64,000 nucleotides of DNA from Archangium violaceum (GTDB lineage Bacteria > Myxococcota > Myxococcia > Myxococcales > Myxococcaceae): positions 7,689,501 to 7,753,500 of the forward strand of contig NZ_CP069338.1 in assembly GCF_016859125.1 (NCBI RefSeq), written 5' to 3'. The translations under genes were made by a program, and so were the position numbers. Below, piece by piece: positions 1-64,000 of the stretch; the first letter of the stretch is position 1; the number at the start of each line of letters is the position of its first letter. The notes beneath the pieces are model-generated. The model was not told the origin of the DNA. It saw only the letters and a program-made list of their open reading frames with translations, and did no database searches.

Positions 1-93
1 CACCGCATGCAGGGGACGAGGCTGGTGCTCAACGGCTCGGGGCCGGATTCACCGTCTCCCCTGGATCAGCTGCTGCGAGGCGTCCCGGCCTGA
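1..93 (+). CDS. C-terminal end of an unidentified protein (5' end outside window)
   Basis: An open frame runs from the window edge to a TGA at 91-93 and gives the last 30 residues of a protein ending in LLRGVPA. There is too little sequence to recognise a family. It runs towards the minus-strand gene at 126-773, so the two are convergent. It is called only because the frame is open, GC3-rich and ends just before the next gene. Confidence 0.4.
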   Translation, partial: HRMQGTRLVLNGSGPDSPSPLDQLLRGVPA

Positions 94-125
94 GGCCCTG
101 AGGAGGGCCCGGCGCGAGGAGGTGC

Positions 126-773
126 TCAGTCCTCTTCTTCGGCGAGATCGCCGTCCAGGAGGCTGACGGCCTGGCGGACGTGTTCGCTGCGGAAGTACTG
201 GCCGAGCAGGGCGAAGGTGCCGGCGACGAGCGCCGTCAGCCCCACCGCGCTGGCGGAGACGAGCCAGGGCATGACCTGGAGGTGATCGGCGGCCGGACCC
301 TGGAACTCGGGGAGGGTCCTCATGGCCTCGACCATGACGGGGCCCATGCGCCGGGCCACCACGGCCCCCTGGGCTCCGTCGATGGTGCGCAGCAGGGCCG
401 CGGTGATGGCGGCTCCCCCGAGCATCCGGCGCATCCGTTCCAGGGGGAGCCCATCGGGGCGGAGCATCCGGCCCGCGGCGACGAAGACGAGGGCACAGGC
501 CACCGAGAGCGCCCCCAGGGTGAGCGCGCGCGACTCGCGCATGGGCTCGAGCGCGGCGAGCTGCGCGTCGGCGATGCGTGCGTCGATGGAGGGATCGCCC
601 ACGATGGAGAAGTTCGACGAGCCGCTGGCCTCCCTGAATTCCGAGAGCCGGCTGAGCCCCATGGACTCACTCAGGGCGAAGAAGCCCGTGAAGGCGGAGA
701 GCACGAGGCAGACGAACGCCGCGAAGCGGATGCCTCGCGGCAGGCCCTGGGAGGGGGAGACCGGTCGACTCAC
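126..773 (-). CDS. Hypothetical membrane protein
   Basis: Predicted 215-residue protein with a hydrophobic segment near residues 17-36, a second near 84-100 and a third near 170-192, separated by a soluble stretch rich in Ala and Arg and ending in an acidic tail (EEED). This suggests an integral inner-membrane protein with a short cytoplasmic tail. The GTG start overlaps the stop of the DUF1844-type gene upstream (GTGA overlap at 770-773), so the two are probably translationally coupled and may work together. I recognise no catalytic motif and no named family. Coding is supported by length, overlap and codon bias. Confidence 0.7.
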   Translation of the reverse strand: MSRPVSPSQGLPRGIRFAAFVCLVLSAFTGFFALSESMGLSRLSEFREASGSSNFSIVGDPSIDARIADAQLAALEPMRESRALTLGALSVACALVFVAAGRMLRPDGLPLERMRRMLGGAAITAALLRTIDGAQGAVVARRMGPVMVEAMRTLPEFQGPAADHLQVMPWLVSASAVGLTALVAGTFALLGQYFRSEHVRQAVSLLDGDLAEEED

Positions 774-1081
774 CGCTTGCTCGCCTCCACGAAGCGCAGG
801 CGCAGGTCGGCGAGGAGGTTGTCGAAGAGCTGCTGCTCCTCGGACGTGAGGTTGCCGCGCGTCTTGTCGTGCAGCATTCCCAGCAGATCCAGGCTCTGCC
901 GGGCGAGAATCAAATCCCGCTCGGACCTGCCCGTCTCCGGATTGGGCGCCTCACCCAGGTGGATGAGGGCGCTGGAGGCCAGGCCGATGAGGAAGGTGCT
1001 GAAGGTGATGGGCGCCTCGGGCGCGCTCTGCCGCGCCTCGCCCTTCATCACGAACGTCTCTCCGCGCTTCTCCTCGCTCAT
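770..1081 (-). CDS. DUF1844 family protein
   Basis: Predicted 103-residue soluble protein. The central part (TFSTFLIGLASSALIHLGE, near residues 27-45) followed by LARQSLDLLGMLHDKTRGNL and TSEEQQLFDNLLADLRLRF matches what I know of the small DUF1844 family, common in Deltaproteobacteria and other phyla and functionally uncharacterised. It lies 4 nt downstream of the acidic-protein gene and overlaps the membrane-protein gene that follows, so the three minus-strand genes look like one transcription unit. No active-site residues are evident. The family call rests on recollection of the pattern, not a search. Confidence 0.8.
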   Translation of the reverse strand: MSEEKRGETFVMKGEARQSAPEAPITFSTFLIGLASSALIHLGEAPNPETGRSERDLILARQSLDLLGMLHDKTRGNLTSEEQQLFDNLLADLRLRFVEASKR

Positions 1082-1085
1082 GGCG

Positions 1086-1355
1086 TCACTCGGCCGACTC
1101 GGAGTCCTTGTCGCCCTCGTCCTCCTCGTCCTCGAGATCCTCGTCGTCGTCCTCGTCGTCGAAGTCCTCGTCGTCGAAGTCCTCGTCGTTCTCGAGCTCG
1201 TCGTGCATCACCGTCTCGACGGGGACGGCCTTCTCGGCCACGTCCGGCAGGGACTCGATGTGGTGCTGGTACGCCTTCTCGTCCAGCTCGCCACTGCGCA
1301 GGTAGCGGTCGGCCGTGCGCTTGTCGAGGTACTTGGGGTCTGTCGTATCGGCCAT
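1086..1355 (-). CDS. Small highly acidic protein
   Basis: Predicted 89 residues starting MADTTDPKYLDKRTADRYL. I chose the ATG at 1353-1355 over the upstream one because GAGGAG lies 7-8 nt before it. The first half looks like a short folded domain (KRTADRYLRSGELDEKAYQHH). The second half is an almost uninterrupted Asp/Glu tail (about residues 55-80) built from DEDFDDEDF-like repeats. Such a tail may bind basic proteins or metal ions, but no function is known to me. A promoter-like TTGACA lies upstream at 1415-1420. It heads a probable operon with the DUF1844 and membrane-protein genes. Confidence 0.75.
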   Translation of the reverse strand: MADTTDPKYLDKRTADRYLRSGELDEKAYQHHIESLPDVAEKAVPVETVMHDELENDEDFDDEDFDDEDDDEDLEDEEDEGDKDSESAE

Positions 1356-1392
1356 CGTCAACTCCTCGGAATCTCTTGGAAAAGGGCGCGCC

Positions 1393-1420
1393 ACCTTATA
1401 GCAGGGCTGCCCTCTGTCAA
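1393..1420 (-). promoter_or_regulatory. Candidate promoter for the acidic-protein operon
   Basis: Read on the minus strand, TTGACA (1415-1420) is followed after 16 nt by TAAGGT, or after 14 nt by TATAAG. A perfect -35 hexamer and an A/T-rich -10 lie 40-65 nt before the start codon at 1355. The divergent gene at 1586 has its own candidate promoter, so 1356-1585 is a bidirectional control region. Confidence 0.45.
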
Positions 1421-1542
1421 CGCCACTGAACCCACACCCGTCCCGGAGCCGATGAACGTTCCCCTCGTTCCATCCCTTCCCCGAGGTTCGTTCTCGCTCG
1501 CCGAGGACATTGCCGAGCGCGTCCGGCGCCTTTCCTCTGCTT

Positions 1543-1570
1543 TTGACAGGGGCGCCCTGGGGGCTAGCCT
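1543..1570 (+). promoter_or_regulatory. Candidate sigma-70-type promoter of the peptidase C26 gene
   Basis: TTGACA (1543-1548), 16-nt spacer, TAGCCT (1565-1570). Transcription would begin about 8-10 nt before the ATG at 1586, giving a very short leader. A GGAGA just before the ATG could still act as ribosome binding site. Confidence 0.4.
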
Positions 1571-1585
1571 CGCGAGCGGAGACGT

Positions 1586-2347
1586 ATGACGCACAAACTT
1601 CATGGCCAGCCTCCGCGCCGGCCGAACATCGGTATCACCCCGGACTACAGCGCGAACCGGCCGGACTCGGCGTTCGCGTACTACGAGCTGAAGGTGCCCT
1701 ACGCGGACGCGGTACTGCGCGCGGGGGGCCTGCCCTTCGTGCTGCCGTACTCGGACGAGCTGGCGTGCGTGGACGCGTACCTGGATCGTATCTCCGGGCT
1801 GCTCGTCACGGGCGGGGCCTTCGACATTCCGCCCGAGGCCTATGGTGAGACGGCCCGTGAGGGCATGGGGCCGCTGAAGCTGTCGCGCACCGCCTTCGAG
1901 ACGGCGCTGATGCGTGGGGCGCTCAAGCGCAACATGCCGGTGCTGGGCATCTGCGGGGGCATGCAGCTGCTCAACGTGGTGCTCGGAGGCACGCTGCACC
2001 AGGACATCGGCCGCGAGGTGCAGGGGGCACACGAGCACGAGCAGAAGCACGACCGGACCCAGCCGCAGCACCCGGTGGACGTGCGAGAGGGGACGCTCCT
2101 GGCGGATGCGGTCGGCCGGGGTCAGCTGATGGTGAACTCCACGCACCACCAGGCGGCGTGCCGCATGGGCCCCCAGGTGGTGGTGAGCGCGGTGTCACCG
2201 GATGGGGTGGTGGAGGCCATCGAGTCGCCCCAGCACGCCTTCGCATTGGGTGTGCAGTGGCACCCGGAGTTGATGCTCAACACGGTGCCGGTGAACGTGG
2301 GCGTGTACCGGGCGTTCATCCAGAAGGCACGCGAGCACCGGCGGTGA
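1586..2347 (+). CDS. Gamma-glutamyl-gamma-aminobutyrate hydrolase-like peptidase C26 / class I glutamine amidotransferase
   Basis: Predicted 253 residues, the usual length for PuuD-type peptidase C26 enzymes. Visible hallmarks are an N-terminal GITPDY strand, LLVTGG near residues 73-78, the nucleophile elbow GICGGMQLLN with the catalytic Cys near residue 116, and the His-Glu part of the triad in GVQWHPE near residue 225. The family hydrolyses gamma-glutamyl bonds of small metabolites (for example gamma-glutamyl-GABA in putrescine breakdown). The actual substrate here cannot be read from sequence. Its TGA overlaps the GTG start of the kinase gene that follows (GTGA), so the two are coupled. 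No putrescine-utilisation genes are nearby, so a role in polyamine catabolism is only a possibility. Confidence 0.9.
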   Translation: MTHKLHGQPPRRPNIGITPDYSANRPDSAFAYYELKVPYADAVLRAGGLPFVLPYSDELACVDAYLDRISGLLVTGGAFDIPPEAYGETAREGMGPLKLSRTAFETALMRGALKRNMPVLGICGGMQLLNVVLGGTLHQDIGREVQGAHEHEQKHDRTQPQHPVDVREGTLLADAVGRGQLMVNSTHHQAACRMGPQVVVSAVSPDGVVEAIESPQHAFALGVQWHPELMLNTVPVNVGVYRAFIQKAREHRR

Positions 2348-3084
2348 CTGGGGCGCCGCGCATCCTGCTGTGCGCGGGCCACGAGCCCACGGGACGAGCG
2401 GGGCTGCTCTCGGACGTGGCGGCGGTGCGGGCGCTCGGTGGGGCGCCCGTGGCGGTGCCATCCGCGCAGACGGCGCAGGGGCGGGGAACCTTCCTGTACC
2501 AGTCCACGCCGCCGCGCGTGTTGAGGGCCCAGGTGAAGGCGGCGCTCGAGCTGGGGCCGCTGCACGCGGTGAAGCTGGGCCAGGTGCCCGGGCCGTCGCA
2601 GCTGGCCGCGCTGCGCGAGGCGCTCGAGGGCGTGGACGCGTGGTGGGTGGTGGACCCGGTCGTGCGGACCTCGAGGGGCGAGTCACTCTCGAAGCTGACG
2701 CGGCGGCACTACCTGTCGCTGGCGGGACCGAAGGTGGTGCTCACCCCGAACCTGGACGAGGCGGCGTGGCTGCTCGGCGGGGGAGCGGTGCGCACGGTGG
2801 AGGAGGCTCGCGAGGCGGGGAGGGCGCTGGTGGCCCACGGCTTCGGCGCGGTGCTGGTGAAGGGCGGGCACCGGGCCACGGGGGCGGTGGACGTGCTGTG
2901 CCTGCCGGAGCGGGACGTGGTGCTGGAAGGCACTCGATTGGAGCGCCCACCCGAGCGCCGGGGGACGGGCTGTCGGCTGGCCTCGGCCTTCGCGGTGGAG
3001 CTGGGCAGGGGCAGGCCGCCCACTGCCGCCGCGCGCCGGGCGAAGGCCCATGTGACGCGCTACCTGCGCTCCGGCCGTGACTGA
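2344..3084 (+). CDS. ThiD-like hydroxymethylpyrimidine/phosphomethylpyrimidine kinase family protein
   Basis: Predicted 246 residues of the PfkB/ribokinase-like ThiD fold. Visible features are an N-terminal AGHEPTGRAGLLSDV segment matching the ThiD substrate loop (usually GxDSSGGAGIQAD), VDPVV near residue 104, LTPNLDEA in the middle, VLVKGGH near residue 176 and the GTGC anion-hole/catalytic region (RRGTGCRLASAF) near the C-terminus. ThiD phosphorylates HMP and HMP-P in thiamine synthesis. The substrate loop has EPTG in place of DSSG, so a different small alcohol substrate is possible. The GTG start overlaps the end of the C26 gene by 4 nt, and no other thiamine genes are adjacent. Confidence 0.8.
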   Translation: MTGAPRILLCAGHEPTGRAGLLSDVAAVRALGGAPVAVPSAQTAQGRGTFLYQSTPPRVLRAQVKAALELGPLHAVKLGQVPGPSQLAALREALEGVDAWWVVDPVVRTSRGESLSKLTRRHYLSLAGPKVVLTPNLDEAAWLLGGGAVRTVEEAREAGRALVAHGFGAVLVKGGHRATGAVDVLCLPERDVVLEGTRLERPPERRGTGCRLASAFAVELGRGRPPTAAARRAKAHVTRYLRSGRD

Positions 3085-3112
3085 GCTTCCGGGATCGTAG
3101 GCCGCACGCGGC

Positions 3113-4510
3113 CTACTCCATGCGGGCCCGGCTCTCGAAGCGCGTGTACTCGGCGAGGAAGACCAGGTCGATGTCTCCGATGGGGCCGTTACGCTGCTTG
3201 GCGATGACGAGCTGCACGGGGATCGCCGTGGTTCCGCCACCCCCACCGCCGCCTCCTCCTCCGCCACCCCCGCCGCCGCCCTCGCCCTCGGTCTGGTCCT
3301 CGCGGTGGATGAACATCACCACGTCGGCGTCCTGCTCGATGGCGCCCGACTCACGCAGGTCCGAGAGCATCGGCTTGCCGCCCTTGCGCTCCTCCACCTT
3401 ACGGCTGAGCTGCGAGAGCGCGATGATGGGCACCTCCAGCTCCTTGGCCAGCTGCTTGAGCGCGCGGGAGATCTCCGCGATTTCCAGCTGGCGGCTCTCC
3501 ACCTTGCCCTTCTGGTGCATCAGCTGGAGGTAGTCGATGACGATCAGCGACAGCCGCGGATCCCTCTGCTTGAGCCGCCGCGCCTTGGCGCGCAAGTCGA
3601 ACGGGGACAGGCCGCCCGAGTCGTCGATGTAGATGGGGGCGTTGTAGAGCTTGCCCGCCATCTCCTGGAACTTCTCCTCGTCATGTGGGGTGAGCCGGCC
3701 GCCGCGCAGCTTCTTCATGTCCACACGCGCGCTCGAGGCCAGCAGACGCATGAGCAGCTGATCCGCGGGCATTTCCAGGCTGAAGATGGCCGCAGCCTTC
3801 GGCTCCTCCGCGAGCCCCACGTGCGTGGCGATGTTCATCGCGAAGGACGTCTTTCCGCAGCCGGGGCGCGCCGCGAGGATGATGAGCTCGCCGCCGTGCA
3901 GTCCCGTGAGCTGGTTGTCCAGGTCGACGTAACCCGTCGACAGGCCGGTGATGCCCGTCGTCGCGGTCTTCATCTTGTCCAGGAGGTCCAGCGTGTGCTC
4001 CATCAGCTCGCTGACGGGCCGCAGATCTCCCTCGCGCTTCTTCTCCGCCAGGTTGAAGACCTTGCGCTCGGCCTCGTCCAGCAGCACGTCCAGCTCGCCC
4101 GTCTCCTGGCTCGCGAGCTCCTGGATCTCCCGCCCCACGCCGGCCAGCCTCCGCCGGATGGCCTGGTCCTTGACGATCTTCGCGTACTGGATGACGTTGC
4201 CCGGCACGGGCACCATCTGGTCCAGGCTCATCAGGTAGGCCGGGCCACCCACTCCCGCCAGCTGCCCGAGCACCTTCAGCTCCTCGGCCAGCGTCAGGTG
4301 GTCCACCTGCCGTGAGGAGCCGTCCAGCTTGAGCATCGCGGCGAAGATCTGCGAGTGCGCCGGACTGGCGAAGTCGTCCGGGTGCACCACCTCCGCGATG
4401 CTGGCGACGATCGTGTTGTCCGCGAGCACCGCGCCCAGCACCGCGCGCTCCGCGGCGAGGTCCTCGTGGGATTTCCTGCCACCGGTCCGAATATCGAGGA
4501 TGTTGTCCAT
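3113..4510 (-). CDS. dnaB: Replicative DNA helicase DnaB
   Basis: Predicted 465 residues. It has the N-terminal DnaB helical domain (about 15-115), a linker, and the RecA-like helicase domain with Walker A ARPGCGKT (about 214-221), SLEMP (about 244-248), Walker B LIVIDYLQL (about 322-330) and DLRESGAIEQDAD. It unwinds DNA at the replication fork as a hexamer and recruits primase. Unusually, the loop between IHRED and the conserved IAKQRNGP is replaced by about 16 consecutive glycines (roughly residues 411-426), encoded by mixed GGC/GGT/GGA/GGG codons at about 3235-3285. The gene follows rplI, the common rpsF-rpsR-rplI-dnaB arrangement, but is separated from it by a terminator hairpin and has its own promoter-like element at 4523-4553. 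Confidence 0.97.
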   Translation of the reverse strand: MDNILDIRTGGRKSHEDLAAERAVLGAVLADNTIVASIAEVVHPDDFASPAHSQIFAAMLKLDGSSRQVDHLTLAEELKVLGQLAGVGGPAYLMSLDQMVPVPGNVIQYAKIVKDQAIRRRLAGVGREIQELASQETGELDVLLDEAERKVFNLAEKKREGDLRPVSELMEHTLDLLDKMKTATTGITGLSTGYVDLDNQLTGLHGGELIILAARPGCGKTSFAMNIATHVGLAEEPKAAAIFSLEMPADQLLMRLLASSARVDMKKLRGGRLTPHDEEKFQEMAGKLYNAPIYIDDSGGLSPFDLRAKARRLKQRDPRLSLIVIDYLQLMHQKGKVESRQLEIAEISRALKQLAKELEVPIIALSQLSRKVEERKGGKPMLSDLRESGAIEQDADVVMFIHREDQTEGEGGGGGGGGGGGGGGGGTTAIPVQLVIAKQRNGPIGDIDLVFLAEYTRFESRARME

Positions 4511-4522
4511 GGGTGCCCGGCC

Positions 4523-4553
4523 AGTATACCGCGTCGCTACAGGTCTGTAGCGA
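4523..4553 (-). promoter_or_regulatory. Candidate dnaB promoter with overlapping inverted repeat
   Basis: On the minus strand a perfect -10 TATACT (4523-4528) lies 13-18 nt before the dnaB ATG, with GCTACA 17 nt upstream as a weak -35. The perfect 8-bp inverted repeat TCGCTACA-GGTC-TGTAGCGA (4534-4553) covers the -35 and spacer, where a repressor or DnaA-like regulator could bind. The predicted start point is only about 6 nt before the ATG and there is no Shine-Dalgarno, so dnaB may be translated from a nearly leaderless mRNA. Confidence 0.45.
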
Positions 4554-4608
4554 GCACCTTGGCAGCGGCCTCCGACATGCCAGGGCGGGTGGACTGGCTC
4601 CCTCCCGC

Positions 4609-4649
4609 AAAAGGAAGGGCCGCCCGGGAGTCGAATCCCGGACGGCCCT
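4609..4649 (-). terminator. Rho-independent terminator between rplI and dnaB
   Basis: A 14-bp stem with one mismatch (4616-4629 with 4636-4649, loop GTCGAA) is followed on the minus strand by TCCTTTT. It should end or attenuate the rpsF-rpsR-rplI transcript before dnaB. Confidence 0.65.
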
Positions 4650-4674
4650 GGTGCTTCACAGGCGGGGGGAGGGC

Positions 4675-5121
4675 TCAGGCCTCCGCCGCGACCTCGACCT
4701 TGATCTTCGCCGCCACGTCGCGGTGCAGCCGCAGCTCCACCTCGTACTGACCCGTGGCCTTGATGGGCTCGGCCAGGTGCAGCTGGCGGCGGTCCACCGT
4801 CTGGCCCTGGGCGGCGAGCGCCTCGGCGATGTCCAGCACGGTGACGGAGCCGTACAGCTTGTCCTGCTCACCCACCTTGCGGCGGATGGTGACCTTCACC
4901 GCGCCCAGCTTCTTGGCCTGCTCCTCGGCGGCGCCCTTCAGCTTGGCGTTGCGCGCCGAGATGACAGCGCGCTCGTGCTCGAGCTGGCGCACGTTCTGCT
5001 CGGTGGCCAGCACCGCGAGCTTGCGCGGCAGCAGGTAGTTGCGGCCGAAGCCGTCCTTCACCGTCACGAGCTCCCCGGACTTGCCCAGGTTCGCGACGTC
5101 CTCACGAAGAATGACCTTCAT
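4675..5121 (-). CDS. rplI: Large ribosomal subunit protein bL9
   Basis: Predicted 148 residues, normal for bL9. The N-terminal RNA-binding domain has the family signature [24 protein letters not shown]-type start with [13 protein letters not shown] (about residues 24-36). A connecting helix rich in Glu/Lys (about 45-75) and the C-terminal domain (about 78-148) follow. It binds 23S rRNA near domain V and helps hold the reading frame. It is the third gene of the rpsF-rpsR-rplI transcription unit, 30 nt after rpsR, with a terminator hairpin downstream. Confidence 0.97.
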
Positions 5122-5151
5122 GTGATGTCTCCGTTCGTTCGAGGGGCCGGG

Positions 5152-5481
5152 CTAGCCGACCATCGCGTTGTAGGGGAGCAGCGCCAGGCCGCGAGCGCGC
5201 TTGATCGCGGTGGCGATCTCACGCTGGTGCTTGGCGCAGTTACCGGAGATGCGGCGGGGGATGATCTTGCCGCGCTCGGTGACGAAGTACTTCAGGGTCG
5301 ACTGATCCTTGAAGTCCACCTTGGCGTTCTTCTCGGCGCAGAAGCGGCAGACCTTCTTGCGGCCGAAGCCACGGCCACCACGCTTCTCGTCATCACCACC
5401 CGCGCCGCCGCCGCGGCCACCGTCCCTGTCACCCCTGTCCCTGTCCCCGCCACGCGGAGCGTTCCTATCATTGCCGATCAT
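5152..5481 (-). CDS. rpsR: Small ribosomal subunit protein bS18
   Basis: Predicted 109 residues. The conserved core (about residues 43-105) contains the zinc-binding C+ form pattern CRFC ... CAKHQR, the [22 protein letters not shown] core and ALLPY near the end. bS18 sits on the platform of the 30S subunit next to bS6. It has an N-terminal extension of about 40 residues rich in Gly, Arg and Asp (RGG-like), longer than in E. coli, which could contact RNA. It lies between rpsF and rplI in the usual order. Confidence 0.97.
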
Positions 5482-5532
5482 GAGTGTTCTCTCGTCTCTG
5501 GAATGGGTCCGTGGAAGACGACCGGGATGGCA

Positions 5533-5997
5533 CTAGGCCTCCTCGGTGGTCTCCTCATCCGCCTCGGGGGCCTCGTCCGCGGTATCGACGCGCTCAGCAG
5601 CGGGCGCCGCACCCGGGCGGGTCTCCTCGACGTCGCCGGCCAGCTTCAGGTCCTCGAGCACCGGACGGGTCTCGGGATCCACCTCGTCCGCGAGCTTCAC
5701 GGACAGGTAGCGCGTCACCTCGTCGAAGATGCGGAGGTTGCGCTCCACCTCGGCCACCAGCCGGGTGTTACCCAGGAAGTTGGCGTGGATGTAGATGGCG
5801 CGGGGCTGCTTGGCGATGGGGTACAGCGTCTTCTTCTTGCCCCACACCGTGAAGCGGATGACCTTGCCACCCTCACGGGCGACGATGCCGCGGACGCGCT
5901 CCTTGAGCTTGTCCACGTTGTCGTCGGTGAGGTCAGGCTTGACCAGGAAGATGGTCTCGTACTCACGAAGCCGCGTGGCGGCCTGCGTATCAGCCAT
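5533..5997 (-). CDS. rpsF: Small ribosomal subunit protein bS6
   Basis: Predicted 154 residues starting MADTQAATRLREYETIFLVK. This start was preferred over one further upstream because GGGGAGAG lies just before the ATG and because bS6 proteins begin a few residues before REYETIF. The ferredoxin-like core covers about residues 10-105. The last 50 residues form an acidic tail (EAPEADEETTEEA), as in bS6 proteins that carry C-terminal glutamate extensions. bS6 pairs with bS18, encoded next, on the 30S platform. First gene of the rpsF-rpsR-rplI unit. Confidence 0.95.
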   Translation of the reverse strand: MADTQAATRLREYETIFLVKPDLTDDNVDKLKERVRGIVAREGGKVIRFTVWGKKKTLYPIAKQPRAIYIHANFLGNTRLVAEVERNLRIFDEVTRYLSVKLADEVDPETRPVLEDLKLAGDVEETRPGAAPAAERVDTADEAPEADEETTEEA

Positions 5998-6223
5998 GTT
6001 TCTCTCCCCTTGGGGTTGAGTGCCCCCCGGTTGCCCGAGGAGCGGGGAAACGGTCGGACGGTCCAAGGGGGATCGTCCGCCGGGAACGGGAAAACCGCGC
6101 GCCCGTCTCCCTCGCGCTTCGTCCCGAGTGCACGCACCCGGGATGATGGAAAGGAACAGTCCAACCTCGCCGGAGCTTCCGGGAGGCGGGGAAGGGGCCT
6201 TCTACGGGGGGCCAGACCCCGAG

Positions 6224-6802
6224 TCAAGGCGCCCGCTTGTTGTACCGGTTCATGGCCGTCGCCAGTCCGTCGCGCACCCACGTCTCGGCCGCGTCCGCCG
6301 CCTGGGCGATCAGCTCGTCGAGCTGCCGGCGCTCGCCATCGTCGAAATTCGACAGCACGTAGCCGGCCACCCGGTCCTTGGCGTTGGGGCCCTGCGGCTT
6401 GCCGATGCCGAAGCGCAGGCGGATGAAGCCGTCCGCGCCCAGGGAGGAGACGCTGCTCTTCAGCCCGTTGTGGCCCCCGCTGCCGCCTCCCGCCTTGAGC
6501 TGCAACCGGCCGAAGGGCAGGTCCAGCTCGTCGTGGATGACGAGGATGTCCTCCACGGCGATCTTGTAGAAGCGCGCCGCCTCGGCCAGCGAGCGGCCGG
6601 ACAGGTTCATGTACGTCTGCGGCTCCAGGAAGAGGACCTTCTCGCCGCCCAGGGAGCCCTGGCCCACCCGGGCCTGGAACTTCTCGTGGTTGAGCTCGGC
6701 GCGCGCGCGCGACAGCAGCGCGTCCACCACCATGAATCCGATGTTGTGCCGGTGGCGCTCGTACTCGCGCCCGGGATTGCCCAGTCCACAGATGAGCTTC
6801 AT
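6224..6802 (-). CDS. pth: Peptidyl-tRNA hydrolase
   Basis: Predicted 192 residues, the normal length for bacterial Pth. Visible signatures are [21 protein letters not shown] at the N-terminus (the catalytic His is in HRHNIGF near residue 20 and the invariant Asn near 10), [12 protein letters not shown] (about 64-75), [11 protein letters not shown] (about 92-102) and [11 protein letters not shown] (about 107-117). It cleaves peptides from peptidyl-tRNAs released during aborted translation. It lies between rplY and rpsF, a widely conserved position, and starts just downstream of a terminator-like hairpin. Confidence 0.97.
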
Positions 6803-6813
6803 GGCAGACGCTC

Positions 6814-6851
6814 CAAAAACAGACGGGGCCAGCCCCTCCGGGCCGACCCCG
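6814..6851 (-). terminator. Rho-independent terminator between rplY and pth
   Basis: On the minus strand a 12-bp G+C-rich stem (6840-6851 with 6824-6835, loop of 4 nt, one or two imperfect pairs) is followed by TCTGTTTTT. It ends only 12 nt before the pth start codon, so it probably limits how much of the rplY message reads into pth. Confidence 0.65.
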
Positions 6852-6882
6852 CGTGCACAGAGTATACGGCGGGAAGAAGTGA

Positions 6883-7569
6883 CTACTTCTTCGCGCCAGC
6901 CGCGGGCTTGGCAGCAGCGCCAGCCGCCGGCTTGGCCGCGCCGCCGGCCGCGGGCTTGGCCGCAGCCGCGGGAGCCGCCGCCGCGGGAGCCGCCTCGGCC
7001 GCACCCTCGGGCGCGCTGATGACTGCGATGGTGTAGTTGACGTTGGTCTTCACGACCACGCCCTCGGGCAGCTTCACATCGTTGATGTGGAGCGCCTGGG
7101 CGATCTTCAGCGGCGTCACGTCCACCTCGATCTTCTCGGGGATGGCGCGCGGCTTGGCGTAGACCTCGATCTCACGGCGGGCCTGGGTGAGCAGACCGCC
7201 CTCGGCCACACCCTCGGCCTTGCCGGTGAGCACCAGGGGCACGTTCACCTTCACCTGGTCGTCCTCGCGCACGGCGATGAAGTCCACGTGGAGGATCTCA
7301 CGGGTGACCGGATCCTGCTGGTAGTCCTTGAAGAGGACCTGCTGCTCGCCCTCGCCGACCCCCTTCAGGGTGATGAGGGTGTTGAACTTGTGCGGGGTGT
7401 TGATGGCCTGGCGCACGGACTTGGGGTCGACCGCGACGGACAGCGGCTTCTCCAGGTGCTTGCCATAGACGACGGCGGGAACGAGACCCTGGCTGCGCAG
7501 GCGGCGGGCGGCGCCCTTGCCGGAGCCCTCGCGCGGCTTGACCTCGAGCATGCTCTTGTCGACGGACAT
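6883..7569 (-). CDS. rplY: Large ribosomal subunit protein bL25 (Ctc/TL5 form)
   Basis: Predicted 228 residues. I start it at [19 protein letters not shown], because upstream codons lack homology-like sequence and GAGGAAATCC precedes this ATG. The N-terminal bL25 5S-rRNA-binding domain (about 1-95) is followed by the C-terminal TL5/Ctc beta domain (about 98-185). Residues from about 190 on form an Ala/Pro/Lys-rich tail (AAKPAAG repeats). Long bL25/Ctc proteins bind 5S rRNA in the central protuberance and are often general-stress proteins. The order prs-rplY-pth is conserved in many bacteria. Confidence 0.95.
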
Positions 7570-7759
7570 GGATTTCCTCGGTGTGGGGACTGCGATGTGA
7601 CCCCGCCGGAACGAACCCCGGCGCCTCTGGCATCCCGCCCCCGTGGCGGGCCCCGAGACGGCGCCTTGCGGAAAGAAGGGCCGGCGTGGTGTGGGGTGCG
7701 ACATGCCAGCGCGGACGGCCAGAGTCAAGCCGCCCGGCGGGCAGGGGAGCCCCTCTCCG

Positions 7760-8710
7760 TCAGACGAAGAGGGAGCTGAGCGAGTCGGCGCGGTGGATGC
7801 GCGCGATGGCCTCGCCGAAGAGGCGCTCGGTGGTGAGCACGCGCACCTTGCCGGTGGCCAGGGCGGCGGGCGACAGGGGCACCGTGTCCGTGAAGACGAG
7901 CTCCTCGAGCGTCGAGTCCTGGATGCGCTGGATGGCGGGCCCGGAGAGGATGGGGTGGACGGCGTAGGCCACCACCCGGCGCGCGCCCCGGTCCTTCAGC
8001 GCGGCGGCCGCCTGGGTGAGCGTGCCCGCGGTGTCCACCATGTCGTCCACCAGCACCGCGTCCTTGCCGCTCACGTCTCCGATGAGGTTCATCACCTCGG
8101 AGGAGTTGGGCCGCGGCCGGCGCTTGTCGATGATGGCCAGGCCGCAGTTGAGCCGCTTGGAGTAGGCGCGCGCCCTCTCCACGCCGCCCGCGTCCGGCGA
8201 CACGATGACCAGATCCTGCGAGTCGGGGAACTTCTTGCGCAGGTCGTCCAGGAACACCGGCGAGGCGTAGAGGTGATCCGAGGGGATGTTGAAGAAGCCC
8301 TGGATCTGCCCGGCGTGCATGTCCATGGACACCACGCGCGTGGCACCCGCCACCTCGAGCATGTCCGCGATCAGCTTGGCGGTGATGGGCGTGCGCGGCG
8401 CCACCTTGCGGTCCTGCCGGGCATACCCGTAGTAGGGCATGACCGCGTTGATCGAGCCAGCGCTCGCGCGCTTGAGCGCGTCGCACATGATCAGCAGCTC
8501 CATCAGGTGATCATTGGCCGGAGGGCACGTGGACTGGACGATGAAGACGTCCAGCCCACGCACGTTCTCGCCGATCTCCACGTGGATCTCCCCGTCGGAG
8601 AAACGGCCCACGGAAGCCTTCCCCAAAGGCCGCTTGAGGTAATCGCAGATGCGATGGGCCAGACCCGGATTGGAGCTCCCGGTGAACACCTTGAAGTCGC
8701 GAGGCTGCAT
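7760..8710 (-). CDS. prs: Ribose-phosphate pyrophosphokinase
   Basis: Predicted 316 residues from the ATG at 8708-8710 ([18 protein letters not shown]), the normal class I PRPP synthetase length. Visible motifs are [12 protein letters not shown] (about 36-47), [18 protein letters not shown] (about 55-72), the ATP loop region YARQDRK, and the PRPP-binding loop [10 protein letters not shown] near residue 219. It makes PRPP from ribose 5-phosphate and ATP for purine, pyrimidine, His, Trp and NAD synthesis. PRPP is also the substrate of the two salvage phosphoribosyltransferases encoded at 10330-11689. Confidence 0.97.
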
Positions 8711-8777
8711 GGGCGCGCTACTAACGCGCCCCGCGACGGAAGGGAAGCCCCTTCCTCCTGCTCGTCCGGCCACGTGC

Positions 8778-9080
8778 TCAGTCGTGCTCGGCGGCGGCCA
8801 GGAAGGGGCTCGAGCCCCCGGTGCCCGTTTGTTGGTGCCGCTCATATTCCAGAAGGATGGTCCTCTCCATCTGGTTGCGCGTGTCGGCGTTGAGCGGATG
8901 CGCGATGTCCTTGTACGTCCCGTCCTTCCGGCGCTTGGCCGGCATGGCGATGAACAGGCCGGACGCACCGTGAATGACTTTGAGATCCCGGATGACGAAA
9001 CAGTGATCCAAGGTGATGGTCACGTAGGCCTTCAGCTTATCCTCGTCGACCGGATACACCTTGACGTCGGTGATGTTCAT
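8778..9080 (-). CDS. spoVG: SpoVG family regulatory protein
   Basis: Predicted 100 residues. The start [20 protein letters not shown], the [20 protein letters not shown] core and [13 protein letters not shown] are the family signature. SpoVG proteins are small nucleic-acid-binding regulators that affect sporulation, virulence and cell division in Firmicutes. Homologues are conserved in myxobacteria, where the role is less clear. It sits just upstream of prs, as in Bacillus where spoVG is also near prs. Its start codon is preceded by three short repeats that can form alternative hairpins (9081-9107), which may control translation. Confidence 0.93.
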
Positions 9081-9107
9081 GGTCCCCCCCCGGACCTCCA
9101 GGGGTCC
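9081..9107 (-). promoter_or_regulatory. Alternative-hairpin leader immediately before spoVG
   Basis: On the minus strand GGACC (9103-9107), GGTCC (9092-9096) and GGACC (9081-9085) follow each other at 6-nt intervals, ending at the ATG. The middle copy can pair with either neighbour, and the only Shine-Dalgarno-like GGAGG lies at the junction of the first hairpin. The arrangement would allow the ribosome site to be opened or closed. Confidence 0.35.
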
Positions 9108-9172
9108 GAGCTAGCGGGGGAGACTGAGACAGACCGACCCGGAAAATCAAGTCTGTCCGGGCTTGTTGTACG

Positions 9173-9535
9173 TCAACCGACGCTTCGGAAGCACATGTGG
9201 GCCAGGAAGGCCAGATGGTAGATATCAATGACGGTGTAGAGCGCGGCCCCTGCCTGGATCGCCCGCTGGCTGATCCGCATGGAGCGGTGCAGGCACAGCA
9301 GCGTCAGCCCCAGACTCACGATGGCGAGCTTGGAGGCCATGAAGGCCAGGGGCGAGTGCTCGTAGGCCATCCGCATGAGCGGGTTGAGCTCCTCGGCCAC
9401 ATCCAGTTGTAAAAAGGTGAGGGTGAAGAGCCCGTCCAGCAGGTTGAGCACCAGCAGCAGGGCCGCTGCCGGGCTGATGTGGAACGAAGCGCCCTCGATA
9501 CCCGCCCAACGTGTTGCCTGCGTCGTCGCCGCCAC
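9173..9535 (-). CDS. DUF5658-like small membrane protein
   Basis: Predicted 120 residues from the GTG at 9533-9535, chosen because GGGGAGG lies 5 nt upstream. A longer reading from 9685 would only add low-complexity residues. Three hydrophobic segments are visible (about residues 18-36, 55-72 and 88-110), with LNLLDGLFTLTFLQ and ELNPLMRMAYEHSP typical of DUF5658 proteins, where a Glu-Leu-Asn-Pro motif follows the first helix. The function of the family is unknown. It is divergent from tdk, sharing the 122-nt region 9536-9657. Confidence 0.75.
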   Translation of the reverse strand: MAATTQATRWAGIEGASFHISPAAALLLVLNLLDGLFTLTFLQLDVAEELNPLMRMAYEHSPLAFMASKLAIVSLGLTLLCLHRSMRISQRAIQAGAALYTVIDIYHLAFLAHMCFRSVG

Positions 9536-9657
9536 CCGATCCTCCCCGATGGAATCCGGGCGGGGTTCTTCAAGATGCTTGCCAACAGGGAGGGGTGGGG
9601 GCTGGCGGGCGCCGCCTGGAGTGGTGGGCTCTTGAAAGTTGACGTGCCAGGAGGGGC

Positions 9658-10311
9658 GTGACACAGGAGACGCGCGATCCCGCACACGCCCCCGAGCGAG
9701 TCCTCCTCGTGCATCAATTTCCCACAGATATCGGGTGGATAGAGGTCATCTGCGGCTCGATGTACTCCGGCAAGACCGAGGAGTTGATTCGCCGCATCAA
9801 GCGTGCCGTATACGGCAAACAAGTGGTCCAGGTCTTCAAGCCGAAACTGGACATCCGCTACGACGAGACCCAGGTCGTCAGCCACTCCCAGCTGAAACTG
9901 ACGTCCATTCCGATTGAACGGGCTGAAGAAATTTTCCTTCACCTGTCCCCTCGAACCCAGGTGGTGGGTATCGACGAGGTACAGTTCTTCGGGCCCGAGG
10001 TGGTCCCGGTGTGTGAGGCCCTGGCCAATCGGGGGCTGCGCGTCGTCGTCGCGGGGCTGGACCAGGACTACCAGGGGCGCCCCTTCGAGCCGATGCCACA
10101 GCTGCTGGCGGTCGCCGAGTATGTGACGAAGCAACTGGCCATCTGCGTGGTGTGTGGGAATCCGGCCAATCGCTCGCAGCGGCTGGTGGATCGCGGGGAG
10201 CGGGTGGTGGTGGGAGCCGCCGGAGCCTATGAGGCGCGCTGCCGCAAGTGCCACCGGGCCGAGCCCACCGAGGCCACGCCTCCCCAGACGCTCGATTTGT
10301 TCAAGGACTGA
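9658..10311 (+). CDS. tdk: Thymidine kinase (type II)
   Basis: Predicted 217 residues, starting at a GTG with AGGAGG 5 nt upstream. The P-loop GSMYSGKTEELIRR (about 33-46), the DEVQFF Walker B-like segment (about 104-109), the lasso and two zinc-binding Cys pairs (CVVC near 163-166 and CRKC near 200-203) identify a type II, tetrameric thymidine kinase. It phosphorylates thymidine to dTMP for salvage. The N-terminal 25 residues extend beyond the E. coli enzyme. First gene of a plus-strand salvage operon with the uracil-PRTase-like gene (18 nt gap) and hpt (10 nt gap). Confidence 0.95.
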   Translation: MTQETRDPAHAPERVLLVHQFPTDIGWIEVICGSMYSGKTEELIRRIKRAVYGKQVVQVFKPKLDIRYDETQVVSHSQLKLTSIPIERAEEIFLHLSPRTQVVGIDEVQFFGPEVVPVCEALANRGLRVVVAGLDQDYQGRPFEPMPQLLAVAEYVTKQLAICVVCGNPANRSQRLVDRGERVVVGAAGAYEARCRKCHRAEPTEATPPQTLDLFKD

Positions 10312-10329
10312 ATCTCCGGAAGCCTGGCC

Positions 10330-11145
10330 ATGCGCGACACCCTCTACGCCAACGTCCCCTTCCAGTTGAGCGAGATGCCCCACCGGTACGGGCCCAACGT
10401 GCACCTGGTGGGCAATCCGTTCCTGCTCTCGCAGCTGGCGAAGCTGTGCTCCAAGGCGACGGTGCAGCCGGAGATCAACCGGCTGGTGGCGCTGCTCTAC
10501 TCGGATCTGGTGAAGACGGTCATCAACGCCGAGTTTCCGCGCAAGATGGTGGCCATGCCCACGCGGATGATCGATCACACGCCGCAGGGCATGTACCAGG
10601 GCGAGGTCATCGATCCGGCCGTGCGCGCGGTGACGGTGAACATCGCCCGCGCCGGCACGCTGCCCTCCCAGGTGGCGTACGATCTGCTCAACACCACGGT
10701 GGATCCGGTGCTGGTGCGACAGGATCACATCATCATGAGCCGGATGATCGACGCCAAGGAGACGGTGGTGGGGTCGAACATCGGAGGGGCCAAGATTGGC
10801 GGGGACATCGACGACGCGTTCGTCCTCTTCCCGGATCCGATGGGCGCCACCGGAGGCAGCCTGTGCACCGCGGTGTCCATGTACAAGGACAAGGTGCATG
10901 GCACGCCCCGGCGCATCCTCAGCCTCAACCTGATCGTCACCCCCGAGTTCCTGCGGAGGATTTCCCGCGAGCATCCGGATGTGGTGGTGTACGCGCTGCG
11001 CCTGGACCGCGGGCTGTCACCGCCGGAGGTGTTCGGCACGGTGCCCGGCGAGCTGTGGGAGAAGGAGCGGGGGCTGGATGACCGGCAATACATCGTCCCC
11101 GGTGGCGGCGGCTTCGGGGAGATCATGAACAACGCGTACGTGTAG
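10330..11145 (+). CDS. Uracil phosphoribosyltransferase-like protein
   Basis: Predicted 271 residues. The PRPP loop DPMGATGGS (about 174-182) and the C-terminal uracil-binding loop beginning YIVPGGGGFGE (about 255-265) are UPRTase hallmarks. Canonical Upp is about 208 residues with YIVPGLGDAGDR in that loop, so this is a longer and divergent member. The family converts uracil and PRPP to UMP. The conserved PRPP loop argues for an active phosphoribosyltransferase, but altered uracil-loop residues leave the base specificity open. Position between tdk and hpt supports pyrimidine or purine base salvage. The start was chosen 18 nt after tdk, and the ribosome site is weak. Confidence 0.75.
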   Translation: MRDTLYANVPFQLSEMPHRYGPNVHLVGNPFLLSQLAKLCSKATVQPEINRLVALLYSDLVKTVINAEFPRKMVAMPTRMIDHTPQGMYQGEVIDPAVRAVTVNIARAGTLPSQVAYDLLNTTVDPVLVRQDHIIMSRMIDAKETVVGSNIGGAKIGGDIDDAFVLFPDPMGATGGSLCTAVSMYKDKVHGTPRRILSLNLIVTPEFLRRISREHPDVVVYALRLDRGLSPPEVFGTVPGELWEKERGLDDRQYIVPGGGGFGEIMNNAYV

Positions 11146-11155
11146 AGGTAGGACC

Positions 11156-11689
11156 GTGGCTTTCTACGAGCAGGACGTCGGCACCCACATCGATGAGCAG
11201 AAGCTCCAGGCGCGCGTGCGCGAGCTGGGCGCTCAAATCACCCGCGACTATCAGGGCAAGGAGCTGACGCTCATCTGCGTGCTCAAGGGCTCGGCGTTCT
11301 TCGCCATGGATCTGGCGCGCTACGTGGACCTGCCGCTGACGATCGAGTTCCTCGGGGTGTCCTCGTACCAGGGCGGCACCGAGACGACCGGCGAGGTGCG
11401 CATCACCACCGACGTGAGCAAGCCCATGGCGGGCAAGCACCTGCTCATCATCGAGGACATCATCGACACCGGGCTCACCATGAGCTTCCTGCTGGAGAAC
11501 CTCAGGGCCCGGCACCCCGCGTCGCTCAAGGTGTGCACGCTGCTGGAGAAGCCGTCGCGCGCGCGCGCCCAGATTCCCATCGACTACAAGGGCTTCGTCA
11601 TCGACGACGTCTTCGTCGTGGGCTACGGGCTCGACTACTCCGAGCGCTACCGCAACCTCCCCTTCATCGGCGTGATGAAGGGGAAGTAG
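11156..11689 (+). CDS. hpt: Hypoxanthine-guanine phosphoribosyltransferase
   Basis: Predicted 177 residues, normal for bacterial Hpt, with a GTG start after GAGGTAGGA. The PRPP-binding motif LIIEDIIDTGLTM (about 101-113), ICVLKGSAFFAMDLAR (about 39-54) and GYGLDYSERYRNLPFIGV (about 157-174) are diagnostic. It converts hypoxanthine or guanine plus PRPP into IMP or GMP. Last gene of the tdk operon. It faces the minus-strand graspetide-like genes, with a strong hairpin at 11758-11775 between them. Confidence 0.96.
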   Translation: MAFYEQDVGTHIDEQKLQARVRELGAQITRDYQGKELTLICVLKGSAFFAMDLARYVDLPLTIEFLGVSSYQGGTETTGEVRITTDVSKPMAGKHLLIIEDIIDTGLTMSFLLENLRARHPASLKVCTLLEKPSRARAQIPIDYKGFVIDDVFVVGYGLDYSERYRNLPFIGVMKGK

Positions 11690-11757
11690 TCCGGCAGGTC
11701 CCCGGCCCGGCCCCCCGCACGAGGGGCAGCCGTGAGACCGGGCGCGCCAGGCAGGGC

Positions 11758-11775
11758 GGTGGGGCGGACCCCACC
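11758..11775. terminator. Bidirectional hairpin between hpt and the graspetide precursor gene
   Basis: Perfect 7-bp stem GGTGGGG/CCCCACC with loop CGGA lies in the gap between two convergent genes (hpt ending 11689, peptide gene ending 11804). There is no clear U-tract on either strand, so intrinsic termination is uncertain. Confidence 0.35.
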
Positions 11776-11803
11776 GTCTCTGCTCGGCTTCAAATGGGAC
11801 GGC

Positions 11804-11965
11804 TCAGCAGTCGGAGCAGCCCCCGGGCTCTTCGCCGCAGGCGAGGGTGGTGAACTCCGGGCACTTCGGATCCTTCGTCGCTCCGTTGCCACCTTCGATG
11901 CGCGCGAGGTCCTGCACGAACAGCTCCTTGATCTTCTTGGCCTTCTTCTCCTTCTCCTGCGCCAT
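11804..11965 (-). CDS. Putative graspetide (omega-ester peptide) precursor, plesiocin-like TTxxxxEE core
   Basis: A 53-residue peptide too short for most gene finders. The ATG at 11963-11965 has TGGAG about 6 nt upstream. The N-terminal leader is Lys/Glu-rich (MAQEKEKKAKKIKE), followed by LFVQDLARIEGG (residues 15-26), which looks like a RiPP recognition element plus a double-Gly end. The core has FTTLACGEEPGG: Thr39-Thr40, four residues, Glu45-Glu46. This is exactly the TTxxxxEE motif of plesiocin-type (group 2) graspetides, in which an ATP-grasp ligase joins Thr side chains to Glu side chains as esters. It lies 175 nt downstream of a same-strand ATP-grasp ligase gene. Only one core repeat is present. 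Four Cys (35, 43, 50, 53) are unusual and could add disulfides or metal binding. The assignment is by motif and context. Confidence 0.8.
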   Translation of the reverse strand: MAQEKEKKAKKIKELFVQDLARIEGGNGATKDPKCPEFTTLACGEEPGGCSDC

Positions 11966-11989
11966 GACGTTCTCCAGGATCGGATGACC

Positions 11990-12031
11990 CGCGGGCTCAT
12001 CCCGCGAAGGTCACAGGCTCAAGGGAGCCTG
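11990..12031 (-). promoter_or_regulatory. Two stem-loops between the ATP-grasp and precursor genes
   Basis: Perfect hairpins CAGGCTC-AAGG-GAGCCTG (12014-12031) and CGCGGG-CTCAT-CCCGCG (11990-12006) occupy the leader of the peptide gene. Neither has a U-tract on the minus strand. They could stabilise or process the precursor message so that substrate is made in excess over enzyme. This role is inferred. Confidence 0.35.
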
Positions 12032-12140
12032 CATCCCGAAGAACGGCTGTCGGCGCGAGCCCAGTCCATGAGGGCCAGGGGGCCTTTGCCCGCCCGGCGG
12101 CTCGCCCTTCGGCACACCGATCGCCAGGGGGCCGGTGGCC

Positions 12141-13097
12141 TCAGGGAATGGGAGAGCGTGCGGCCCTGGCGAGCGCCCGGGCGAGCTGGCCGAGCAGATC
12201 CGTGCCCGCGCGCGCATCGAAGCCGAGGAACATGGGCGAGGCGTTGAGCTCGAGGAAGCGCAGCGCGCCCCCTGCGTCGCGCTTGAGGTCCATCCCCGTC
12301 CAGCGCAGGCCCACCACCTCCGTGGCCCGCAGGCACTGGCGCGCCACCTCGGGCGGCAGCTCGAAGGACTCGATGCGCTCCTCGTTCTGCCGGAAGTCCA
12401 GCGCCCTGGAGATGATGCGCAGGCTGGCGACGATCTCTCCGTCGAGGACGTAGACGCGCACGTCCTCGCCGGGCATCAGCTCCTGGAAGGTGACGGGAGC
12501 GGCCTCCAATGCGGCGAGCCGTGCGTCCGTGAGATCCTCGGGCCCCAGCTCCTTCGTGGCCGCGCCGCCCTCGACGGGCTTGTAGGCCACGCGCCGCCCC
12601 GCGGCGAACCGGCGCACCGCCTCCGCGTCGTTCGTCCAGAGCGTCTCCGGCACCGGCAGCCCCGCGTTGGCCAGCAGCGCGAGCTGCACCGGCTTGGGCG
12701 TGCGCCAGTCCACGGAGAGCGGGTTGTAGAGGGGGACGCCCATCGCCTCCCAGCGTCCCACCAACCCCCGCAACAGGGTCATCTTCTCGCGAAAGGCCAC
12801 GAGCGTGGTGCGCCAGTCGTCATCCATCGCCTCGCGTGCATCCACTCCGAAGGCGAGCGGGTGCGCGTGATAGCCGCGCAGGTAGATGGCGCCGGGCCGC
12901 TCGAGACGGCGGCCATCCAGGATGATGCCCCCGAGGTCGTCCGTGAGCGCCAGACGCGTCTCCTCGGGGAAGGTGAGGGTGTCCACCACCAGGGTTTCCA
13001 CCCCTTCCTGCTCGACCCGGCGCGCCACCTCCGACACGTGCGCGTCCTCGCGGGAGCCCACGAAGAGCACGGGCCGGGCGGTCGGGTGGTTCGTCAT
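12141..13097 (-). CDS. ATP-grasp ligase, probable graspetide (PsnB/MvdD-like) macrocyclase
   Basis: Predicted 318 residues, the length typical of graspetide ligases. The N-terminal domain (VLFVGSREDAHVSEVARRV, then a DTLTFPEET segment) resembles the pre-ATP-grasp domain of microviridin-type ligases. The ATP-grasp domain shows AYKPVEGG with Lys173 as ATP ligand, FQELMPGEDVRVYVLDG (Asp212, Arg214), LDFRQNE (Asp234, Arg236) where these ligases carry the catalytic Asp/Arg, Asp270 and the Mg ligands Glu283/Asn285 in FLELNASP. RimK-like peptide ligases share the fold, so a glutamate ligase is the main alternative. The next gene on the same strand encodes a TTxxxxEE peptide, which strongly favours macrocyclisation. 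A repeat element separates it from the upstream beta-oxidation genes. No protease or transporter gene is adjacent. Confidence 0.85.
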   Translation of the reverse strand: MTNHPTARPVLFVGSREDAHVSEVARRVEQEGVETLVVDTLTFPEETRLALTDDLGGIILDGRRLERPGAIYLRGYHAHPLAFGVDAREAMDDDWRTTLVAFREKMTLLRGLVGRWEAMGVPLYNPLSVDWRTPKPVQLALLANAGLPVPETLWTNDAEAVRRFAAGRRVAYKPVEGGAATKELGPEDLTDARLAALEAAPVTFQELMPGEDVRVYVLDGEIVASLRIISRALDFRQNEERIESFELPPEVARQCLRATEVVGLRWTGMDLKRDAGGALRFLELNASPMFLGFDARAGTDLLGQLARALARAARSPIP

Positions 13098-13146
13098 GGG
13101 ACGTGGTTCTCCGCGTGGACAGGGGGGTTCAACCCGGGTTCACTCG

Positions 13147-13190
13147 ATACCCTCACCCTGACCCTCTCCCAGAGGGAGAGGGGACATTGG
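13147..13190. repeat. REP-like palindromic repeat, copy 1
   Basis: Sequence TACCCTCACCCTGACCCTCT-type followed by the palindrome CCCTCTCCC (13162-13170), AGA, GGGAGAGGG (13174-13182). The same element recurs at about 40036, 42329 and 62115. Here the stop codon and last ten codons of the acyl-CoA dehydrogenase gene lie inside it. Confidence 0.75.
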
Positions 13191-14310
13191 CGAAGCGGGT
13201 CAGGTGGAAATCGGCGTCTCCGAAGGTCCGGTCGATCGCGGTCAACCGCTTGAAGTAGTGGCCGGCGCTGTACTCCATCGTAGTGCCGATTCCTCCGTGC
13301 AGCTGGATCGCCCATTGTCCGATGAAGCGGCCGGACCGGCCGATCTGGACCTTGGCCGCCGAGATCGCCTTGGTGCGCGCCTGGGCGTCGGTGCTGTCCG
13401 CGCGGTCCGCGGCCAGGATCGCCATGGATCTGGCCTGCTCGTGGGCGATGTACATGTCCACCATGTGGTGCTGCAGCACCTGGAAGCTGCCAATCGGCAC
13501 GCCGAACTGGGTGCGCGTCTTCAGATAGTCGAGCGTCACCTCGTTGAGCGCCTGCATGTTGCCCACCGCCTCCGAGCACAGGGCGGCGATGCCTCGATCG
13601 ATCGTCTGCTCGATGAACGGAAACGCGCCTCCCTCCGGTCCCAGCAGCGCCGAGCCCGGTACCCGCACTCCCACGAGCATCACTTCCGCGGCGCGGGTGC
13701 CGTCGACGGTGGGGTAGCCGCGGATCTTCAGGCCCGGTGCGCCGCGCTCGACCAGGAACAGTGACAACCCGTCCCGGTCGCTCGTCTTGCCCGCCGTGCG
13801 CGCCGAGACGATCAGCCTGTCGGCGCAGTCACCCCCGAGCACCACCGCCTTGGCTCCGTCGAGCCGGTAGCCGTCCGCCTCTCGCTTCGCCGTGGTCTCC
13901 ACGTGGGTGAGCGAATAGCGCGACCGGGGCTCACCATGGGCGAAGGCCAGGAACATCCCGCCCTCGGCCACGCGGGGCAGCAGCTCGGACTTCTGGGCCT
14001 CGTTGCCAGCGGCCCGGATGAGGCCCGCTCCCAGGACGACCGTGGGGATGAAGGGCTCCACCACCATTCCGCGGCCGAATGCCTCCAGGACGATCGCGAG
14101 ATCCTGGAAGGTGCCACCAATACCTCCGTGCTCCTCGGGGATCTCCACCCCCAGCAGGCCCAGCTCGGCGAAGGTGGCCCACATCTTCCGGGAGAAACCG
14201 TCCTCCGATGCCAGGAGCTTCGCCCGCTCCTCGAAACCGTAGCGTTCGCGGATGAGACGGGCGGCGGTGTCTCGCAGCATCTGCTGCGTGTCGCTCAGAT
14301 TGAAGTCCAT
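13153..14310 (-). CDS. Acyl-CoA dehydrogenase, pimeloyl-CoA dehydrogenase small-subunit-like
   Basis: Predicted 385 residues. The N-terminus MDFNLSDTQQMLRDTAARLI, LGLLGVEIPEEHGG (about 51-64) and LEAFGRGMVVEPFIPTVVLG are characteristic of the small subunit of pimeloyl-CoA-dehydrogenase-type flavoenzymes. The C-terminal QLHGGIGTTMEYSAGHYFKRL matches the family FAD/helix region. It would oxidise an acyl-CoA to the enoyl-CoA, passing electrons to ETF, together with the large subunit encoded 27 nt upstream. The real C-terminus of the family lies at about DADFHLTRF. The extra VPSPSGRGSG here is encoded by an inserted palindromic repeat that also supplies the stop codon. Confidence 0.9.
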   Translation of the reverse strand: MDFNLSDTQQMLRDTAARLIRERYGFEERAKLLASEDGFSRKMWATFAELGLLGVEIPEEHGGIGGTFQDLAIVLEAFGRGMVVEPFIPTVVLGAGLIRAAGNEAQKSELLPRVAEGGMFLAFAHGEPRSRYSLTHVETTAKREADGYRLDGAKAVVLGGDCADRLIVSARTAGKTSDRDGLSLFLVERGAPGLKIRGYPTVDGTRAAEVMLVGVRVPGSALLGPEGGAFPFIEQTIDRGIAALCSEAVGNMQALNEVTLDYLKTRTQFGVPIGSFQVLQHHMVDMYIAHEQARSMAILAADRADSTDAQARTKAISAAKVQIGRSGRFIGQWAIQLHGGIGTTMEYSAGHYFKRLTAIDRTFGDADFHLTRFANVPSPSGRGSG

Positions 14311-14337
14311 GTGGCTGTCGCTCCTTTCCGCTCCGAC

Positions 14338-15534
14338 TCAGAGGCCGAGCACGGCCTTGGCCAGGATGTTCCGCTGGATCTCGTTGGAACCGCCGTAGAT
14401 CGTCACCTTGCGGTAGTTGAAGTAGTCCGGCGCCAGCGGGGCCGCGTACGCCGGACCGATCGGCTCGCCCTTCCACCCGTGCTCTCGCGCCTCGGGGTTG
14501 TACGGCAGCGCGTAGGGGCCCACTGCCTCCATCATCAGCTCGGTCAGGGTCTGCTGGATCTCCGAGCCCTTGATCTTCAGCATGTTGGCCTCGGCTCCCG
14601 GCGCCTGGCCGGACTGCTCGGCGGCGATCATGCGCAGGTTGGTCAGCTCCAGCGCCATCAGCTCGATCTCCACCGCCGCGACCTTCTCGCGGAAGCCCGG
14701 GGTCTCCATCAGCGGCACGCCGTCGGCCTTCTCCTCGGTGGCGATCTTCTTCAGCCGCGCCAGCTCCGCCTTCGAGCGGCCGATCCGCGCGATGTTGGTG
14801 CGCTCGTGGCCCAGCAGGAACTTGGCGTAGCTCCAGCCCATCCCAGGTTGGCCCACGATGTTCTCCTTCGGCACCCGCACGTTGTCGAAGAAGACCTCGT
14901 TGACCTCGTGCGCACCGTCGACGGTGATGATCGGACGGAGCGTGATGCCTGGCGTGCTCATGTCCGCCAGCAGCATGGAGATGCCCTGCTGCTTCTTGGC
15001 CGCCGGATCCGTGCGCGCCAGCAGGAAGATCATGTTCGCGTACTGGCCCAGGGTGGTCCACGTCTTCTGCCCGTTGAGCACCCACTCGTCGCCGTCGAGC
15101 TCCGCCTTCATCCGCAGCGAGGCCAGGTCCGAGCCCGAGCCCGGCTCGGAGAAGCCCTGGCACCACCAGTCGTCCATCCGCAGGATGCGCGGCAGGTAAT
15201 AGTCCTTCTGCTTCTGGCTGCCGTAGGCAATCAGCACGGGGCCGATCATGCTCAGGCCGAAGGGCAGGGCCTGGGGTGCTCCCTCCTCGGACAGCACCTC
15301 GTCGAAGAGGTATTTCTGGACCGAGGTCCAGCCGGGACCGCCGTACTCCTTCGGCCAGTGCGGCGCTCCCCAGCCTCGCGCGTGGAGCCGGCGCTGCCAC
15401 TCGACCTGCTCCTCCTTGCCGAGGTGCTGGTGTTGGAGGACCCGGTCACGCGTCTCGGGAGGGAGGTTGGCCCGCACCCACTGCCGGACTTCGTCGGCGA
15501 AGGCGAGTTCCTCGGGGGTGTAGTTCAGATCCAT
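14338..15534 (-). CDS. Acyl-CoA dehydrogenase, pimeloyl-CoA dehydrogenase large-subunit-like
   Basis: Predicted 398 residues starting MDLNYTPEELAFADEVRQWV. The start was chosen by family pattern; codons further upstream are not conserved-looking. Signatures are WCQGFSEPGSGSDLASL (about 122-138), NGQKTWTTLGQYAN (about 148-161), the GYSYAKFLLGHERTNIARIG-like region and the C-terminal YGGSNEIQRNILAK. It pairs with the small subunit next downstream, as in pimeloyl-CoA or cholesterol side-chain type heteromeric acyl-CoA dehydrogenases. Middle gene of a three-gene minus-strand beta-oxidation operon. The exact acyl-CoA substrate is unknown. Confidence 0.92.
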   Translation of the reverse strand: MDLNYTPEELAFADEVRQWVRANLPPETRDRVLQHQHLGKEEQVEWQRRLHARGWGAPHWPKEYGGPGWTSVQKYLFDEVLSEEGAPQALPFGLSMIGPVLIAYGSQKQKDYYLPRILRMDDWWCQGFSEPGSGSDLASLRMKAELDGDEWVLNGQKTWTTLGQYANMIFLLARTDPAAKKQQGISMLLADMSTPGITLRPIITVDGAHEVNEVFFDNVRVPKENIVGQPGMGWSYAKFLLGHERTNIARIGRSKAELARLKKIATEEKADGVPLMETPGFREKVAAVEIELMALELTNLRMIAAEQSGQAPGAEANMLKIKGSEIQQTLTELMMEAVGPYALPYNPEAREHGWKGEPIGPAYAAPLAPDYFNYRKVTIYGGSNEIQRNILAKAVLGL

Positions 15535-15587
15535 GGTGCTCTCCAGGGAGTGTCTTTGGATTCGTCGGGTGTGAGCCTGCTCGGGGT

Positions 15588-17672
15588 TCAGACCGCCTGC
15601 GCGAAGCCCTTGCCCTCGGCGACCAACCGCTCCAACAGCGGGGACGGCGTCCACCAGCGAGGCCCGTGCTGACGCGCGTACTCGCGGATCCTCTCCAGGG
15701 CCTTGGGCAGGCCGAGCTCGTGCTCCGCCCAGAACATCGGGCCACCCCGGTGGGCCGGGAAGCCGTAGCCGTAGAGGTAGACGATGTCGATGTCGCTGGC
15801 CCGGTAGGCGATGCCCTCGCGCAGCACCTCGCAGCCGATGTTCACCATGGCCAGGAAGCAGCGCTCGAGGATCTCCTGCTCGCTGAGCTCCCGGCGCTTG
15901 ATGCCGTATTGCGCGGCCGTCTCCTCGATCACCCGGGCGACCACGTCGGAGGGGATGGGCGTGCGCTGGCCCGCCTCGTAGTCGTAGAAGCCCGCCTTGG
16001 TCTTCTGGCCGAGCCGGCCCATCTCGACCAGCTTGTCCGCCACGGCTCCGGACTTGACGTCGAAGGTGCCCGGCTCCCGGTCCTTGCGCGACTTGTAGCC
16101 AATGTCGAGGCCGGCCAGGTCGAACATCTGCAGCACACCCATGGGCATGCCGAACTTCACCAGGGCCTGGTCCACCTGCTGCGGCGTGGCGCCCTTGAGG
16201 ACCAGCAGGCTACCCTCACGCCCGTAGCCCTCCAGCATGCGGTTGCCGATGAAGCCGTGGCAGTTGCCGGCGACCACGCCCACCTTCTTGATGCGTTTGG
16301 CGACGTCCAGCGCGGTCGCCAGCACGTCCGGCGCGGTCCGGGCTCCACGGACGATCTCCAGCAGCTTCATGACGTTGGCGGGGGAGAAGAAGTGCATCCC
16401 CAGCACGTCCTCCGGCCGCGAGGTGTAGCCGGCGATGGTGTCGATCGACAGGTACGAGGTGTTGCTGGCCAGGATGGCGCCCTTCCTGGCGACCCGATCC
16501 AGGGTCTCGAAGACCTTCTTCTTGACCTCCAGCGTCTCGAACACCGCCTCGATGAGGAGGTCCGCGTCGGCCAGCGCGTCGTAGGACAGGGTCGGTTTGA
16601 TGAGGCCCATGCGGGTCTCCACCTGCTCCGACGTCAGGCGCCCCTTGGCCGCCGTGGCCTCGTAGTTCTTGCGGATGACGCCCAGGCCCCGGTCCAGCCC
16701 TTCCTGGTTCACCTCCAGGAGCGTCACGGGAATGCCGGCGTTCGCGAAGTTCATGGCGATGCCACCGCCCATGGTGCCCGCGCCAATGATGCCCACCGAC
16801 TTGATGGTGCGCGGCTTCACGTCCGCGGGCAGGCCGGGGATCTTCGCGACCTGGCGCTCGGCGAAGAAGACGTGCTGGAGCGCCTTGGCCTGGCTGCTCT
16901 TCGCGCACTCGAAGAACAGCTCCTGCTCGCGCCGGATGCCTTCATCGAAGGGCAGGGTGACCGCGGCCTCCACCGCGTCGATGATGCGCTGCGGGGAGAA
17001 GAGGTTGCGCTTCTCCTTGGCGGTGCGCTGGCGCGCGGCATCGAAGAAGCCGGCGGGGATGGAGCTCGGGGAGAGGGTGATGTCGCGGACCCGGCGCCGC
17101 GGCGAGCCGCTCTTCTCCCGCGCGAAGGCGACGGCGGCCTCGGTCAGGTCGCCCACCACGAGCTTGTCGATGGCGCCCATCTCCTGCGCGGCGGGGGCCG
17201 GGATCGGGTCTCCGGAGATCATCGCCTGCAAGGCGGGCTCGACGCCGGCCAGCCGCGGCAGACGCTGGGTGCCGCCAGCTCCCGGCAGGATGCCCAGCTT
17301 CACCTCGGGCAGGCCGACCTGGGCGTTCGCCAGGGCCACGCGATAGTCGCACGCCAGCGCGACCTCGAAGCCGCCGCCAAAGGCCGTTCCGTGGATCGCC
17401 GCCACCACCGGCTTGGAGAAGGCGTCGAGCGCGTCGATCACCTCCGGCAGGCTCGGGAGCCTGGGCGGGCCGCTGAACTCGGAGATATCGGCGCCCGCCA
17501 TGAAGGTGCGCCCGGCGCAGGCGATGACCAGGGCCTTGATGGTGCTGTCGGATTCGGCCTGCTTCAGCCCTTCGAGCATCGCCACCCGTACGGCCTGGCT
17601 GATGGCGTTCACCGGAGGGTTGTCGATCCAGAGGATGCCAACGTCACCATGCGCTTCGAAGCGTCCCGACAT
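15588..17672 (-). CDS. Multifunctional enoyl-CoA hydratase / 3-hydroxyacyl-CoA dehydrogenase (FadB/FadJ-like)
   Basis: Predicted 694 residues. The N-terminal crotonase domain (about 1-185) has HGTAFGGGFEVALACDYR and LPEVKLGILPGAGGTQRLP, with the oxyanion-hole glycines and a catalytic Glu. A linker follows, then the NAD-binding domain with VGIIGAGTMGGGIA (about 293-306), GMHFFSPANVMKLLE and GNCHGFIGNRML, and two C-terminal 3HCDH domains ending near 694. It hydrates enoyl-CoA and oxidises 3-hydroxyacyl-CoA. The length and order match the peroxisomal bifunctional-enzyme-like class (about 700 residues) rather than E. coli FadB (729). First gene of the operon with the two acyl-CoA dehydrogenase subunits. 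No thiolase is nearby. Confidence 0.93.
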   Translation of the reverse strand: MSGRFEAHGDVGILWIDNPPVNAISQAVRVAMLEGLKQAESDSTIKALVIACAGRTFMAGADISEFSGPPRLPSLPEVIDALDAFSKPVVAAIHGTAFGGGFEVALACDYRVALANAQVGLPEVKLGILPGAGGTQRLPRLAGVEPALQAMISGDPIPAPAAQEMGAIDKLVVGDLTEAAVAFAREKSGSPRRRVRDITLSPSSIPAGFFDAARQRTAKEKRNLFSPQRIIDAVEAAVTLPFDEGIRREQELFFECAKSSQAKALQHVFFAERQVAKIPGLPADVKPRTIKSVGIIGAGTMGGGIAMNFANAGIPVTLLEVNQEGLDRGLGVIRKNYEATAAKGRLTSEQVETRMGLIKPTLSYDALADADLLIEAVFETLEVKKKVFETLDRVARKGAILASNTSYLSIDTIAGYTSRPEDVLGMHFFSPANVMKLLEIVRGARTAPDVLATALDVAKRIKKVGVVAGNCHGFIGNRMLEGYGREGSLLVLKGATPQQVDQALVKFGMPMGVLQMFDLAGLDIGYKSRKDREPGTFDVKSGAVADKLVEMGRLGQKTKAGFYDYEAGQRTPIPSDVVARVIEETAAQYGIKRRELSEQEILERCFLAMVNIGCEVLREGIAYRASDIDIVYLYGYGFPAHRGGPMFWAEHELGLPKALERIREYARQHGPRWWTPSPLLERLVAEGKGFAQAV

Positions 17673-17773
17673 TCGCCTTGTCTCCTTTTCTTGCCGCCCC
17701 TCTCTACCAAGATTCCCCAGCGAAAATGGGGACTCCTGGTGTCACGTTCTCGCATTGGTTGGGGGGGTTACAC

Positions 17774-18295
<522 letters not shown>

Positions 18296-18391
18296 GGGGC
18301 ACGTCTCCTCGTGGGCCCGCACGTATACCGCACGGGGCGCGGATGAACCGCGCCCCCGGATTCCTCCACCCTCCGTGCGTTCGACAGGCGC

Positions 18392-19273
18392 TCAGCGCGT
18401 CGTGCCCGTCCCGGGCTGCTCCGTCCCGGTGGGGCGCTGCTGCGTCTCGCTGTCGGTGGCCCGCGTGCCCTGCGGGGGCGCGGCGGGCGTCGTCGTGCTC
18501 CCCGGCGCCTGTTGCGTCGGCGCCGTCTGCTGTCCCTGTGCGGCCGGCGGGGGAATGGGCGTCTCGAGCGCCGTCGAGGCGCCGCCGGGCTCGCCGAAGC
18601 TGGCGTCCACGGCCCGCAGCGCCTTCTCCAGGGCCTGCGCCGCCGGGCCCACCGTGGAGAGCAGCTGATTGGCCCTCTGCGTGTTCCGGTTCCGGCTCTC
18701 CGCCGCCAGCTTCAGCTGCGTCAGCGCCTCCGTCACGTCCCGCCGCGCCTCCTCCAGCTTCTGCCTCGCCTGGAAGAAGGCCACGTCCGCCTTCATCGTC
18801 TCCAGTGTGCGGCGCTGCTCCTCCGTCAGCCCGGAGAGAAGCTCCGCGCGCCTCAGGTAGTAGAGGCCCTTCTCCAGCAGAGCCGGCTCGTCCGACTGCA
18901 CCTTGGGCCGGGCAAGGCCCTCCAGCACCGGAAAGAGGGCCCGGTCCAGCTCGTCCCGCTCGGTGAACTTCTGCTCCAGCAGGGACGAGACGTCCCGGCC
19001 CTCCACGGCGATGGGGGCATAGGTGTCCGTCAGTCGCGCGTCCCCGGGCCGGTAGGGCACCGCTCCCGTGGGCAGCATCCGCCCCTTCATCACCACCAAT
19101 TGCCCGTTTTCCAGGTTCAGGGAGAAGGTCCGGGCGTTCAGTTGAGACAGCAAGAAGACCACCGCCCCTCCCAGGCCGAGGATGAGGAGGGTGACGACCA
19201 GGCGCGTGAAGGCGCTCGTGGCCCGACGTCCAAAGCTCGGCCGGTTCTGTTGAGGGTTCATCATGGGATTCAT
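18392..19273 (-). CDS. Hypothetical membrane-anchored protein with Pro/Thr/Gln-rich tail
   Basis: Predicted 293 residues. A single transmembrane helix (about 24-43, LVVTLLILGLGGAVVFLLSQL) follows a short cytoplasmic N-terminus. The outer part contains SLNLENGQLVVMKGRMLPTGAVPYRPG, then a mostly helical region with EEARRDVTEALTQLK (about 100-225), and a C-terminal 60 residues of Pro/Thr/Gln/Gly low complexity that probably spans envelope or is disordered. I recognise no named family. Divergent from the methyltransferase/coiled-coil gene, sharing 19274-19374. Confidence 0.75.
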   Translation of the reverse strand: MNPMMNPQQNRPSFGRRATSAFTRLVVTLLILGLGGAVVFLLSQLNARTFSLNLENGQLVVMKGRMLPTGAVPYRPGDARLTDTYAPIAVEGRDVSSLLEQKFTERDELDRALFPVLEGLARPKVQSDEPALLEKGLYYLRRAELLSGLTEEQRRTLETMKADVAFFQARQKLEEARRDVTEALTQLKLAAESRNRNTQRANQLLSTVGPAAQALEKALRAVDASFGEPGGASTALETPIPPPAAQGQQTAPTQQAPGSTTTPAAPPQGTRATDSETQQRPTGTEQPGTGTTR

Positions 19274-19331
19274 ATCGCTCGCTCCCCAGACGTCCGGGCG
19301 GGGAGGCGATTTCCCGGCTCCGGTCCTTTCC

Positions 19332-19359
19332 TTGGGACAACCGTCCCCAGGGCTATACT
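19332..19359 (+). promoter_or_regulatory. Candidate promoter of the methyltransferase/coiled-coil gene
   Basis: TTGGGA (19332-19337), 16-nt spacer, perfect -10 TATACT (19354-19359). The predicted start point lies about 9 nt before the ATG at 19375 and no Shine-Dalgarno is visible, so a nearly leaderless message is possible, as for dnaB. Confidence 0.45.
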
Positions 19360-19374
19360 CGGCTGCCCGACCTC

Positions 19375-22300
19375 ATGCATCCCACATTCCGCCGCCTGGG
19401 GACCAGCGAGCTGTTGCCCCGGTACATCTTCGCGGAGAGCCTCTTCGCACGCCGACGCGTGTTGGAGGTCGACGCCGTTGCCACCACCGGTGGCGAGAGC
19501 GCGCGCTTCCTCCTCGAGCGTGGCGCCCGTACCGTCGTGGCCTGTGACGCGGACCTCAAGGCGGTCGAGGCGGCCCAGAAGGCCCATGGCAGCGCCACGT
19601 TGCGCTACCGCGCCAACGTCTACGACGACCTCGAGCCCGGCAGCTTCGACCTGGTGTTGGTGGCGGACCTGGCTCCCTACGTGCGCGCGCCCACGCTGCT
19701 CGCGGAGCTGGCGCGGCTCGTCGGCCGGCAGGGCTACCTCCTCGGCGGCCTGCGCAACACGGCGGGCCTGGCCCTCTGGCAGCTCATGGAGGTGGAGGAG
19801 GGCGTGCCGCCCACGTACGGGCAGCTGCTCGACGCGCTCTCGCCGCACTTCACCCAGGTGGAGGTGGCCACCCAGTCCCCCGTGTTGGGTTATCAGCTCG
19901 CCTTCGAGAAGGGCGATGGCCTCCAGGTGGACGGCACCCTCATCCACGGCGGCGAGGCGGCCTACTTCGTGGTGGTGGCCGGCCAGGAGCCCGCCCGCAT
20001 CGTGGACCCCACCTGGGTGCAGCTGCCTCCCGAGCCGCTCGCCTTCACCCGCGGGAAGCTGGACGAGGTGGCCCAGCGTGCCAGGGGCTGGGAGGAGCGC
20101 ACCGGGCGCCTCAAGGAGTCCCTCACCCGGATGCGCGCGGAGCTGACCGACCGCGAGACGGAGCTCGCCCAGCTCAAGCCCTCGCTGGAGATCGCTCGCA
20201 ATGACGTGGCCCGGCTCACCGCGCAGCTGGAGCAGGCGCGCGGCACCCCCGAGGCCGCCCGCGAGCGCGACGAGCTGTCCTCCCGCCTGCGCCGCACCGA
20301 GCTGGAATTGCAGGTGGCCCTGGAGCGCGTGACGGACGCGGACCGGCGCCTCGCCCAGCAGCGGCTGGAGCTGGAGGCCGCGGAGCGCGCCCGGAAGGAG
20401 GCGGATGTCCAGGCCCTGGGCGCCCAGGAGGCGTTGCGGCTGGAGCGCGCGCGCCGCGAGGAGCTGAACACCTCCCTGGAGGAGTCCCGCGAGCGCCTCA
20501 CCCAGGCGTACACCCAGCTGCGCGAGCTGCAGGACGAGCTGGCCGGCCTGCGTGTCGAGCGCGAGAAGGACAGGCTCTCCTCGGAGCGCGCGCGGGAGCA
20601 GTCCGAGGAGCTGCGGCGGCAGGTGGAGGCGGCTCGTGAGCGGGAGCTGCGCATCGCCGAGCAGTACTCGACGGCGCTCGCCGCGGTGGAGCTGCTCAAG
20701 TCGGACGTGGCCCGGGCCGAGCGCGCGCGCGAGGAGGCGGAGAAGTCGCTGCGCCTCCAGGACGCGGACCTGGCGCGCGTGACGCGCGAGGTGGAGGACG
20801 GTGCCCGGCGCGTGTCGGCCGCGGAGGCCGCCCGGCGGGACGCGGAGATGCGCCTCACCGCTCGCGAGGCCGAGTGGCGCGGGTTGGAGACGGAGCTCAC
20901 GGCGGCTCGCGCCACCGTGGAGCAGCTCACGGCCGAGGTGGACGCCCGCTCACGCGCCGAGGCCAACACCCGGGCGATGGCGGCCCAGCTCGAGCAGTCC
21001 CTGCACGAGCTCCAGGGTCGCCTGGCGTCGATGGAGGAGGAGCGGGTCCGCGCCGCGGTGGAGCTGGAGGAGTCCATCGACGAGGAGCGCCGGCGCGCCG
21101 AGGAGCGGCTGGCGCAGGCGGTCGCGGTGGAGCGGGCGAGGGCGGAGGAGGCCGAGGCCGGGTTCGCGCGGGAGAGAGCCGCGCGCGAGGCCCAGGAGCG
21201 CCGCGCCGAGGAGCTCGAGAATCAGGTGGCGGTGGAGGCCGGTGCGCGTGAGGACGCCGCGCGGGCCCTCGCCGAGCTGGAGGCCCAACAACAGCAGTGG
21301 GCCGACGAGCGCGGTGCCCTGCGCCGGCGCGTGGTGGAAGTCGAGTCCCTGCTGGCGGAGCTGGAGCGGGTGCGGGCCTCGGACGTGGAGTCCATCTCCC
21401 GGCTCGACGCGGCGCTGAAGGCGACGCAGGGCTCCATCGCGGCGGAGCAGCAGGCGCGGGCAACCGCCGACGAGGAACGCGAGCAGGCCCTGGCCGAGCT
21501 CGAGTTCGAGCGGCAGGGCAGGGTACGGCTGGAGGAGGCCGTGTCGCGGGCCCAGGCCGAGCTCGCGGCGGAGCAGCAGCGGCTGGAGGCGGCTCGGGAA
21601 GAGCTCTCGCGGACCCGCGCCGGGCTCGAAACCGAGCGGCAGCTGCGCATCGAGTCGAACGAGGAAGGGGCGCGCACCCGGTCCGAGCTCGACGAGGAGC
21701 GCCAGCAGCGGCTCCACGCGGAAGAAGTGCTGAAGCGGGCCCGGGCGGCGCTGGAGGCCGAGCGGCAACGCGCCACCCAGCTCGAGTCCGCGCTGGAGTC
21801 CGCGCGGCAGGCACACGGGGCCTCGGAAGAGTCCTTCGTCCAGGTCCGCGCCGAGCTCGACACCGAGCGGAGTCAGCGCGCCGAGGCCGAGGCATCGCTC
21901 GCGGCCGTTCGTGCCGAGCTGGAAGCGGAGCGCGAGGGCAGGGCCCGCTCCGAGGAATCGCTCGAGACCCTCCGTGCCGAGCTGGAAGCGGAGCGCGAGG
22001 GCAAGGTTGCTTCCGAGGCGTCGCTCGAGATCCTCCGTGCCGAGCTGGAAGCGGAGCGCGAGGGCAATGCTGCTTCCGAGGCGTCGCTGGCGCTCGTCCG
22101 GACGGAGCTCGACACCGAGCGGCGGCAGCGGACCGAGGCCGAGGAGTTGTTCGCGGCGGAGCGCCAGGAGGCGGAGGAGCTGCTTTCCCAGGTGCGTGCC
22201 GCGCTCGAGGCGGAGCAGCGGGCTCGCGCGGAGGCGGAGAGCGGGCTCGTGGAGCTGCGCTCGACGTTGGAGGCGCTGCGGAGTGCGCTCTCGGAGCTGG

Positions 22301-24015
22301 AGGTTTCGCGGGCCGAGGTCCGTGCCGAGGCGGAGTCCCTACGGCAAGAGCTGCTGTCCGAGCGCACCTCACGCACGGCCCTGGAGAAGTCGCTGTCCGA
22401 GGCGCACGCGGACCTGGAGTCCGCCCGGGCGGGGGCGGACGAGCGCGAGCGGGCACGGCTCGAGGCACTGGAAGCGGCCCGGCAGGAGTCCTCGGCGTTG
22501 CGCGCGGAGCTGGAGTCGGCCCGGCGCGAGGGGACGGAGCTCGGCGCCTCCCTGGCGGAGCAGAAGCGGCTCGTCGAGGAGCTCCGGGCACGCGAGGAAG
22601 CCATCTCTTCCGAGCGCGAGGCCCGCAAGCGCGACGCGGTGGAAGTCCGGATGGAGCTGGAGGGCCTCCAGGACGAGCTCGCGAAGAAGGAGCAAGAGCT
22701 GGCGGCGCTGCGGGCCCAGGTGGCGCAGCTCGATGCCGCCCGGTTCCAGGCGCAGCAGGCCTCCATGGTGATTCAACAGGCCCACCAGGGCCTGAGGGAT
22801 CGGGACGCCCACATCGCGCACCTCCAGAAGGAGCTGTCCGAGGCCAATGCCCGGCTCTCCTCCGAGCACGAGCAGATGGAGCTGCTCACCGTACAGCTCG
22901 AGTCGGCGCGGCGCATCGCGGGCAAGGCGCCCTCGCTCGAGTCGGCCCTTCAGGAGGAGCGCGAGGCGCTCGGGTCGGCCCGGGCCGAGTTGGAGAAGGC
23001 TCGTGCCGGGTTGGAGACCGCACACGCCGATCTGGAGACCCTTCGCGCCGAGCTGGTGCAGGCGCTCGCGGCGGGTCAGGCGGAGCGGGAGCGGGTCTCC
23101 GCGGCGGAGCGTTCGGCGAAGGAGCTCGAGTCCCGGCTCGCGGAAGCGTGGGCCGAGCTGGAGGCCGCGAAGGAGACGCAGACCGGGCTGACGGCCCAGG
23201 CGGAGGAGACGGAGCGCCTGGCGCGGGAGCGCGAGGTGTCCATCCTGGAGAAGCTGGGCGAGCTGGAGGCCCGGGCGGAGGAGACGGAGCGTCAGGCGAG
23301 GGAGCGCGAGGCGTCCGCGGAGGCGGAGCTCGCCGAGCTGCGGGCCCGGGCGGAGGAAGCGGAGCGGCGGGCGCAGGCCCGGGAGAGCTCCACGCAGGCG
23401 GTGCAGGAGCAGTTCGCGAAGCTCGAGGCGGAGAAGGGCACGCTCATGTCCGAGCGCGAGCGGCTCAATTCGGACCTCACGGTGGCTCGCGCGGCGCGCA
23501 TCCGCCTGGAGGGCCGGGTGACGGCACTGGAGGCGGCCTCCGCCGAGGCCGTGAAGTTCCTGGATGCCGAGCGCGCGGAGAAGACGAAGCAGCAGCAGGC
23601 CGTCGAGGCGCTGACCGCCCGTCTCCAGTCCCTCGAAGCGGAGCGGGCCGGACTGCGGGAGAAGATCAAGCAGCTCGAGACGCGCAAGCCGGTGTCGGAC
23701 TCCGAGGCGATCCTGGAGATGTCCGAGGAAGTGGAGCGGCTGCAGAGCGAGATCGATGCCCTCCAGGCCACCGTGGCCGAGCGCGACGCGGCCCTGGCGG
23801 AGCAGAAGCGCCTCCTGGAGGCCAGGGAAGCCGAGCTGGCCCCGCTCAAGCGCATGGCGGCTCGCAAGGGTGCTGATACCGTCCAGGACATCTACGCGCG
23901 CGCCAACGCCGAGCTGAACGCGGTGAAGAATGAGTTGCTTCGCCGCCCGAAGGGGGGCACATCCGTTCCAGCCCCCACGTCCACGCCGAACCCGAAACCC
24001 GACGAGCAGGGCTGA
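19375..24015 (+). CDS. Giant methyltransferase-like / coiled-coil protein
   Basis: Predicted 1546 residues. The first 200 resemble a class I SAM methyltransferase fold: VLEVDAVATTGGESARFLLERGA (motif I region), VVACDADLKAVEAA (motif II) and SFDLVLVADLAPYV (motif IV). The glycine loop is not canonical (AVATTGG in place of GxGxG), so activity is doubtful. Residues about 225-1500 are an almost continuous heptad-rich Glu/Arg/Ala/Leu coiled coil. It contains four tandem 21-residue (63-nt) repeats at 21895-22146 with the unit SLETLRAELEAEREGKVASE. The C-terminus (ADTVQDIYARANAELNAVKNELLRRPK) is a short conserved-looking segment before a Pro/Thr tail. This architecture suggests a long cytoskeletal or polar scaffold, as with myxobacterial motility coiled-coil proteins, but no specific homologue is recognised. 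dapF follows after 15 nt. Confidence 0.85.
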   Translation: MHPTFRRLGTSELLPRYIFAESLFARRRVLEVDAVATTGGESARFLLERGARTVVACDADLKAVEAAQKAHGSATLRYRANVYDDLEPGSFDLVLVADLAPYVRAPTLLAELARLVGRQGYLLGGLRNTAGLALWQLMEVEEGVPPTYGQLLDALSPHFTQVEVATQSPVLGYQLAFEKGDGLQVDGTLIHGGEAAYFVVVAGQEPARIVDPTWVQLPPEPLAFTRGKLDEVAQRARGWEERTGRLKESLTRMRAELTDRETELAQLKPSLEIARNDVARLTAQLEQARGTPEAARERDELSSRLRRTELELQVALERVTDADRRLAQQRLELEAAERARKEADVQALGAQEALRLERARREELNTSLEESRERLTQAYTQLRELQDELAGLRVEREKDRLSSERAREQSEELRRQVEAARERELRIAEQYSTALAAVELLKSDVARAERAREEAEKSLRLQDADLARVTREVEDGARRVSAAEAARRDAEMRLTAREAEWRGLETELTAARATVEQLTAEVDARSRAEANTRAMAAQLEQSLHELQGRLASMEEERVRAAVELEESIDEERRRAEERLAQAVAVERARAEEAEAGFARERAAREAQERRAEELENQVAVEAGAREDAARALAELEAQQQQWADERGALRRRVVEVESLLAELERVRASDVESISRLDAALKATQGSIAAEQQARATADEEREQALAELEFERQGRVRLEEAVSRAQAELAAEQQRLEAAREELSRTRAGLETERQLRIESNEEGARTRSELDEERQQRLHAEEVLKRARAALEAERQRATQLESALESARQAHGASEESFVQVRAELDTERSQRAEAEASLAAVRAELEAEREGRARSEESLETLRAELEAEREGKVASEASLEILRAELEAEREGNAASEASLALVRTELDTERRQRTEAEELFAAERQEAEELLSQVRAALEAEQRARAEAESGLVELRSTLEALRSALSELEVSRAEVRAEAESLRQELLSERTSRTALEKSLSEAHADLESARAGADERERARLEALEAARQESSALRAELESARREGTELGASLAEQKRLVEELRAREEAISSEREARKRDAVEVRMELEGLQDELAKKEQELAALRAQVAQLDAARFQAQQASMVIQQAHQGLRDRDAHIAHLQKELSEANARLSSEHEQMELLTVQLESARRIAGKAPSLESALQEEREALGSARAELEKARAGLETAHADLETLRAELVQALAAGQAERERVSAAERSAKELESRLAEAWAELEAAKETQTGLTAQAEETERLAREREVSILEKLGELEARAEETERQAREREASAEAELAELRARAEEAERRAQARESSTQAVQEQFAKLEAEKGTLMSERERLNSDLTVARAARIRLEGRVTALEAASAEAVKFLDAERAEKTKQQQAVEALTARLQSLEAERAGLREKIKQLETRKPVSDSEAILEMSEEVERLQSEIDALQATVAERDAALAEQKRLLEAREAELAPLKRMAARKGADTVQDIYARANAELNAVKNELLRRPKGGTSVPAPTSTPNPKPDEQG
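21895..22146 (+). repeat. Four tandem 63-nt repeats in the coiled-coil gene
   Basis: Copies begin at 21895, 21958, 22021 and 22084. Each encodes 21 residues (three heptads) around LRAELEAEREG. Copies 2 and 3 are nearly identical in DNA, which points to recent duplication or unequal recombination. Confidence 0.85.
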
Positions 24016-24030
24016 AGTCAGATCACGAGC

Positions 24031-24885
24031 ATGAGCACAACGGCAGAGTTCTTCTTCAAGTATCACGGCCTCGGCAACGACTTCATCGTGCTGGATTGCC
24101 GTCAATCCGGAACGGACATCGATGCGGAGTTCTCGCGCCAGGTCTGCGACCGGCGCCGGGGCGTGGGCGCGGACGGAGTCCTCTGCCTGCTGCCGTCGGA
24201 GACCGGCATGGCTCGGATGGTGGTGCACAACGCCGATGGCAGCATCGCGGAGATGTGCGGCAACGGCCTGCGCTGCGCGGTGAAGTTCCTGGTGGACCAC
24301 TCCGGTGAGAAGCCCGAGCGCATCGAGGTGGAGACGGGCGCGGGGCTCCTCTCGTGCAAGCCCGGCTACGGCGTGGACGGCGTCGCCGAGGTGGAGATCT
24401 CCATGGGGCCCGCCCGGCTCGTGGCGCCCAACCTGCCCTCGGGCGCCAGCGGCCAGCCCTTCCTGGACGCTCCCGTGCCTGGCTACTCGGGGCTGCGCGG
24501 CCATGCCATCAGCATGGGCAACCCGCACCTCGTGTTGCTCGACCAGCCGCTCGAGGACGCCAGCCGCCTGGGCCCCGAGCTGGAGCGGCACCCCGGCTTC
24601 CCGGATCGCACCAACGTCGAGTTCGTCCGGGTGGACAAGGACGGCCTGACCGTCGTGGTGTGGGAGCGGGGCTGTGGCCTCACCGAGGCCTGCGGCACCG
24701 GGGCCTGCGCTGCGGCCGTGGCGGCGGTGCTCGCGAAGAGGCTCCCGGCGGATGCCTGGCTGCGTGTCACCCTGCCGGGCGGGGACCTGCACATCCAGGT
24801 GCCCTCGGACCTGTCGGACGTCCGTCTCCGCGGTCCCGTGTCCTTCGTCTTCACGGGCGTTGTTCCGGATCTCCCGGGCCGGTAA
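24031..24885 (+). CDS. dapF: Diaminopimelate epimerase
   Basis: Predicted 284 residues. The two catalytic cysteines sit in the family motifs EMCGNGLRCAVKF (near residue 72) and EACGTGACAAAVAA (near residue 225), and the N-terminus reads KYHGLGNDFIVLDCR. It interconverts LL- and meso-diaminopimelate for lysine and peptidoglycan synthesis. It lies 15 nt after the giant coiled-coil gene and 37 nt before the receiver-protein gene, so it is likely co-transcribed with both. Whether this reflects shared function in cell-envelope growth is open. Confidence 0.97.
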   Translation: MSTTAEFFFKYHGLGNDFIVLDCRQSGTDIDAEFSRQVCDRRRGVGADGVLCLLPSETGMARMVVHNADGSIAEMCGNGLRCAVKFLVDHSGEKPERIEVETGAGLLSCKPGYGVDGVAEVEISMGPARLVAPNLPSGASGQPFLDAPVPGYSGLRGHAISMGNPHLVLLDQPLEDASRLGPELERHPGFPDRTNVEFVRVDKDGLTVVVWERGCGLTEACGTGACAAAVAAVLAKRLPADAWLRVTLPGGDLHIQVPSDLSDVRLRGPVSFVFTGVVPDLPGR

Positions 24886-24922
24886 CCTCCGCCGTCCACC
24901 TCCCCCCGTCGAGTCCACCGCC

Positions 24923-26773
24923 GTGGCTGGTCCCATTCTCGTCGTCGACGACGACAACTTCTTCCGGCAGCTCGCCTCCGACATGCTCACCCGGAGGGGT
25001 TATCGCGTCGTCGCGGTGGAGAGCGCCGCCGGGGCCCTGGAGGAGGTGGCGCGCGAATCCTTCGACGTGGTCATCACCGACGTGGTGATGCCCGGGATGG
25101 ACGGCTTCGCCCTCACCGCGAGGCTGCGGGAGCGGGATCCCGACCAGGAGATCATCCTCGTCACCCAGCGCACGGACGTGAGGGGCTCGGCCATGGCGCT
25201 GAGCGCGGGCGTGGCCGTGGTCCTCACCAAGCCCGTCGACGAGACGGACGTGTTGCTCTCCGTGGAGCGGGCCGTGGAGCGCGCCCAACTGCGCCGCGAA
25301 CGCAGCCAGCTCCAGACGGAGAACCTCGAGTTCGCCCGCTACCAGAACCTCCACCAGCGGTGCCTGGAGTTCCTCTCCCAGCCGGATCTCGAGTGGCTCC
25401 AGGAGCGCGTGGCCGCCGAGCTCGCCTCCGTCTGCGATGCCCAGAGCGCCGCCCTGTGGATCGCCGATGACCGGGGGCACCTCGTCCTGCGCGCCTACCG
25501 CGGCCTGCTCGACAGGCAGTTCCTCGCCGAGCGCATGAGCCCGGAAGGGCCGCTCGGCAACCGTCTGCGCGAGGCCATGCCGTGGATCGCCCGCGACGAG
25601 CGCTCGCCGGTGCTCTACGTCCCCTTCGTCATCAGTGGGGAGATCATGGGCATGGCGCAGCTGTCGGATCCGCTCGCCGGTGACTTCCGCACCGAGCACG
25701 TGCGCTACGCGAAGATCCTCGGCGACTCGGCGGCGGTGGGCGTCAAGAACGGCCGCCGGATGCTGGCGCTGCAGCGGCTGGGGCTCCGGGATCGTGACAC
25801 CGCCGCCTACAACCTCAGCTACTTCACCGACTATGCCTCCAAGGAAATCTACAAGGCGCGGCGCTACGGGCGGACGTTCTCGCTGCTGACGTTCAGCGTG
25901 GACAACCTGCCCATGGTGCGCATGCGCCTGGGGGCGGCGGACGCGAAGCTCGCGGTGCGCGGCATCATCAAGGCGTTCTCGCGCATCGTCCGCGACTCGG
26001 ACGTCATCGCCAAGGCGAGCGATCAGGAGTTCTACCTGCTCCTGCCGGAGACGGACTTCTTCGGCGCGATGATGTTCGTGCGCCGCGCCCTGGCCGCCGT
26101 GCGCGAGGAGCCGGAGGCGCAGGAGGTGGAGGCCCGCCTGCCGCTGGCGCTGGTGGGAGGGGCGAGCACCTTCCCCAAGGATGGCGAGGACTTCGACGAG
26201 CTGGTGCACCGCTGCCGCCGGCGCATGGACGAGCGGCGCTGCTCGCTGCAGCGCAAGCTGATGCTGGACACGCTGCCCTTCTGGGACGAGGTGGATCTGC
26301 TGCTCGGCAACGCCTCCAGCCCCAAGCTGCCGGTGGAAGAGGGCGCCGAGCCCTCGCGCCGCGGCAAGGTGAGCGACGTGCTCTTCGACGAGCTGCAGGC
26401 GGAGATCGCCCGCGAGCTGATGCGCGATCCGAGCTCGCGCGGGCTGTTGTACGTGGGCAGCCCCGAAATCAAGGCGGATCTGCCCATCGCGCTGGGGCTG
26501 GAGTCGGCCCCTCCCGACATGTCCTCGCGCGTCTATCTGCTGGGGCGGCGCGCGGACATGGAGTCGCACCCGGCGCTCACGCCCGTCTTCCTGGAGGGGG
26601 ACGAGCGCATGGGCCGGCACGAGTTCATCCTCTGGCTCTCGGAGAACGCGGCCTACGCGCTCATCCAGCGCCGGGGGCTCGGCGCCACCTGGGGGTTCCA
26701 CTCGTCGGACACCGCCGTGGTGGATGGGCTCATCACCCGGTTGCAGTCCGAGTACGACCTGCAGCCGTACTGA
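24923..26773 (+). CDS. Receiver-GAF-degenerate GGDEF signalling protein
   Basis: Predicted 616 residues starting at GTG 24923 (VAGPILVVDDDNFFRQL). The receiver domain (about 1-120) has the acidic pair DDD, phospho-acceptor Asp in VVITDVVMPGMDGF and KP in VLTKPVDETD. After a coiled linker comes a GAF domain (about 140-290) and then a GGDEF-like domain (about 300-440) with YNLSYFTDYASKEIYKARRYGRTFSLLTF, but the signature GGDEF is replaced by KASDQEF, so diguanylate cyclase activity is unlikely. The C-terminal 170 residues look alpha/beta but unknown (SSRGLLYVGSPEIKADLPIAL). It is 15 nt upstream of another receiver protein, so the two probably act in one pathway. Confidence 0.85.
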   Translation: MAGPILVVDDDNFFRQLASDMLTRRGYRVVAVESAAGALEEVARESFDVVITDVVMPGMDGFALTARLRERDPDQEIILVTQRTDVRGSAMALSAGVAVVLTKPVDETDVLLSVERAVERAQLRRERSQLQTENLEFARYQNLHQRCLEFLSQPDLEWLQERVAAELASVCDAQSAALWIADDRGHLVLRAYRGLLDRQFLAERMSPEGPLGNRLREAMPWIARDERSPVLYVPFVISGEIMGMAQLSDPLAGDFRTEHVRYAKILGDSAAVGVKNGRRMLALQRLGLRDRDTAAYNLSYFTDYASKEIYKARRYGRTFSLLTFSVDNLPMVRMRLGAADAKLAVRGIIKAFSRIVRDSDVIAKASDQEFYLLLPETDFFGAMMFVRRALAAVREEPEAQEVEARLPLALVGGASTFPKDGEDFDELVHRCRRRMDERRCSLQRKLMLDTLPFWDEVDLLLGNASSPKLPVEEGAEPSRRGKVSDVLFDELQAEIARELMRDPSSRGLLYVGSPEIKADLPIALGLESAPPDMSSRVYLLGRRADMESHPALTPVFLEGDERMGRHEFILWLSENAAYALIQRRGLGATWGFHSSDTAVVDGLITRLQSEYDLQPY

Positions 26774-26788
26774 TCCGGAGGAGCGACC

Positions 26789-28291
26789 GTGGCCCAGGTG
26801 CGAAAGATCCTCATCGCCGATCCCGATCTCGAGTCGGTCCGCCCGCTCTCGCGTGCCTTGCGCACGCGAGGCTACCAGGTGCACTACGCGCCGGACGGCT
26901 CGCGCGCCCTGGAGGTGGCGGTGCTGCGCCACCCGGACCTCATCCTCTTCGATGAGGCGTGCCGGATGCTGGACGCGCGCACCTTCATCAACATCCTGCG
27001 CACCAACCCGCGCACGGATGACATCCCGGTGGTGGTCTCCACCGGCCAGTTCGAGGCGGACAAGCTGCGCGGCCTGCGCGACGGCTTCCTGCGCAAGCCC
27101 TTCAACATCGACGAGGTGCTCTCCCGCATCGAGCACGTCTTCCGCCGCAACGAGGCGGCGAAGGATCTCAAGACCGATGTCCAGGAGATCGAAGGCTCGC
27201 TCAGCCAGCTGAGCATCCCGGATCTGATGCAGATCCTCGGGATGAACAAGCGCAGTGGGAAGCTGACGCTGGAGCGGGGCAACGAGCGCGGGGAGATCGT
27301 CGTGGCGGAGGGCCGCCCGGTGAACGCGCGCGTGGGCCGCGCCGAGGGAGAGAAGGCCCTCTTCCGGCTGCTGGTGTGGACCGAGGGCTCCTTCACCTTC
27401 TCCCCGGGAAACACCGGGGGCAAGCCCCGCATCCAGCGCGCCGTGGACGACGCCCTGCTCGAGGCGATGCGGCAGGCGGACGAGGTGAACCGGCTGCTGC
27501 CGGGGCTGCCGGCGCGCAACACCCGGCTGGTGCTCGCGCCCGAGGCGGACCTGACGCAGGACCAGCACCCGGTGACGGCGCAGGTGGTGGAGTTGTTGCG
27601 CCAGCCGCGGGCGCTCGGCGAGGTGCTGGACCTGGCGCCGGCCACGGACCTGGAGGTGGTGGGCGTGCTGCACACGCTCCTCCAGAAGGGCGTGGCCCGG
27701 ATGTCCGAGGGCGAGCGGGAGGAGGGGACGGGTCCGCTGCTGGGGCCCGCCGAGCTGCACGCGCTGCGAGGGCGCATCCTCCGGGGCCGGGGTCCTTCTC
27801 GCGAGGCGACCGCGAAGCTCTTCGTCTGCGGCAGCGGCCCGGCGGTGGCACGGCGGTTGCTGTCCCAGCTCCCCGACATCGCGGCCGTGGCCGCCGACCC
27901 TCCGGCCGTGAAGAGCGGCTTCGGGACGCTGGGACGGCTGGACCTGAACGAGCTGCTGCACCTGGACTTCTGCGTGCTGCCTCCCGCCGAGGCGGCCAGG
28001 CCCCTATGGCGGCCGTTCAGCACCGGGGCGCTGGGGGCGCTCCTCTTCGACACCTCGGAAGCGGCGGTGCGGCTGGCGCACTTCCTGGCGTGGGACATCC
28101 GCATGCCGGTGGTGGTGGTGGGGCACCCCGTCCCGGCGGAGCTCCAGGGGGCTCCCGCGGGCGCCACCAGTGTGGGGGAGGAGCTCACGGAGGCCCTGCG
28201 CAACCTGCTCATCCTGGCGCTCAACCCGGCGCCCCTGTTGCCCGGTGTGCCACAGGCACAGGTCCCGCGGGCTCCCGCCACCGCCGGGTAG
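26789..28291 (+). CDS. Receiver-DUF4388 protein with a degenerate GTPase-like C-terminal domain
   Basis: Predicted 500 residues from GTG 26789, with GGAGGAG just upstream. The receiver domain covers about 1-125 (ILIADPD; LILFDEACRMLD with the likely phospho-Asp; RKPFN). A DUF4388/PATAN-type domain (about 137-240) begins GSLSQLSIPDLMQILGMNKRSG. After a winged-helix-like part, the last 140 residues align in pattern with Ras-like small GTPases of gliding-motility type (FGTLGRLDLNELLHLDFCVL, STGALGALLFDTS), but the P-loop is CGSGPAVARRLL, without GKT/S. It is therefore probably a pseudo-GTPase. In myxobacteria such modules are linked to polarity and motility control, which is inference here. Confidence 0.82.
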   Translation: MAQVRKILIADPDLESVRPLSRALRTRGYQVHYAPDGSRALEVAVLRHPDLILFDEACRMLDARTFINILRTNPRTDDIPVVVSTGQFEADKLRGLRDGFLRKPFNIDEVLSRIEHVFRRNEAAKDLKTDVQEIEGSLSQLSIPDLMQILGMNKRSGKLTLERGNERGEIVVAEGRPVNARVGRAEGEKALFRLLVWTEGSFTFSPGNTGGKPRIQRAVDDALLEAMRQADEVNRLLPGLPARNTRLVLAPEADLTQDQHPVTAQVVELLRQPRALGEVLDLAPATDLEVVGVLHTLLQKGVARMSEGEREEGTGPLLGPAELHALRGRILRGRGPSREATAKLFVCGSGPAVARRLLSQLPDIAAVAADPPAVKSGFGTLGRLDLNELLHLDFCVLPPAEAARPLWRPFSTGALGALLFDTSEAAVRLAHFLAWDIRMPVVVVGHPVPAELQGAPAGATSVGEELTEALRNLLILALNPAPLLPGVPQAQVPRAPATAG

Positions 28292-28336
28292 GAGCCTTCT
28301 CGCACTCGGAGAGAACGGGTCGTAGGATCTCCGTCC

Positions 28337-28984
28337 ATGACTTCCGAGAGCAAGTGTCCCGGCTGTACCCACTCTCTCCAGGCCTTCAGCCCGCGGACGC
28401 CCTCGGGCGCCGGACTCGAGCTGGAGCGCTGTCCCCAGTGCGGAGGATGCTGGGGCGCGCGCGGACGCATCCAGAATGCCTTCGGCGCCGCCGCCCGGCA
28501 CCAGCTCATCGGCGGCTTGACGGTCCGTAACTGCGTGGAGTGTCGGATCCTCATGACCCCCGCGGTGCTTCCCTCCAACGTCACCGTCGAGGTGTGCTCG
28601 GCGTGCCATGGCATGTTCCTCGATGCCGGGGAGCTGGAGCAGCTCGGAGTCCGGGACCCCGGCCGCTCCCCCGCGCGCGCCGGCCTCCCGAAGCCCGCGG
28701 GCACGCCACGTCCCACCGTCGCCCCTCCGCCTCCGCCTCCCAGGCCGATTCACGAGGAGCACGAGCCCCCCAGCGTCCTGGTCGACCTGGAGGACGAAGC
28801 GCCCACCGAAAGCGCGGGCACCTTCGAGTGCGTCGAGTGTGGTCAGCGCAAGCCCCTGCGTGAAGGACAGGCGCTGCGGGACGGCCTGGCCTGTCGCGCC
28901 TGTATGAAGGCGCGCGTGGTGGGCCGCGAGAACGACGAGGCGTTCAGCCTGGGCAACCTCTTCCGCGGGCGAGCCAGGTCTTGA
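28337..28984 (+). CDS. Zinc-ribbon (zf-TFIIB-like) protein
   Basis: Predicted 215 residues with repeated Cys pairs: CPGC (about 7-10), CPQCGG (about 33-38), CVEC (about 69-72), CSACHG (about 89-94) followed by MFLDAGELEQL (typical of zf-TFIIB proteins), and a C-terminal CVECGQ ... CRACM ribbon (about 165-195). The middle is Pro-rich (VAPPPPPPRPIHEEHEPP), likely a flexible linker. The function is unknown; zinc ribbons of this type mediate nucleic-acid or protein contacts. Its stop overlaps the TTG start of the following histidine kinase gene. Confidence 0.85.
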   Translation: MTSESKCPGCTHSLQAFSPRTPSGAGLELERCPQCGGCWGARGRIQNAFGAAARHQLIGGLTVRNCVECRILMTPAVLPSNVTVEVCSACHGMFLDAGELEQLGVRDPGRSPARAGLPKPAGTPRPTVAPPPPPPRPIHEEHEPPSVLVDLEDEAPTESAGTFECVECGQRKPLREGQALRDGLACRACMKARVVGRENDEAFSLGNLFRGRARS

Positions 28985-30291
28985 AGTTCCCCCTCTTCGA
29001 CAGAGTGAGTACGGCCCCGGGCAGGAAGTCCCTGGTCTTCGCCGCGGTCCTCCCGCTGCTGACCCTGCTCGACGTATTCACCTTGCCCGCCATGCGTCTG
29101 GACGCGTTCCTGGCGCGAGCGTCCTGGGCCCTGGAGTTGGTGGCCCTGGCCCTGCTGTTCGAGCACGCCGCCGAGAAGCAGCGGCGCTGGCTCATCCTGG
29201 GTCATTGCGCGCTGGGCAGCTTCTTCTACCTGTCCCTCGTCTACACCACGGGGGGGCTCGAGAGCCCGTACGTCCACCTCGTGCCCACCCTGCCGCTGCT
29301 GACGGCCTTCACCTATCCCGAGGAGTCGGGCTCGGCCGTGGCCTGCGGTATCGGGTGCGCGCTGGTCATGATGGCGCAGGTGCCGATGGGGACGGCCTCC
29401 TTCGCCCAGACCGCGGGGTGGTTGTCCATCCTGGGGTCGGCCACGTTCTTCGGGGTCTTCGGCTCGAACCAGTTCCGCAAGGCCGCGGCGGCGCAGAACG
29501 AGTCCCGCCTGGAGCGGGCCCGCCGCGAGACGCTGGAGAAGCTCGCCAGGGCCGAGCTCAAGCGCACCCAGTCCGAGCGGCTGGCCACCGTGGGCCGCCT
29601 GGCCGCCGGCGTGATGCATGAGATCAACAACCCGCTGGCCTTCGTCCGCGCCAACATCCACTTCATCGAGACCGAGGTGCTCGCCCAGCCGCTCTCCGCC
29701 GAGCTCCGTCAGGAGTTGGAGGAGGTGTTCGCCGAGACGAACGCGGGCATGGACCGCATCCAGCAGATCATCACGGACCTGAAGGGCTTCTCCCAGAGCA
29801 TGGACGCGGAGGCCGCGTCCGAGTGCGAGCTGCTGGGGGTGGTGGAGGACGCGGCGCGCCTGGCGTCGATCCGGCTCAAGAGCGTGGCGACGCTGAAGGT
29901 GGAGGTGCCCGCGGCGCTGCCCAGGGTCTTCATCACGCCTCGGCGGCTCGCGCAGGTGCTGCTCAACCTACTCGTCAACGCCGGTGACGCCCTGGAGGGG
30001 GCGCGTGTGTCCCAAGGGGAGATCCGCGTGCGGGGCGAGGTGCGGGGCGAGCGCGTGGTGCTGCTGGTGGAGGACAACGGTCCGGGTTTCCCGCCGGATG
30101 TGTTTCCGCGCCTCTTCGAGAGCTTCTTCACCACCAAGGGCCCGGAGAAGGGGACGGGCCTGGGCCTGTCCATCTCCCGCGATCTGGTGGAGCGCTTCGG
30201 TGGCTCGCTCGTCGCGGAGAACCGTCAGGAGGGCGGCGCCCGCCTGCGCATCGAGCTGCCCATCCATGCTCCGGAGAAGGCCGGGGCCTAG
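28981..30291 (+). CDS. Membrane sensor histidine kinase
   Basis: Predicted 436 residues. It starts most likely at TTG 28981, overlapping the preceding stop (TTGA). A GTG at 29005 is an alternative. Five or six hydrophobic segments form the N-terminal sensor (about 18-170), with no periplasmic loop long enough for a ligand domain. The kinase core has the H-box GVMHEINNPLAFVR (His near residue 213), N-box VLLNLLVNAGDAL, G1 VEDNGPGF and FFTTKGPEKGTGLGLSIS. This is the NtrB-like HisKA family that often signals to sigma-54 activators. The cognate regulator is not adjacent. The 3' end overlaps by 4 bp the convergent gene at 30288. Confidence 0.9.
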   Translation: MKFPLFDRVSTAPGRKSLVFAAVLPLLTLLDVFTLPAMRLDAFLARASWALELVALALLFEHAAEKQRRWLILGHCALGSFFYLSLVYTTGGLESPYVHLVPTLPLLTAFTYPEESGSAVACGIGCALVMMAQVPMGTASFAQTAGWLSILGSATFFGVFGSNQFRKAAAAQNESRLERARRETLEKLARAELKRTQSERLATVGRLAAGVMHEINNPLAFVRANIHFIETEVLAQPLSAELRQELEEVFAETNAGMDRIQQIITDLKGFSQSMDAEAASECELLGVVEDAARLASIRLKSVATLKVEVPAALPRVFITPRRLAQVLLNLLVNAGDALEGARVSQGEIRVRGEVRGERVVLLVEDNGPGFPPDVFPRLFESFFTTKGPEKGTGLGLSISRDLVERFGGSLVAENRQEGGARLRIELPIHAPEKAGA

Positions 30292-30623
30292 AGGTCTCCC
30301 TCGAGCGCGTCGCGCACGCCCGGCAGCTGGGCGAGCAGCTCCAGCTCGGCGGCTTTCAGATGGGACACGCGGCGTCCGGCGATCCGCTCGAAGTGGAGCT
30401 CGATGCGGTGCTCGCCCTCGTCGTTGACGTGGCGGAAGAGGCGGGCACGCCGGCCCTCCCGCACGCAGGCGAGGATGTCCTTGTGGATGCTGTTCAGCCG
30501 GCGATACACCTTCAGCGCCATCCGACCCTCGGGGGTGTCGAACGTGTGGAAGTGCCGGTTGCGCGACAGGGGCCGCGCCGGATCATGGAGCCTCTCCACG
30601 AGGCGCCTCACGAATGGGTCCAT
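30288..30623 (-). CDS. Hypothetical protein
   Basis: Predicted 111 residues starting MDPFVRRLVERLHDPARPLS. The body FHTFDTPEGRMALKVYRRLNSIHKDILACV followed by EHRIELHFERIAGRRVSHLKAAELELL is well ordered and looks like a small conserved soluble domain, but I do not recognise the family. Its stop codon overlaps the stop region of the convergent histidine kinase. It is divergent from the TPR lipoprotein gene with only 40 nt between start codons. Confidence 0.65.
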   Translation of the reverse strand: MDPFVRRLVERLHDPARPLSRNRHFHTFDTPEGRMALKVYRRLNSIHKDILACVREGRRARLFRHVNDEGEHRIELHFERIAGRRVSHLKAAELELLAQLPGVRDALEGDL

Positions 30624-30663
30624 CGACGGCGCAGGATAACATCCGCTACCCTCCATCTCAGCG

Positions 30664-31986
30664 ATGCATTTGAAACTTCCCCGCCCGCTCTGGGCCCTGC
30701 CATTGTTGCTCTCGCTCGCCTGCAAGGACCCCGAGACGCTCTCGGTCCAGTCCCGGGAGAGGAAGATCCAGGCGAAGATGGACGAAGGTCGTGGCCTCAT
30801 GACCAGCGGCCAGCCCGAGCTGGCCGCGAAAGCCTTCACCGAGGCCGCGGGCCTGATGCCCGACAGCACCGAGCCGCTCATCGAGCTCGCCGAGGCCCAG
30901 CGCCGGGCGGGCAACACGGGCGCGGCCATCCTGGCCCTCAAGCAGGCCATGGCCCTCAACCCCGCCGAGGCCCCCGCCATCAAGCGCAAGCTGGCCGAGC
31001 GCTACAAGCATGACGGGCGCATCCGCGAGGCCATTGGCGTCCTGATGGAGCTGCGCGACACGGATCAGCTCGAGGACACGGACGTGCTCGAGCTGGCCCA
31101 CCTGCAGACGATGGAGGGCCAGCACGAGGCCGCCTTCAAGACACTGGAGCGCATCCAGCAGGAGCGCCCGGACGACGTGAACGCCAAGGTGGTGGAGGCG
31201 GAGATCCTCCTGGCCAAGGGCGACGAGGTGCTCGCCGCGAAGCTGATGGATCGGCTCCTGGAGGAGCAGCCGGGGCTCGTGTCGGCGCGGGTGCTGCGTG
31301 CCCGCTACTTCCTCCAGAGCGGCTATGCGGAGTACGCCGAGCAGGATCTGGCGCAGGTCCAGGGCGAGGGGGCCATGAACCCGGAGCTCGTCTCGGTGCG
31401 GGCGCGGGTGCTCTCCACGCTCGATCGCCACAAGGACGCGGAGGCCCTGCTCTCCAAGGCGGTGGCCCTCTACCCGCAGAACGCGGAACTCATCTCCCGG
31501 CTCGCCGAGACGAAGCTGGCGCTGGGGAACAAGCTCGAGGCCCTGGCGAAGGTGGAGCAGGCGCTGAAGGTGCAGCCGGATTCGGCGCGTGCCCTCTATG
31601 TGCGGGGCCGCGTGCAGGAGGCCCAGGGAGACATGAAGCGCGCGAAGGAGGACTTCGGCTACGCGCTCAACGAGAACCCCCGCTTCGCGCCGGCGCTCTC
31701 GCGGATGTGGCGCCTGCAGCGGCAGGCCGGTGAGCGGGAGGAGGCCATGGCCACCCTGGAGCGGCTCGTCGGCGTGGGCGAGGCCTTGCTGGAGGAGAAG
31801 GTGGCGCTCGCCGATCTGTACGCGCAGGCCCGGATGAAGCCCGAGCAGGGCCTGAAGCTCATCGGCGAGGCGCTCAAGCAGGACGCGGCCAACATTCAGT
31901 ACCTGGAGATCCAGAAGGAACTGAAGAAGGCACTGCCCCGGAAGAAGAAGTCGGGGCCCATCATCATCCGCGGTGGGCGGCGCTGA
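30664..31986 (+). CDS. TPR-repeat lipoprotein
   Basis: Predicted 440 residues. The N-terminus has a signal peptide with lipobox LSLAC (Cys near residue 19), so it is anchored in the inner or outer membrane. After that come about ten tetratricopeptide repeats, visible as LAAKAFTEAAGLMPDSTEPLIELAEAQ-type units with A8, G8 and P32 positions (for example AILALKQAMALNPAEAP and ALAKVEQALKVQPDSARALY). TPR lipoproteins scaffold envelope complexes (assembly of secretion, pili or polysaccharide export), but nothing nearby fixes the partner. The C-terminus KKKSGPIIIRGGRR is basic. Confidence 0.87.
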   Translation: MHLKLPRPLWALPLLLSLACKDPETLSVQSRERKIQAKMDEGRGLMTSGQPELAAKAFTEAAGLMPDSTEPLIELAEAQRRAGNTGAAILALKQAMALNPAEAPAIKRKLAERYKHDGRIREAIGVLMELRDTDQLEDTDVLELAHLQTMEGQHEAAFKTLERIQQERPDDVNAKVVEAEILLAKGDEVLAAKLMDRLLEEQPGLVSARVLRARYFLQSGYAEYAEQDLAQVQGEGAMNPELVSVRARVLSTLDRHKDAEALLSKAVALYPQNAELISRLAETKLALGNKLEALAKVEQALKVQPDSARALYVRGRVQEAQGDMKRAKEDFGYALNENPRFAPALSRMWRLQRQAGEREEAMATLERLVGVGEALLEEKVALADLYAQARMKPEQGLKLIGEALKQDAANIQYLEIQKELKKALPRKKKSGPIIIRGGRR

Positions 31987-32024
31987 GCGTCGCGGCCCGG
32001 GAGGCGCGGCATGTCGCGCGCGGC

Positions 32025-32987
32025 TCAGCTCCCGGTCAGCACCACCACGTGGCCGATGACGGGCTGACCCGCCTGCCTGCGCAGGATGTCCTCCCGTTCC
32101 ACCACCGGACGCAGGCCCACCGCGCTGGCGCAGCCGCGCACGTAGTCGAGGTGGTGTGCATAGCGCGCGCTCGGCAGGAGCCGGTACCCCGGCTCGGTTC
32201 CCTTCTCCACGGTGAACGCGAACAGGCCTCCGGGCGCGAGCCTTCGGGCCGCGCGCTCGAAGAGCGGCTCCAGCGCGCCGATGTAGACCAGCACGTCCAC
32301 GGCGACGATCAGATCGTGGTGGGCCGTGGAGGCGCCGAGCTCCGCGGTGATCTCCCCGGCCCGCAGCATGTCGTAGACGCCGCGCTCGCGTGCCTTGGCC
32401 AGCATGCCCGTCGAGAGGTCGATTCCCTCCAGGCGCCGGGCGAAGGGCCGCAGGAGTGGACCGGCCAGCCCGGTGCCGCAGCCCAGGTCGAGCACATCGA
32501 GCGCCTTCCGTTCACCGAGCACCGCGCGCACCGCGTCCATGAGCCGCTCGGGCGCGCGGTAGGCGAGGAACCCGCGCAGGCTGTCATCGAAGCTCGGGGC
32601 GTAGACGTCGAACAGCGCGGTGACATAGGCATCGGCCGATCGCTCCGGTGGCGTGCTCCCGGTCTCGGCCGCTTCGAGGTAGGCGATCACCGAGTCCATC
32701 GCCTCCTGGGGGACCCCCATGTCACGGCAGCGCCGCGCGTGGAGCTGCCGGCGCAGGGGTGCCTCCTCGTCGGCCCTCCCGAGCTCCCGGAGGAGGGAGA
32801 CCAACATCTTCAGGGCGTCCTTGTCCTCGGGCTGTTGCTCGAGCTGCTCATGCAGGGCCGCCTCGGCCGCCTGGGTCTCCCTCCGGGACCACAGCACGTG
32901 GGCGCCGTACGTGGGGGGCACGAGCTCCGCCCCTTCGAATCCACAGGCTTCCAGACGCGCACGCCAATCGATGGGGGAGGGTTTCAT
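32025..32987 (-). CDS. TPR-methyltransferase family protein
   Basis: Predicted 320 residues from MKPSPIDWRARLEACGFEG. Residues about 30-80 look like a TPR pair (AEAALHEQLEQQPEDKDALKMLVSLLRELGRADEE). Residues about 130-290 form a class I SAM-dependent methyltransferase: VLDLGCGTGLAGPLL (motif I), LEGIDLSTGMLAKARERG (motif II) and HDLIVAVDVLVYIGALEP (motif IV). This is the predicted TPR-methyltransferase type seen in proteobacteria, substrate unknown. It is divergent from the SDR gene at 33070. Identity as a methyltransferase is firm, the target is not. Confidence 0.88.
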   Translation of the reverse strand: MKPSPIDWRARLEACGFEGAELVPPTYGAHVLWSRRETQAAEAALHEQLEQQPEDKDALKMLVSLLRELGRADEEAPLRRQLHARRCRDMGVPQEAMDSVIAYLEAAETGSTPPERSADAYVTALFDVYAPSFDDSLRGFLAYRAPERLMDAVRAVLGERKALDVLDLGCGTGLAGPLLRPFARRLEGIDLSTGMLAKARERGVYDMLRAGEITAELGASTAHHDLIVAVDVLVYIGALEPLFERAARRLAPGGLFAFTVEKGTEPGYRLLPSARYAHHLDYVRGCASAVGLRPVVEREDILRRQAGQPVIGHVVVLTGS

Positions 32988-33069
32988 TGAGTGAGTGAGG
33001 CACAGGGTACACCCCGAGAGCTCCACAAGACCATTGACGCGGTGCGCACTCCCTGGGAAGCGTGGCGTC

Positions 33070-33876
33070 ATGGACAGCATCGAGCGGGCGCGCAGGTACG
33101 CGGTGGTGACGGGGGCTTCCAGCGGCATCGGCCGGGAGCTGGCGGCGGTCCTCGCGCGTGAGGGGTACGCGTTGGTGCTGGTGGCCCGGCGCTCCGAGCC
33201 CATGCGGGCCCTGGCGGATCAGCTCCAGCAGGCCCATGGGACTCCCTCCGTGGTGGTGGGCGCGGACCTCGGTACACCCGAGGGCGTGGCCACCGTGATG
33301 CGCGAGGTGAAGGAGCGCCATCTCGACGTCGAGGTCCTGGTGAACAACGCCGGCTTCGGTCTGGCCGGGCCCTTCGCCGAGCTGCCCGCCGAGGGACAGC
33401 TGGGGATGATCGATCTCAACGTCCGGGCGCTCACCGCGCTCACCCGCGAGCTCGTGCCGGGCATGGTGGCGCGGGGGGGCGGGTACGTGCTCAACGTGGC
33501 GTCGACGGCGGCCTTCCAGCCAGGCCCGCTCATGTCCGTGTACTACGCCACCAAGGCGTACGTGCTGTCCTTCTCCACCGCGCTGCACGAGGAGCTGCGG
33601 GGCCGGGGCGTGACGGTGACGGCCCTGTGCCCGGGGTTCACCGACACGGAGTTCGCCGCGCGGGCCGCGGAGCACCAGCGGCCCCGGCTCTTCAGCGGAC
33701 CTCTCGGAAGTGGAGATGCGCGGCAGGTGGCCGAGTCCGGCTACCGGGCCATGAAGCGAGGCAGGGCGGTGGTGGTGCCCGGGCTTGTCAATCTCCTGGG
33801 CACATGGTTCGTGCCCTTCGCCCCACTGGGGCTGAAACTCCGCCTCACCCGATACCTGAACGCGAGCGAGACCTGA
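33070..33876 (+). CDS. Short-chain dehydrogenase/reductase
   Basis: Predicted 268 residues. The nucleotide-binding motif VVTGASSGIGREL (about 13-25), LVNNAGFGLAGP (about 93-104) and the catalytic Tyr-Lys in YYATKAYVLSF (about 158-168) with Ser in NVASTAAF are all present. This subgroup (with PGxxDTEF, here CPGFTDTEF) includes DltE-like and acyl-reductase-like SDRs. The substrate is unknown. A rubredoxin gene starts 4 nt after its stop, so the two are probably co-expressed. Confidence 0.9.
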   Translation: MDSIERARRYAVVTGASSGIGRELAAVLAREGYALVLVARRSEPMRALADQLQQAHGTPSVVVGADLGTPEGVATVMREVKERHLDVEVLVNNAGFGLAGPFAELPAEGQLGMIDLNVRALTALTRELVPGMVARGGGYVLNVASTAAFQPGPLMSVYYATKAYVLSFSTALHEELRGRGVTVTALCPGFTDTEFAARAAEHQRPRLFSGPLGSGDARQVAESGYRAMKRGRAVVVPGLVNLLGTWFVPFAPLGLKLRLTRYLNASET

Positions 33877-33879
33877 TCC

Positions 33880-34047
33880 ATGAACAAGCGCTACCGCTGC
33901 ACCATGTGTGAGTACATCTATGATCCGGCCCAGGGAGATCCCGACTCGGGCATCGCTCCGGGGACGCCCTTCGAGCAGATTCCCGAGGACTGGTACTGCC
34001 CCCAGTGCGGGGCGACCAAGGCGGACTTCGAGCCGCTCGAGGAGTAG
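33880..34047 (+). CDS. Rubredoxin
   Basis: Predicted 55 residues, the normal rubredoxin length. Both iron-binding loops are visible: [10 protein letters not shown] (CxxC, about 7-10) and [13 protein letters not shown] (CPxCGAxK, about 40-43). It carries one Fe(Cys)4 centre and transfers single electrons, for example to alkane monooxygenases, oxygen reductases or peroxide-reducing proteins. It is placed directly behind an SDR gene, which is not a usual partner, so the electron acceptor is unknown. Confidence 0.96.
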
Positions 34048-34052
34048 CCGGC

Positions 34053-34661
34053 TCAGACCCTGCGGCGCAGCAGGTAGACGACGTGCTGCGAGCCGGGCTC
34101 GATGGGCTGCAGCTTGCCGCTCTCGAATGGCGCGCCGACCAGCGCCATCATCCCGTCCATGGTGCCGTTCATGAAGTACGGGTCGATGCCGTGTTGGGAG
34201 CCGAGGGCGGCGTGGAACTCGGGCATGACCTCGAAGATGACCTCGAGGGAGCCATCTGTCAGGAAGCGGGTCCGGGCCGCCAGGAAGTTGGTCCCCGACT
34301 GCAGCCCGCGGGAGATCCGCGTCAGCGAGCGCTCCCAGCCGAGCATCCGGAGCATCGCGAATACGGCCTTGCCCATCGTGGTCTGGCCGTAGCCATCCAC
34401 CACCAGGCGGCCGATCCGATAGCGGGCCTGCTCACTGGGGAGGTCTGGATGGAGGACCTCGGCGCAGACACGCAGGGCGGCGAACCAGGTCGGGATGGAG
34501 TAGGCGACCAGGAACGGCTGGTCCAGATCGATGCCGATCGTCTTGAGTCGTCGCCGGGTGCTCTCGTCGAGCCGCTCCTTGATGCCGTGCTTGAACAGCG
34601 CTTCCACCACCTGACTGAAGATGACGGGTTCCTTTTGGGTCACGACGGCTGTCATCAGCAT
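34053..34661 (-). CDS. TIGR02265/DUF2378-type Myxococcales protein
   Basis: Predicted 202 residues starting MLMTAVVTQKEPVIFSQ, with a second possible ATG two codons later. The pattern (VVEALFKHGIKERLDE, then GIDLDQPFLVAYSIPTWFAALRVC, GRLVVDGYGQTTMGKAVF, and a C-terminal DPYFMNGTMDGMMALVGA) fits the paralogous TIGR02265 family, which as far as I know is largely restricted to Myxococcales and has no known function. It converges on the rubredoxin gene with only 5 nt between the stops. Confidence 0.8.
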   Translation of the reverse strand: MLMTAVVTQKEPVIFSQVVEALFKHGIKERLDESTRRRLKTIGIDLDQPFLVAYSIPTWFAALRVCAEVLHPDLPSEQARYRIGRLVVDGYGQTTMGKAVFAMLRMLGWERSLTRISRGLQSGTNFLAARTRFLTDGSLEVIFEVMPEFHAALGSQHGIDPYFMNGTMDGMMALVGAPFESGKLQPIEPGSQHVVYLLRRRV

Positions 34662-34840
34662 CGGAGCGTCCCTGGGACGAAGAGGACCTGGTGCAGGGGC
34701 GCTCCGAGCAGGGTAGCCCCTCGGCGGGGCCTCTACCACACCTTCTCCGGGAAGTTGATGTCCCGGAGTGGACGCCTGGAGTGGGATCCCTCCGGGAAGC
34801 CTCGGGCGATGTCAGGGGTGCTTCATCGACTGACGAGTAT

Positions 34841-34858
34841 CTGACGATCGGCCGTCAG
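34841..34858. terminator. Hairpin at the 3' end of the lipoprotein gene
   Basis: CTGACG-ATCGGC-CGTCAG inverted repeat overlaps the stop codon at 34855-34857 of the minus-strand lipoprotein gene. The stem is only 6 bp and has no U-tract, so termination is uncertain. Confidence 0.3.
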
Positions 34859-35343
34859 AGAGGCTCGGGTAACAGGGCGTTGCAGAGGTCGAGCACGGCG
34901 AGGACGTCCTCCTTGACGACGAAGGCCTCCGACCGCCCGCAGCTCTCCTTCTCGGGGTCGGTGTAGTAGAGCCGTGACTCGCCCGAGTCATCCACGAGCC
35001 GGAGGTTGAGCGAGGGCACATCGTTCCAGCAATCGCCGGGCTTCGAGGTGTCATCGAGCTGGATGTGCGCGAGGAGCTCCTCGTAGCGGGCGGCCTGGTC
35101 GGCGGAGAGAAGCCGCTCGTCCTCCTGCCAGCGTTGGCCGCCGGGTCCGTTCTCTCTGATGGTCCTGATGAGCTTCCGGGTGGAGGAGTTGAAGGTGCAT
35201 TCCGTGACGGACGTCGCCATGCTCTCCGTCAGCGAGACGGTGGCCTCGCGGGTGCTCGCGGTCCAGACCGCGCCCTCGGAGCCTTGGAGTGGTTCACAGC
35301 CGGCCAGCAGGAGCAGGGGAACGAGCCATCCCATCTTCTTCAT
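34855..35343 (-). CDS. Hypothetical lipoprotein
   Basis: Predicted 162 residues. The signal peptide MKKMGWLVPLLLLAGCEP has a clear lipobox (LLLAGC, Cys near 16). The mature part contains SVTECTFNSSTRKLIRTI, LLSADQAARYEELLAHI and two further conserved-looking Cys in KPGDCWNDVPSLNLRLVDD and KESCGRSEAF, suggesting a disulfide-stabilised periplasmic domain of about 140 residues. I recognise no family. It lies 116 nt downstream of the M16 protease gene on the same strand. Confidence 0.8.
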   Translation of the reverse strand: MKKMGWLVPLLLLAGCEPLQGSEGAVWTASTREATVSLTESMATSVTECTFNSSTRKLIRTIRENGPGGQRWQEDERLLSADQAARYEELLAHIQLDDTSKPGDCWNDVPSLNLRLVDDSGESRLYYTDPEKESCGRSEAFVVKEDVLAVLDLCNALLPEPL

Positions 35344-35459
35344 GTCGCGAACCTCGGTGGAGTGTGTCCCGCCGGTGTGCAATGGCCGCGCCGACGTGGG
35401 TGCCAGAGAGGAAGCGGAGGATTGCGCGAAGGGGGCCGCTGGAAATCCGAGAGCCGGTG

Positions 35460-36758
35460 TCAGACTTTCGAGGTGGGCAGCCCCTCGGCGGTGTCCACGA
35501 CCTTCTCCAGGGCTTTGATCCCCTTGCGCTGGCCCACTGCCACCACGGTGAGGTTCTCCCGGGCGAAGTAGCGCCGGGCCACGTCGCGCACGTGGGCGGC
35601 GGTGGCGGCGTCCACCAGGTCCGCGCGCCGGCCGAAGGACTCGGGGCGGCGGAACAGCTCCGTGCCGCCGAACCAGCCGGCCAGCTCGCCCGGCGAGTCC
35701 TGCGCGAACTCCAGCAGCATCCGGTGCCGCCGCTTGGCCCGCGTCAGCTCCTCTTCGCCCACCTCCGTGCCGCATAGCTCGCCCAGTACCCGGAACATCT
35801 CCGCCACCACCACCGAGGCCCGGTCCGGAGCGCTCGCGGCCTCGATCTCGAAGATGCCCGCGTCGTGGAAGGCCTCCAGCGAGGCATGCACCGAATAGGC
35901 GAGCCCGCGCTTCTCCACGATCTCGAAGGGCAGCCGCGAGGACAGCCCGTCATCGAGGAAGCGCCGCAGTAGCTGCAGGGCGGGCCAGTCCTCGTGGTGC
36001 TCGGGGACGGTGCGGAAGCTCAGGCGGAACTCCGTCTGGGCCTCGTCGTGGGTGACGACGTGGAGGAGGGGACCCGCGGGCGTGGGGGGCGGCGGGATGT
36101 CGAGGCTCTCGGGGCCCTGGGGCAGCCGGGCGAAGTGCCGCTCCACCAGCGCGAGCACCTCGTCGTGCTTCACCCGGCCTGCGGCCGTCACCACCAGGTT
36201 GCCGGTGACGTAGTGGCGCGCGAAGTGCTCGAGCACCTGCGCGTGGGTGAGCGCCGAGACGGACTCGCGTGTGCCGGCGATCTTGAAGGCCAGGGGGTGC
36301 TCGGGGAAGAGGATGCGCTTGGACAGGTTGTCGATGTCGATGTCCCGGCCCTTCTCGTCCACCTCGTCGAGCATCTCCTCGAGGATGATGCTGCGCTCCA
36401 CCTCCATGTCGGTGAGCTTGGGGCGGGTGAGCATGTCGCCGAGGACGGCCAGGCCCACGTCCAGGTGCGCCGGGTGCAACGGGGTGTAGTAGTAGCCGTG
36501 GTCGCGCGTGGTGACGCCGTTGAGGTTGCCGCCCGCCTCCTCCACGGCGGTGTTCATCTTGATGGTGTCCGGCCAGCCCTCGGTGCCCCGGAAGAAGAGG
36601 TGCTCGAGGAAGTGGCTGACGCCGTTGTTGGCGGCCGTCTCGTGGCGGCTGCCGGTGCGCACGTACACCGCGAGCAGGGCGGTGTGCAGGTGGGGGGTCT
36701 CGACGGTGACGACGCGCAGCCCATTGGGCAGGACGTCGCGGTGGTAGGTGAAGCTCAT
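35460..36758 (-). CDS. M16 family zinc metallopeptidase
   Basis: Predicted 432 residues from MSFTYHRDVLPNGLRVV. The inverted zinc motif HFLEH (HxxEH, about residues 47-51) and the downstream Glu in NTAVEEAGGNLNG (about 75-87) form the active site. The second half has the M16 C-terminal domain with a FQPKYTASLEAF-like region GLAYSVHASLEAF. Members are processing peptidases (YmxG-like, about 420 residues) that degrade peptides or act in stress responses. The ATG overlaps the stop of the upstream histidine kinase (ATGA), so expression of the two is coupled. Confidence 0.93.
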   Translation of the reverse strand: MSFTYHRDVLPNGLRVVTVETPHLHTALLAVYVRTGSRHETAANNGVSHFLEHLFFRGTEGWPDTIKMNTAVEEAGGNLNGVTTRDHGYYYTPLHPAHLDVGLAVLGDMLTRPKLTDMEVERSIILEEMLDEVDEKGRDIDIDNLSKRILFPEHPLAFKIAGTRESVSALTHAQVLEHFARHYVTGNLVVTAAGRVKHDEVLALVERHFARLPQGPESLDIPPPPTPAGPLLHVVTHDEAQTEFRLSFRTVPEHHEDWPALQLLRRFLDDGLSSRLPFEIVEKRGLAYSVHASLEAFHDAGIFEIEAASAPDRASVVVAEMFRVLGELCGTEVGEEELTRAKRRHRMLLEFAQDSPGELAGWFGGTELFRRPESFGRRADLVDAATAAHVRDVARRYFARENLTVVAVGQRKGIKALEKVVDTAEGLPTSKV

Positions 36759-38296
36759 GCGCGGGGAAGCCTGACGGAGAAGGTGGTGCCCCGGCCGGGC
36801 TCGCTCTGACACGAGAGCGCGCCGCCGTGGGCCTTGAGGATCTGCTGGCAGACGGCGAGCCCCAGGCCCGTGCCGTCTTCCTTGGTGGTGAAGAAGGGTT
36901 CGAAGATGCGTGAGCGCTCGGCCTCGCTCATGCCGCGTCCGGTGTCCTGGAGGGCGACCTCCAGCTCGTGAGCGTGGACGCGCGTGGCGATGGTGAGGCG
37001 GCCTCCATCGGGCATGGCCTCGCGGGCGTTGCGCAGCAGGTTGAGGAACACCTGGCGCAGCTGACCCTCGTCGGCGAGGGCCCGCGGGGTGTCCGGGGAG
37101 AGCTCGCGCACCACCTCCACGTGGGCGCGCTCCAGCTCCTCGCGAGAGAAGTCCAGCACGCTGGCGAGCACGTCGGTGACGTCGGTGGGCTCGAGGCTGG
37201 GCCGGGGCGGCCGGGCCATGCGCAGGTACTGCTCCGTCACCTCGGTGAGCCGGTCCACCTCGCGGTTGATGGCGGCGAGCAGCTCGCGTGCCTCGCGGGC
37301 TTCCTCCGGGGAGTCGAAGGTGGCGTGCTCGAAGGCGTCCTGCATGAGCTCCACGTTGAGACCGATGGAGGACAGGGGGTTGCGCACCTCGTGGGCCACC
37401 TGCGCGGAGATGCGGCCCACGGCGGCGAGCTGCTCGGCGCGCATGAGGGCCTCGGCCTGGGCCTTGAGCTGGGCCTCGCGCGCCTGGAGCGAGCGGGCCA
37501 TGGCGTCGAACTCGCGGGCGAGCACCGCCACCTCGTCCTCACCGCGCACGCCGAGCTGGGCGCTGTAGTCGCCGCGGCCGATGCGCGACACGCCCTCGAT
37601 GAGGGTGCGCACCGGGCGCAGCGTGCGAGCGGACCAGGCGGTGGCGCCCAGGCCCACGCCGATGGCCAGCACGGACAGGGTGATGATGGCCAGGCCCGTG
37701 CGCCGCTCGCGATCCTCGGCCCCGTCCACGCGCTCGCGGATGCGGTTGTTGAGAGCGGCGCGAAGGAAGCGGATGTCGCGGCCGATGGAGGTCTCCTGCT
37801 GGCGCAGCTCGGTGGTGGCGTGGGACACGGCCTCCGGAGCGGGAGTCTCGTTGGAGAGCACCGTGAAGACGGCCTCCGCCGCGCGTCCGTATGCCTGGTA
37901 GCGCTTGGAAAGCTCGCCGATGCGCGACTCCAGATCCTGGACGAAGTGCACCTCTCCTGCGGGGGCCAGGGCGCGCACCTCGCGGGCACGGGCCTGCGCC
38001 TCCTGGAGCCGCTCGGCCATCAGGGAGGGGAAGTACAGCCGGGCGAGCCGGATGAGGGCCCGCCGTGTCTCGACGCTGCCTTCCTCGAGCAGCCGCTCGG
38101 TATCCTTCTCCTGGTTGGTGTGGAAGGACTCGAGCGTGGCCGCGTCCTGGGAGAGCTGCAGGTAGCCCTGGCTCACCAGGCGGATCTCCAGCCGGTTGCG
38201 GTGGAGCTCGGCGACGCTGAACAGAGACACCGCGCCGAAGGTGACGAGCACCACCGCGTAGCCGAGGAATATGCGGGTGGCGAGCGAGAGCTTCAT
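36755..38296 (-). CDS. Sensor histidine kinase with HAMP domain
   Basis: Predicted 513 residues. It has a first transmembrane helix at about 9-29, a helical periplasmic sensor of about 170 residues, a second helix at about 197-215, then a HAMP domain (RTLRPVRTLIEGVSRIGRGDYSAQL). The kinase core has H-box SAQVAHEVRNPLSSIGLN (His near 300), N-box FLNLLRNAREAM, and G boxes FEPFFTTKEDGTGLGLAV. The sensor resembles the four-helix-bundle type. It is followed, with start-stop overlap, by the M16 protease gene. No response regulator gene is adjacent. Confidence 0.93.
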   Translation of the reverse strand: MKLSLATRIFLGYAVVLVTFGAVSLFSVAELHRNRLEIRLVSQGYLQLSQDAATLESFHTNQEKDTERLLEEGSVETRRALIRLARLYFPSLMAERLQEAQARAREVRALAPAGEVHFVQDLESRIGELSKRYQAYGRAAEAVFTVLSNETPAPEAVSHATTELRQQETSIGRDIRFLRAALNNRIRERVDGAEDRERRTGLAIITLSVLAIGVGLGATAWSARTLRPVRTLIEGVSRIGRGDYSAQLGVRGEDEVAVLAREFDAMARSLQAREAQLKAQAEALMRAEQLAAVGRISAQVAHEVRNPLSSIGLNVELMQDAFEHATFDSPEEAREARELLAAINREVDRLTEVTEQYLRMARPPRPSLEPTDVTDVLASVLDFSREELERAHVEVVRELSPDTPRALADEGQLRQVFLNLLRNAREAMPDGGRLTIATRVHAHELEVALQDTGRGMSEAERSRIFEPFFTTKEDGTGLGLAVCQQILKAHGGALSCQSEPGRGTTFSVRLPRA

Positions 38297-38410
38297 TCAG
38301 GAACAGGCGCCGCGTTGACCACGGCTGGAGGGCATCGCTACGCTCGCGACGGTCCGAGCGCAAGCCATCTTTGCCTGCGCCGTGGCCGGAAACCGCAAAA
38401 GGGGAACGCC

Positions 38411-39994
38411 ATGGGGCGGAGTATCAACGGGTGGACCTCGCCCGTCCGGAGGGGCAGCCGACAGGGCAGGGCCCGGTCGCCAGGTTGGAAGACGTGGGTG
38501 GTCGCGCTGGGGCTCGTTTCTGGCTGTGGGCCGCGGGAGGCGCGCTACGAGGCGGAGCTCCTCCCCCAGGCGTGTTCCGGGACGCCCGCGCTGGACGGGG
38601 TGAGCTACCTGCGCTTCCGCGTCACCGGAGCGGGGATGGAGCCCGTGGAGCGCTACGTCCCGTTGGATCGGGGCACGGCGGAGCTGCCGGCCGTCCCGTC
38701 GGGCCCGGGGCGCGTGCTGGAGGTGCGCGGTTACACGGATCTGCCTCGTGCGGGAGGCCGCGTGGTGGCCCTGGGGCGCTCGCATCCCTTCGATGTGCCG
38801 GAGTCGGCGGACGCCAGCCACCCGAAGGTCCGCGTCGCCCTCCGCCGGGTGGGTGAGTACGTGCGGCCGGGCAGGTCGAAGGTATGCGTGGGGCTCTCGG
38901 AGCCCCGGGCCGGGCACACCGCGACATTGCTGGAGGACGGCCGGGTGCTGCTGGCCGGTGGCTTCCAGGTCGACTCGCGGGGAAACGACGCCACGCTCTC
39001 CTCGGCGGAGCTGTTCGATCCGGTGACGGGCACGCTGGAGCAGGTGCAGGGGCTGGGTTCTCCTCGGGCGTTCCACACCGCGACGCGGCTGCCGGATGGC
39101 AAGGTGCTGCTGGCGGGTGGCGAGGTGCAGTCGGTGGAGGGCTCGCTGCCCGTGGGCCATGCCCGGGTGCTGGATGTCGCGCGGGGGACGTCCACGGAGG
39201 TGGCGTTGAAGGCGGCGCGCAGCCACCACGGGGCGGCGGTGGACGCGAGCGGGCGGGTGCTGCTCGTCGGAGGCGTGGGCGCGGGGGGCGCGGTGGTGTC
39301 GGAGGCCGAGGGCTACGATTCCAGCACGGGCCAGGTGTTCTCCGTGAGCACGCCGGTGCCCCGGGTGGGCATGGGGGTGATGCCGGTGCGGGGCGGCCAG
39401 CGCATCGCCGTGGTGGGCGGCTCGGATGGGACGGAGTTGAGGCCGGAGGTGCTGTTCTTCTCGTACGAGGGCGGCTCCTTCGTGCCGGTGGGCGAGGACG
39501 CGCGGCTGCGGGAGCCCCGTCGCGACGCGGCGCTCGTCCCGTTCGGCGGGCCGGAGCGGCTGTTGTACGTGGGCGGCCATGACTCGCCTGACGCATCGCG
39601 TCCCGAGGACGTGCTGGGGGTGCGGTTCCTGCCGACCTCGGAGGTCGTCTCCCCGGGTGATGCATCACAGGTGACGGCCGGGCCCCAGGTGTTCGCCCGG
39701 AGCGAGCTGTGCGCGGTGGCACTGCCGGATGGGCGGGTGATGACGCTCGGAGGGCTCCAGTTCACCGCGAGCGGGCCCGTGAGCGACCCGCACGTGGAGC
39801 TGCTCGTGCCCGGGACGGACGGTGGCTCGACGGCATTGCTCGGGTTGAAGCCGCTGGAGCAGGCGCGTCACCAGCACACGTGCACGGTGCTGGAGGACGG
39901 CTCGGTGCTCATCGTGGGTGGTCTGGACGACAACGGGGTCCGGCGGACGACGCTGGGAGACCTGGTCATCTACACGCCGGTACCCCTGGACTGA
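38411..39994 (+). CDS. Kelch-repeat (beta-propeller) lipoprotein
   Basis: Predicted 527 residues. The N-terminal Arg-rich signal region ends in a lipobox-like LVSGC (near residue 39). Residues about 60-155 form a first domain. From about 160 on, repeats of HTATLLEDGRVLLAGG, HTATRLPDGKVLLAGG, GAAVDASGRVLLVGG and HTCTVLEDGSVLIVGG mark a kelch-type beta-propeller of about six blades. Such lipoproteins are numerous in myxobacteria and are thought to be surface-exposed binding proteins. No partner gene is apparent. It converges on the coiled-coil gene, with a palindromic repeat between. Confidence 0.87.
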   Translation: MGRSINGWTSPVRRGSRQGRARSPGWKTWVVALGLVSGCGPREARYEAELLPQACSGTPALDGVSYLRFRVTGAGMEPVERYVPLDRGTAELPAVPSGPGRVLEVRGYTDLPRAGGRVVALGRSHPFDVPESADASHPKVRVALRRVGEYVRPGRSKVCVGLSEPRAGHTATLLEDGRVLLAGGFQVDSRGNDATLSSAELFDPVTGTLEQVQGLGSPRAFHTATRLPDGKVLLAGGEVQSVEGSLPVGHARVLDVARGTSTEVALKAARSHHGAAVDASGRVLLVGGVGAGGAVVSEAEGYDSSTGQVFSVSTPVPRVGMGVMPVRGGQRIAVVGGSDGTELRPEVLFFSYEGGSFVPVGEDARLREPRRDAALVPFGGPERLLYVGGHDSPDASRPEDVLGVRFLPTSEVVSPGDASQVTAGPQVFARSELCAVALPDGRVMTLGGLQFTASGPVSDPHVELLVPGTDGGSTALLGLKPLEQARHQHTCTVLEDGSVLIVGGLDDNGVRRTTLGDLVIYTPVPLD

Positions 39995-40035
39995 ACCCTC
40001 GGACCTCGGGGGCCCGGTAGCGGCCCGGGACCCCA

Positions 40036-40075
40036 GATACCCTCACCCCGACCCTCTCCCAGGGGGAGAGGGGAG
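40036..40075. repeat. REP-like palindromic repeat, copy 2
   Basis: GATACCCTCACCCCGACC followed by CCCTCTCCC (40052-40060), AGG, GGGAGAGGG (40064-40072). It lies between two convergent genes (stops at 39994 and 40078). The flank and core are nearly identical to copy 1. Confidence 0.75.
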
Positions 40076-40077
40076 TG

Positions 40078-41118
40078 TTACGCGGTCGGCGTCGTGGGAT
40101 TCTCGTCCTGCTTGGACTCGCCCGTGGCGGGCTGTTCGTTGGACACGCCGGACTGCTCGGACGCGGCGGCGGCCTGCTGCTGCGCGGCCTCGGCGGCGGT
40201 CCGGGCCTGTGCGGCCTCCTCCACCTTGCGGTCGCTGGCCGCCATCTCGTCCGGCGTCAGCTCCGTACGCTCAGCCAACATGCCGGTCTTCTTCTCCAGG
40301 TCCTTGATGGCCCGGCGCAGCAGATCCCGCTCCAGCAGGGTGCGGTTCAGGCGCTTCTCGAGCGCCTTGTACTTGTCCTTCACCAGCTCCAGCTCGTTCT
40401 TGCTGGCGGCGAAGATGCGCTGCTGCGAGTCCGCGCGGCCCTTGATGCGCTTGAGCTCACGCTCCAGCTCGGCGGCCCGGCTGCGCTCCTTGTTCGCCGT
40501 CGCCTCCAGCCGCTCCATCTTCTCGCGGTCGGCGTCGTTCAGGTCGCGGTAGCGGCGCGGGCCCCGCTCCGGGGCCGGCTCGGCGGCGGGAGCGGCGGCG
40601 GGCATCACCGTCGTGGTCGCGGTCACCACGCGCTCTTCCGGCTGCGCGGGGGTGGAGAGCTGCTGCTGCGGCGCGGGCGCGGCGGCGGGAGCACCACCCC
40701 GGCGGCCACCCCGGCCCATCTCCATCTCGGACTTCAGCCGGGCGATCTCCGCCTCGGCCTGGGCCAGCTCGCCCCGGACCACCTCGAGCTGCATGGAGGC
40801 GTTGCGCTCCACCTCGGCGCGAGCGCGGGCCAGGTCCTTCTCGCCCTTCTCCGACTCCTTCTGCTCGTAGAGCTTGCGCTTGGCCTGCTTGAGCTGCTCC
40901 TTCACGTCCTGCAGCTGCGTCCGCTGTTCATCCAGCTCCTTGCGCTTACGCTCCAGGTCGGCCTCCAGACGCGCACGGGCCTTGGAGTCGGACTCCAGCT
41001 CGGCGGCCTTCGCATGGGTGGGAGGGGGCAGCGCCGTGGCCTGCTTCTGGCCGAAAAAGATGTAGCCGAGCGCCGCGAGGAAGAGCACCGAGACGACGAC
41101 GAGGAGTACTTCCAGCAC
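40078..41118 (-). CDS. Membrane-anchored coiled-coil protein
   Basis: Predicted 346 residues. One N-terminal transmembrane helix (about 3-22, LEVLLVVVSVLFLAALGYIFF) is followed by two long coiled-coil segments (about 38-135 and 190-300), separated by a Gly/Ala/Pro/Gln-rich linker (RGGRRGGAPAAAPAPQQQ). The tail is Gln/Ala/Glu/Thr-rich and probably disordered. The topology suggests a cytoplasmic rod tethered to the inner membrane. No family name is recognised. It is a candidate structural or scaffolding protein. Confidence 0.82.
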   Translation of the reverse strand: MLEVLLVVVSVLFLAALGYIFFGQKQATALPPPTHAKAAELESDSKARARLEADLERKRKELDEQRTQLQDVKEQLKQAKRKLYEQKESEKGEKDLARARAEVERNASMQLEVVRGELAQAEAEIARLKSEMEMGRGGRRGGAPAAAPAPQQQLSTPAQPEERVVTATTTVMPAAAPAAEPAPERGPRRYRDLNDADREKMERLEATANKERSRAAELERELKRIKGRADSQQRIFAASKNELELVKDKYKALEKRLNRTLLERDLLRRAIKDLEKKTGMLAERTELTPDEMAASDRKVEEAAQARTAAEAAQQQAAAASEQSGVSNEQPATGESKQDENPTTPTA

Positions 41119-41394
41119 GAGGTTGACCTCCGGGGAGGATGCAAAAAGCGGCGCAGCCTAGCGTCAGGAGGCGGGACGTCAATAGCTCTCGTCGCCCGCT
41201 CCCTGGCCGGCGGAGCGGGCCCTACCTCGCCCGTCCTCCCCGTTCCGAGGGCGTGAGCCGCTCCTGGAAACCAGGAGTCCATGTGTTGACGTGCTCGCAG
41301 GGCCCGGGTGTCAGTGGGGCAGGGGGGCTTTCTCCGAGCATGGAAAAAGGGGTATTGCTGGAGGTCCCGCATCGTCTGGAGGCACCCCCGCGTC

Positions 41395-42279
41395 ATGGCT
41401 CACCTGGAGCTCATTCCCAAGGAGAACGTCTCCAGCTTCCGCAAGCTCGCCATCGGAAGCTGGAAGACCTCGTACGACCCGACCGTCTACGGGACGATGA
41501 CGCTGCGGATGGACAAGGCGCTGGCCTACATCGAGGCCTTCCGTCAGAAGACGGGCATCCGCCTCACCGTCACGCACCTGCTGGCCAAGGCCATGGCCGA
41601 GGCGCTGCGCCGCTGTCCGGACGCCAACGCCATCCTGCGCTTCAACAAGATCTACCTGCGCAAGCAGATCACCGTCTCCGCGCTGGTGGTGCAGACGGAT
41701 GGCGGGAAGGTGGACCTGACCTCGGCGAAGATCGACGACGCGGAGCAGAAGTCGCTGCGGCAGATCGCCGCCGAGCTCGAGGCGGCGGTGCAGAAGGTCC
41801 GCCAGCGCAAGGACGAGATGCTGGAGAAGGGCAAGGGGACCGTTCAGAAGATCCCCTACATGTTCCTCAACCTCTTCACCTGGTTGATGTCCTTCTTCAT
41901 GTACACGCTGAACCTGGACATGCGGTGGGCGGGCATGCCGCGGGATGCGTTCGGCTCGGCCATCATCACCAACGTGGGCTCGCTGGGGCTGGACACGGCG
42001 TACGTGCCGCTGGTGCCCTACACGCGCGTGCCCATCTTCATCGCTCCGGGCGCCATCAAGGACGCGGCGGTGGTGGAGAACGGGAAGGTGGTGGCGGGGA
42101 AGATCATGAACGTGAACGCGTCGTTCGATCACCGCTTCATCGACGGCTTCCACGCCAGCGTCCTGGCCAACACGTTGCGCGAGATGCTGGAGAACCCCTT
42201 CGAGCACTTCGACAAGATCGACGAGGTGGCCCCCTCGCTGCCGGCCGAGGTCACCCCGCCGGTGTCGGCCGTGGGCTAG
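41395..42279 (+). CDS. Free-standing 2-oxoacid dehydrogenase acyltransferase (E2)-like catalytic domain
   Basis: Predicted 294 residues from MAHLELIPKENVSSFRKLAIGSW. It resembles the E2 catalytic core: YGTMTLRMDKALAYIEAFRQKTGIRLTVTHLLAKA, AIITNVGSLGLDTAYVPLVPY and, near the C-terminus, the active-site motif SFDHRFIDGFHA (HRxxDG). Full E2 enzymes carry lipoyl and subunit-binding domains before this core, and both are absent. A hydrophobic insertion (YMFLNLFTWLMSFFMYTLNL, about 156-175) is unusual. With no lipoyl arm and no E1/E3 genes nearby, it likely acylates another carrier or a CoA substrate. Confidence 0.85.
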   Translation: MAHLELIPKENVSSFRKLAIGSWKTSYDPTVYGTMTLRMDKALAYIEAFRQKTGIRLTVTHLLAKAMAEALRRCPDANAILRFNKIYLRKQITVSALVVQTDGGKVDLTSAKIDDAEQKSLRQIAAELEAAVQKVRQRKDEMLEKGKGTVQKIPYMFLNLFTWLMSFFMYTLNLDMRWAGMPRDAFGSAIITNVGSLGLDTAYVPLVPYTRVPIFIAPGAIKDAAVVENGKVVAGKIMNVNASFDHRFIDGFHASVLANTLREMLENPFEHFDKIDEVAPSLPAEVTPPVSAVG

Positions 42280-42325
42280 TGGCGTATCCACGAAGTCCCT
42301 GGACGGAGTCCGAGGCTCCGTGGAT

Positions 42326-42350
42326 GTCCCCTCTCCCGAAGGGAGAGGGT
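42326..42350. repeat. REP-like palindromic repeat, copy 3 (core only)
   Basis: CCCTCTCCC (42329-42337), GAA, GGGAGAGGG (42341-42349), lying between the E2-like gene and the convergent htpX stop. The CCCTCACCCCG flank of the other copies is missing. Confidence 0.65.
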
Positions 42351-42351
42351 G

Positions 42352-43311
42352 CTACGCCCAGGCGCCGCGCCAGACGCGAGGCGAGCCCCGGCGGGCCCCC
42401 ATCTCGCGCAGGCGGCGCACCCGCTCGGGGATGGGCGGGTGGGTGGAGAAGAGGTGCATGATGGCACCGCCGGACAGCGGGTTGACGATGAAGAGGTGCG
42501 AGGTGGCGGGCGCCCGATCGTAGGGCATCAGCTCCGCGCCACGCTCCATCTTCATCAGCGCGTCCGCCAGTGCATCCGGATCCCCACACAGCTCCGCGCC
42601 GGTGGCATCCGCGCCGTACTCGCGCGAGCGGCTCACCGCGAGCTGCAGCAGGGTGGCGGCGATGGGCGCCACCAGCAGCACGCCCAGGTTGCCGAGCGTG
42701 TGGGCGAGCCCGTCCTCGTCGTCATCGCGGCTGAGCATGGAGCCGCCGAACCAGAAGAGCATCTGCGCCGCGTAGCTGATGACGCCCGCGAGCGTGGCCG
42801 CCACGGTGCCGATGAGCGTGTCGCGGTTCTTCACGTGCGCCAACTCATGTGCCAGCACGCCCTCCAGCTCCCGCTGATCCAGGAGGTCCACGATGCCGGC
42901 CGTCACCGCCACCGCGGCGTGCTCCGGGTTGCGGCCCGTGGCGAACGCGTTGGGCGTCCGGGTGGGCAGCAGGTAGAGCTTCGGCTTGGGCATGCCCGCG
43001 CGCGCGGCCAGCCGCTCCACCATCTGGTGCAGCCACGGCGCCTCGGTGTACTCCAGCGGCTGCGCGCCATGCATGGCCAGCGCGATCCGATCGCTGAACC
43101 AGTACGAGGCGAAGTTCATCACCACGACGAAGAAGCCCGCGATGACGAGCCCCTGCGGGCCGCCCAGGCGCTCGCCCACGAACAGCAGGAGCGCCGTGAG
43201 CCCGGCCAGCAGCACCGTCGTCTTCAGCGCGTTGCCCAGCCGGTGGCCCCAGCCGCTCCCGCGCAGGCCCTCGGGGGGCATCGACGATCCATACCTTCCG
43301 CCAGCACTCAT
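42352..43311 (-). CDS. htpX: HtpX-like M48 membrane metalloprotease
   Basis: Predicted 319 residues. Two hydrophobic segments near the N-terminus (about 33-50 and 54-72) are followed by YLLPTRTPNAFATGRNPEHAAVAVTAG and the zinc site LAHELAHVKNRDTL (HExxH with the helix, about residue 155), and two more hydrophobic segments. The third zinc ligand Glu lies in SREYGADATGAELCGDP. HtpX degrades misfolded inner-membrane proteins. It differs from the E. coli enzyme mainly in N-terminal length. A candidate promoter lies at 43355-43382. Confidence 0.93.
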   Translation of the reverse strand: MSAGGRYGSSMPPEGLRGSGWGHRLGNALKTTVLLAGLTALLLFVGERLGGPQGLVIAGFFVVVMNFASYWFSDRIALAMHGAQPLEYTEAPWLHQMVERLAARAGMPKPKLYLLPTRTPNAFATGRNPEHAAVAVTAGIVDLLDQRELEGVLAHELAHVKNRDTLIGTVAATLAGVISYAAQMLFWFGGSMLSRDDDEDGLAHTLGNLGVLLVAPIAATLLQLAVSRSREYGADATGAELCGDPDALADALMKMERGAELMPYDRAPATSHLFIVNPLSGGAIMHLFSTHPPIPERVRRLREMGARRGSPRVWRGAWA

Positions 43312-43614
43312 GACGTTGCCTTGCCTTTCCTTTCCCTCTGTGGGGGTCTGAATGAACGTAAACAGGCAACGGGGTGCGTCAAACGCGCTGGCAGTAGCCC
43401 TCGAGGAGGAGGGTGCTCCAGGCGGCCTGGCAATCGCTCGGCCTCTCGCTCGCGCGGATCCTGGCTCCAGGGCTCCCGGGCACCCCTGCCTCGGGGTCCA
43501 TCCGGACTTGGGGTATGACCCTGTTGAAGAGGCGTGGCTTGCGCCTGCTTGCCCTACTTGCTAGGGATTCCAGAATATCGGACACTATCGGCGTTCTTGT
43601 AATTTTTCAGGCAC
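43312..43614. other. 303-nt region between htpX and the mevalonate operon
   Basis: Divergent intergenic region. The htpX-proximal part holds the htpX promoter candidate. The part nearest 43615 (about 43555-43615) is distinctly A/T-rich for this genome (AGAATATCGG, TTGTAATTTTTCAGG) and probably contains the mevalonate-operon promoter, although no clean hexamer pair is visible. No convincing gene was found inside it. Confidence 0.5.
43355..43382 (-). promoter_or_regulatory. Candidate htpX promoter
   Basis: On the minus strand TTGACG (43377-43382), 16-nt spacer, TACGTT (43355-43360), placed about 44 nt before the htpX start codon at 43311. Confidence 0.35.
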
Positions 43615-44703
43615 ATGGTTCCTAAACAGGGCAGGCGGGACGTGATGGGTGAGGAGGCAACGGCGAAGCGTAAGGACGCCCACCTCGACCTGTGCGCGAC
43701 TGGGGATGTCGAACCGGCGGAGAACACCACGCTGCTGGAGTGCGTGCGGCTGGTGCACTGCGCGATGCCGGAGATGGCGGTGGACGAGGTGGACCTCTCC
43801 ACCGAGTTCCTCGGCAAGAAGTTGCGCTATCCGCTGCTGATCACCGGCATGACGGGCGGTACGGAGCGGGCCGGGGTCGTGAACCGGGACATGGCGACGC
43901 TCGCCGAGCGGCACGGGCTGGCCTTTGGCGTGGGCAGCCAGCGCGCCATGGCGGAGAACCCGCAGGCGGCGGACAGCTATGTGGTGCGGCAGGTGGCGCC
44001 CACGGTGCCGCTGCTGGGCAACATCGGCCTGTACCAGGCGGTGGAGCTGGGCGTGGACGGGGTCCAGCGGCTGGCGGAGGCCATCAACGCGGACGGCATG
44101 GCGCTGCACCTCAACGCCGGCCAGGAGCTCACCCAACCCGAGGGCGATCGCGACTTCCGCGGTGGCTACAAGGTGGTGGAGGGGCTGGTGCGCGTCTTCG
44201 GCTCGCGTCTGCTGGTGAAGGAGACGGGGTGTGGCATCGGCCCCGAGGTGGCGCGCCGCCTGGTGGACCTGGGGGTGCGCAACCTGGATGTGTCGGGGCT
44301 GGGTGGCACCTCGTGGGTGCGGGTGGAGCAGCTGCGCGCCACGGGCGTGCAGGCCCAGGTGGGCGCGGAGTTCTCGAGCTGGGGCATCCCCACCGCGGCG
44401 GCCATCGCCTCCGTGCGCAGGGCGGTGGGCCCGGAGCCCCGGCTGGTGGCCTCGGGAGGTCTGCGCACCGGCCTGGACGCGGCGAAGGTACTCGCGCTGG
44501 GCGCGGATGTGGCGGGCATGGCGCTCCCTCTCTTCCGTGCTCAGCAGACAGGCGGACTGGAAGGGGCCGAGCAGGCGCTCGCCATCATCCTCTCCGGTCT
44601 CCGTCAGGCGCTCGTGCTCACCGGCAGCAGGAACTGCGAGGAGCTGAGGCGTAAACCCCGCGTGATCATGGGCCAGTTGAAGGACTGGCTCGAGGCACTG
44701 TAG
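43615..44703 (+). CDS. fni: Type 2 isopentenyl-diphosphate delta-isomerase
   Basis: Predicted 362 residues from ATG 43615, or 352 from ATG 43645 (MGEEATAKRKDAHLD), which has a GCGGGA upstream. The FMN-dependent IDI-2 signatures are TAKRKDAHLDLC at the start, LLITGMTGGTERAGVVNRDMA (about 75-95), GVGSQRAM, HLNAGQELTQPEGDRDF (Glu/Gln catalytic region, about 163-180), KETGCGIG and LDVSGLGGTSWVRVE. It interconverts IPP and DMAPP using reduced FMN. First gene of the mevalonate operon. Confidence 0.95.
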   Translation: MVPKQGRRDVMGEEATAKRKDAHLDLCATGDVEPAENTTLLECVRLVHCAMPEMAVDEVDLSTEFLGKKLRYPLLITGMTGGTERAGVVNRDMATLAERHGLAFGVGSQRAMAENPQAADSYVVRQVAPTVPLLGNIGLYQAVELGVDGVQRLAEAINADGMALHLNAGQELTQPEGDRDFRGGYKVVEGLVRVFGSRLLVKETGCGIGPEVARRLVDLGVRNLDVSGLGGTSWVRVEQLRATGVQAQVGAEFSSWGIPTAAAIASVRRAVGPEPRLVASGGLRTGLDAAKVLALGADVAGMALPLFRAQQTGGLEGAEQALAIILSGLRQALVLTGSRNCEELRRKPRVIMGQLKDWLEAL

Positions 44704-44750
44704 GGATTATTCCCGCGGCCCCCGAAATGCCTTCCGCAGTGGAGAAACGA

Positions 44751-46079
44751 ATGTCTGAAACGCTGACGTCCCGGTTGTCTGGTTTCCACAAGCTGTCGAT
44801 GGTGGAGCGGCACGAGAAGCTCTCCCAGATGCTGAACCTGGACGAGATGGACCTGGCGCAGCTCCAGGGCATCAGCGCGCTCCAGCCGGGTCTGGCCAAC
44901 CAGATGATCGAGAACGCCGTGGGGACGTTCTCCCTGCCGCTGGGGCTCGGGCTGAACCTGCAGATCAACGGCCGGGACTACCTGGTGCCGATGGCGGTGG
45001 AGGAGCCCTCGGTGGTGGCGGCGGTCTCCTTCGCGTCGAAGATCGTCCGCGAGGCGGGCGGCTTCTCCGCCGAGGCCGATGATCCCGTGATGATCGGCCA
45101 GGTGCAGCTCACCCGCTATGGGGACCCGACCGAGGCGACGAAGAAGATCCTCGCGTCCAAGGAGGCGCTGCTCGCGCTGGCCAACAGCTTCCACCCGTCC
45201 ATGGTGAAGCGTGGCGGTGGCTGCAAGGACATCGAGGTGCGCGTCCTGCCGGCCCCCGAGGGCCCGCGCGGCGAACCGCTGCTCGTCGTCCACCTGATCA
45301 TCGACACGCAGGAGGCGATGGGGGCCAACCTCATCAACACCATGGCCGAGGGCGTGGCGCCGCTGCTCGAGCAGCTCACCGGCGGCAAGGTGTTCCTGCG
45401 CATCCTCTCCAACCTGGCGGACCGGCGGCTGGCGCGCGCCACGTGCCGGATTCCGGTGGAGATGCTGGCGGACTTCGACATGCCGGGTGCGTCCATCGCC
45501 GAGGGCATCTACCAGGCGAGCCGTTTCGCGCTGGCGGATCCATACCGGGCGGCCACGCACAACAAGGGCATCATGAACGGCATCGACTCGGCGGCCATCG
45601 CCGCGGGCCAGGACTGGCGCGCCATCGAGGCGGGCGCGCATGCCTTCGCGTGCCGGGACGGTCAGTACCGGCCGCTGTCCACGTGGCACGTGGATGACGG
45701 GCACCTGGTGGGCCGCATCGAGCTGCCCATGGCGCTGGGCCTGGTGGGCGGTCCCATCAAGATCCACCCGGGCGTGCAGGTGGCCATGAAGATCCTGCAG
45801 GTGTCGTCGGCGCGCGAGCTGTCCATGGTGTTCGCGGCGGTGGGACTGGCGCAGAACTTCGCGGCGGTGCGGGCGCTGGGCTCCATTGGCATCCAGAAGG
45901 GCCACATGGCGCTGCACGCGCGGTGCGTGGCGGTGACGGCGGGCGCGCGGGGTGACTGGGTGGAGAAGATCGCCGAGCTGCTGGTGACGGCGGGCCACGT
46001 GAAGGTGGAGAAGGCGCGGGAGATCATCGCCTCGCTGTCGGCCGAGGACTTCCGCGCGGCCACGGGCACCGAGGGCTGA
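44751..46079 (+). CDS. mvaA: Hydroxymethylglutaryl-CoA reductase, class II
   Basis: Predicted 442 residues from MSETLTSRLSGFHKLSMVER, where a GGAG lies upstream. Class II HMGR signatures are visible: LQGISALQPGLANQMIENAVGTFSLPLGLG, the catalytic Glu in VAVEEPSVVAAVSFAS (here AMAVEEPS), Lys in MVKRGGGCKDIEVR, NTMAEGVAPLL and the C-terminal His in QKGHMALHAR. It reduces HMG-CoA to mevalonate, class II enzymes commonly with NADH. Second gene of the operon. HMG-CoA synthase, which must supply the substrate, is not in the window. Confidence 0.95.
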   Translation: MSETLTSRLSGFHKLSMVERHEKLSQMLNLDEMDLAQLQGISALQPGLANQMIENAVGTFSLPLGLGLNLQINGRDYLVPMAVEEPSVVAAVSFASKIVREAGGFSAEADDPVMIGQVQLTRYGDPTEATKKILASKEALLALANSFHPSMVKRGGGCKDIEVRVLPAPEGPRGEPLLVVHLIIDTQEAMGANLINTMAEGVAPLLEQLTGGKVFLRILSNLADRRLARATCRIPVEMLADFDMPGASIAEGIYQASRFALADPYRAATHNKGIMNGIDSAAIAAGQDWRAIEAGAHAFACRDGQYRPLSTWHVDDGHLVGRIELPMALGLVGGPIKIHPGVQVAMKILQVSSARELSMVFAAVGLAQNFAAVRALGSIGIQKGHMALHARCVAVTAGARGDWVEKIAELLVTAGHVKVEKAREIIASLSAEDFRAATGTEG

Positions 46080-46114
46080 ATCCTCCCGCTTCCCCTGGGA
46101 GAAACAGGAAATAC

Positions 46115-47068
46115 ATGGACACGAACGACTCTTCCTCCCTGTCTGGCTTCGGTGCGGGCAAGGTCATCCTGCTGGGTGAGCACAGCGTGGTGTACGGCTA
46201 CCCGGCGCTGGCCGGTCCCCTGTCGCGAGGCGTGAGGGCACGCGGCGAGGCGTCGAACAAGTGCCAGCTCGTCATTCCGGAGGCACTGACGCCGGAGCAG
46301 CGCAAGGTGCTGAAGGCGGCCTTCGCACGGGCGATGGCGGCTTGCGGCGAGCCCGGGGTGAAGGTGTCGTTCGATACGGATCTTCCGTTGTCCATGGGCC
46401 TGGGTAGCTCCGGGGCGCTGTCGGTGGCGTGCGCGCGCGTGCTGCTGCAGGCGGCCGGGCGCAAGACGTCCGCGAGCGAGGTGGCGGCCGTGGCGTGGGA
46501 GATGGAGCAGGAGTTCCACGGCACGCCCTCGGGCGTGGACCACACGACGAGCGCCATGGAGCAGCTCATCCTCTACCGCCGCAAGCCGGGCGCGGAGCAG
46601 GGCCGGGCGAAGGTGGTGGAGAGCCCCAAGCCGGTGAAGCTGGTGGTGGTGATGGCGGGCGCTCGCAGCCCCACGAAGCTGACGGTGGGCGCGCTGCGCG
46701 AGCGCCAGAAGCGCTGGTCGGAGCGCTACCAGCGCATCTTCCGGGAGATCGGCCTGCTCGCCTCCGAGGGCGCCGAGGCCGTGGAGGAGGGAGATCTGGA
46801 GGCCCTGGGCGACGTGATGAACGTCAACCACGGCCTGCTCGCGGCGCTGGGCCTGTCGTCGCCGGGGTTGGACGACATGGTGCACCGGCTGCGCAACATG
46901 GGCGCGCTGGGAGCCAAGCTGACCGGGGCGGGAGGGGATGGCGGCGCCGTCATTGGCCTCTTCACCGACACGGGCCCGGTGGTGCACGAGCTCACGCGGC
47001 TCGGCATCCGGTGCTTCGACAGCCAGCTCGCGGGACCGCGGGCCGAGGGAACCAGGGGGGCGGCATGA
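46115..47068 (+). CDS. mvk: Mevalonate kinase
   Basis: Predicted 317 residues of the GHMP kinase family. Visible motifs are the N-terminal GAGKVILLGEHSVVYGYPALA, motif 2 LPLSMGLGSSGALSVACAR (about 90-108), catalytic-region FHGTPSGVDHTTS (about 131-143) and motif 3 KLTGAGGDGGAVIGL (about 269-283). It phosphorylates mevalonate at O-5. The C-terminus overlaps the start of mvaD (ATGA at 47065-47068), implying coupled translation. Confidence 0.95.
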   Translation: MDTNDSSSLSGFGAGKVILLGEHSVVYGYPALAGPLSRGVRARGEASNKCQLVIPEALTPEQRKVLKAAFARAMAACGEPGVKVSFDTDLPLSMGLGSSGALSVACARVLLQAAGRKTSASEVAAVAWEMEQEFHGTPSGVDHTTSAMEQLILYRRKPGAEQGRAKVVESPKPVKLVVVMAGARSPTKLTVGALRERQKRWSERYQRIFREIGLLASEGAEAVEEGDLEALGDVMNVNHGLLAALGLSSPGLDDMVHRLRNMGALGAKLTGAGGDGGAVIGLFTDTGPVVHELTRLGIRCFDSQLAGPRAEGTRGAA

Positions 47069-48057
47069 AGGCGACCGCTCGGGCCCATCCCAACCTGGCG
47101 CTGGTGAAGTACTGGGGCAAGCGCGACGACGCGCTCATCCTCCCCCACCAGTCGAGTCTCTCCATGACGTTGTCGCCGCTGGCGGTGCGGACGACGGTGG
47201 CCTTCGGCGAGGGCTCGGCCGACGAGGTGGAGCTCAACGGCTACGTGGCCAAGGGAAGCGAACGCGACCGCGTGCTGCGCGTGCTGGACGCGGTTCGCGC
47301 GGAGGTGAAGGGCCGCGAGCTCGGCCCGGCGAAGATGGTGTCGCGCGGGGACTTCCCGGCGTCGGCGGGACTGGCGAGCAGCGCGGCGGGCTTCGCGGCG
47401 CTGGCGGTGGCGGCTCGCGCGGCGGCGGGGCTGCCGGCGGATCCGAAGGCGGCGAGCATCCTCTCCCGGTTGGGGAGCGGCTCGGCGTGCCGCAGCGTGC
47501 AGGGTGGCTTCTGCGAGTGGATGCGGGGCGAGCGCCCGGACGGCACGGACAGCTACGCGGTGCAGCGCTTCGACGAGAAGCACTGGCCGCAGCTGCGCAT
47601 GGTGGTGGCCATCGTCAGCCGCGACGAGAAGGAAGTGAAGTCGCGCGACGGCATGAAGAACGCCGTGGAGACGAGCCCGTACTACCCGGCCTGGGTGAAG
47701 GACGCCGAGGCCGAGGTGGTGCGCGCGCGCGAGTTCCTCGCGAAGAAGGACCTGCAGGCGCTGGGCGAGATGTGCGAGCGCAACGCGTGGAGGATGCACG
47801 CCACGTCGCTCGCGGCGGATCCCCCGCTCTGCTACCTGATGCCGAAGACGCTGGAGCTGATCCACTCGCTGCGCGAGCAGCGCAAGAAGGGCGTGCCGGT
47901 GTGGTTCACGCTGGACGCGGGGCCGAACCCCTGCATCCTGACGGACGCGGCGAACGAGGTGGCGGCGGAGGCGGTGGCGCGGGCGTGTGGCGCCACCGAG
48001 GTGGTGCGGTGCGTGCCGGGTGGTGACGCGGTGCTGCTGACGGAGCATCTGTTCTGA
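47065..48057 (+). CDS. mvaD: Diphosphomevalonate decarboxylase
   Basis: Predicted 330 residues. The start MKATARAHPNLALVKYWGKRD, LPHQSSLSMTLSPLAVRTTV and motif 2 PASAGLASSAAGFAAL (about 95-110), then GSGSACRSVQGGFCEW (about 137-152) and DAGPNPCILT near the C-terminus, are specific to the MvaD family. The enzyme makes IPP from mevalonate 5-diphosphate with ATP. The catalytic Asp is in FTLDAGPN. It overlaps both neighbours in the operon by 1-4 nt. Confidence 0.95.
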   Translation: MKATARAHPNLALVKYWGKRDDALILPHQSSLSMTLSPLAVRTTVAFGEGSADEVELNGYVAKGSERDRVLRVLDAVRAEVKGRELGPAKMVSRGDFPASAGLASSAAGFAALAVAARAAAGLPADPKAASILSRLGSGSACRSVQGGFCEWMRGERPDGTDSYAVQRFDEKHWPQLRMVVAIVSRDEKEVKSRDGMKNAVETSPYYPAWVKDAEAEVVRAREFLAKKDLQALGEMCERNAWRMHATSLAADPPLCYLMPKTLELIHSLREQRKKGVPVWFTLDAGPNPCILTDAANEVAAEAVARACGATEVVRCVPGGDAVLLTEHLF

Positions 48058-49136
48058 TGGAGCGCGCGCTCTCGGCCCCGGGGAAGCTGTTCGTGTCCGG
48101 CGAGTACGCCGTGCTGTGGGGCGGCGTGTCGCGTGTGGCGGCGGTGGGGCCGCGAACGTCGGCGCTGGTGCGTCGGCGCGCGGACAGCCTGGTGCACGTG
48201 TGCGTGGAGGAGGGGACGCTGTCGGGGCGGACGACGCCTCGGGGCGTGAAGTGGGATCGCGAGGTTCCGCCGGGCTTCTCCTTCGTGGCGCGCACGCTGG
48301 ACGAGGCGCTGCGGCTGCACGGGCGGGAGTCCGTGGGCTTCGACCTGGCGGTGTCCCCGTCGGCGGTGGGCCCCAACGGGCGCAAGCTGGGCATGGGTGG
48401 TAGCGCGTGCGCCACGGTGCTCGCGGCGGACGCGGTGCGCTTCGTGTTGGAGGAGAAGTTCGATGCGCTGAAGGTGGCGCTCGTCTCCCACGCGGCGGCG
48501 CAGGGCGGGAAGGGCAGTGGTGGCGACGTGGCCGCGAGCTACGCGGGCGGCGTGGTGCGCTACCGGCGCTACGAGGTGTCGGGCCTCATCGAGGCGTCGA
48601 GCGCCGGTGGTTACCGCGCGGCGCTGGACGCGGCTCCCACGGTGGACGTGTGGCGGCTGCCCGTGCCCAGGGTGTCGCTGGGCTACGCCTTCACCGGGGA
48701 GAGCGCCTCGACGCGGGTGCTCATCTCGCAGGTGGAGGCGAAGATGGGCGAGGCGGGGCGCCGGGCCTTCGTGGAGCGCTCGGACGCGCTGGGGCACGAG
48801 ATCGAAGTGGGGCTCGGGGGCGGGGACTTCCGCGCCTTCTCCGAGGCGGTGCGCGAGCAGCACGCGCTGCTCCAGGAGCTGGGCCCGCTGGAGACCGAGC
48901 CGATGCGCCGGGTGCTGGGCATGGCCTCGGCGTACGGGTGCGTGGGCAAGCAGTCCGGCGCCGGTGGTGGGGACGGGTGCATCCTGTTCGCCCCGGACGC
49001 GGAGAAGCGGGCCGCGCTGCTGGAGGGCATCCGCGCGCGGGGCTTCCACACCCTGGAGCTCGAGGTGGAGCCCGGCGTGCGCGGGGAAGCACAGCCGGAC
49101 GCGCGGCTGCGCTCGTGGCTCGATGCCTCGCGGTAG
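48057..49136 (+). CDS. Phosphomevalonate kinase-like GHMP kinase
   Basis: Predicted 359 residues, start codon overlapping the mvaD stop (TGATG). Motif 1 LSAPGKLFVSGEYAVLWGG, motif 2 KLGMGGSACATVLAADAV (about 110-127), GGKGSGGDVAASYAGGVVRY and motif 3 KQSGAGGGDGCILFAPD (about 297-313) place it in the GHMP family, closest in pattern to phosphomevalonate kinase. With MVK and MvaD already present it most likely supplies the missing step from phosphomevalonate to diphosphomevalonate. It is the last gene of the operon. Confidence 0.88.
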   Translation: MERALSAPGKLFVSGEYAVLWGGVSRVAAVGPRTSALVRRRADSLVHVCVEEGTLSGRTTPRGVKWDREVPPGFSFVARTLDEALRLHGRESVGFDLAVSPSAVGPNGRKLGMGGSACATVLAADAVRFVLEEKFDALKVALVSHAAAQGGKGSGGDVAASYAGGVVRYRRYEVSGLIEASSAGGYRAALDAAPTVDVWRLPVPRVSLGYAFTGESASTRVLISQVEAKMGEAGRRAFVERSDALGHEIEVGLGGGDFRAFSEAVREQHALLQELGPLETEPMRRVLGMASAYGCVGKQSGAGGGDGCILFAPDAEKRAALLEGIRARGFHTLELEVEPGVRGEAQPDARLRSWLDASR

Positions 49137-49150
49137 GCCGCGGGACCGGC

Positions 49151-49498
49151 TCACCTGGCGTGGAGCGGTCGCCTCGTGCGCAGGGCCAGCTGTCCGGCTC
49201 GCCTGCTCGGGAGGAGTGACAGGGCCGCGACGAGAAGACCCACGATGATGCTGTTCACGGTGGGCGCCATCTCGTCGCTGTACCCGAGCAGGAACGGCGA
49301 GGCGGCGAGCCACAGGCCGAGCGCGGTGTCGACGAAGCGGAAGGCGGGAATCGAATCGGCCACCAGCACGAAGAGGAAGAGGCAGAGGCCCACGGTGACC
49401 GTGTTGGCCCGGGCCTCCGGAGCTCCGAATCCTCCGAGGATGAACGGCGAGACGACGAGCCAGACGCACAGCAGCATGCTCGACCAGCGAGCCCTCAT
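49151..49498 (-). CDS. SPW-repeat family membrane protein
   Basis: Predicted 115 residues from MRARWSSMLLCVWLVVSPFILGG. Four hydrophobic segments carry two SPW-type repeats, WLVVSPFILGG and LWLAASPFLLGYS, the hallmark of PF03779-type proteins. The C-terminus is basic (RRAGQLALRTRRPLHAR). Function unknown. It is convergent with the end of the phosphomevalonate kinase gene. Confidence 0.85.
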   Translation of the reverse strand: MRARWSSMLLCVWLVVSPFILGGFGAPEARANTVTVGLCLFLFVLVADSIPAFRFVDTALGLWLAASPFLLGYSDEMAPTVNSIIVGLLVAALSLLPSRRAGQLALRTRRPLHAR

Positions 49499-49738
49499 GA
49501 CGGCCTCCTTGTAGCGAGGGTCTTCCCAGCAAGGTGAGGTCCGCGCCGAGCTTCCCGCAAGGCGGCTCGAGGGGCAGAGGCGCGTGTGGCCCGGTGTGAG
49601 CGGGGGAGCCCCTGGGCGGGAGGTTCCCCGGAGGGCCGGGTGATGAGTGCTCCTCGCGCTGACTTCATGGCTTCCGTGCTGGAGACGGCACACCGCTACC
49701 CGGGCAGAATGGGGACCGTGCGCACCGGCGAATGGCTC

Positions 49739-50617
49739 ATGAGGAAGACGGCCCACCATCTGTTGCTGCTCGTATCGCTCTCCGCCCTCCTGGGGGATCC
49801 GGGCGGGTCGGTGGCGGCCCCGCCCGCGCCGCGTCAGCCCACGAAGGACGAGCGGGCCCGCTACTCCTGGCTCTCCGCGGAGCGCGCCATCCGCCCGCTC
49901 GCCGAGGCGATTCCGCCGCCATCCGGGTACACGCGGGTGGCCGTCGAGGAGGGCTCCTTCGGGGCGTGGCTGCGCGGGCTTCCGCTGCGTCCGGCCGGTG
50001 CTCCGGTGCGGGACTTCCGGGGCAACGACATCCTGGCCGGGGATGCCGCCGCGCTCGCGGCGGTGGCGGAGCTGGACGTGGGCCCGGCCGATCTCCAGCA
50101 GTGCGCGGACTCCATCATCCGCCTGCATGCGGAGTGGTTGTGGTCGCGGGGCCAGAAGGAGCGCATCACCTACCGCTTCACCAGCGGGCACCCGGCCTCC
50201 TGGACGCGTTACGCCGCGGGCGAGCGTGCGCGGGTCTCCGGCTCCAAGGTGACGTGGGTGAAGAACGGACCGGTGGATGGCTCGCGAGCCTCGTTCCGCG
50301 CGTACCTGGACCTGGTCTTCACCTACGCGGGGACACTGTCCCTGTCCGCCGAGGCGCGGCGGCCGGGGCGCGAGGACGTGCGGCCCGGTGACTTCTTCGT
50401 GCTGGGCGGCAGTCCGGGGCATGCGGTGCTGGTGTTGGACGTGGCTCGCAACGCCTCGGGTGCGCGCGTGGCACTGCTCGGCCAGGGCTTCACCCCCGCG
50501 CAGGACTTCCACGTGCTCTCCCCGGGCAAGGACGGCCCCTGGTTCTCGCTGGACGTCCACGAGGTGGCCACGCCCTTCTGGAAGCCCTTCCCCTGGTCCT
50601 CGCTCCGCCGGTTGTGA
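49739..50617 (+). CDS. DUF4846 family secreted protein
   Basis: Predicted 292 residues from MRKTAHHLLLLVSLSALLG, which gives a normal signal peptide with cleavage near GGSVAA. Longer starts are possible upstream but lack a signal. The mature part matches DUF4846-type proteins: YTRVAVEEGSFGAWLRGLPLRP, NDILAGDAAALAAVAELDVGPADLQQCADSIIRLHAEWLW and VRPGDFFVLGGSPGHAVLVLDVA, ending in FWKPFPWSSLRRL. The function is unknown. The conserved GHAVLVLD part resembles a papain/NlpC-like strand, which is only suggestive. Confidence 0.85.
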   Translation: MRKTAHHLLLLVSLSALLGDPGGSVAAPPAPRQPTKDERARYSWLSAERAIRPLAEAIPPPSGYTRVAVEEGSFGAWLRGLPLRPAGAPVRDFRGNDILAGDAAALAAVAELDVGPADLQQCADSIIRLHAEWLWSRGQKERITYRFTSGHPASWTRYAAGERARVSGSKVTWVKNGPVDGSRASFRAYLDLVFTYAGTLSLSAEARRPGREDVRPGDFFVLGGSPGHAVLVLDVARNASGARVALLGQGFTPAQDFHVLSPGKDGPWFSLDVHEVATPFWKPFPWSSLRRL

Positions 50618-50677
50618 GGTGGGTCATTTCACACCAACCCATGGGTGGGTCATTTCTCATGAAAAAACATGGGACAG

Positions 50678-50705
50678 GTGTCATTGGACCTCGTTGGTGT
50701 ATACT
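50678..50705 (+). promoter_or_regulatory. Candidate promoter of the NTF2-like gene
   Basis: GTGTCA (50678-50683), 16-nt spacer, perfect -10 TATACT (50700-50705), 45 nt before the ATG at 50751. Upstream the 11-mer TGGGTCATTTC occurs twice, beginning near 50620 and 50645, and may be an operator pair. Confidence 0.4.
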
Positions 50706-50750
50706 CGTGTTCAAGATTTTCGCCGCCACGGCACATGTGGGAGCACGAGG

Positions 50751-51221
50751 ATGACCGTCTCGAACTTTTCCGCCCGTCTGATGTTCGTGATGGTCCTCCT
50801 GGTGGCGGGTCAGGGCCTGGCCGAGCCGAAGAAGGACAAGGATCCCGCCTTCGAGTGTCCGAAGCTGTCGAAGAAGCTCAGCGCGGAGGAGGTCTTCGCG
50901 GGCCGGATGGAGGCGCTGCTCGCCGGGAACCTGGATCTCGCCTTCTGCTACTACGCCGAGGACGCGGTGATCGTCCTACCGGGCTCGGTGGTCCAGGGAC
51001 GTGAGCAGGTGCGGATTGCCTTCACGAATTTCGGGTCTGTCTTTGGGGGAGTGATTCCCCAGCCGTCGTCGGTCACCATCTCGGGGGAGATCGTGCTGGC
51101 CACCTTCTCGCTCGACACTCCACATGCTTCCGTACAGGACGGCGCGGATACGTTCGTGATTCGCGATGGGCGCATTCAGGCGCAGACGGTCCATGCCAGT
51201 ATCGTCTTCCACGCGCCCTGA
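50751..51221 (+). CDS. Secreted SnoaL/NTF2-like protein
   Basis: Predicted 156 residues. The signal peptide (about 1-24, MFVMVLLVAGQGLAEP) is followed by an NTF2-like fold: EEVFAGRMEALLAGNLDLAFCYYAEDAVIVLPGSVVQGREQVRIAF near residues 50-100, then beta strands ending DTFVIRDGRIQAQTVHASIVF. Such small ligand-binding or ketosteroid-isomerase-like domains cover many roles. No catalytic pair is certain. It lies 75 nt upstream of the ThDP-enzyme gene on the same strand, with its own promoter candidate. Confidence 0.78.
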   Translation: MTVSNFSARLMFVMVLLVAGQGLAEPKKDKDPAFECPKLSKKLSAEEVFAGRMEALLAGNLDLAFCYYAEDAVIVLPGSVVQGREQVRIAFTNFGSVFGGVIPQPSSVTISGEIVLATFSLDTPHASVQDGADTFVIRDGRIQAQTVHASIVFHAP

Positions 51222-51296
51222 GTCCCCGCGCCGTGCCGCCCTTCGCGGGTAGGCCGAGATTCTTCACCAGAGCGCGTATCAGTCAGGAGGCCAGGA

Positions 51297-53108
51297 TTGG
51301 TAGCTCCCCTCGTTATGCATCAGGAAGAGAGGGCGGAGTCGGGGTCGGTGTCTGTCATTGCATTGAAGGATGTGTGCTCCGAGCGGCTCGTGCAGGCGCC
51401 CACGGAGCCGTCATCCGAGACACGGGCTGGCACCTTCGTGGAGGTGTTGTTGGGGCGGCTCGAGGCGCTCGGCGTACGAAGCGCGTTCGGGTTGGTGGGG
51501 GGAGCGATCGCCCCCCTGGCCCATGCGCTCGCGCTCAGCCGGCTTCAGGCCTTCCACTTCCGGCACGAGGGAGGCGCGGGCTTCGCCGCGGTGGAATCCT
51601 CGCTCGCCTCGGGCCGGCCCACGGTGCTCTTCACCACCACGGGCCCCGGGTTGCTCAACGCACTGACTCCGGTGGCGGCTGGCCACTGGGAGGGCGCGAA
51701 GCTCCTGGTGTTGTCGGGGAGCACGTCCTCGGCGCAGCGCGGGCGCTGGGCCTGTCAGGAGACCAGTAGCCATACACTGCCGCAGTCGGGCCTGTTCACC
51801 TCGGGCCCGCTCTTCCACTACGCCACCACCGTGGAGAACCCGGCGGAACTGGATACGGTATGCGCCCGGCTCGCCTCGGGCTTCGCCCGCCCGGGAGGGT
51901 TCATCGCGCACGTGAGCCTGCCCCTCTCGGTGCAGATGGCGCAGGTTCCCTCCGCGTCCTCGTCGCCGCTCATCCGGCCAGGGGGCCCGGCCTGTTCGCC
52001 GGAGGAGCTCGCGGAGATCGCGCGGATGCTGGCGGAGCGCGAGACGGTCCTCTGGGTGGGCTTCGGTGCCCGGCACGCGGCGGCCGAGGTCCGCGCGCTC
52101 GCCGAGCGCCTGGGTGCACCCGTGATGTCCTCTCCCCGGGGCAAGGGCATCTTCCCCGAGCGCCATCCCCTCTACCTGGGCAGCACCGGCCTGGGGGGGC
52201 ACGCCACCGTGGACCGGTACTTCATCGCCCACCGGCCCGAACACGTGCTCGTCCTCGGCTCGCGTCTCTCCGAGCCCACCTCGTTCTGGAATCCGCTGTT
52301 CATCCCCACCCAGGGCTTCATCCACGTGGACGTGGACCCGGAGGTGCCCGGCAGTGCCTACCCCACCGCGCGCGTCCTGCCCGTGCAGGCCGAGGTGAAG
52401 GGCTTCCTCCATCGGCTGTTGGGACTGCTGCCGGCACAGCGCCGTGCGCCCCGGGCCGTGGAGGGCCTGGCGGCGGAAGAGCTCCTGGCTCCTCGTCAGG
52501 AGGGGCCGGTGCGCCCGCGCGTGTTGATGGAGCGGGTGCAGTCGTTGATCATCGATCGAAGCGACGCGGTGGTGATGACCGAGTCGGGCAATGCGTTCGC
52601 CTGGGGCAACCAGCACCTGCGCTTCGAGGAGCCCGGACGCTACCGGGTGAGCACGGGCTTCGGCTCGATGGGCCACATGGCCTCGGGCGTGGTGGGCCTG
52701 GCGCTCGCGCGGGGCGGCAAGGCGGTGGCCATCGTGGGTGATGGCTCGATGTTGATGAACAACGAGCTCAGTACCGCGGCGCAGTACCGCGCCCCGGCAG
52801 TGTGGATCATCATGAACGACGCACAGTACGGAATGGTGGAGCAGGGTATGCGGGCGCTGGGGTTCCAGCCGCTCGAGACGGCGATTCCCCGCGCGGACTT
52901 CGTGTCCATCGCACGCGCATGTGGCGCGGATGGGGTGCGCGTGGAGCACGAGCCGGAGCTGGACCCGGCGCTGGAGGCGGCCCTGGCGGCACGGGGCCCG
53001 TTCGTGGTGGACGTGGCCATCGATCCCCACGAGACGGCGCCGTGGATGCGCCGCATCCAGAACCTCATCGTCCAGGGCGCCGAGTCCCAGAAGGGAGGTG
53101 AGCGATGA
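51297..53108 (+). CDS. Acetolactate synthase-like ThDP-dependent enzyme (possible acyloin synthase)
   Basis: Predicted 603 residues. The TTG start at 51297 is favoured because AGGAGG lies 7 nt upstream. It has the three domains of the acetohydroxyacid synthase family: an N-terminal pyrimidine-binding domain with catalytic Glu91 in FRHEGGAGFAA, a central domain (about 205-345), and the ThDP/Mg motif VGDGSMLMNNELSTA (about 480-495). The family decarboxylates 2-oxo acids and joins the aldehyde to a second carbonyl. No regulatory AHAS small subunit or ilv gene is nearby. It overlaps the KASIII-like gene (ATGA), a pairing I recall from xenocyloin-type acyloin biosynthesis, which suggests an acyloin product rather than branched-chain amino acids. 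Confidence 0.82.
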   Translation: MVAPLVMHQEERAESGSVSVIALKDVCSERLVQAPTEPSSETRAGTFVEVLLGRLEALGVRSAFGLVGGAIAPLAHALALSRLQAFHFRHEGGAGFAAVESSLASGRPTVLFTTTGPGLLNALTPVAAGHWEGAKLLVLSGSTSSAQRGRWACQETSSHTLPQSGLFTSGPLFHYATTVENPAELDTVCARLASGFARPGGFIAHVSLPLSVQMAQVPSASSSPLIRPGGPACSPEELAEIARMLAERETVLWVGFGARHAAAEVRALAERLGAPVMSSPRGKGIFPERHPLYLGSTGLGGHATVDRYFIAHRPEHVLVLGSRLSEPTSFWNPLFIPTQGFIHVDVDPEVPGSAYPTARVLPVQAEVKGFLHRLLGLLPAQRRAPRAVEGLAAEELLAPRQEGPVRPRVLMERVQSLIIDRSDAVVMTESGNAFAWGNQHLRFEEPGRYRVSTGFGSMGHMASGVVGLALARGGKAVAIVGDGSMLMNNELSTAAQYRAPAVWIIMNDAQYGMVEQGMRALGFQPLETAIPRADFVSIARACGADGVRVEHEPELDPALEAALAARGPFVVDVAIDPHETAPWMRRIQNLIVQGAESQKGGER

Positions 53109-54241
53109 AGGGGGGAGTTGGCATCCGCGCGCTCGCGCTGGCGTACCCGGAGACGGTCCGTACCAACGACTACTTCCGCACGAACCACGCGCAGGTGCTG
53201 GCCGAGGCCCAGCAGAAGTCCCTGTCCCGCGTCTGGTCGCCGCACAAGACGACGGAGAGCGCGCGCGACATCTTCAACGAGGAGATGGCGCCGTTCCTGG
53301 ATGATCCCTTCCGGGGCACGGTGGAGCGCCGGGTGCTCGGGCCCGGTGAGTCCGTCTACTCTCTGGAGCTCCGGGCCGCACGCGAGGCGCTCGCCGCCGC
53401 GGCCATGTCGCCGGGGGATGTGGAACTGCTGTTGTGCACCTCGCTGCTGCCCCAGGCGGTCGGTATCGGGGACGCGGCCTTCCTCGCCAGGGATCTGGGC
53501 CTCAGGGGGACGGCGTGGAACTTCGAGAGCGCCTGCTCGGGCGCGTTGGTGGGCCTGCAGATGGCCTGCTCGCTCGTGCGTTCGGGCGAGTACCGCAACG
53601 CGCTGGTGGTGGTGGGTTGCAGCTACTCGCAGAACACGGCGGAGACGGACTCGCTGGGCTGGACGTGCGGTGACGGCGCCGCCGCCTTCCTGGTGAGCGC
53701 CGTGCCCGAGGGCTCCGGCGTGCTCGGCTTCAAGTCGCTGCACACCGCGGAGACGTGCGGCTCCCTGTACTACGAGATGGTGGCCGAAGCGGACCAGGCG
53801 CCGCGCATGTTCCTGAAGGCGAACCCCCAGGCGGGCAAGTCCCTCAAGGTGGTGTCCGAGTCCAGCCTGCGTGCTTCCTGCGAAGGCGCCGTTCGGGCCG
53901 CCGGGGTGTCGCTCGAGCAGATCGACTTCTTCGTCTTCAACACGCCGCTGGCCTGGTACGCGTCCTTCTGCGCGAAGATGCTGGGCGTTGCCCTGGAGCG
54001 CACCCTCAACACCTTCCCGCTCTACGCCAACGTGGGCCCGGTGTTGATGCCCACCAACCTGTACCACGCCGCCCAGGCGGGCCGGATCAAGCCCGGAGAC
54101 CTGGTCCTGCTCTACAGCATCGGCAGCGTGTCCAGCGCGGGAGCGGCGGTGCTCCGCTGGGGTGAGGTGGCCCTGGGTCCGAGTCCCGTGGCGGAGCCGC
54201 CCCCGGTGGGAGCGGGCCACTGGCGTCCAGGCGCTCGCTGA
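53105..54241 (+). CDS. KASIII-like ketosynthase/acyltransferase with a His-to-Asn active site
   Basis: Predicted 378 residues. Fold hallmarks of FabH-like enzymes are present: the nucleophile Cys144 in NFESACSGALVGLQMA, TCGDGAAAFLVS near 187-198, and an N-x-G-type loop LYANVGPVLMP (Asn309). The usual catalytic His of the PHQAN motif is replaced by Asn279 (FVFNTPLAW). A Cys-Asn-Asn site is expected to accept acyl groups but not to decarboxylate malonyl units, as in acyl-transferring KASIII homologues. The start overlaps the ThDP gene, so the two likely act on the same metabolite, with this enzyme perhaps acylating it. Confidence 0.85.
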   Translation: MKGGVGIRALALAYPETVRTNDYFRTNHAQVLAEAQQKSLSRVWSPHKTTESARDIFNEEMAPFLDDPFRGTVERRVLGPGESVYSLELRAAREALAAAAMSPGDVELLLCTSLLPQAVGIGDAAFLARDLGLRGTAWNFESACSGALVGLQMACSLVRSGEYRNALVVVGCSYSQNTAETDSLGWTCGDGAAAFLVSAVPEGSGVLGFKSLHTAETCGSLYYEMVAEADQAPRMFLKANPQAGKSLKVVSESSLRASCEGAVRAAGVSLEQIDFFVFNTPLAWYASFCAKMLGVALERTLNTFPLYANVGPVLMPTNLYHAAQAGRIKPGDLVLLYSIGSVSSAGAAVLRWGEVALGPSPVAEPPPVGAGHWRPGAR

Positions 54242-54266
54242 GAGCGGTTACGCCGGGAGCGCGCCG

Positions 54267-54725
54267 CTACTTGACCGTGGCGCGCCTGGCCGGGGGGTGG
54301 ACGAGACCGTAGTGGGTCCGGATGCGAACCGAGGGCAGCGGATGGCCCTCGTCCCGGAAGCGATCCGCGGCCCACGCCAGCGCCTGCTGGAGCGTGGCGA
54401 CGCTGGTGTTCGGGCAGGGCGGCCGGTTGAGCGTGGAGATGACGCTCATCGCCAGGCGAGCCAGCGGCGAGGTGATGACGAAGCCCGTGCCGAGCATCCA
54501 CTGGCGCAGCGCCGCGTCATTCTTCTGCAGCCACTCCACCTGCAGCTGGCGGTGGTTCATCGGCGAGGACTTCATCTTCGTGGCGTCATAGATGCAGACG
54601 TAGTTCTCCTGCCGCTGCAGGTACTCGTCCATCCGCTGCAGGTGGTACGCGAATTCCTCGTCCGAGCTCTCGCCCTCGAACGTCACGAGCAGAAGCGGCC
54701 ACAGGGAATCATCGAAGGAAATCAC
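54267..54725 (-). CDS. SpoIIAA/STAS-like protein
   Basis: Predicted 152 residues. The N-terminal part (MISFDDSLWPLLLVTFEGESSDEEFAYHLQRMDEYLQRQENYVCIYDATKMKSS) resembles SpoIIAA-like domains of myxobacterial proteins, with a strand-helix pattern and a strand ending in DATK. The C-terminal half (PCPNTSVATLQQALAWAADRF) is helical. The role is unknown. A perfect inverted repeat at 54754-54775 just upstream may be its operator. Confidence 0.7.
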   Translation of the reverse strand: MISFDDSLWPLLLVTFEGESSDEEFAYHLQRMDEYLQRQENYVCIYDATKMKSSPMNHRQLQVEWLQKNDAALRQWMLGTGFVITSPLARLAMSVISTLNRPPCPNTSVATLQQALAWAADRFRDEGHPLPSVRIRTHYGLVHPPARRATVK

Positions 54726-54753
54726 GTCAGCACCAGTCCTTTCCGTGAGTGCC

Positions 54754-54775
54754 GCGTCAGTTTAACGGCTGACGC
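54754..54775. promoter_or_regulatory. Inverted repeat upstream of the SpoIIAA-like gene
   Basis: Perfect 7-bp arms GCGTCAG and CTGACGC separated by 8 A/T-rich bases (TTTAACGG), about 30-50 nt before the minus-strand start at 54725. The A/T-rich centre reads TTAAACT on the minus strand and could be the -10 region, so the palindrome would overlap the promoter. Confidence 0.4.
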
Positions 54776-54906
54776 TTGGACAATCACTCCCCCCGGTGTC
54801 CGCGTGGCACGGCGTCGAACCTGCAAACCCAGCCTCGCGGTGAAGCGCGGGCCGCCTGACGGTTGTTTTTTTCGCGGGAGCCGGTTTTGTCAGTGATTCG
54901 CGCGGC

Positions 54907-56145
54907 TCAGAACATGTGGCCGAAGTTGAGGTACAGGCGGCTGCGGCCCGACTCGGTGGACATGGCCCAGTCGAAGCGCACCACGGCGGCGCGTCGGCTC
55001 AGACGAAGGCCGGCCCCCACGCCCGGGTGCCACTTCCACCACGGGCCGTCCGTCACCTGCGGGTGCCATACGCGCCCGAGGTCCACGAAGGCCACGCCGC
55101 CCGCGATGACGGGGGCGCCGAACAGGTTGAAGTCGAAGGCGCGGAAGCGCAGCTCCGTGTTGGAGAAGGCCTTGATGTTGCCCGCGAACCGGTTGCGTTC
55201 GATGCCTCGCACGCTGCTCATGCCGCCGATGCCCTCGGACGTGCTCACGCCGCCCGTGTTCACCCACTCGAAGAAGGGCACCTCGCCGAACAGCACGTCA
55301 AGCGTCAGCCGCTGCGCGAGGATGAAGCGAGGGCCCAGCTGCCAGTAGCGCCGCTCGCTCAGCGTCACGCCCGCGTACTGGTAGCGGCTGCCCGTGGCGC
55401 TCCCCGACACGCGCAGGCTCAGTTCCTCCACACCGCCGCGTACCGGATCCGACTCGTTGTCGCGCGTGTCCCAGAGCACGCCCGCCATGAGCTGTCCCGT
55501 GGGCCCACCTTCGATGCCCACCGGCTTGAGCTTCTGCAGCTCCGAGGCCTCGAACGGATCCACCCCCGTGTACCGCCACGAGTAGCCCACGTAGGACTGG
55601 AAGGGGTGGGTCTCTCCCCAGGGCCGGCCGCGCAGACGCACCCATGCACCCGGAGATCTCTTCGTGTAGTTGAAGCGCTCCTGGTTCTCGTCGCCGTTGA
55701 AGTCCTGCGCGGACACGTTGCCCGCCCCATAGAAGGGGCTGCGCAGCTCGCGCCGGTACTCCAGACGCAGCTCCAGGCGCATGGGCCCGATGAGCTGCGG
55801 CCCGTCGTAGCGCAGGTAGTGGTTCTGCTGGCCGCGGCTGGTGAACATCGCCTGGATGGCGATGCCGTGCTGGTACGGCGCATGCCCCGGTGCGTAGAGA
55901 TAGGCGCCGGCCACGCCGCCATACGTGAAGCCCAGGTCCGAGTTGTAGCTCACCAGCGGGAGCACGATGCCGTCGAAGCCCTTCTCCTTCTTCGGTGGCT
56001 CCGCCGGGGCGGAGGCCGTGGAATCGGCGCCCGTGGCGGGCAGGGCGCTCGAGGGCGCGGTCGGGGCCGTGGCCAGCGTCGTCAGCAGCAGCGCGGTCGT
56101 GAGCATCACCGTACAAGGTGGCACGTCGACAAGGGGGTGGACCAT
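54907..56145 (-). CDS. Outer-membrane beta-barrel (BamA/Omp85-like surface antigen) protein
   Basis: Predicted 412 residues from MVHPLVDVPPC, with AGGA upstream. A start at 56106 (MLTTALLL) is also possible. A signal peptide with an Ala/Thr/Pro-rich stretch is followed by a long run of alternating amphipathic strands (for example LRYDGPQLIGPMRLELRLEYRREL and RLTLDVLFGEVPFFEWV) ending in RLYLNFGHMF, with the C-terminal Phe needed for barrel insertion. SSVRGIERNRFAGN matches the VRG-type motif of the Omp85 barrel superfamily. POTRA domains are missing, so it is a barrel-only member. Divergent from the phosphodiesterase gene. Confidence 0.85.
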   Translation of the reverse strand: MVHPLVDVPPCTVMLTTALLLTTLATAPTAPSSALPATGADSTASAPAEPPKKEKGFDGIVLPLVSYNSDLGFTYGGVAGAYLYAPGHAPYQHGIAIQAMFTSRGQQNHYLRYDGPQLIGPMRLELRLEYRRELRSPFYGAGNVSAQDFNGDENQERFNYTKRSPGAWVRLRGRPWGETHPFQSYVGYSWRYTGVDPFEASELQKLKPVGIEGGPTGQLMAGVLWDTRDNESDPVRGGVEELSLRVSGSATGSRYQYAGVTLSERRYWQLGPRFILAQRLTLDVLFGEVPFFEWVNTGGVSTSEGIGGMSSVRGIERNRFAGNIKAFSNTELRFRAFDFNLFGAPVIAGGVAFVDLGRVWHPQVTDGPWWKWHPGVGAGLRLSRRAAVVRFDWAMSTESGRSRLYLNFGHMF

Positions 56146-56260
56146 TGTCCTGTTCAAGGTCCGTGCCCGATCGGCTGCTGTCCAACGGACCCGGGCGTAT
56201 CGCACGGCTGCTGGGTTCACGAGTGCGCATCATGGCCGCGGGGGGAGGGGAGGCGAGACC

Positions 56261-57868
56261 GTGAGCGAAGTGATCAATCCGCAGTTGCAATCCTGGGCCC
56301 GTGAATATGTGAAGCGAGTGGGGGCGAAGGTCTGCCCTCTGTCGGTTTCCCGGCGACGCAAGCTCCTGGTCGTCCATCTGGACGGGGTGCCCAGGTCCCA
56401 CCTGGTGGAGGCCGTTCGCACCGGGCGCATGCCATTCTTCTCGAAGCTCATTCGCTCCGGCGCCTACGCCATGGACGATGCATTCTGGGGCTCGCCTGCC
56501 TCCACGCCCTTCTTCCAGGCGGGCTTCCTCTACGGTCTGCGCCATCCCAATCTGCCGGCCTACAGCTGGTTCGATCGGGAGCTCGGTCGCAAGGTCCAGA
56601 TGAACACGCCGACCGACACGCTCGCCGTGGAGTCGCGTCTGGGATGCCGCCCCGGCAGGAGCCTGCTGTCCGGTGGTGGGCACACGTACTTCTCGCTCTT
56701 CCAGGCCGAGGCCGACAACCGCCTGTGCATGAGCACGCTGGCCAGCTACAAGATGATGGCGCGCGGCTTCAAGTACGAGATGGAAGGCATCCTCGCGGCG
56801 CGCACGCAGACGCCGCTCTCGTACCTGCGCTCGCTCGGGCATGACGCGTGGAATGCCTTCACGGAGGTGTACCGCTGGAGTCGCGCGCTCCGGGACTGGC
56901 GTCACGAGAGCGGCTTCCTCGCCAGTCGTGTCTTCCTGCAGCGGCTCGGGTGGAGCTTCGCCCATACCAAGGCGCTGGTGGACATGGTGCGCGGCGTGCC
57001 CTCCATCTACCTCGTCTATGGCAACTATGACGAGGTGGCCCACCGCCGCGGTCCGAACTCGGATCAGGCGCTCTCGGAGCTGCGGCGCGTGGACGCCTAC
57101 CTCGCCGAGCTCCACGCCGTGTCCCGGGTGGTGGAGCCCGGCTACGACATCATCTTCCTCACGGACCACGGCCACGTGGACAGTCACCCCCTCGAGCGGC
57201 GCGGGGGACAACGTCTGGAGGACGTCCTCCTCCATGGCGAGCCGCTGCCGCTCTCCGAGGACGTGGCGCGGGGGCTGCTCGACGGCCGCCCGCACCCGGT
57301 GGACGTGGGGCCCCATGCCCCGTCGGAGCCGGTGGTGATCGAGTCCGGCAACTTCTCCCACGTCTACCTGACGCGGGAGCTGAAGCCGCTCGAGGCCGCG
57401 CAGCTGGTGGCGCGCCATCCGGAGGTGCTCGCGAGGGCCACGCGCCACCCGGACATCGCGATCGTGGCGATGCGGCGGGGTGACTCGGCGGTGGCCGTCA
57501 TCGACGGGGGCGTGTACGGGCCGGATGACATCGACAGCGCGCCGCTCTCGACGGAGTTCTCGCGCCGCGCGGTGGCGGACTTCCTACGTGAGCTGCCCTA
57601 CATGCCCACCGCGGGAGACCTGGTGCTCTTCGGGCAGGCGGTGTCGCGGGGTGGCACGGTGGGCTTCGCCTGGGAGTTCGGCTCGCACGGCGGGCTCACG
57701 CGCACGGAGACGTCCAGCGTCATCTGCTGGCCGCGCAGCCTCCCGGTGGACCTGTCCGCGCTGAGCCACTGCACGCAGCTCCACGAGCGACTCTCCGAGG
57801 TGTACCGCGATGGCTCCCGTCCGCTCGTGTACACGGAGACGGAGACGAGGTGGGCGGAGGCGACATGA
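56261..57868 (+). CDS. Alkaline phosphatase superfamily phosphodiesterase-like protein
   Basis: Predicted 535 residues from GTG 56261, with GGGAGGCGA just upstream. Metal-site patterns of the nucleotide pyrophosphatase/phosphodiesterase family are visible: VVHLDGVP (Asp near 39), the nucleophile Thr in PASTPFFQAGFLYG (near 80), YGNYDEVAHRRGPNS (Asp/His near 255) and IIFLTDHGHVD (Asp/His near 300), with a final His in FGSHGGLT (near 475). It lacks a signal peptide. The stop overlaps the start of the membrane-protein gene (ATGA), so a shared lipid- or polymer-related role is likely. Substrate unknown. Confidence 0.82.
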   Translation: MSEVINPQLQSWAREYVKRVGAKVCPLSVSRRRKLLVVHLDGVPRSHLVEAVRTGRMPFFSKLIRSGAYAMDDAFWGSPASTPFFQAGFLYGLRHPNLPAYSWFDRELGRKVQMNTPTDTLAVESRLGCRPGRSLLSGGGHTYFSLFQAEADNRLCMSTLASYKMMARGFKYEMEGILAARTQTPLSYLRSLGHDAWNAFTEVYRWSRALRDWRHESGFLASRVFLQRLGWSFAHTKALVDMVRGVPSIYLVYGNYDEVAHRRGPNSDQALSELRRVDAYLAELHAVSRVVEPGYDIIFLTDHGHVDSHPLERRGGQRLEDVLLHGEPLPLSEDVARGLLDGRPHPVDVGPHAPSEPVVIESGNFSHVYLTRELKPLEAAQLVARHPEVLARATRHPDIAIVAMRRGDSAVAVIDGGVYGPDDIDSAPLSTEFSRRAVADFLRELPYMPTAGDLVLFGQAVSRGGTVGFAWEFGSHGGLTRTETSSVICWPRSLPVDLSALSHCTQLHERLSEVYRDGSRPLVYTETETRWAEAT

Positions 57869-58947
57869 GGCTGCCAGCGGGCCGGACGTACCTCAAGGCA
57901 CTGGCGGTGCTGGTGGGGGGGGTGTTGTCCGTTCTCCTCATCTCCAGTGCCTTCTTCCGGTGGAACCTGGGCGGGGAGGGGCCCCTGCTCATTCCGCGCT
58001 TCTCGCTGCGGAAGTTCGTCCATGAGCTGCCGGGCCATCTGCCCTGGCTCATCCCGTTCATGCTGCTCTCCGCGTCCATCATCCCGGCGCGGGCGGCGCA
58101 GTGGGCGAGGACGCTGAGCAAGCCGGTGCCCTACCGCGAGCGCTACCACCTGGTGGCGATCGGCGCCTTCACCCACAACGCGTTGCCCGGGAAGCTGGGG
58201 GACTTCATCCGCTCCTTCCTGCTGTCGCGCACCCAGCGGATTCCCTTCCTGCAGTCCCTGGGCTCGGTGGCGGTGGGCAAGCTGCTGGAGTTCGCCGCGC
58301 TGATGGGGCTGGTGGCCGTGTCCTTCCTGGGGCCGTTCGGCGAGAAGATGGCCCACTTCGCCGGGCCCTTGAGAATCGCGGTGGGGCTGTGCGTGGGGTT
58401 GGTGGTGGCGGTGGTGCTGCTGGCCCACTACGCGCTGCCGCTCGCCCGGATGCTGGAGCGCAAGAATCGGCTGCCGCGGGTGCGGCACCTGCTGGGGCAC
58501 GTGTCCGAGGGGCTGGGCACCGCGCGCAGCTTCCGGGGCATGGCCAAGGCGCTCGTCTTCTCCATCCCTCCGGTGCTGGCGCCGGCGCTGGCCTATGGGC
58601 TGGCCCTGAGGGGCATCGGCGTGCGCGGGGGCCTCTTCGCCGGCACCGTCGTGCTGGGGGCCATCGCGCTCGGCCAGTCGCTTCCCGGCGTACCGGCCGG
58701 CATGGGCATCTACTACTTCGTCACCAGCTGGGCGGCGCGCAACCTGGGCGCCGCACCGGAGGACGCGGCGGCCTTCTCCACGCTCACCCATCTGGGCACC
58801 GTGCTGAGTCAGGTGGGGGTGGGGGCGCTCTCCGTGCGCCTGCGCGGCATCCGCATCAAGGACCTGCGCAAGGGCGGCAGCCTGGCGCGCGAGGCCGCGA
58901 GCCACGTGGCCCACGAAGCGGTGGAGCCCGTCCACGTCCCGAGCTGA
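57865..58947 (+). CDS. Lysylphosphatidylglycerol synthase/UPF0104-like multi-pass membrane protein
   Basis: Predicted 360 residues from ATG 57865, chosen because GGAGG lies 4 nt upstream and the codon overlaps the previous stop. About eight hydrophobic helices are seen, with TLSKPVPYRERYHLVAIGAFTHNALPGKLGDFIRSFLLSR (about 80-120) and LPGVPAGMGIYYFVTSWAARNLG near 270-292, both typical of the LPG_synthase_TM (UPF0104/AglD-like) family. Members act as flippases or as the membrane part of lipid-modifying enzymes. Coupled to the phosphodiesterase gene, it may handle the lipid product. Confidence 0.85.
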   Translation: MRLPAGRTYLKALAVLVGGVLSVLLISSAFFRWNLGGEGPLLIPRFSLRKFVHELPGHLPWLIPFMLLSASIIPARAAQWARTLSKPVPYRERYHLVAIGAFTHNALPGKLGDFIRSFLLSRTQRIPFLQSLGSVAVGKLLEFAALMGLVAVSFLGPFGEKMAHFAGPLRIAVGLCVGLVVAVVLLAHYALPLARMLERKNRLPRVRHLLGHVSEGLGTARSFRGMAKALVFSIPPVLAPALAYGLALRGIGVRGGLFAGTVVLGAIALGQSLPGVPAGMGIYYFVTSWAARNLGAAPEDAAAFSTLTHLGTVLSQVGVGALSVRLRGIRIKDLRKGGSLAREAASHVAHEAVEPVHVPS

Positions 58948-58973
58948 GCCCGAGGGGACGGCGGGGTGCCGGA

Positions 58974-59010
58974 AAAAGAAAAAGGCCCCGGCTTTTCAGC
59001 CGGGGCCTTT
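58974..59010 (-). terminator. Strong intrinsic terminator of tRNA-Leu (bidirectional)
   Basis: A perfect 13-bp stem (58981-58993 with 58998-59010, loop TTTC) is followed on the minus strand by TTCTTTTTCC. It ends the minus-strand tRNA transcript and, being symmetric, may also stop the plus-strand membrane-protein gene that ends at 58947. Confidence 0.85.
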
Positions 59011-59015
59011 CTCAG

Positions 59016-59099
59016 TGCCCAGGAGAGGACTCGAACCTCCATGCCCTTGCAGGCGCTAGACCCTGAATCTAGTGTGTCTACCAATTCCACCACCTGGGC
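59016..59099 (-). tRNA. tRNA-Leu (anticodon CAG)
   Basis: An 84-nt gene on the minus strand. The acceptor stem GCCCAGG pairs with CCTGGGC. U8, the D-arm with GGAATTGGTAGACA, the anticodon loop ATTCAGGGT (CAG), a long variable arm (CGCCTGCAAGGGCAT) and the T-arm GGTTCGAGTCC are typical of class II tRNA-Leu. The discriminator base is A. CCA is not encoded. It has its own promoter (59154-59182) and terminator. Confidence 0.95.
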
Positions 59100-59153
59100 A
59101 GGCGGTGCGTCTCAGCGGCGCGTTGCAGCGGTGCGTCGCGTTGACGGGAGCGG

Positions 59154-59182
59154 TGTATAGATGCCTGAACCGTCCCCGTCAA
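59154..59182 (-). promoter_or_regulatory. Sigma-70-type promoter of tRNA-Leu
   Basis: On the minus strand TTGACG (59177-59182), exactly 17 nt spacer, TATACA (59154-59159), 55 nt before the mature tRNA end. It is the best housekeeping-promoter match in the window. Confidence 0.75.
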
Positions 59183-59197
59183 GCAGTTGTTTCAACA

Positions 59198-59575
59198 TCA
59201 CTTCTTCAACGGCCATTTCCCCTCGGACTCGAGCCGACGCCGGACGGCGGGGTTCTCATCCATGAAGGCCGTGAGGGACTCTTCGGTAATCTCCACGAAG
59301 ACGTCCTCATTCCCGACCTCGGTCTGGCAGGACAGGCGGGAGTACGGGCGCACGTCGAACCCCATATCCAGCCGGTCCATCTCCTGATCCGTCTGTTCGG
59401 AGAGCGACTCGAGGCCCTTGCGGACCCAGATGTGGCAGGTGGAGCAGGCGCAGACCCCGCCGCAGGAATGACCCACCTGGGCGCCCGCCTTCTCGGCGGC
59501 GTCCAGCAGGGTGGTCCCCGCCGACACCTCCACCGTGGTGTCGTCCAGGGGGCTCTTGAAGTGGACCTTGGGCAC
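59198..59575 (-). CDS. fdx: [2Fe-2S] ferredoxin of the isc operon
   Basis: Predicted 125 residues from GTG 59575. The cluster ligands are in HSCGGVCACSTCHIWV (three Cys within about residues 38-47) and RLSCQTEV (fourth Cys near 80), as in adrenodoxin-type IscFdx proteins. It supplies electrons for Fe-S cluster assembly. The start lies in a 1-nt gap behind hscA, so it is the last gene of the isc operon. Confidence 0.94.
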   Translation of the reverse strand: MPKVHFKSPLDDTTVEVSAGTTLLDAAEKAGAQVGHSCGGVCACSTCHIWVRKGLESLSEQTDQEMDRLDMGFDVRPYSRLSCQTEVGNEDVFVEITEESLTAFMDENPAVRRRLESEGKWPLKK

Positions 59576-59576
59576 G

Positions 59577-61421
59577 TCAGAACTCCTCGACCGAATGGCC
59601 CGCGACGACCTTCGTCAGGGCCTGGTTCATCACCCGCTCGACGAACGGCTTGCACACCTCGTCGAGGGCGTGGATGGCTTCCTCGAGGGCGTGGGAGTCG
59701 TTCCCCTTCGCCACCTCGCGCACCTTCGCCATGGCCGCCTCGATGGTGTCCCGCTCGCCGTCGGCCAGCAGGGCCGCGTTCTGCCCGAGCTGCCGTTCCG
59801 CCTCGGTGAGGACGCGTTCGGCCTCGACCCGCTGCTCGCGCAACTGGCGCACCTGCACGTCGTCCTCCGCGTGATCGATGGAGTCGAGCAGCATCTGCTC
59901 GATCTCCTCGTCGGTGAGGCCGTGGCTGGGCTTCACGGTGATGGACTGGGTGGTGCCGGTGCTCTGCTCCTTCGCGGTGACCGCGAGGATGCCGTCCGCG
60001 TCCACCTGGAAGCGCACCTCCACCCGGGCCATACCCGCGGGCAGGGCGGGAATCCCACTCAGAGTGAAACGCGCCAGGCTGCGGCAGTCCTCCACCAGCT
60101 CGCGCTCGCCCTGGAGCACGTGGACGTCCAGGCCCGTCTGCCCATCCTTGAAGGTGGTGAAGACCTGGGCCGCGGCGGTGGGGATGGTGGAGTTGCGCTG
60201 AATCAGCTTCTCCACCAGCCCGCCCATCGTCTCCAGGCCGAGCGACAGGGGGATGACGTCCAGCAGCAGCACCTCATCCTGCCGGTCCGAGTTGGTGAGC
60301 AGGTCCGCCTGCACGGCCGCCCCGAGCGCCACCACCTGATCCGGATCGATGTCGCTGAGCGGCTCCCGGCCGAACAGCTCGGCCACGAAGCGGCGCACGG
60401 CGGGCACCCGGGTGGCGCCGCCCACGAGGATGACGCCGTCCAGCTCGGAGGCCGTCACCCCCGCGTCCTTGAGGGCCCGGCGGCACACCACGCCCGTCTT
60501 CTGGATGAAGGGGCGGATCCACTCCTCGAAGTCCTCGCGCCGGAGCGTCTGCCGGTGCGAGCCCACGGTGAGCTCCACCTCGGGCGCGTCGGTGAGGGCC
60601 TCCTTGGCCTTGCGCGAGGCCGCCAGCACCTCGGCCACGAGCGAAGGGGTGGGGGCGGACTGGCCCATGGCCTCCAGCGCGCGCTGGGCGATGGCCCGGT
60701 CGAAGTCGTCGCCTCCGAGCGCCGAGTCACCGCCGGTGGACTTCACCTCGAAGACGCCGTCCACCAGCTTGAGGATGGAGATGTCGAAGGTGCCGCCGCC
60801 CAGGTCGTACACCGCGTAGGTTCCCTGGCTGCCCTTGTCGAGCCCGTAGGCGAGCGCCGCCGCGGTGGGCTCGTTGAGGAGCCGCAGCACGTCGAGCCCC
60901 GCGAGCCGGCCCGCGTCCTTGGTGGCCTGGCGCTGGGCATCGTCGAAGTAGGCGGGCACGGTGATGACGGCCTGCTCCACCCGGCCGGAGAAGTAGGACT
61001 CGGCGCGGCGCTTGAGGGCGCGGAGGATTTCGCCGGACACCTCGATGGGCGTCACCGGCTGGCCGCCGGACACCTCGAAGCGCACCACCTTGCCGCCGCT
61101 GGCGAACTTGTAGGCGCCCAGCTTGCGCGTCTCCGCGTCCTCCGGGCTGCGGCCCATGAAGCGCTTCACGGAGATGATGGTGTCCGTGGGGTGCTCGGCC
61201 GCGAGCTTCTTCGCCCGCGAGCCCACCACCACGCCTCCGTCCCTCCCGTAGTGCACCACCGAGGGCAGGAGGTTCGCGCCTCCCTCGTCCGCCTCCAGGC
61301 AGCGGGGCTTGCCCTGGATGACGCTCGCCACCAGCGAGTTCGTGGTCCCCAGGTCGATGCCCACCGCATGCCCCTTGGGCTTGAGGGGGTCGTGAATCTG
61401 CAGGTAGCCGTTCTTGCTCAC
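59577..61421 (-). CDS. hscA: Fe-S assembly Hsp70 chaperone HscA
   Basis: Predicted 614 residues. The DnaK-type ATPase domain has [51 protein letters not shown] and [10 protein letters not shown] (about 16-335). A substrate-binding domain and lid follow to about 600. HscA with HscB releases clusters from IscU. Together with hscB immediately upstream (GTGA overlap) and fdx downstream, it is clearly the isc-type Hsp70 rather than DnaK. Confidence 0.95.
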
Positions 61422-62047
61422 GCCAGAACCTCCTCCTCGAACGCGTCCACCTGTTCGAGGAAGCGCGTGAAGTACCGCACCCGTCCCAGCGCGTGCGATG
61501 CCTTTTTCACCGAGGACTCGATCGGCACCCCCTTTTCCAGGGTGCGCAGCGCGTCCACGGCCTCCTGAAGGGCGGACTTGCGCCGGCCCTCCACCTCCGT
61601 TGCCATCTTCCTCGCCCGCTCGAGGTCCTTGGCCTCCATGGCCTCGTCGAGCGCCTCGCGCAGCTCCATCACCTCCTCGAGGAACTCGAGGGGCATGTCC
61701 TTCTGCGCTCCGGCGTCCTCCCTCTCCAGGTCCACCCCGTGCAGCTTCAGCAGGTAGAAGGCCCGCTTCGTGGCGTCCTTGAGCGTCTTGAAGGCCTCGT
61801 TGAGCGCCGTCGTCTGCTCCAGCGAAAGCCGGCGCTCGCGCGCCTCCGCCTGGGCGAAGCGGTCCGGGTGCAGTTGCAGCGAGAGCTCCCGGTATTGCTT
61901 CTCCAGCGCCGGCACGTCCACGTCGTACGTCCGGGGCAGGCCGAAGACGTCGAAGTGGGTCGCTCCGGGCGCTCGGGCCGCGATCTTCCCGCAGGCCGCG
62001 CAGAACGGGCGCCCCGCCGTGTCCTTCTCACAGTTCCAGCACTTCAC
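61418..62047 (-). CDS. hscB: HscB co-chaperone with N-terminal zinc motif
   Basis: Predicted 209 residues from GTG 62047 with AAGGGGGA upstream. The J-domain holds the HPD motif ([10 protein letters not shown], about 58-67), and the C-terminal helical IscU-binding domain spans about 110-205. The first 20 residues, [20 protein letters not shown], form two CxxC pairs, a zinc-binding N-terminus known from mitochondrial/human HSCB and missing from E. coli HscB. It stimulates HscA ATPase and delivers IscU. It overlaps hscA by 4 nt. Confidence 0.93.
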
Positions 62048-62112
62048 TTCGCGTCCCCCTTCCGGGGCAAAACGAAAGGGCCCGGCTTTTCGTGGCCGAG
62101 CCCCACTTGAAC

Positions 62113-62153
62113 ACAGACCCTCACCCCAGCCCTCTCCCGGAGGGAGAGGGGGC
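62113..62153. repeat. REP-like palindromic repeat, copy 4
   Basis: GACCCTCACCCCAGC followed by CCCTCTCCC (62130-62138), GGA, GGGAGAGGG (62142-62150), inside the isc operon between the IscA-like gene (stop at 62154) and hscB. Confidence 0.75.
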
Positions 62154-62552
62154 TTACACGGAGAAGCTCTCTCCGCAGCCGCACGAGCCCTTCACGTTGG
62201 GGTTGTTCAGCTTGAACCCCGAGGCCATCAGCGTCGACTCGTACACGATCTCCGTGCCGAGCAGGTACAGGTAGCTCTTCGGGTCCACGAACACCCGCAC
62301 CCCGTCCCGCTCGAAGATCTTGTCCTTCTCGCGCGGCTTCTCCGCCCACTCCATCACGTACGCCAGCCCCGAACATCCGCCGCCCCTCACCGCGATGCGC
62401 AGCCCCGCATCCGGCGTCTGCCGCTCCTCCAGCAGTTTCCGGAGCTGCGTCACCGCGCTGTCGTGCAGCGTGATGCCCCTCGCCGGCTTCGCGGCCGGGG
62501 TGGCAGGCGCCGTCTGCGTCTGGCTCGTCTGGGTACTCGCCTGCTCGTTCAT
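62154..62552 (-). CDS. iscA: IscA/ErpA-like A-type Fe-S carrier
   Basis: Predicted 132 residues from ATG 62552 with GGAGG 6 nt upstream. The three conserved Cys are in GGGCSGLAYVMEWA (near 60) and the C-terminal SCGCGESFSV. It receives clusters from IscU and passes them to targets. The first 25 residues (Ala/Pro/Thr/Gln-rich) are an extension not seen in E. coli IscA. It is positioned after iscU in the operon. ErpA is an alternative name since both share the motif. Confidence 0.92.
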   Translation of the reverse strand: MNEQASTQTSQTQTAPATPAAKPARGITLHDSAVTQLRKLLEERQTPDAGLRIAVRGGGCSGLAYVMEWAEKPREKDKIFERDGVRVFVDPKSYLYLLGTEIVYESTLMASGFKLNNPNVKGSCGCGESFSV

Positions 62553-62577
62553 CACGCGCCTCCTCCTTCGGTCCTGC

Positions 62578-62976
62578 TCACGCCTTGTTCTGCCGCGCCT
62601 CGCGCTTCTTCTTGAAATCCTCGATGGCCGCCTTGATGGCGTCCTCGGCCAGCACCGAGCAGTGGATCTTCACCGGCGGCAGCGCCAGCTCGCGAGCCAC
62701 GTCCTTGTTGGAGATGGTCATCGCCTCGTCCACCGTCTTGCCCTTCACCCACTCGGTCACCAGCGAGCTGGACGCGATGGCCGAGCCGCACCCGAAGGTC
62801 TTGAACTTGGCGTCCTCGATGATGCCCTCGTCGGTGATCTTCAGCTGCAGGCGCATCACGTCGCCGCACGCTGGCGCTCCCACCAGACCGGTCCCCACGT
62901 TGGGATCCTGCTTGTCGAGCGTGCCGACATTGCGGGGGTTCTCGTAGTGGTCGATGACTTTGTCGCTGTAGGCCAT
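62578..62976 (-). CDS. iscU: Fe-S cluster scaffold IscU
   Basis: Predicted 132 residues. The three cluster Cys are in VGAPACGDVMRLQL (near 37), FGCGSAIASSSLVTEW (near 63) and IHCSVLAEDAI (near 106), and the HscA-binding motif LPPVKIHC precedes the last. It builds [2Fe-2S] clusters from sulfur delivered by IscS. It lies 110 nt after iscS. Confidence 0.96.
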   Translation of the reverse strand: MAYSDKVIDHYENPRNVGTLDKQDPNVGTGLVGAPACGDVMRLQLKITDEGIIEDAKFKTFGCGSAIASSSLVTEWVKGKTVDEAMTISNKDVARELALPPVKIHCSVLAEDAIKAAIEDFKKKREARQNKA

Positions 62977-63086
62977 GGTGCTCCCGTACTCTCTTATGAA
63001 GCCTTGTCACCGGGTCCGTTGCCCGGCAACCGTGCCGGGGCAGGGGGCCCGTCTGCCCTCCTACCAGGGGAGGGCACCGGACGGTG

Positions 63087-64000
<914 letters not shown>

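Follow-up and report, generated by a model that had tools for sequence, protein, structure and literature searches.

A very probable group 2 graspetide synthetase and its four-cysteine, single-core precursor in Archangium violaceum, with a candidate transporter at a second precursor locus

The DNA analysed here, referred to below as the window, is a stretch of 64,000 nucleotides from Archangium violaceum (NCBI RefSeq assembly GCF_016859125.1, contig NZ_CP069338.1, positions 7,689,501 to 7,753,500 of the forward strand). It very probably encodes, judging from homology, a group 2 (plesiocin-type) graspetide synthetase together with one precursor peptide, that is, a pair belonging to an established group. 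In the reading that we favour, and that is considered probable as a whole, this synthetase, PsnB, would modify both the precursor encoded beside it and a second precursor encoded elsewhere in the genome, a transporter at that second locus would export both, the cysteines of the peptides would form disulfides, and the product would act as a protease inhibitor. The argument is built on sequence, homology, conservation, synteny and co-occurrence, from which all of the chemistry, the action in trans, the export and the target are predicted.

The features of the locus are presented in Table 1. A sequence-only reading had described an ATP-grasp frame and a 53-residue peptide frame on the same strand, 175 nt apart (11966-12140), with the peptide gene situated between hpt and the ligase gene. 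All of this was confirmed, as was the presence in the peptide of Gly25-Gly26 and of Thr39-Thr40 separated by four residues from Glu45-Glu46. That reading made no reference to the four cysteines (35, 43, 50 and 53) or to the absence of the transporter and fusion genes that close relatives possess. The sequence GGAG (11972-11975) is found upstream of the precursor ATG. A scan of the locus yielded no promoter-like or terminator-like sites around the precursor and PsnB genes, and an Rfam scan of the locus gave no match.

Table 1. Positions, within the window, of the graspetide genes, of the predicted functional residues of the precursor and of the adjoining regions
Feature	Positions	Strand	Remarks
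Ligase frame	12141-13097	-	318 aa, ATG start; PsnB-orthologous graspetide synthetase (ATP-grasp), as judged by homology
Precursor peptide frame	11804-11965	-	53 aa, ATG start; single TTxxxxEE core, 4 Cys
Leader recognition motif LFVQDL (residues 15-20)	11906-11923	-	Aligns to LFIEDL of the PsnA2 chain in 7drm
Gly25-Gly26, predicted C39-type leader cleavage site	11888-11893	-	GG in 25/25 distinct Cys-type precursors listed (the search pattern itself required GG)
Cys35	11861-11863	-	Spacing conserved in G002, G005 locus A and So ce26
Thr39-Thr40, predicted ester donors	11846-11851	-	[ST]T kept in relatives (search patterns required it)
Cys43, within TTLACGEE	11837-11839	-	Cys here in 25/25 distinct Cys-type precursors listed (search pattern: Cys or Leu)
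Glu45-Glu46, predicted ester acceptors	11828-11833	-	Invariant in precursor alignment
Cys50	11816-11818	-	From alignments of relatives
Cys53, C-terminal residue	11807-11809	-	From alignments of relatives
hpt	11156-11689	+	On the other side of the precursor from the ligase
Unmatched short stretch	11693-11749		G002 has a C39-ABC transporter and a 56-aa membrane protein here (~2.5 kb)
Segment outside the system	13106-17791		Two acyl-CoA dehydrogenases and one enoyl-CoA hydratase/3-hydroxyacyl-CoA dehydrogenase; G002 has the fusion here

The best PDB match of the ligase was 7drm (316 bits, E 2.2e-93, over residues 6-310), chain A of which we take to be PsnB. The next entry, 5ig9, presumably a microviridin-type ligase, scored 52 bits, and the best glutamate-ligase entry 41 bits. 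The crystallised enzyme matched here is that of entries 7drm-7drp, in which the partner chain is named PsnA2(14-38) precursor peptide. On these scores, the 318-residue protein is identified by homology as an orthologue of PsnB, the plesiocin synthetase, and not as RimK.

The full 53-residue precursor is MAQEKEKKAKKIKELFVQDLARIEGGNGATKDPKCPEFTTLACGEEPGGCSDC. Residues 15-46 of this peptide can be aligned to the minimal PsnA2 substrate contained in 7drm (LFIEDLGKVTGGKGG..YTTLAIGEE in PsnA2; LFVQDLARIEGG..FTTLACGEE in the window). Since this match alone has an E value of 0.32, the substrate being just 25 residues long, the weight for the LFxxDL leader is placed on conservation; LF and an acidic residue after it are kept among the relatives of the precursor. 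The TTxxxxEE core motif was reportedly tied to group 2 graspetides by Lee et al. in 2020, and the PsnA2 chain in 7drm is consistent with this. Close to where an open stretch ends, the bare core motif was found once in the window, whereas 40 shuffles gave 0.45 occurrences on average, and alone it is not significant. The full pattern LF[IVL]x[DE]L - GG - [ST]TxxxxEE, likewise close to the end of an open reading frame, was observed once in the window and in none of the 40 shuffles.

It had been proposed that the small frame would be conserved beside the ligase in related genomes, and this is the case. PsnB loci numbered 28, comprising 27 from 26 of the 195 genomes of the phylum set (E far below 1e-100) and that of Sorangium cellulosum So ce26. 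At 26 of these 28 loci (groups g1, g11, g15 and g23, and Sorangium So ce26), a single-core precursor with an LFxx[DEG][LW]-type leader is located by PsnB. No precursor was found in the regions searched around PsnB in G133 and G143; the regions of G019, G133 and G138 were ended by contig ends. A chance peptide is ruled out by this conservation across genera, although a shuffled window would on average be expected to contain about 0.45 copies of the bare motif. GG is absent from the aligned Cys-free precursors of G015, G125, G019, G027 and G144, in the last case although the PsnB of that genome has a linked transporter.

By homology, the LFVQDL leader would dock the precursor onto the PsnB-type enzyme, which would phosphorylate Glu45 and Glu46; Thr39 and Thr40 would then attack, and the expected product would contain two nested omega-ester rings around Leu41-Gly44. 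A C39-type transporter would cut after Gly25-Gly26 and export the core. The mature product is predicted, by analogy with plesiocin, to inhibit a serine protease.

At the same chromosomal place, the close relatives G002 and G005 contain the precursor, PsnB, a C39 peptidase-ABC transporter, a 56-residue membrane protein and a 590-residue fusion protein, flanked by hpt on one side and by the counterpart of window positions 17774-18322 on the other. Positions 9000-11692 and 11750-13105 of the window align with G002, whose transporter stretch has no counterpart between them, and positions 13106-17791 have no match to G002 where the fusion stands. It is apparent from this synteny that the window locus is compact because the transporter and fusion genes of its close relatives are missing. 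Locus B of G003 and G005, as well as the locus of So ce26, also carries transporter and fusion, which suggests that the direction of change was a loss on the window's side.

A second precursor, with two Cys and 59% identical to the first, was found in the same genome (G000:C1:328.5 kb), followed by a transporter with an intact 736-residue frame that contains C39, membrane and ATPase domains (G000:C1:328.7-330.9 kb). This locus is 7.37 Mb from the window along the contig, or approximately 5.3 Mb in the opposite direction should the chromosome be circular. Neither PsnB nor the fusion was observed within the 20 kb taken at the second locus, and its alignment to locus B of G003 and G005, where all of the parts are present, stops at the end of the transporter. 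The two loci are thus complementary, since the ligase is located at one and the transporter at the other. Four C39 genes were found in the window's genome, of which only the one at the second locus adjoins a gene of the system. As this sole system-linked C39 gene lies beside a precursor that has no ligase, it is most likely that the window's PsnB would modify both the local and the second-locus precursors and that the second-locus transporter would export both. Each of the remaining three C39 genes is, however, a possible exporter of the peptide.

The same loci could be viewed as a decaying remnant, a cluster that is losing genes and whose peptide may still be cross-linked while no longer being exported or used. 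Transporter and fusion are missing on either side of the precursor-PsnB pair, the second locus is without PsnB, and two of the six members of the genus (G001 and G004) have neither PsnB nor the precursor. In addition, 13.7 non-synonymous (Nd) and 2.8 synonymous (Sd) changes over 53 codons were estimated for the precursor on the window's branch, a ratio of 1.31 (G002, 0.21; G005, 0.34). The numbers are small, however, and this fast change in the remainder of the sequence is compatible both with relaxed constraint and with diversification; LFVQDL, GG, TT, EE and all four Cys are unchanged on that branch. PsnB is likewise intact, and in the three-genome comparison had 22.8 non-synonymous and 36.8 synonymous changes on the window's branch, with per-site Nd/Sd values of 0.23 for the window, 0.20 for G002 and 0.43 for G005, which indicate that the ligase evolves under constraint. 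Given also the intact frame and domains of the second-locus transporter, decay is considered unlikely, and a system divided between two loci is the preferred reading.

A profile built from nine precursors was searched against the phylum set, with matches in 22 of the 195 genomes. A marginal match in G103 (E 0.0095) was dropped from the counts. Weak matches from a separate precursor search, two in G024, one in G042 and a second in G002 (E 0.018-0.085), were without the leader pattern and were also dropped before counting. The candidates scored were a subset of the initial ones, 34 per genome in the precursor search, 11 in the PsnB search and 6 in the fusion search, so that genes may be missed. 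In total, 27 Cys-type precursor genes were found in 16 genomes, and five of these genes adjoin PsnB. The other 22 consist of the one at the second locus and 21 in 12 genomes of group g23 (Myxococcus/Pyxidicoccus-type). Searches near those 21 genes (16 regions of 12.9-20 kb) with PsnB, transporter, fusion, the 56-residue protein and three more queries gave no match at E<=1e-4, and all 12 genomes contain a PsnB with a linked transporter elsewhere.

Unlinked precursors were present in 13 of the 26 PsnB-bearing genomes versus none of the remaining 169 genomes in the phylum set. A transporter was found beside a system gene in all 16 genomes with Cys/GG precursors (G000 being counted by the transporter beside its second precursor, not beside PsnB) versus none of the 10 PsnB genomes without such precursors. 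In those ten (five from g23 and five from g11/g15, so that the genomes without a linked transporter represent g11/g15 plus part of g23), no Cys/GG-type precursor was found, and the absence of the transporter was judged within 14-20 kb around PsnB; five of them have matches to the ATPase part of the transporter only (33% identical, 54-98 bits). These co-occurrence counts are not independent, because 12 of the genomes form one genus-level group, and p-values derived from them overstate the evidence because the genomes are related.

It appears that, in the Myxococcus/Pyxidicoccus-type genomes, Cys-type precursors encoded at dispersed chromosomal sites would depend on one PsnB and its transporter. 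A broader proposal, to which we would give about an even chance, is that in myxobacteria a single PsnB and one C39 transporter function as a central workshop for dispersed Cys-rich precursors, that the products combine ester rings with Cys cross-links or a metal site, that a dedicated oxidase, the C39-like/VKOR/thioredoxin fusion, takes part in some lineages, and that the window is a split example of this. Among class II lanthipeptides, the prochlorosins and SyncM similarly involve one promiscuous synthetase and many precursors, although their chemistry and enzyme are unrelated to those of PsnB. Many of those precursors are presumably unlinked to the synthetase. The graspetide mining procedure of PMC13097080 scores precursors near a synthetase. 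Neighbourhood-based surveys of this kind would miss precursors such as those described here, since for 22 of the 27 Cys-type genes the surrounding stretch that was inspected contained no synthetase.

The spacing of the core cysteines, CX7CX6CX2C, is common to the window, G002, G005 locus A and So ce26. The sequence-only reading had predicted a doubly ester-crosslinked single hairpin; because the four Cys are kept in the nearest orthologues, this description may understate the product. The PsnB-linked precursors of g11, g15 and g23 contain no Cys, the 25 distinct Cys-type sequences listed contain 2, 4 or 5 per precursor, and mapping the Cys trait onto the PsnB tree requires three changes. The Cys residues would most likely form disulfides after export, with Cys43-Cys50 and Cys35-Cys53 as our guess for the pairs. 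A rule of even Cys number was dropped when five-Cys cores were found, and since many unlinked precursors have five Cys, disulfides alone do not explain all of the cores.

The VKOR domain of the fusion scored 52.1 bits (cut-off 27.5), and its thioredoxin (23.0; cut-off 23.2) and C39-like (20.3; cut-off 22) parts fell just below their cut-offs. Profile comparison matched the C39-like part to the C39 domains of the transporters with 97% probability (E 5e-11), and also to ComA and ABC-type bacteriocin transporter entries. The catalytic Cys found in DCGPACL is missing from this domain, whereas the fusion retains the Cys pairs of its VKOR and thioredoxin domains. At each of the five loci where fusion and PsnB adjoin, the stop codon of the former overlaps with the start codon of the latter in the sequence ATGA. 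The fusion was found in 4 of the 195 phylum genomes; among 377 genomes sampled from the phylum of So ce26, So ce26 itself was the only one with a match at E<=1e-25. Among PsnB-linked loci, it is present at five of the six with Cys (the window being the sixth), at none of the 20 Cys-free ones and at neither of the two without a precursor. A search of the window's genome yielded no fusion; three VKOR genes exceed the cut-off there, one of which encodes a VKOR-thioredoxin protein.

The suggestion that Cys precursors require the fusion was abandoned, as it is absent from 12 of the 16 genomes with such precursors (genome-level Fisher p 0.14) and is thus not generally needed. In some relatives, Cys oxidation may be aided by this dedicated C39-like/VKOR/thioredoxin protein, which the window's genome lacks. 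The Cys residues could instead be thioester donors or metal ligands, for which the five-Cys and CC..CC cores among the unlinked precursors, and the non-native thioesters possible with graspetide synthetases (PMC13097080, PMC12291112), might be cited. Cys-type cores still contain the Thr/Ser-Thr donor pair, however, which the search patterns required, and a VKOR-thioredoxin fusion with kept Cys pairs overlaps the PsnB start codon at five Cys loci, so that we find this improbable and prefer disulfides. If this is true, Cys cross-links with a dedicated oxidase would represent a further secondary modification of graspetides, in addition to the acetylation, methyl ester/aspartimide and aminomalonate known to the authors of PMC13097080.

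The protein family searches bear on the identity of the ligase. Twelve NCBIfam models were listed for it, all distant and none above its cut-off; the highest was TIGR04187 (ATP-grasp ribosomal peptide maturase; 79.1 versus 350 bits), and MvdC (49.1 versus 425) and MvdD (60.4 versus 475) were also below theirs. Apart from the window's gene, the genome contains one microviridin-type pair and two RimK-type genes among ligase-like sequences (E<=0.01). In a tree of 32 rows, PsnB groups with the query set, apart from these own-genome MvdC/D-type and RimK-type ligases, with a support of 88/86 that was not starred and with long branches. The tree includes 25 of the 28 PsnB loci (without G142, G150 and G153) and was midpoint-rooted for drawing only; the own-genome MvdC/D rows bear N-terminal extensions. 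A RimK-type glutamate ligase with a small frame beside it by chance is hardly credible and is effectively ruled out: the Pfam label of the protein is RimK-like (45.9 bits, the sole curated cut-off passed among NCBIfam and Pfam models), but TIGR00768 (RimK) reached 54.5 bits against a cut-off of 143.4, the PsnB match is six times as strong as that to the next PDB entry, the tree sets the protein apart from the RimK-type genes that the genome already possesses, and the precursor is kept across several genera.

With plesiocin (PsnA-PsnB), the window pair shares synthetase orthology, an LFxxDL leader followed by GG, and a TTLAxGEE core. Plesiocin has four core repeats (PMC12291112), whereas the window precursor has one and is thus not tetravalent; the window also differs in its four core Cys, in having no linked transporter and in its unlinked second precursor. 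A single group 2 synthetase makes all of the linkages (PMC8939145). The chemistry of graspetide synthetases is summarised in PMC13097080, where plesiocin is given as a serine protease inhibitor and a high co-occurrence of group 2 graspetides with an NHLM-type transporter is reported. Gra-5 from Glaciecola sp. KUL10, also of group 2 and with fewer rings than plesiocin, was observed with a single dehydration (PMC9576775) and is likened to the window peptide by description. Microviridin MvdC/MvdD are likewise ATP-grasp RiPP maturases, but the microviridin leader (PFFARFL) and core differ from those of the window precursor (PMC8939145).

An ester together with disulfides in one peptide is already in print for the stryphnines, sponge knottins with a side-chain Ser-Glu ester. 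These are animal-derived, their authors found no ATP-grasp enzyme or known recognition motif, and they are not a graspetide system (PMC13418204). The fusion of the relatives resembles bacterial VKOR-thioredoxin proteins in its VKOR and thioredoxin domains with Cys pairs, but differs in its extra N-terminal C39-like domain without the catalytic Cys and in its overlap with the synthetase gene. VKOR does not appear in the table of commonest associated families in PMC8939145, nor do the words 'epoxide', 'thioredoxin' and 'disulfide' in its main text. Among the titles and abstracts listed by searches of the open-licence literature, none was found that deals with Cys-linked graspetides accompanied by a VKOR protein or with graspetide precursors that are unlinked.

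Several further observations were made. A 32-nt repeat containing an internal inverted repeat occurs at window positions 13150-13181 and 40040-40071; one copy, located at the border of the segment in which the window and G002 differ, forms the tail of an acyl-CoA dehydrogenase frame. The microviridin-type MvdC/MvdD-like pair lies at G000:C1:275-277 kb and scores 372.6 and 400.3 bits, below the curated cut-offs of 425 and 475. The 56-residue membrane protein (L053:10264-10434), encoded between transporter and PsnB, has a weak DUF3040 match below cut-off, and accompanies the linked transporter in g1 and g23, not in So ce26. In G003 and G005, a ThiF-family protein and an 81-residue protein are encoded immediately upstream of the precursor at locus B (L051:9062-9898, L052:7333-8334), and neither had a match near the unlinked precursors (16 regions).

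A stop lies inside eight distant PsnB-like matches of genus g26; in two of these (L061, L062) it is read as an overrun of the gene end, since the frames are open for 312 and 313 residues. A PsnB-like gene (37%) in G002 (G002:C1:8647 kb; L060:7710-10236), found with a 2OG-Fe(II) oxygenase and a 176-residue frame, recalls the group 15 clusters that are said to be restricted to Corallococcus (PMC13097080). G002 is not of genus g26, which we infer to be Corallococcus, and would thus be outside that genus. A record titled Comamonas sp. KCTC 72670 (L073/L102) carries a Myxococcus-type PsnB locus and is probably mislabelled. Finally, the fusion was also observed in G134:C6 (L088:8266-11630), in a cluster with a grasp-with-spasm ATP-grasp protein (TIGR04192, 266 bits; cut-off 230), where it adjoins a two-Cys precursor-like frame.
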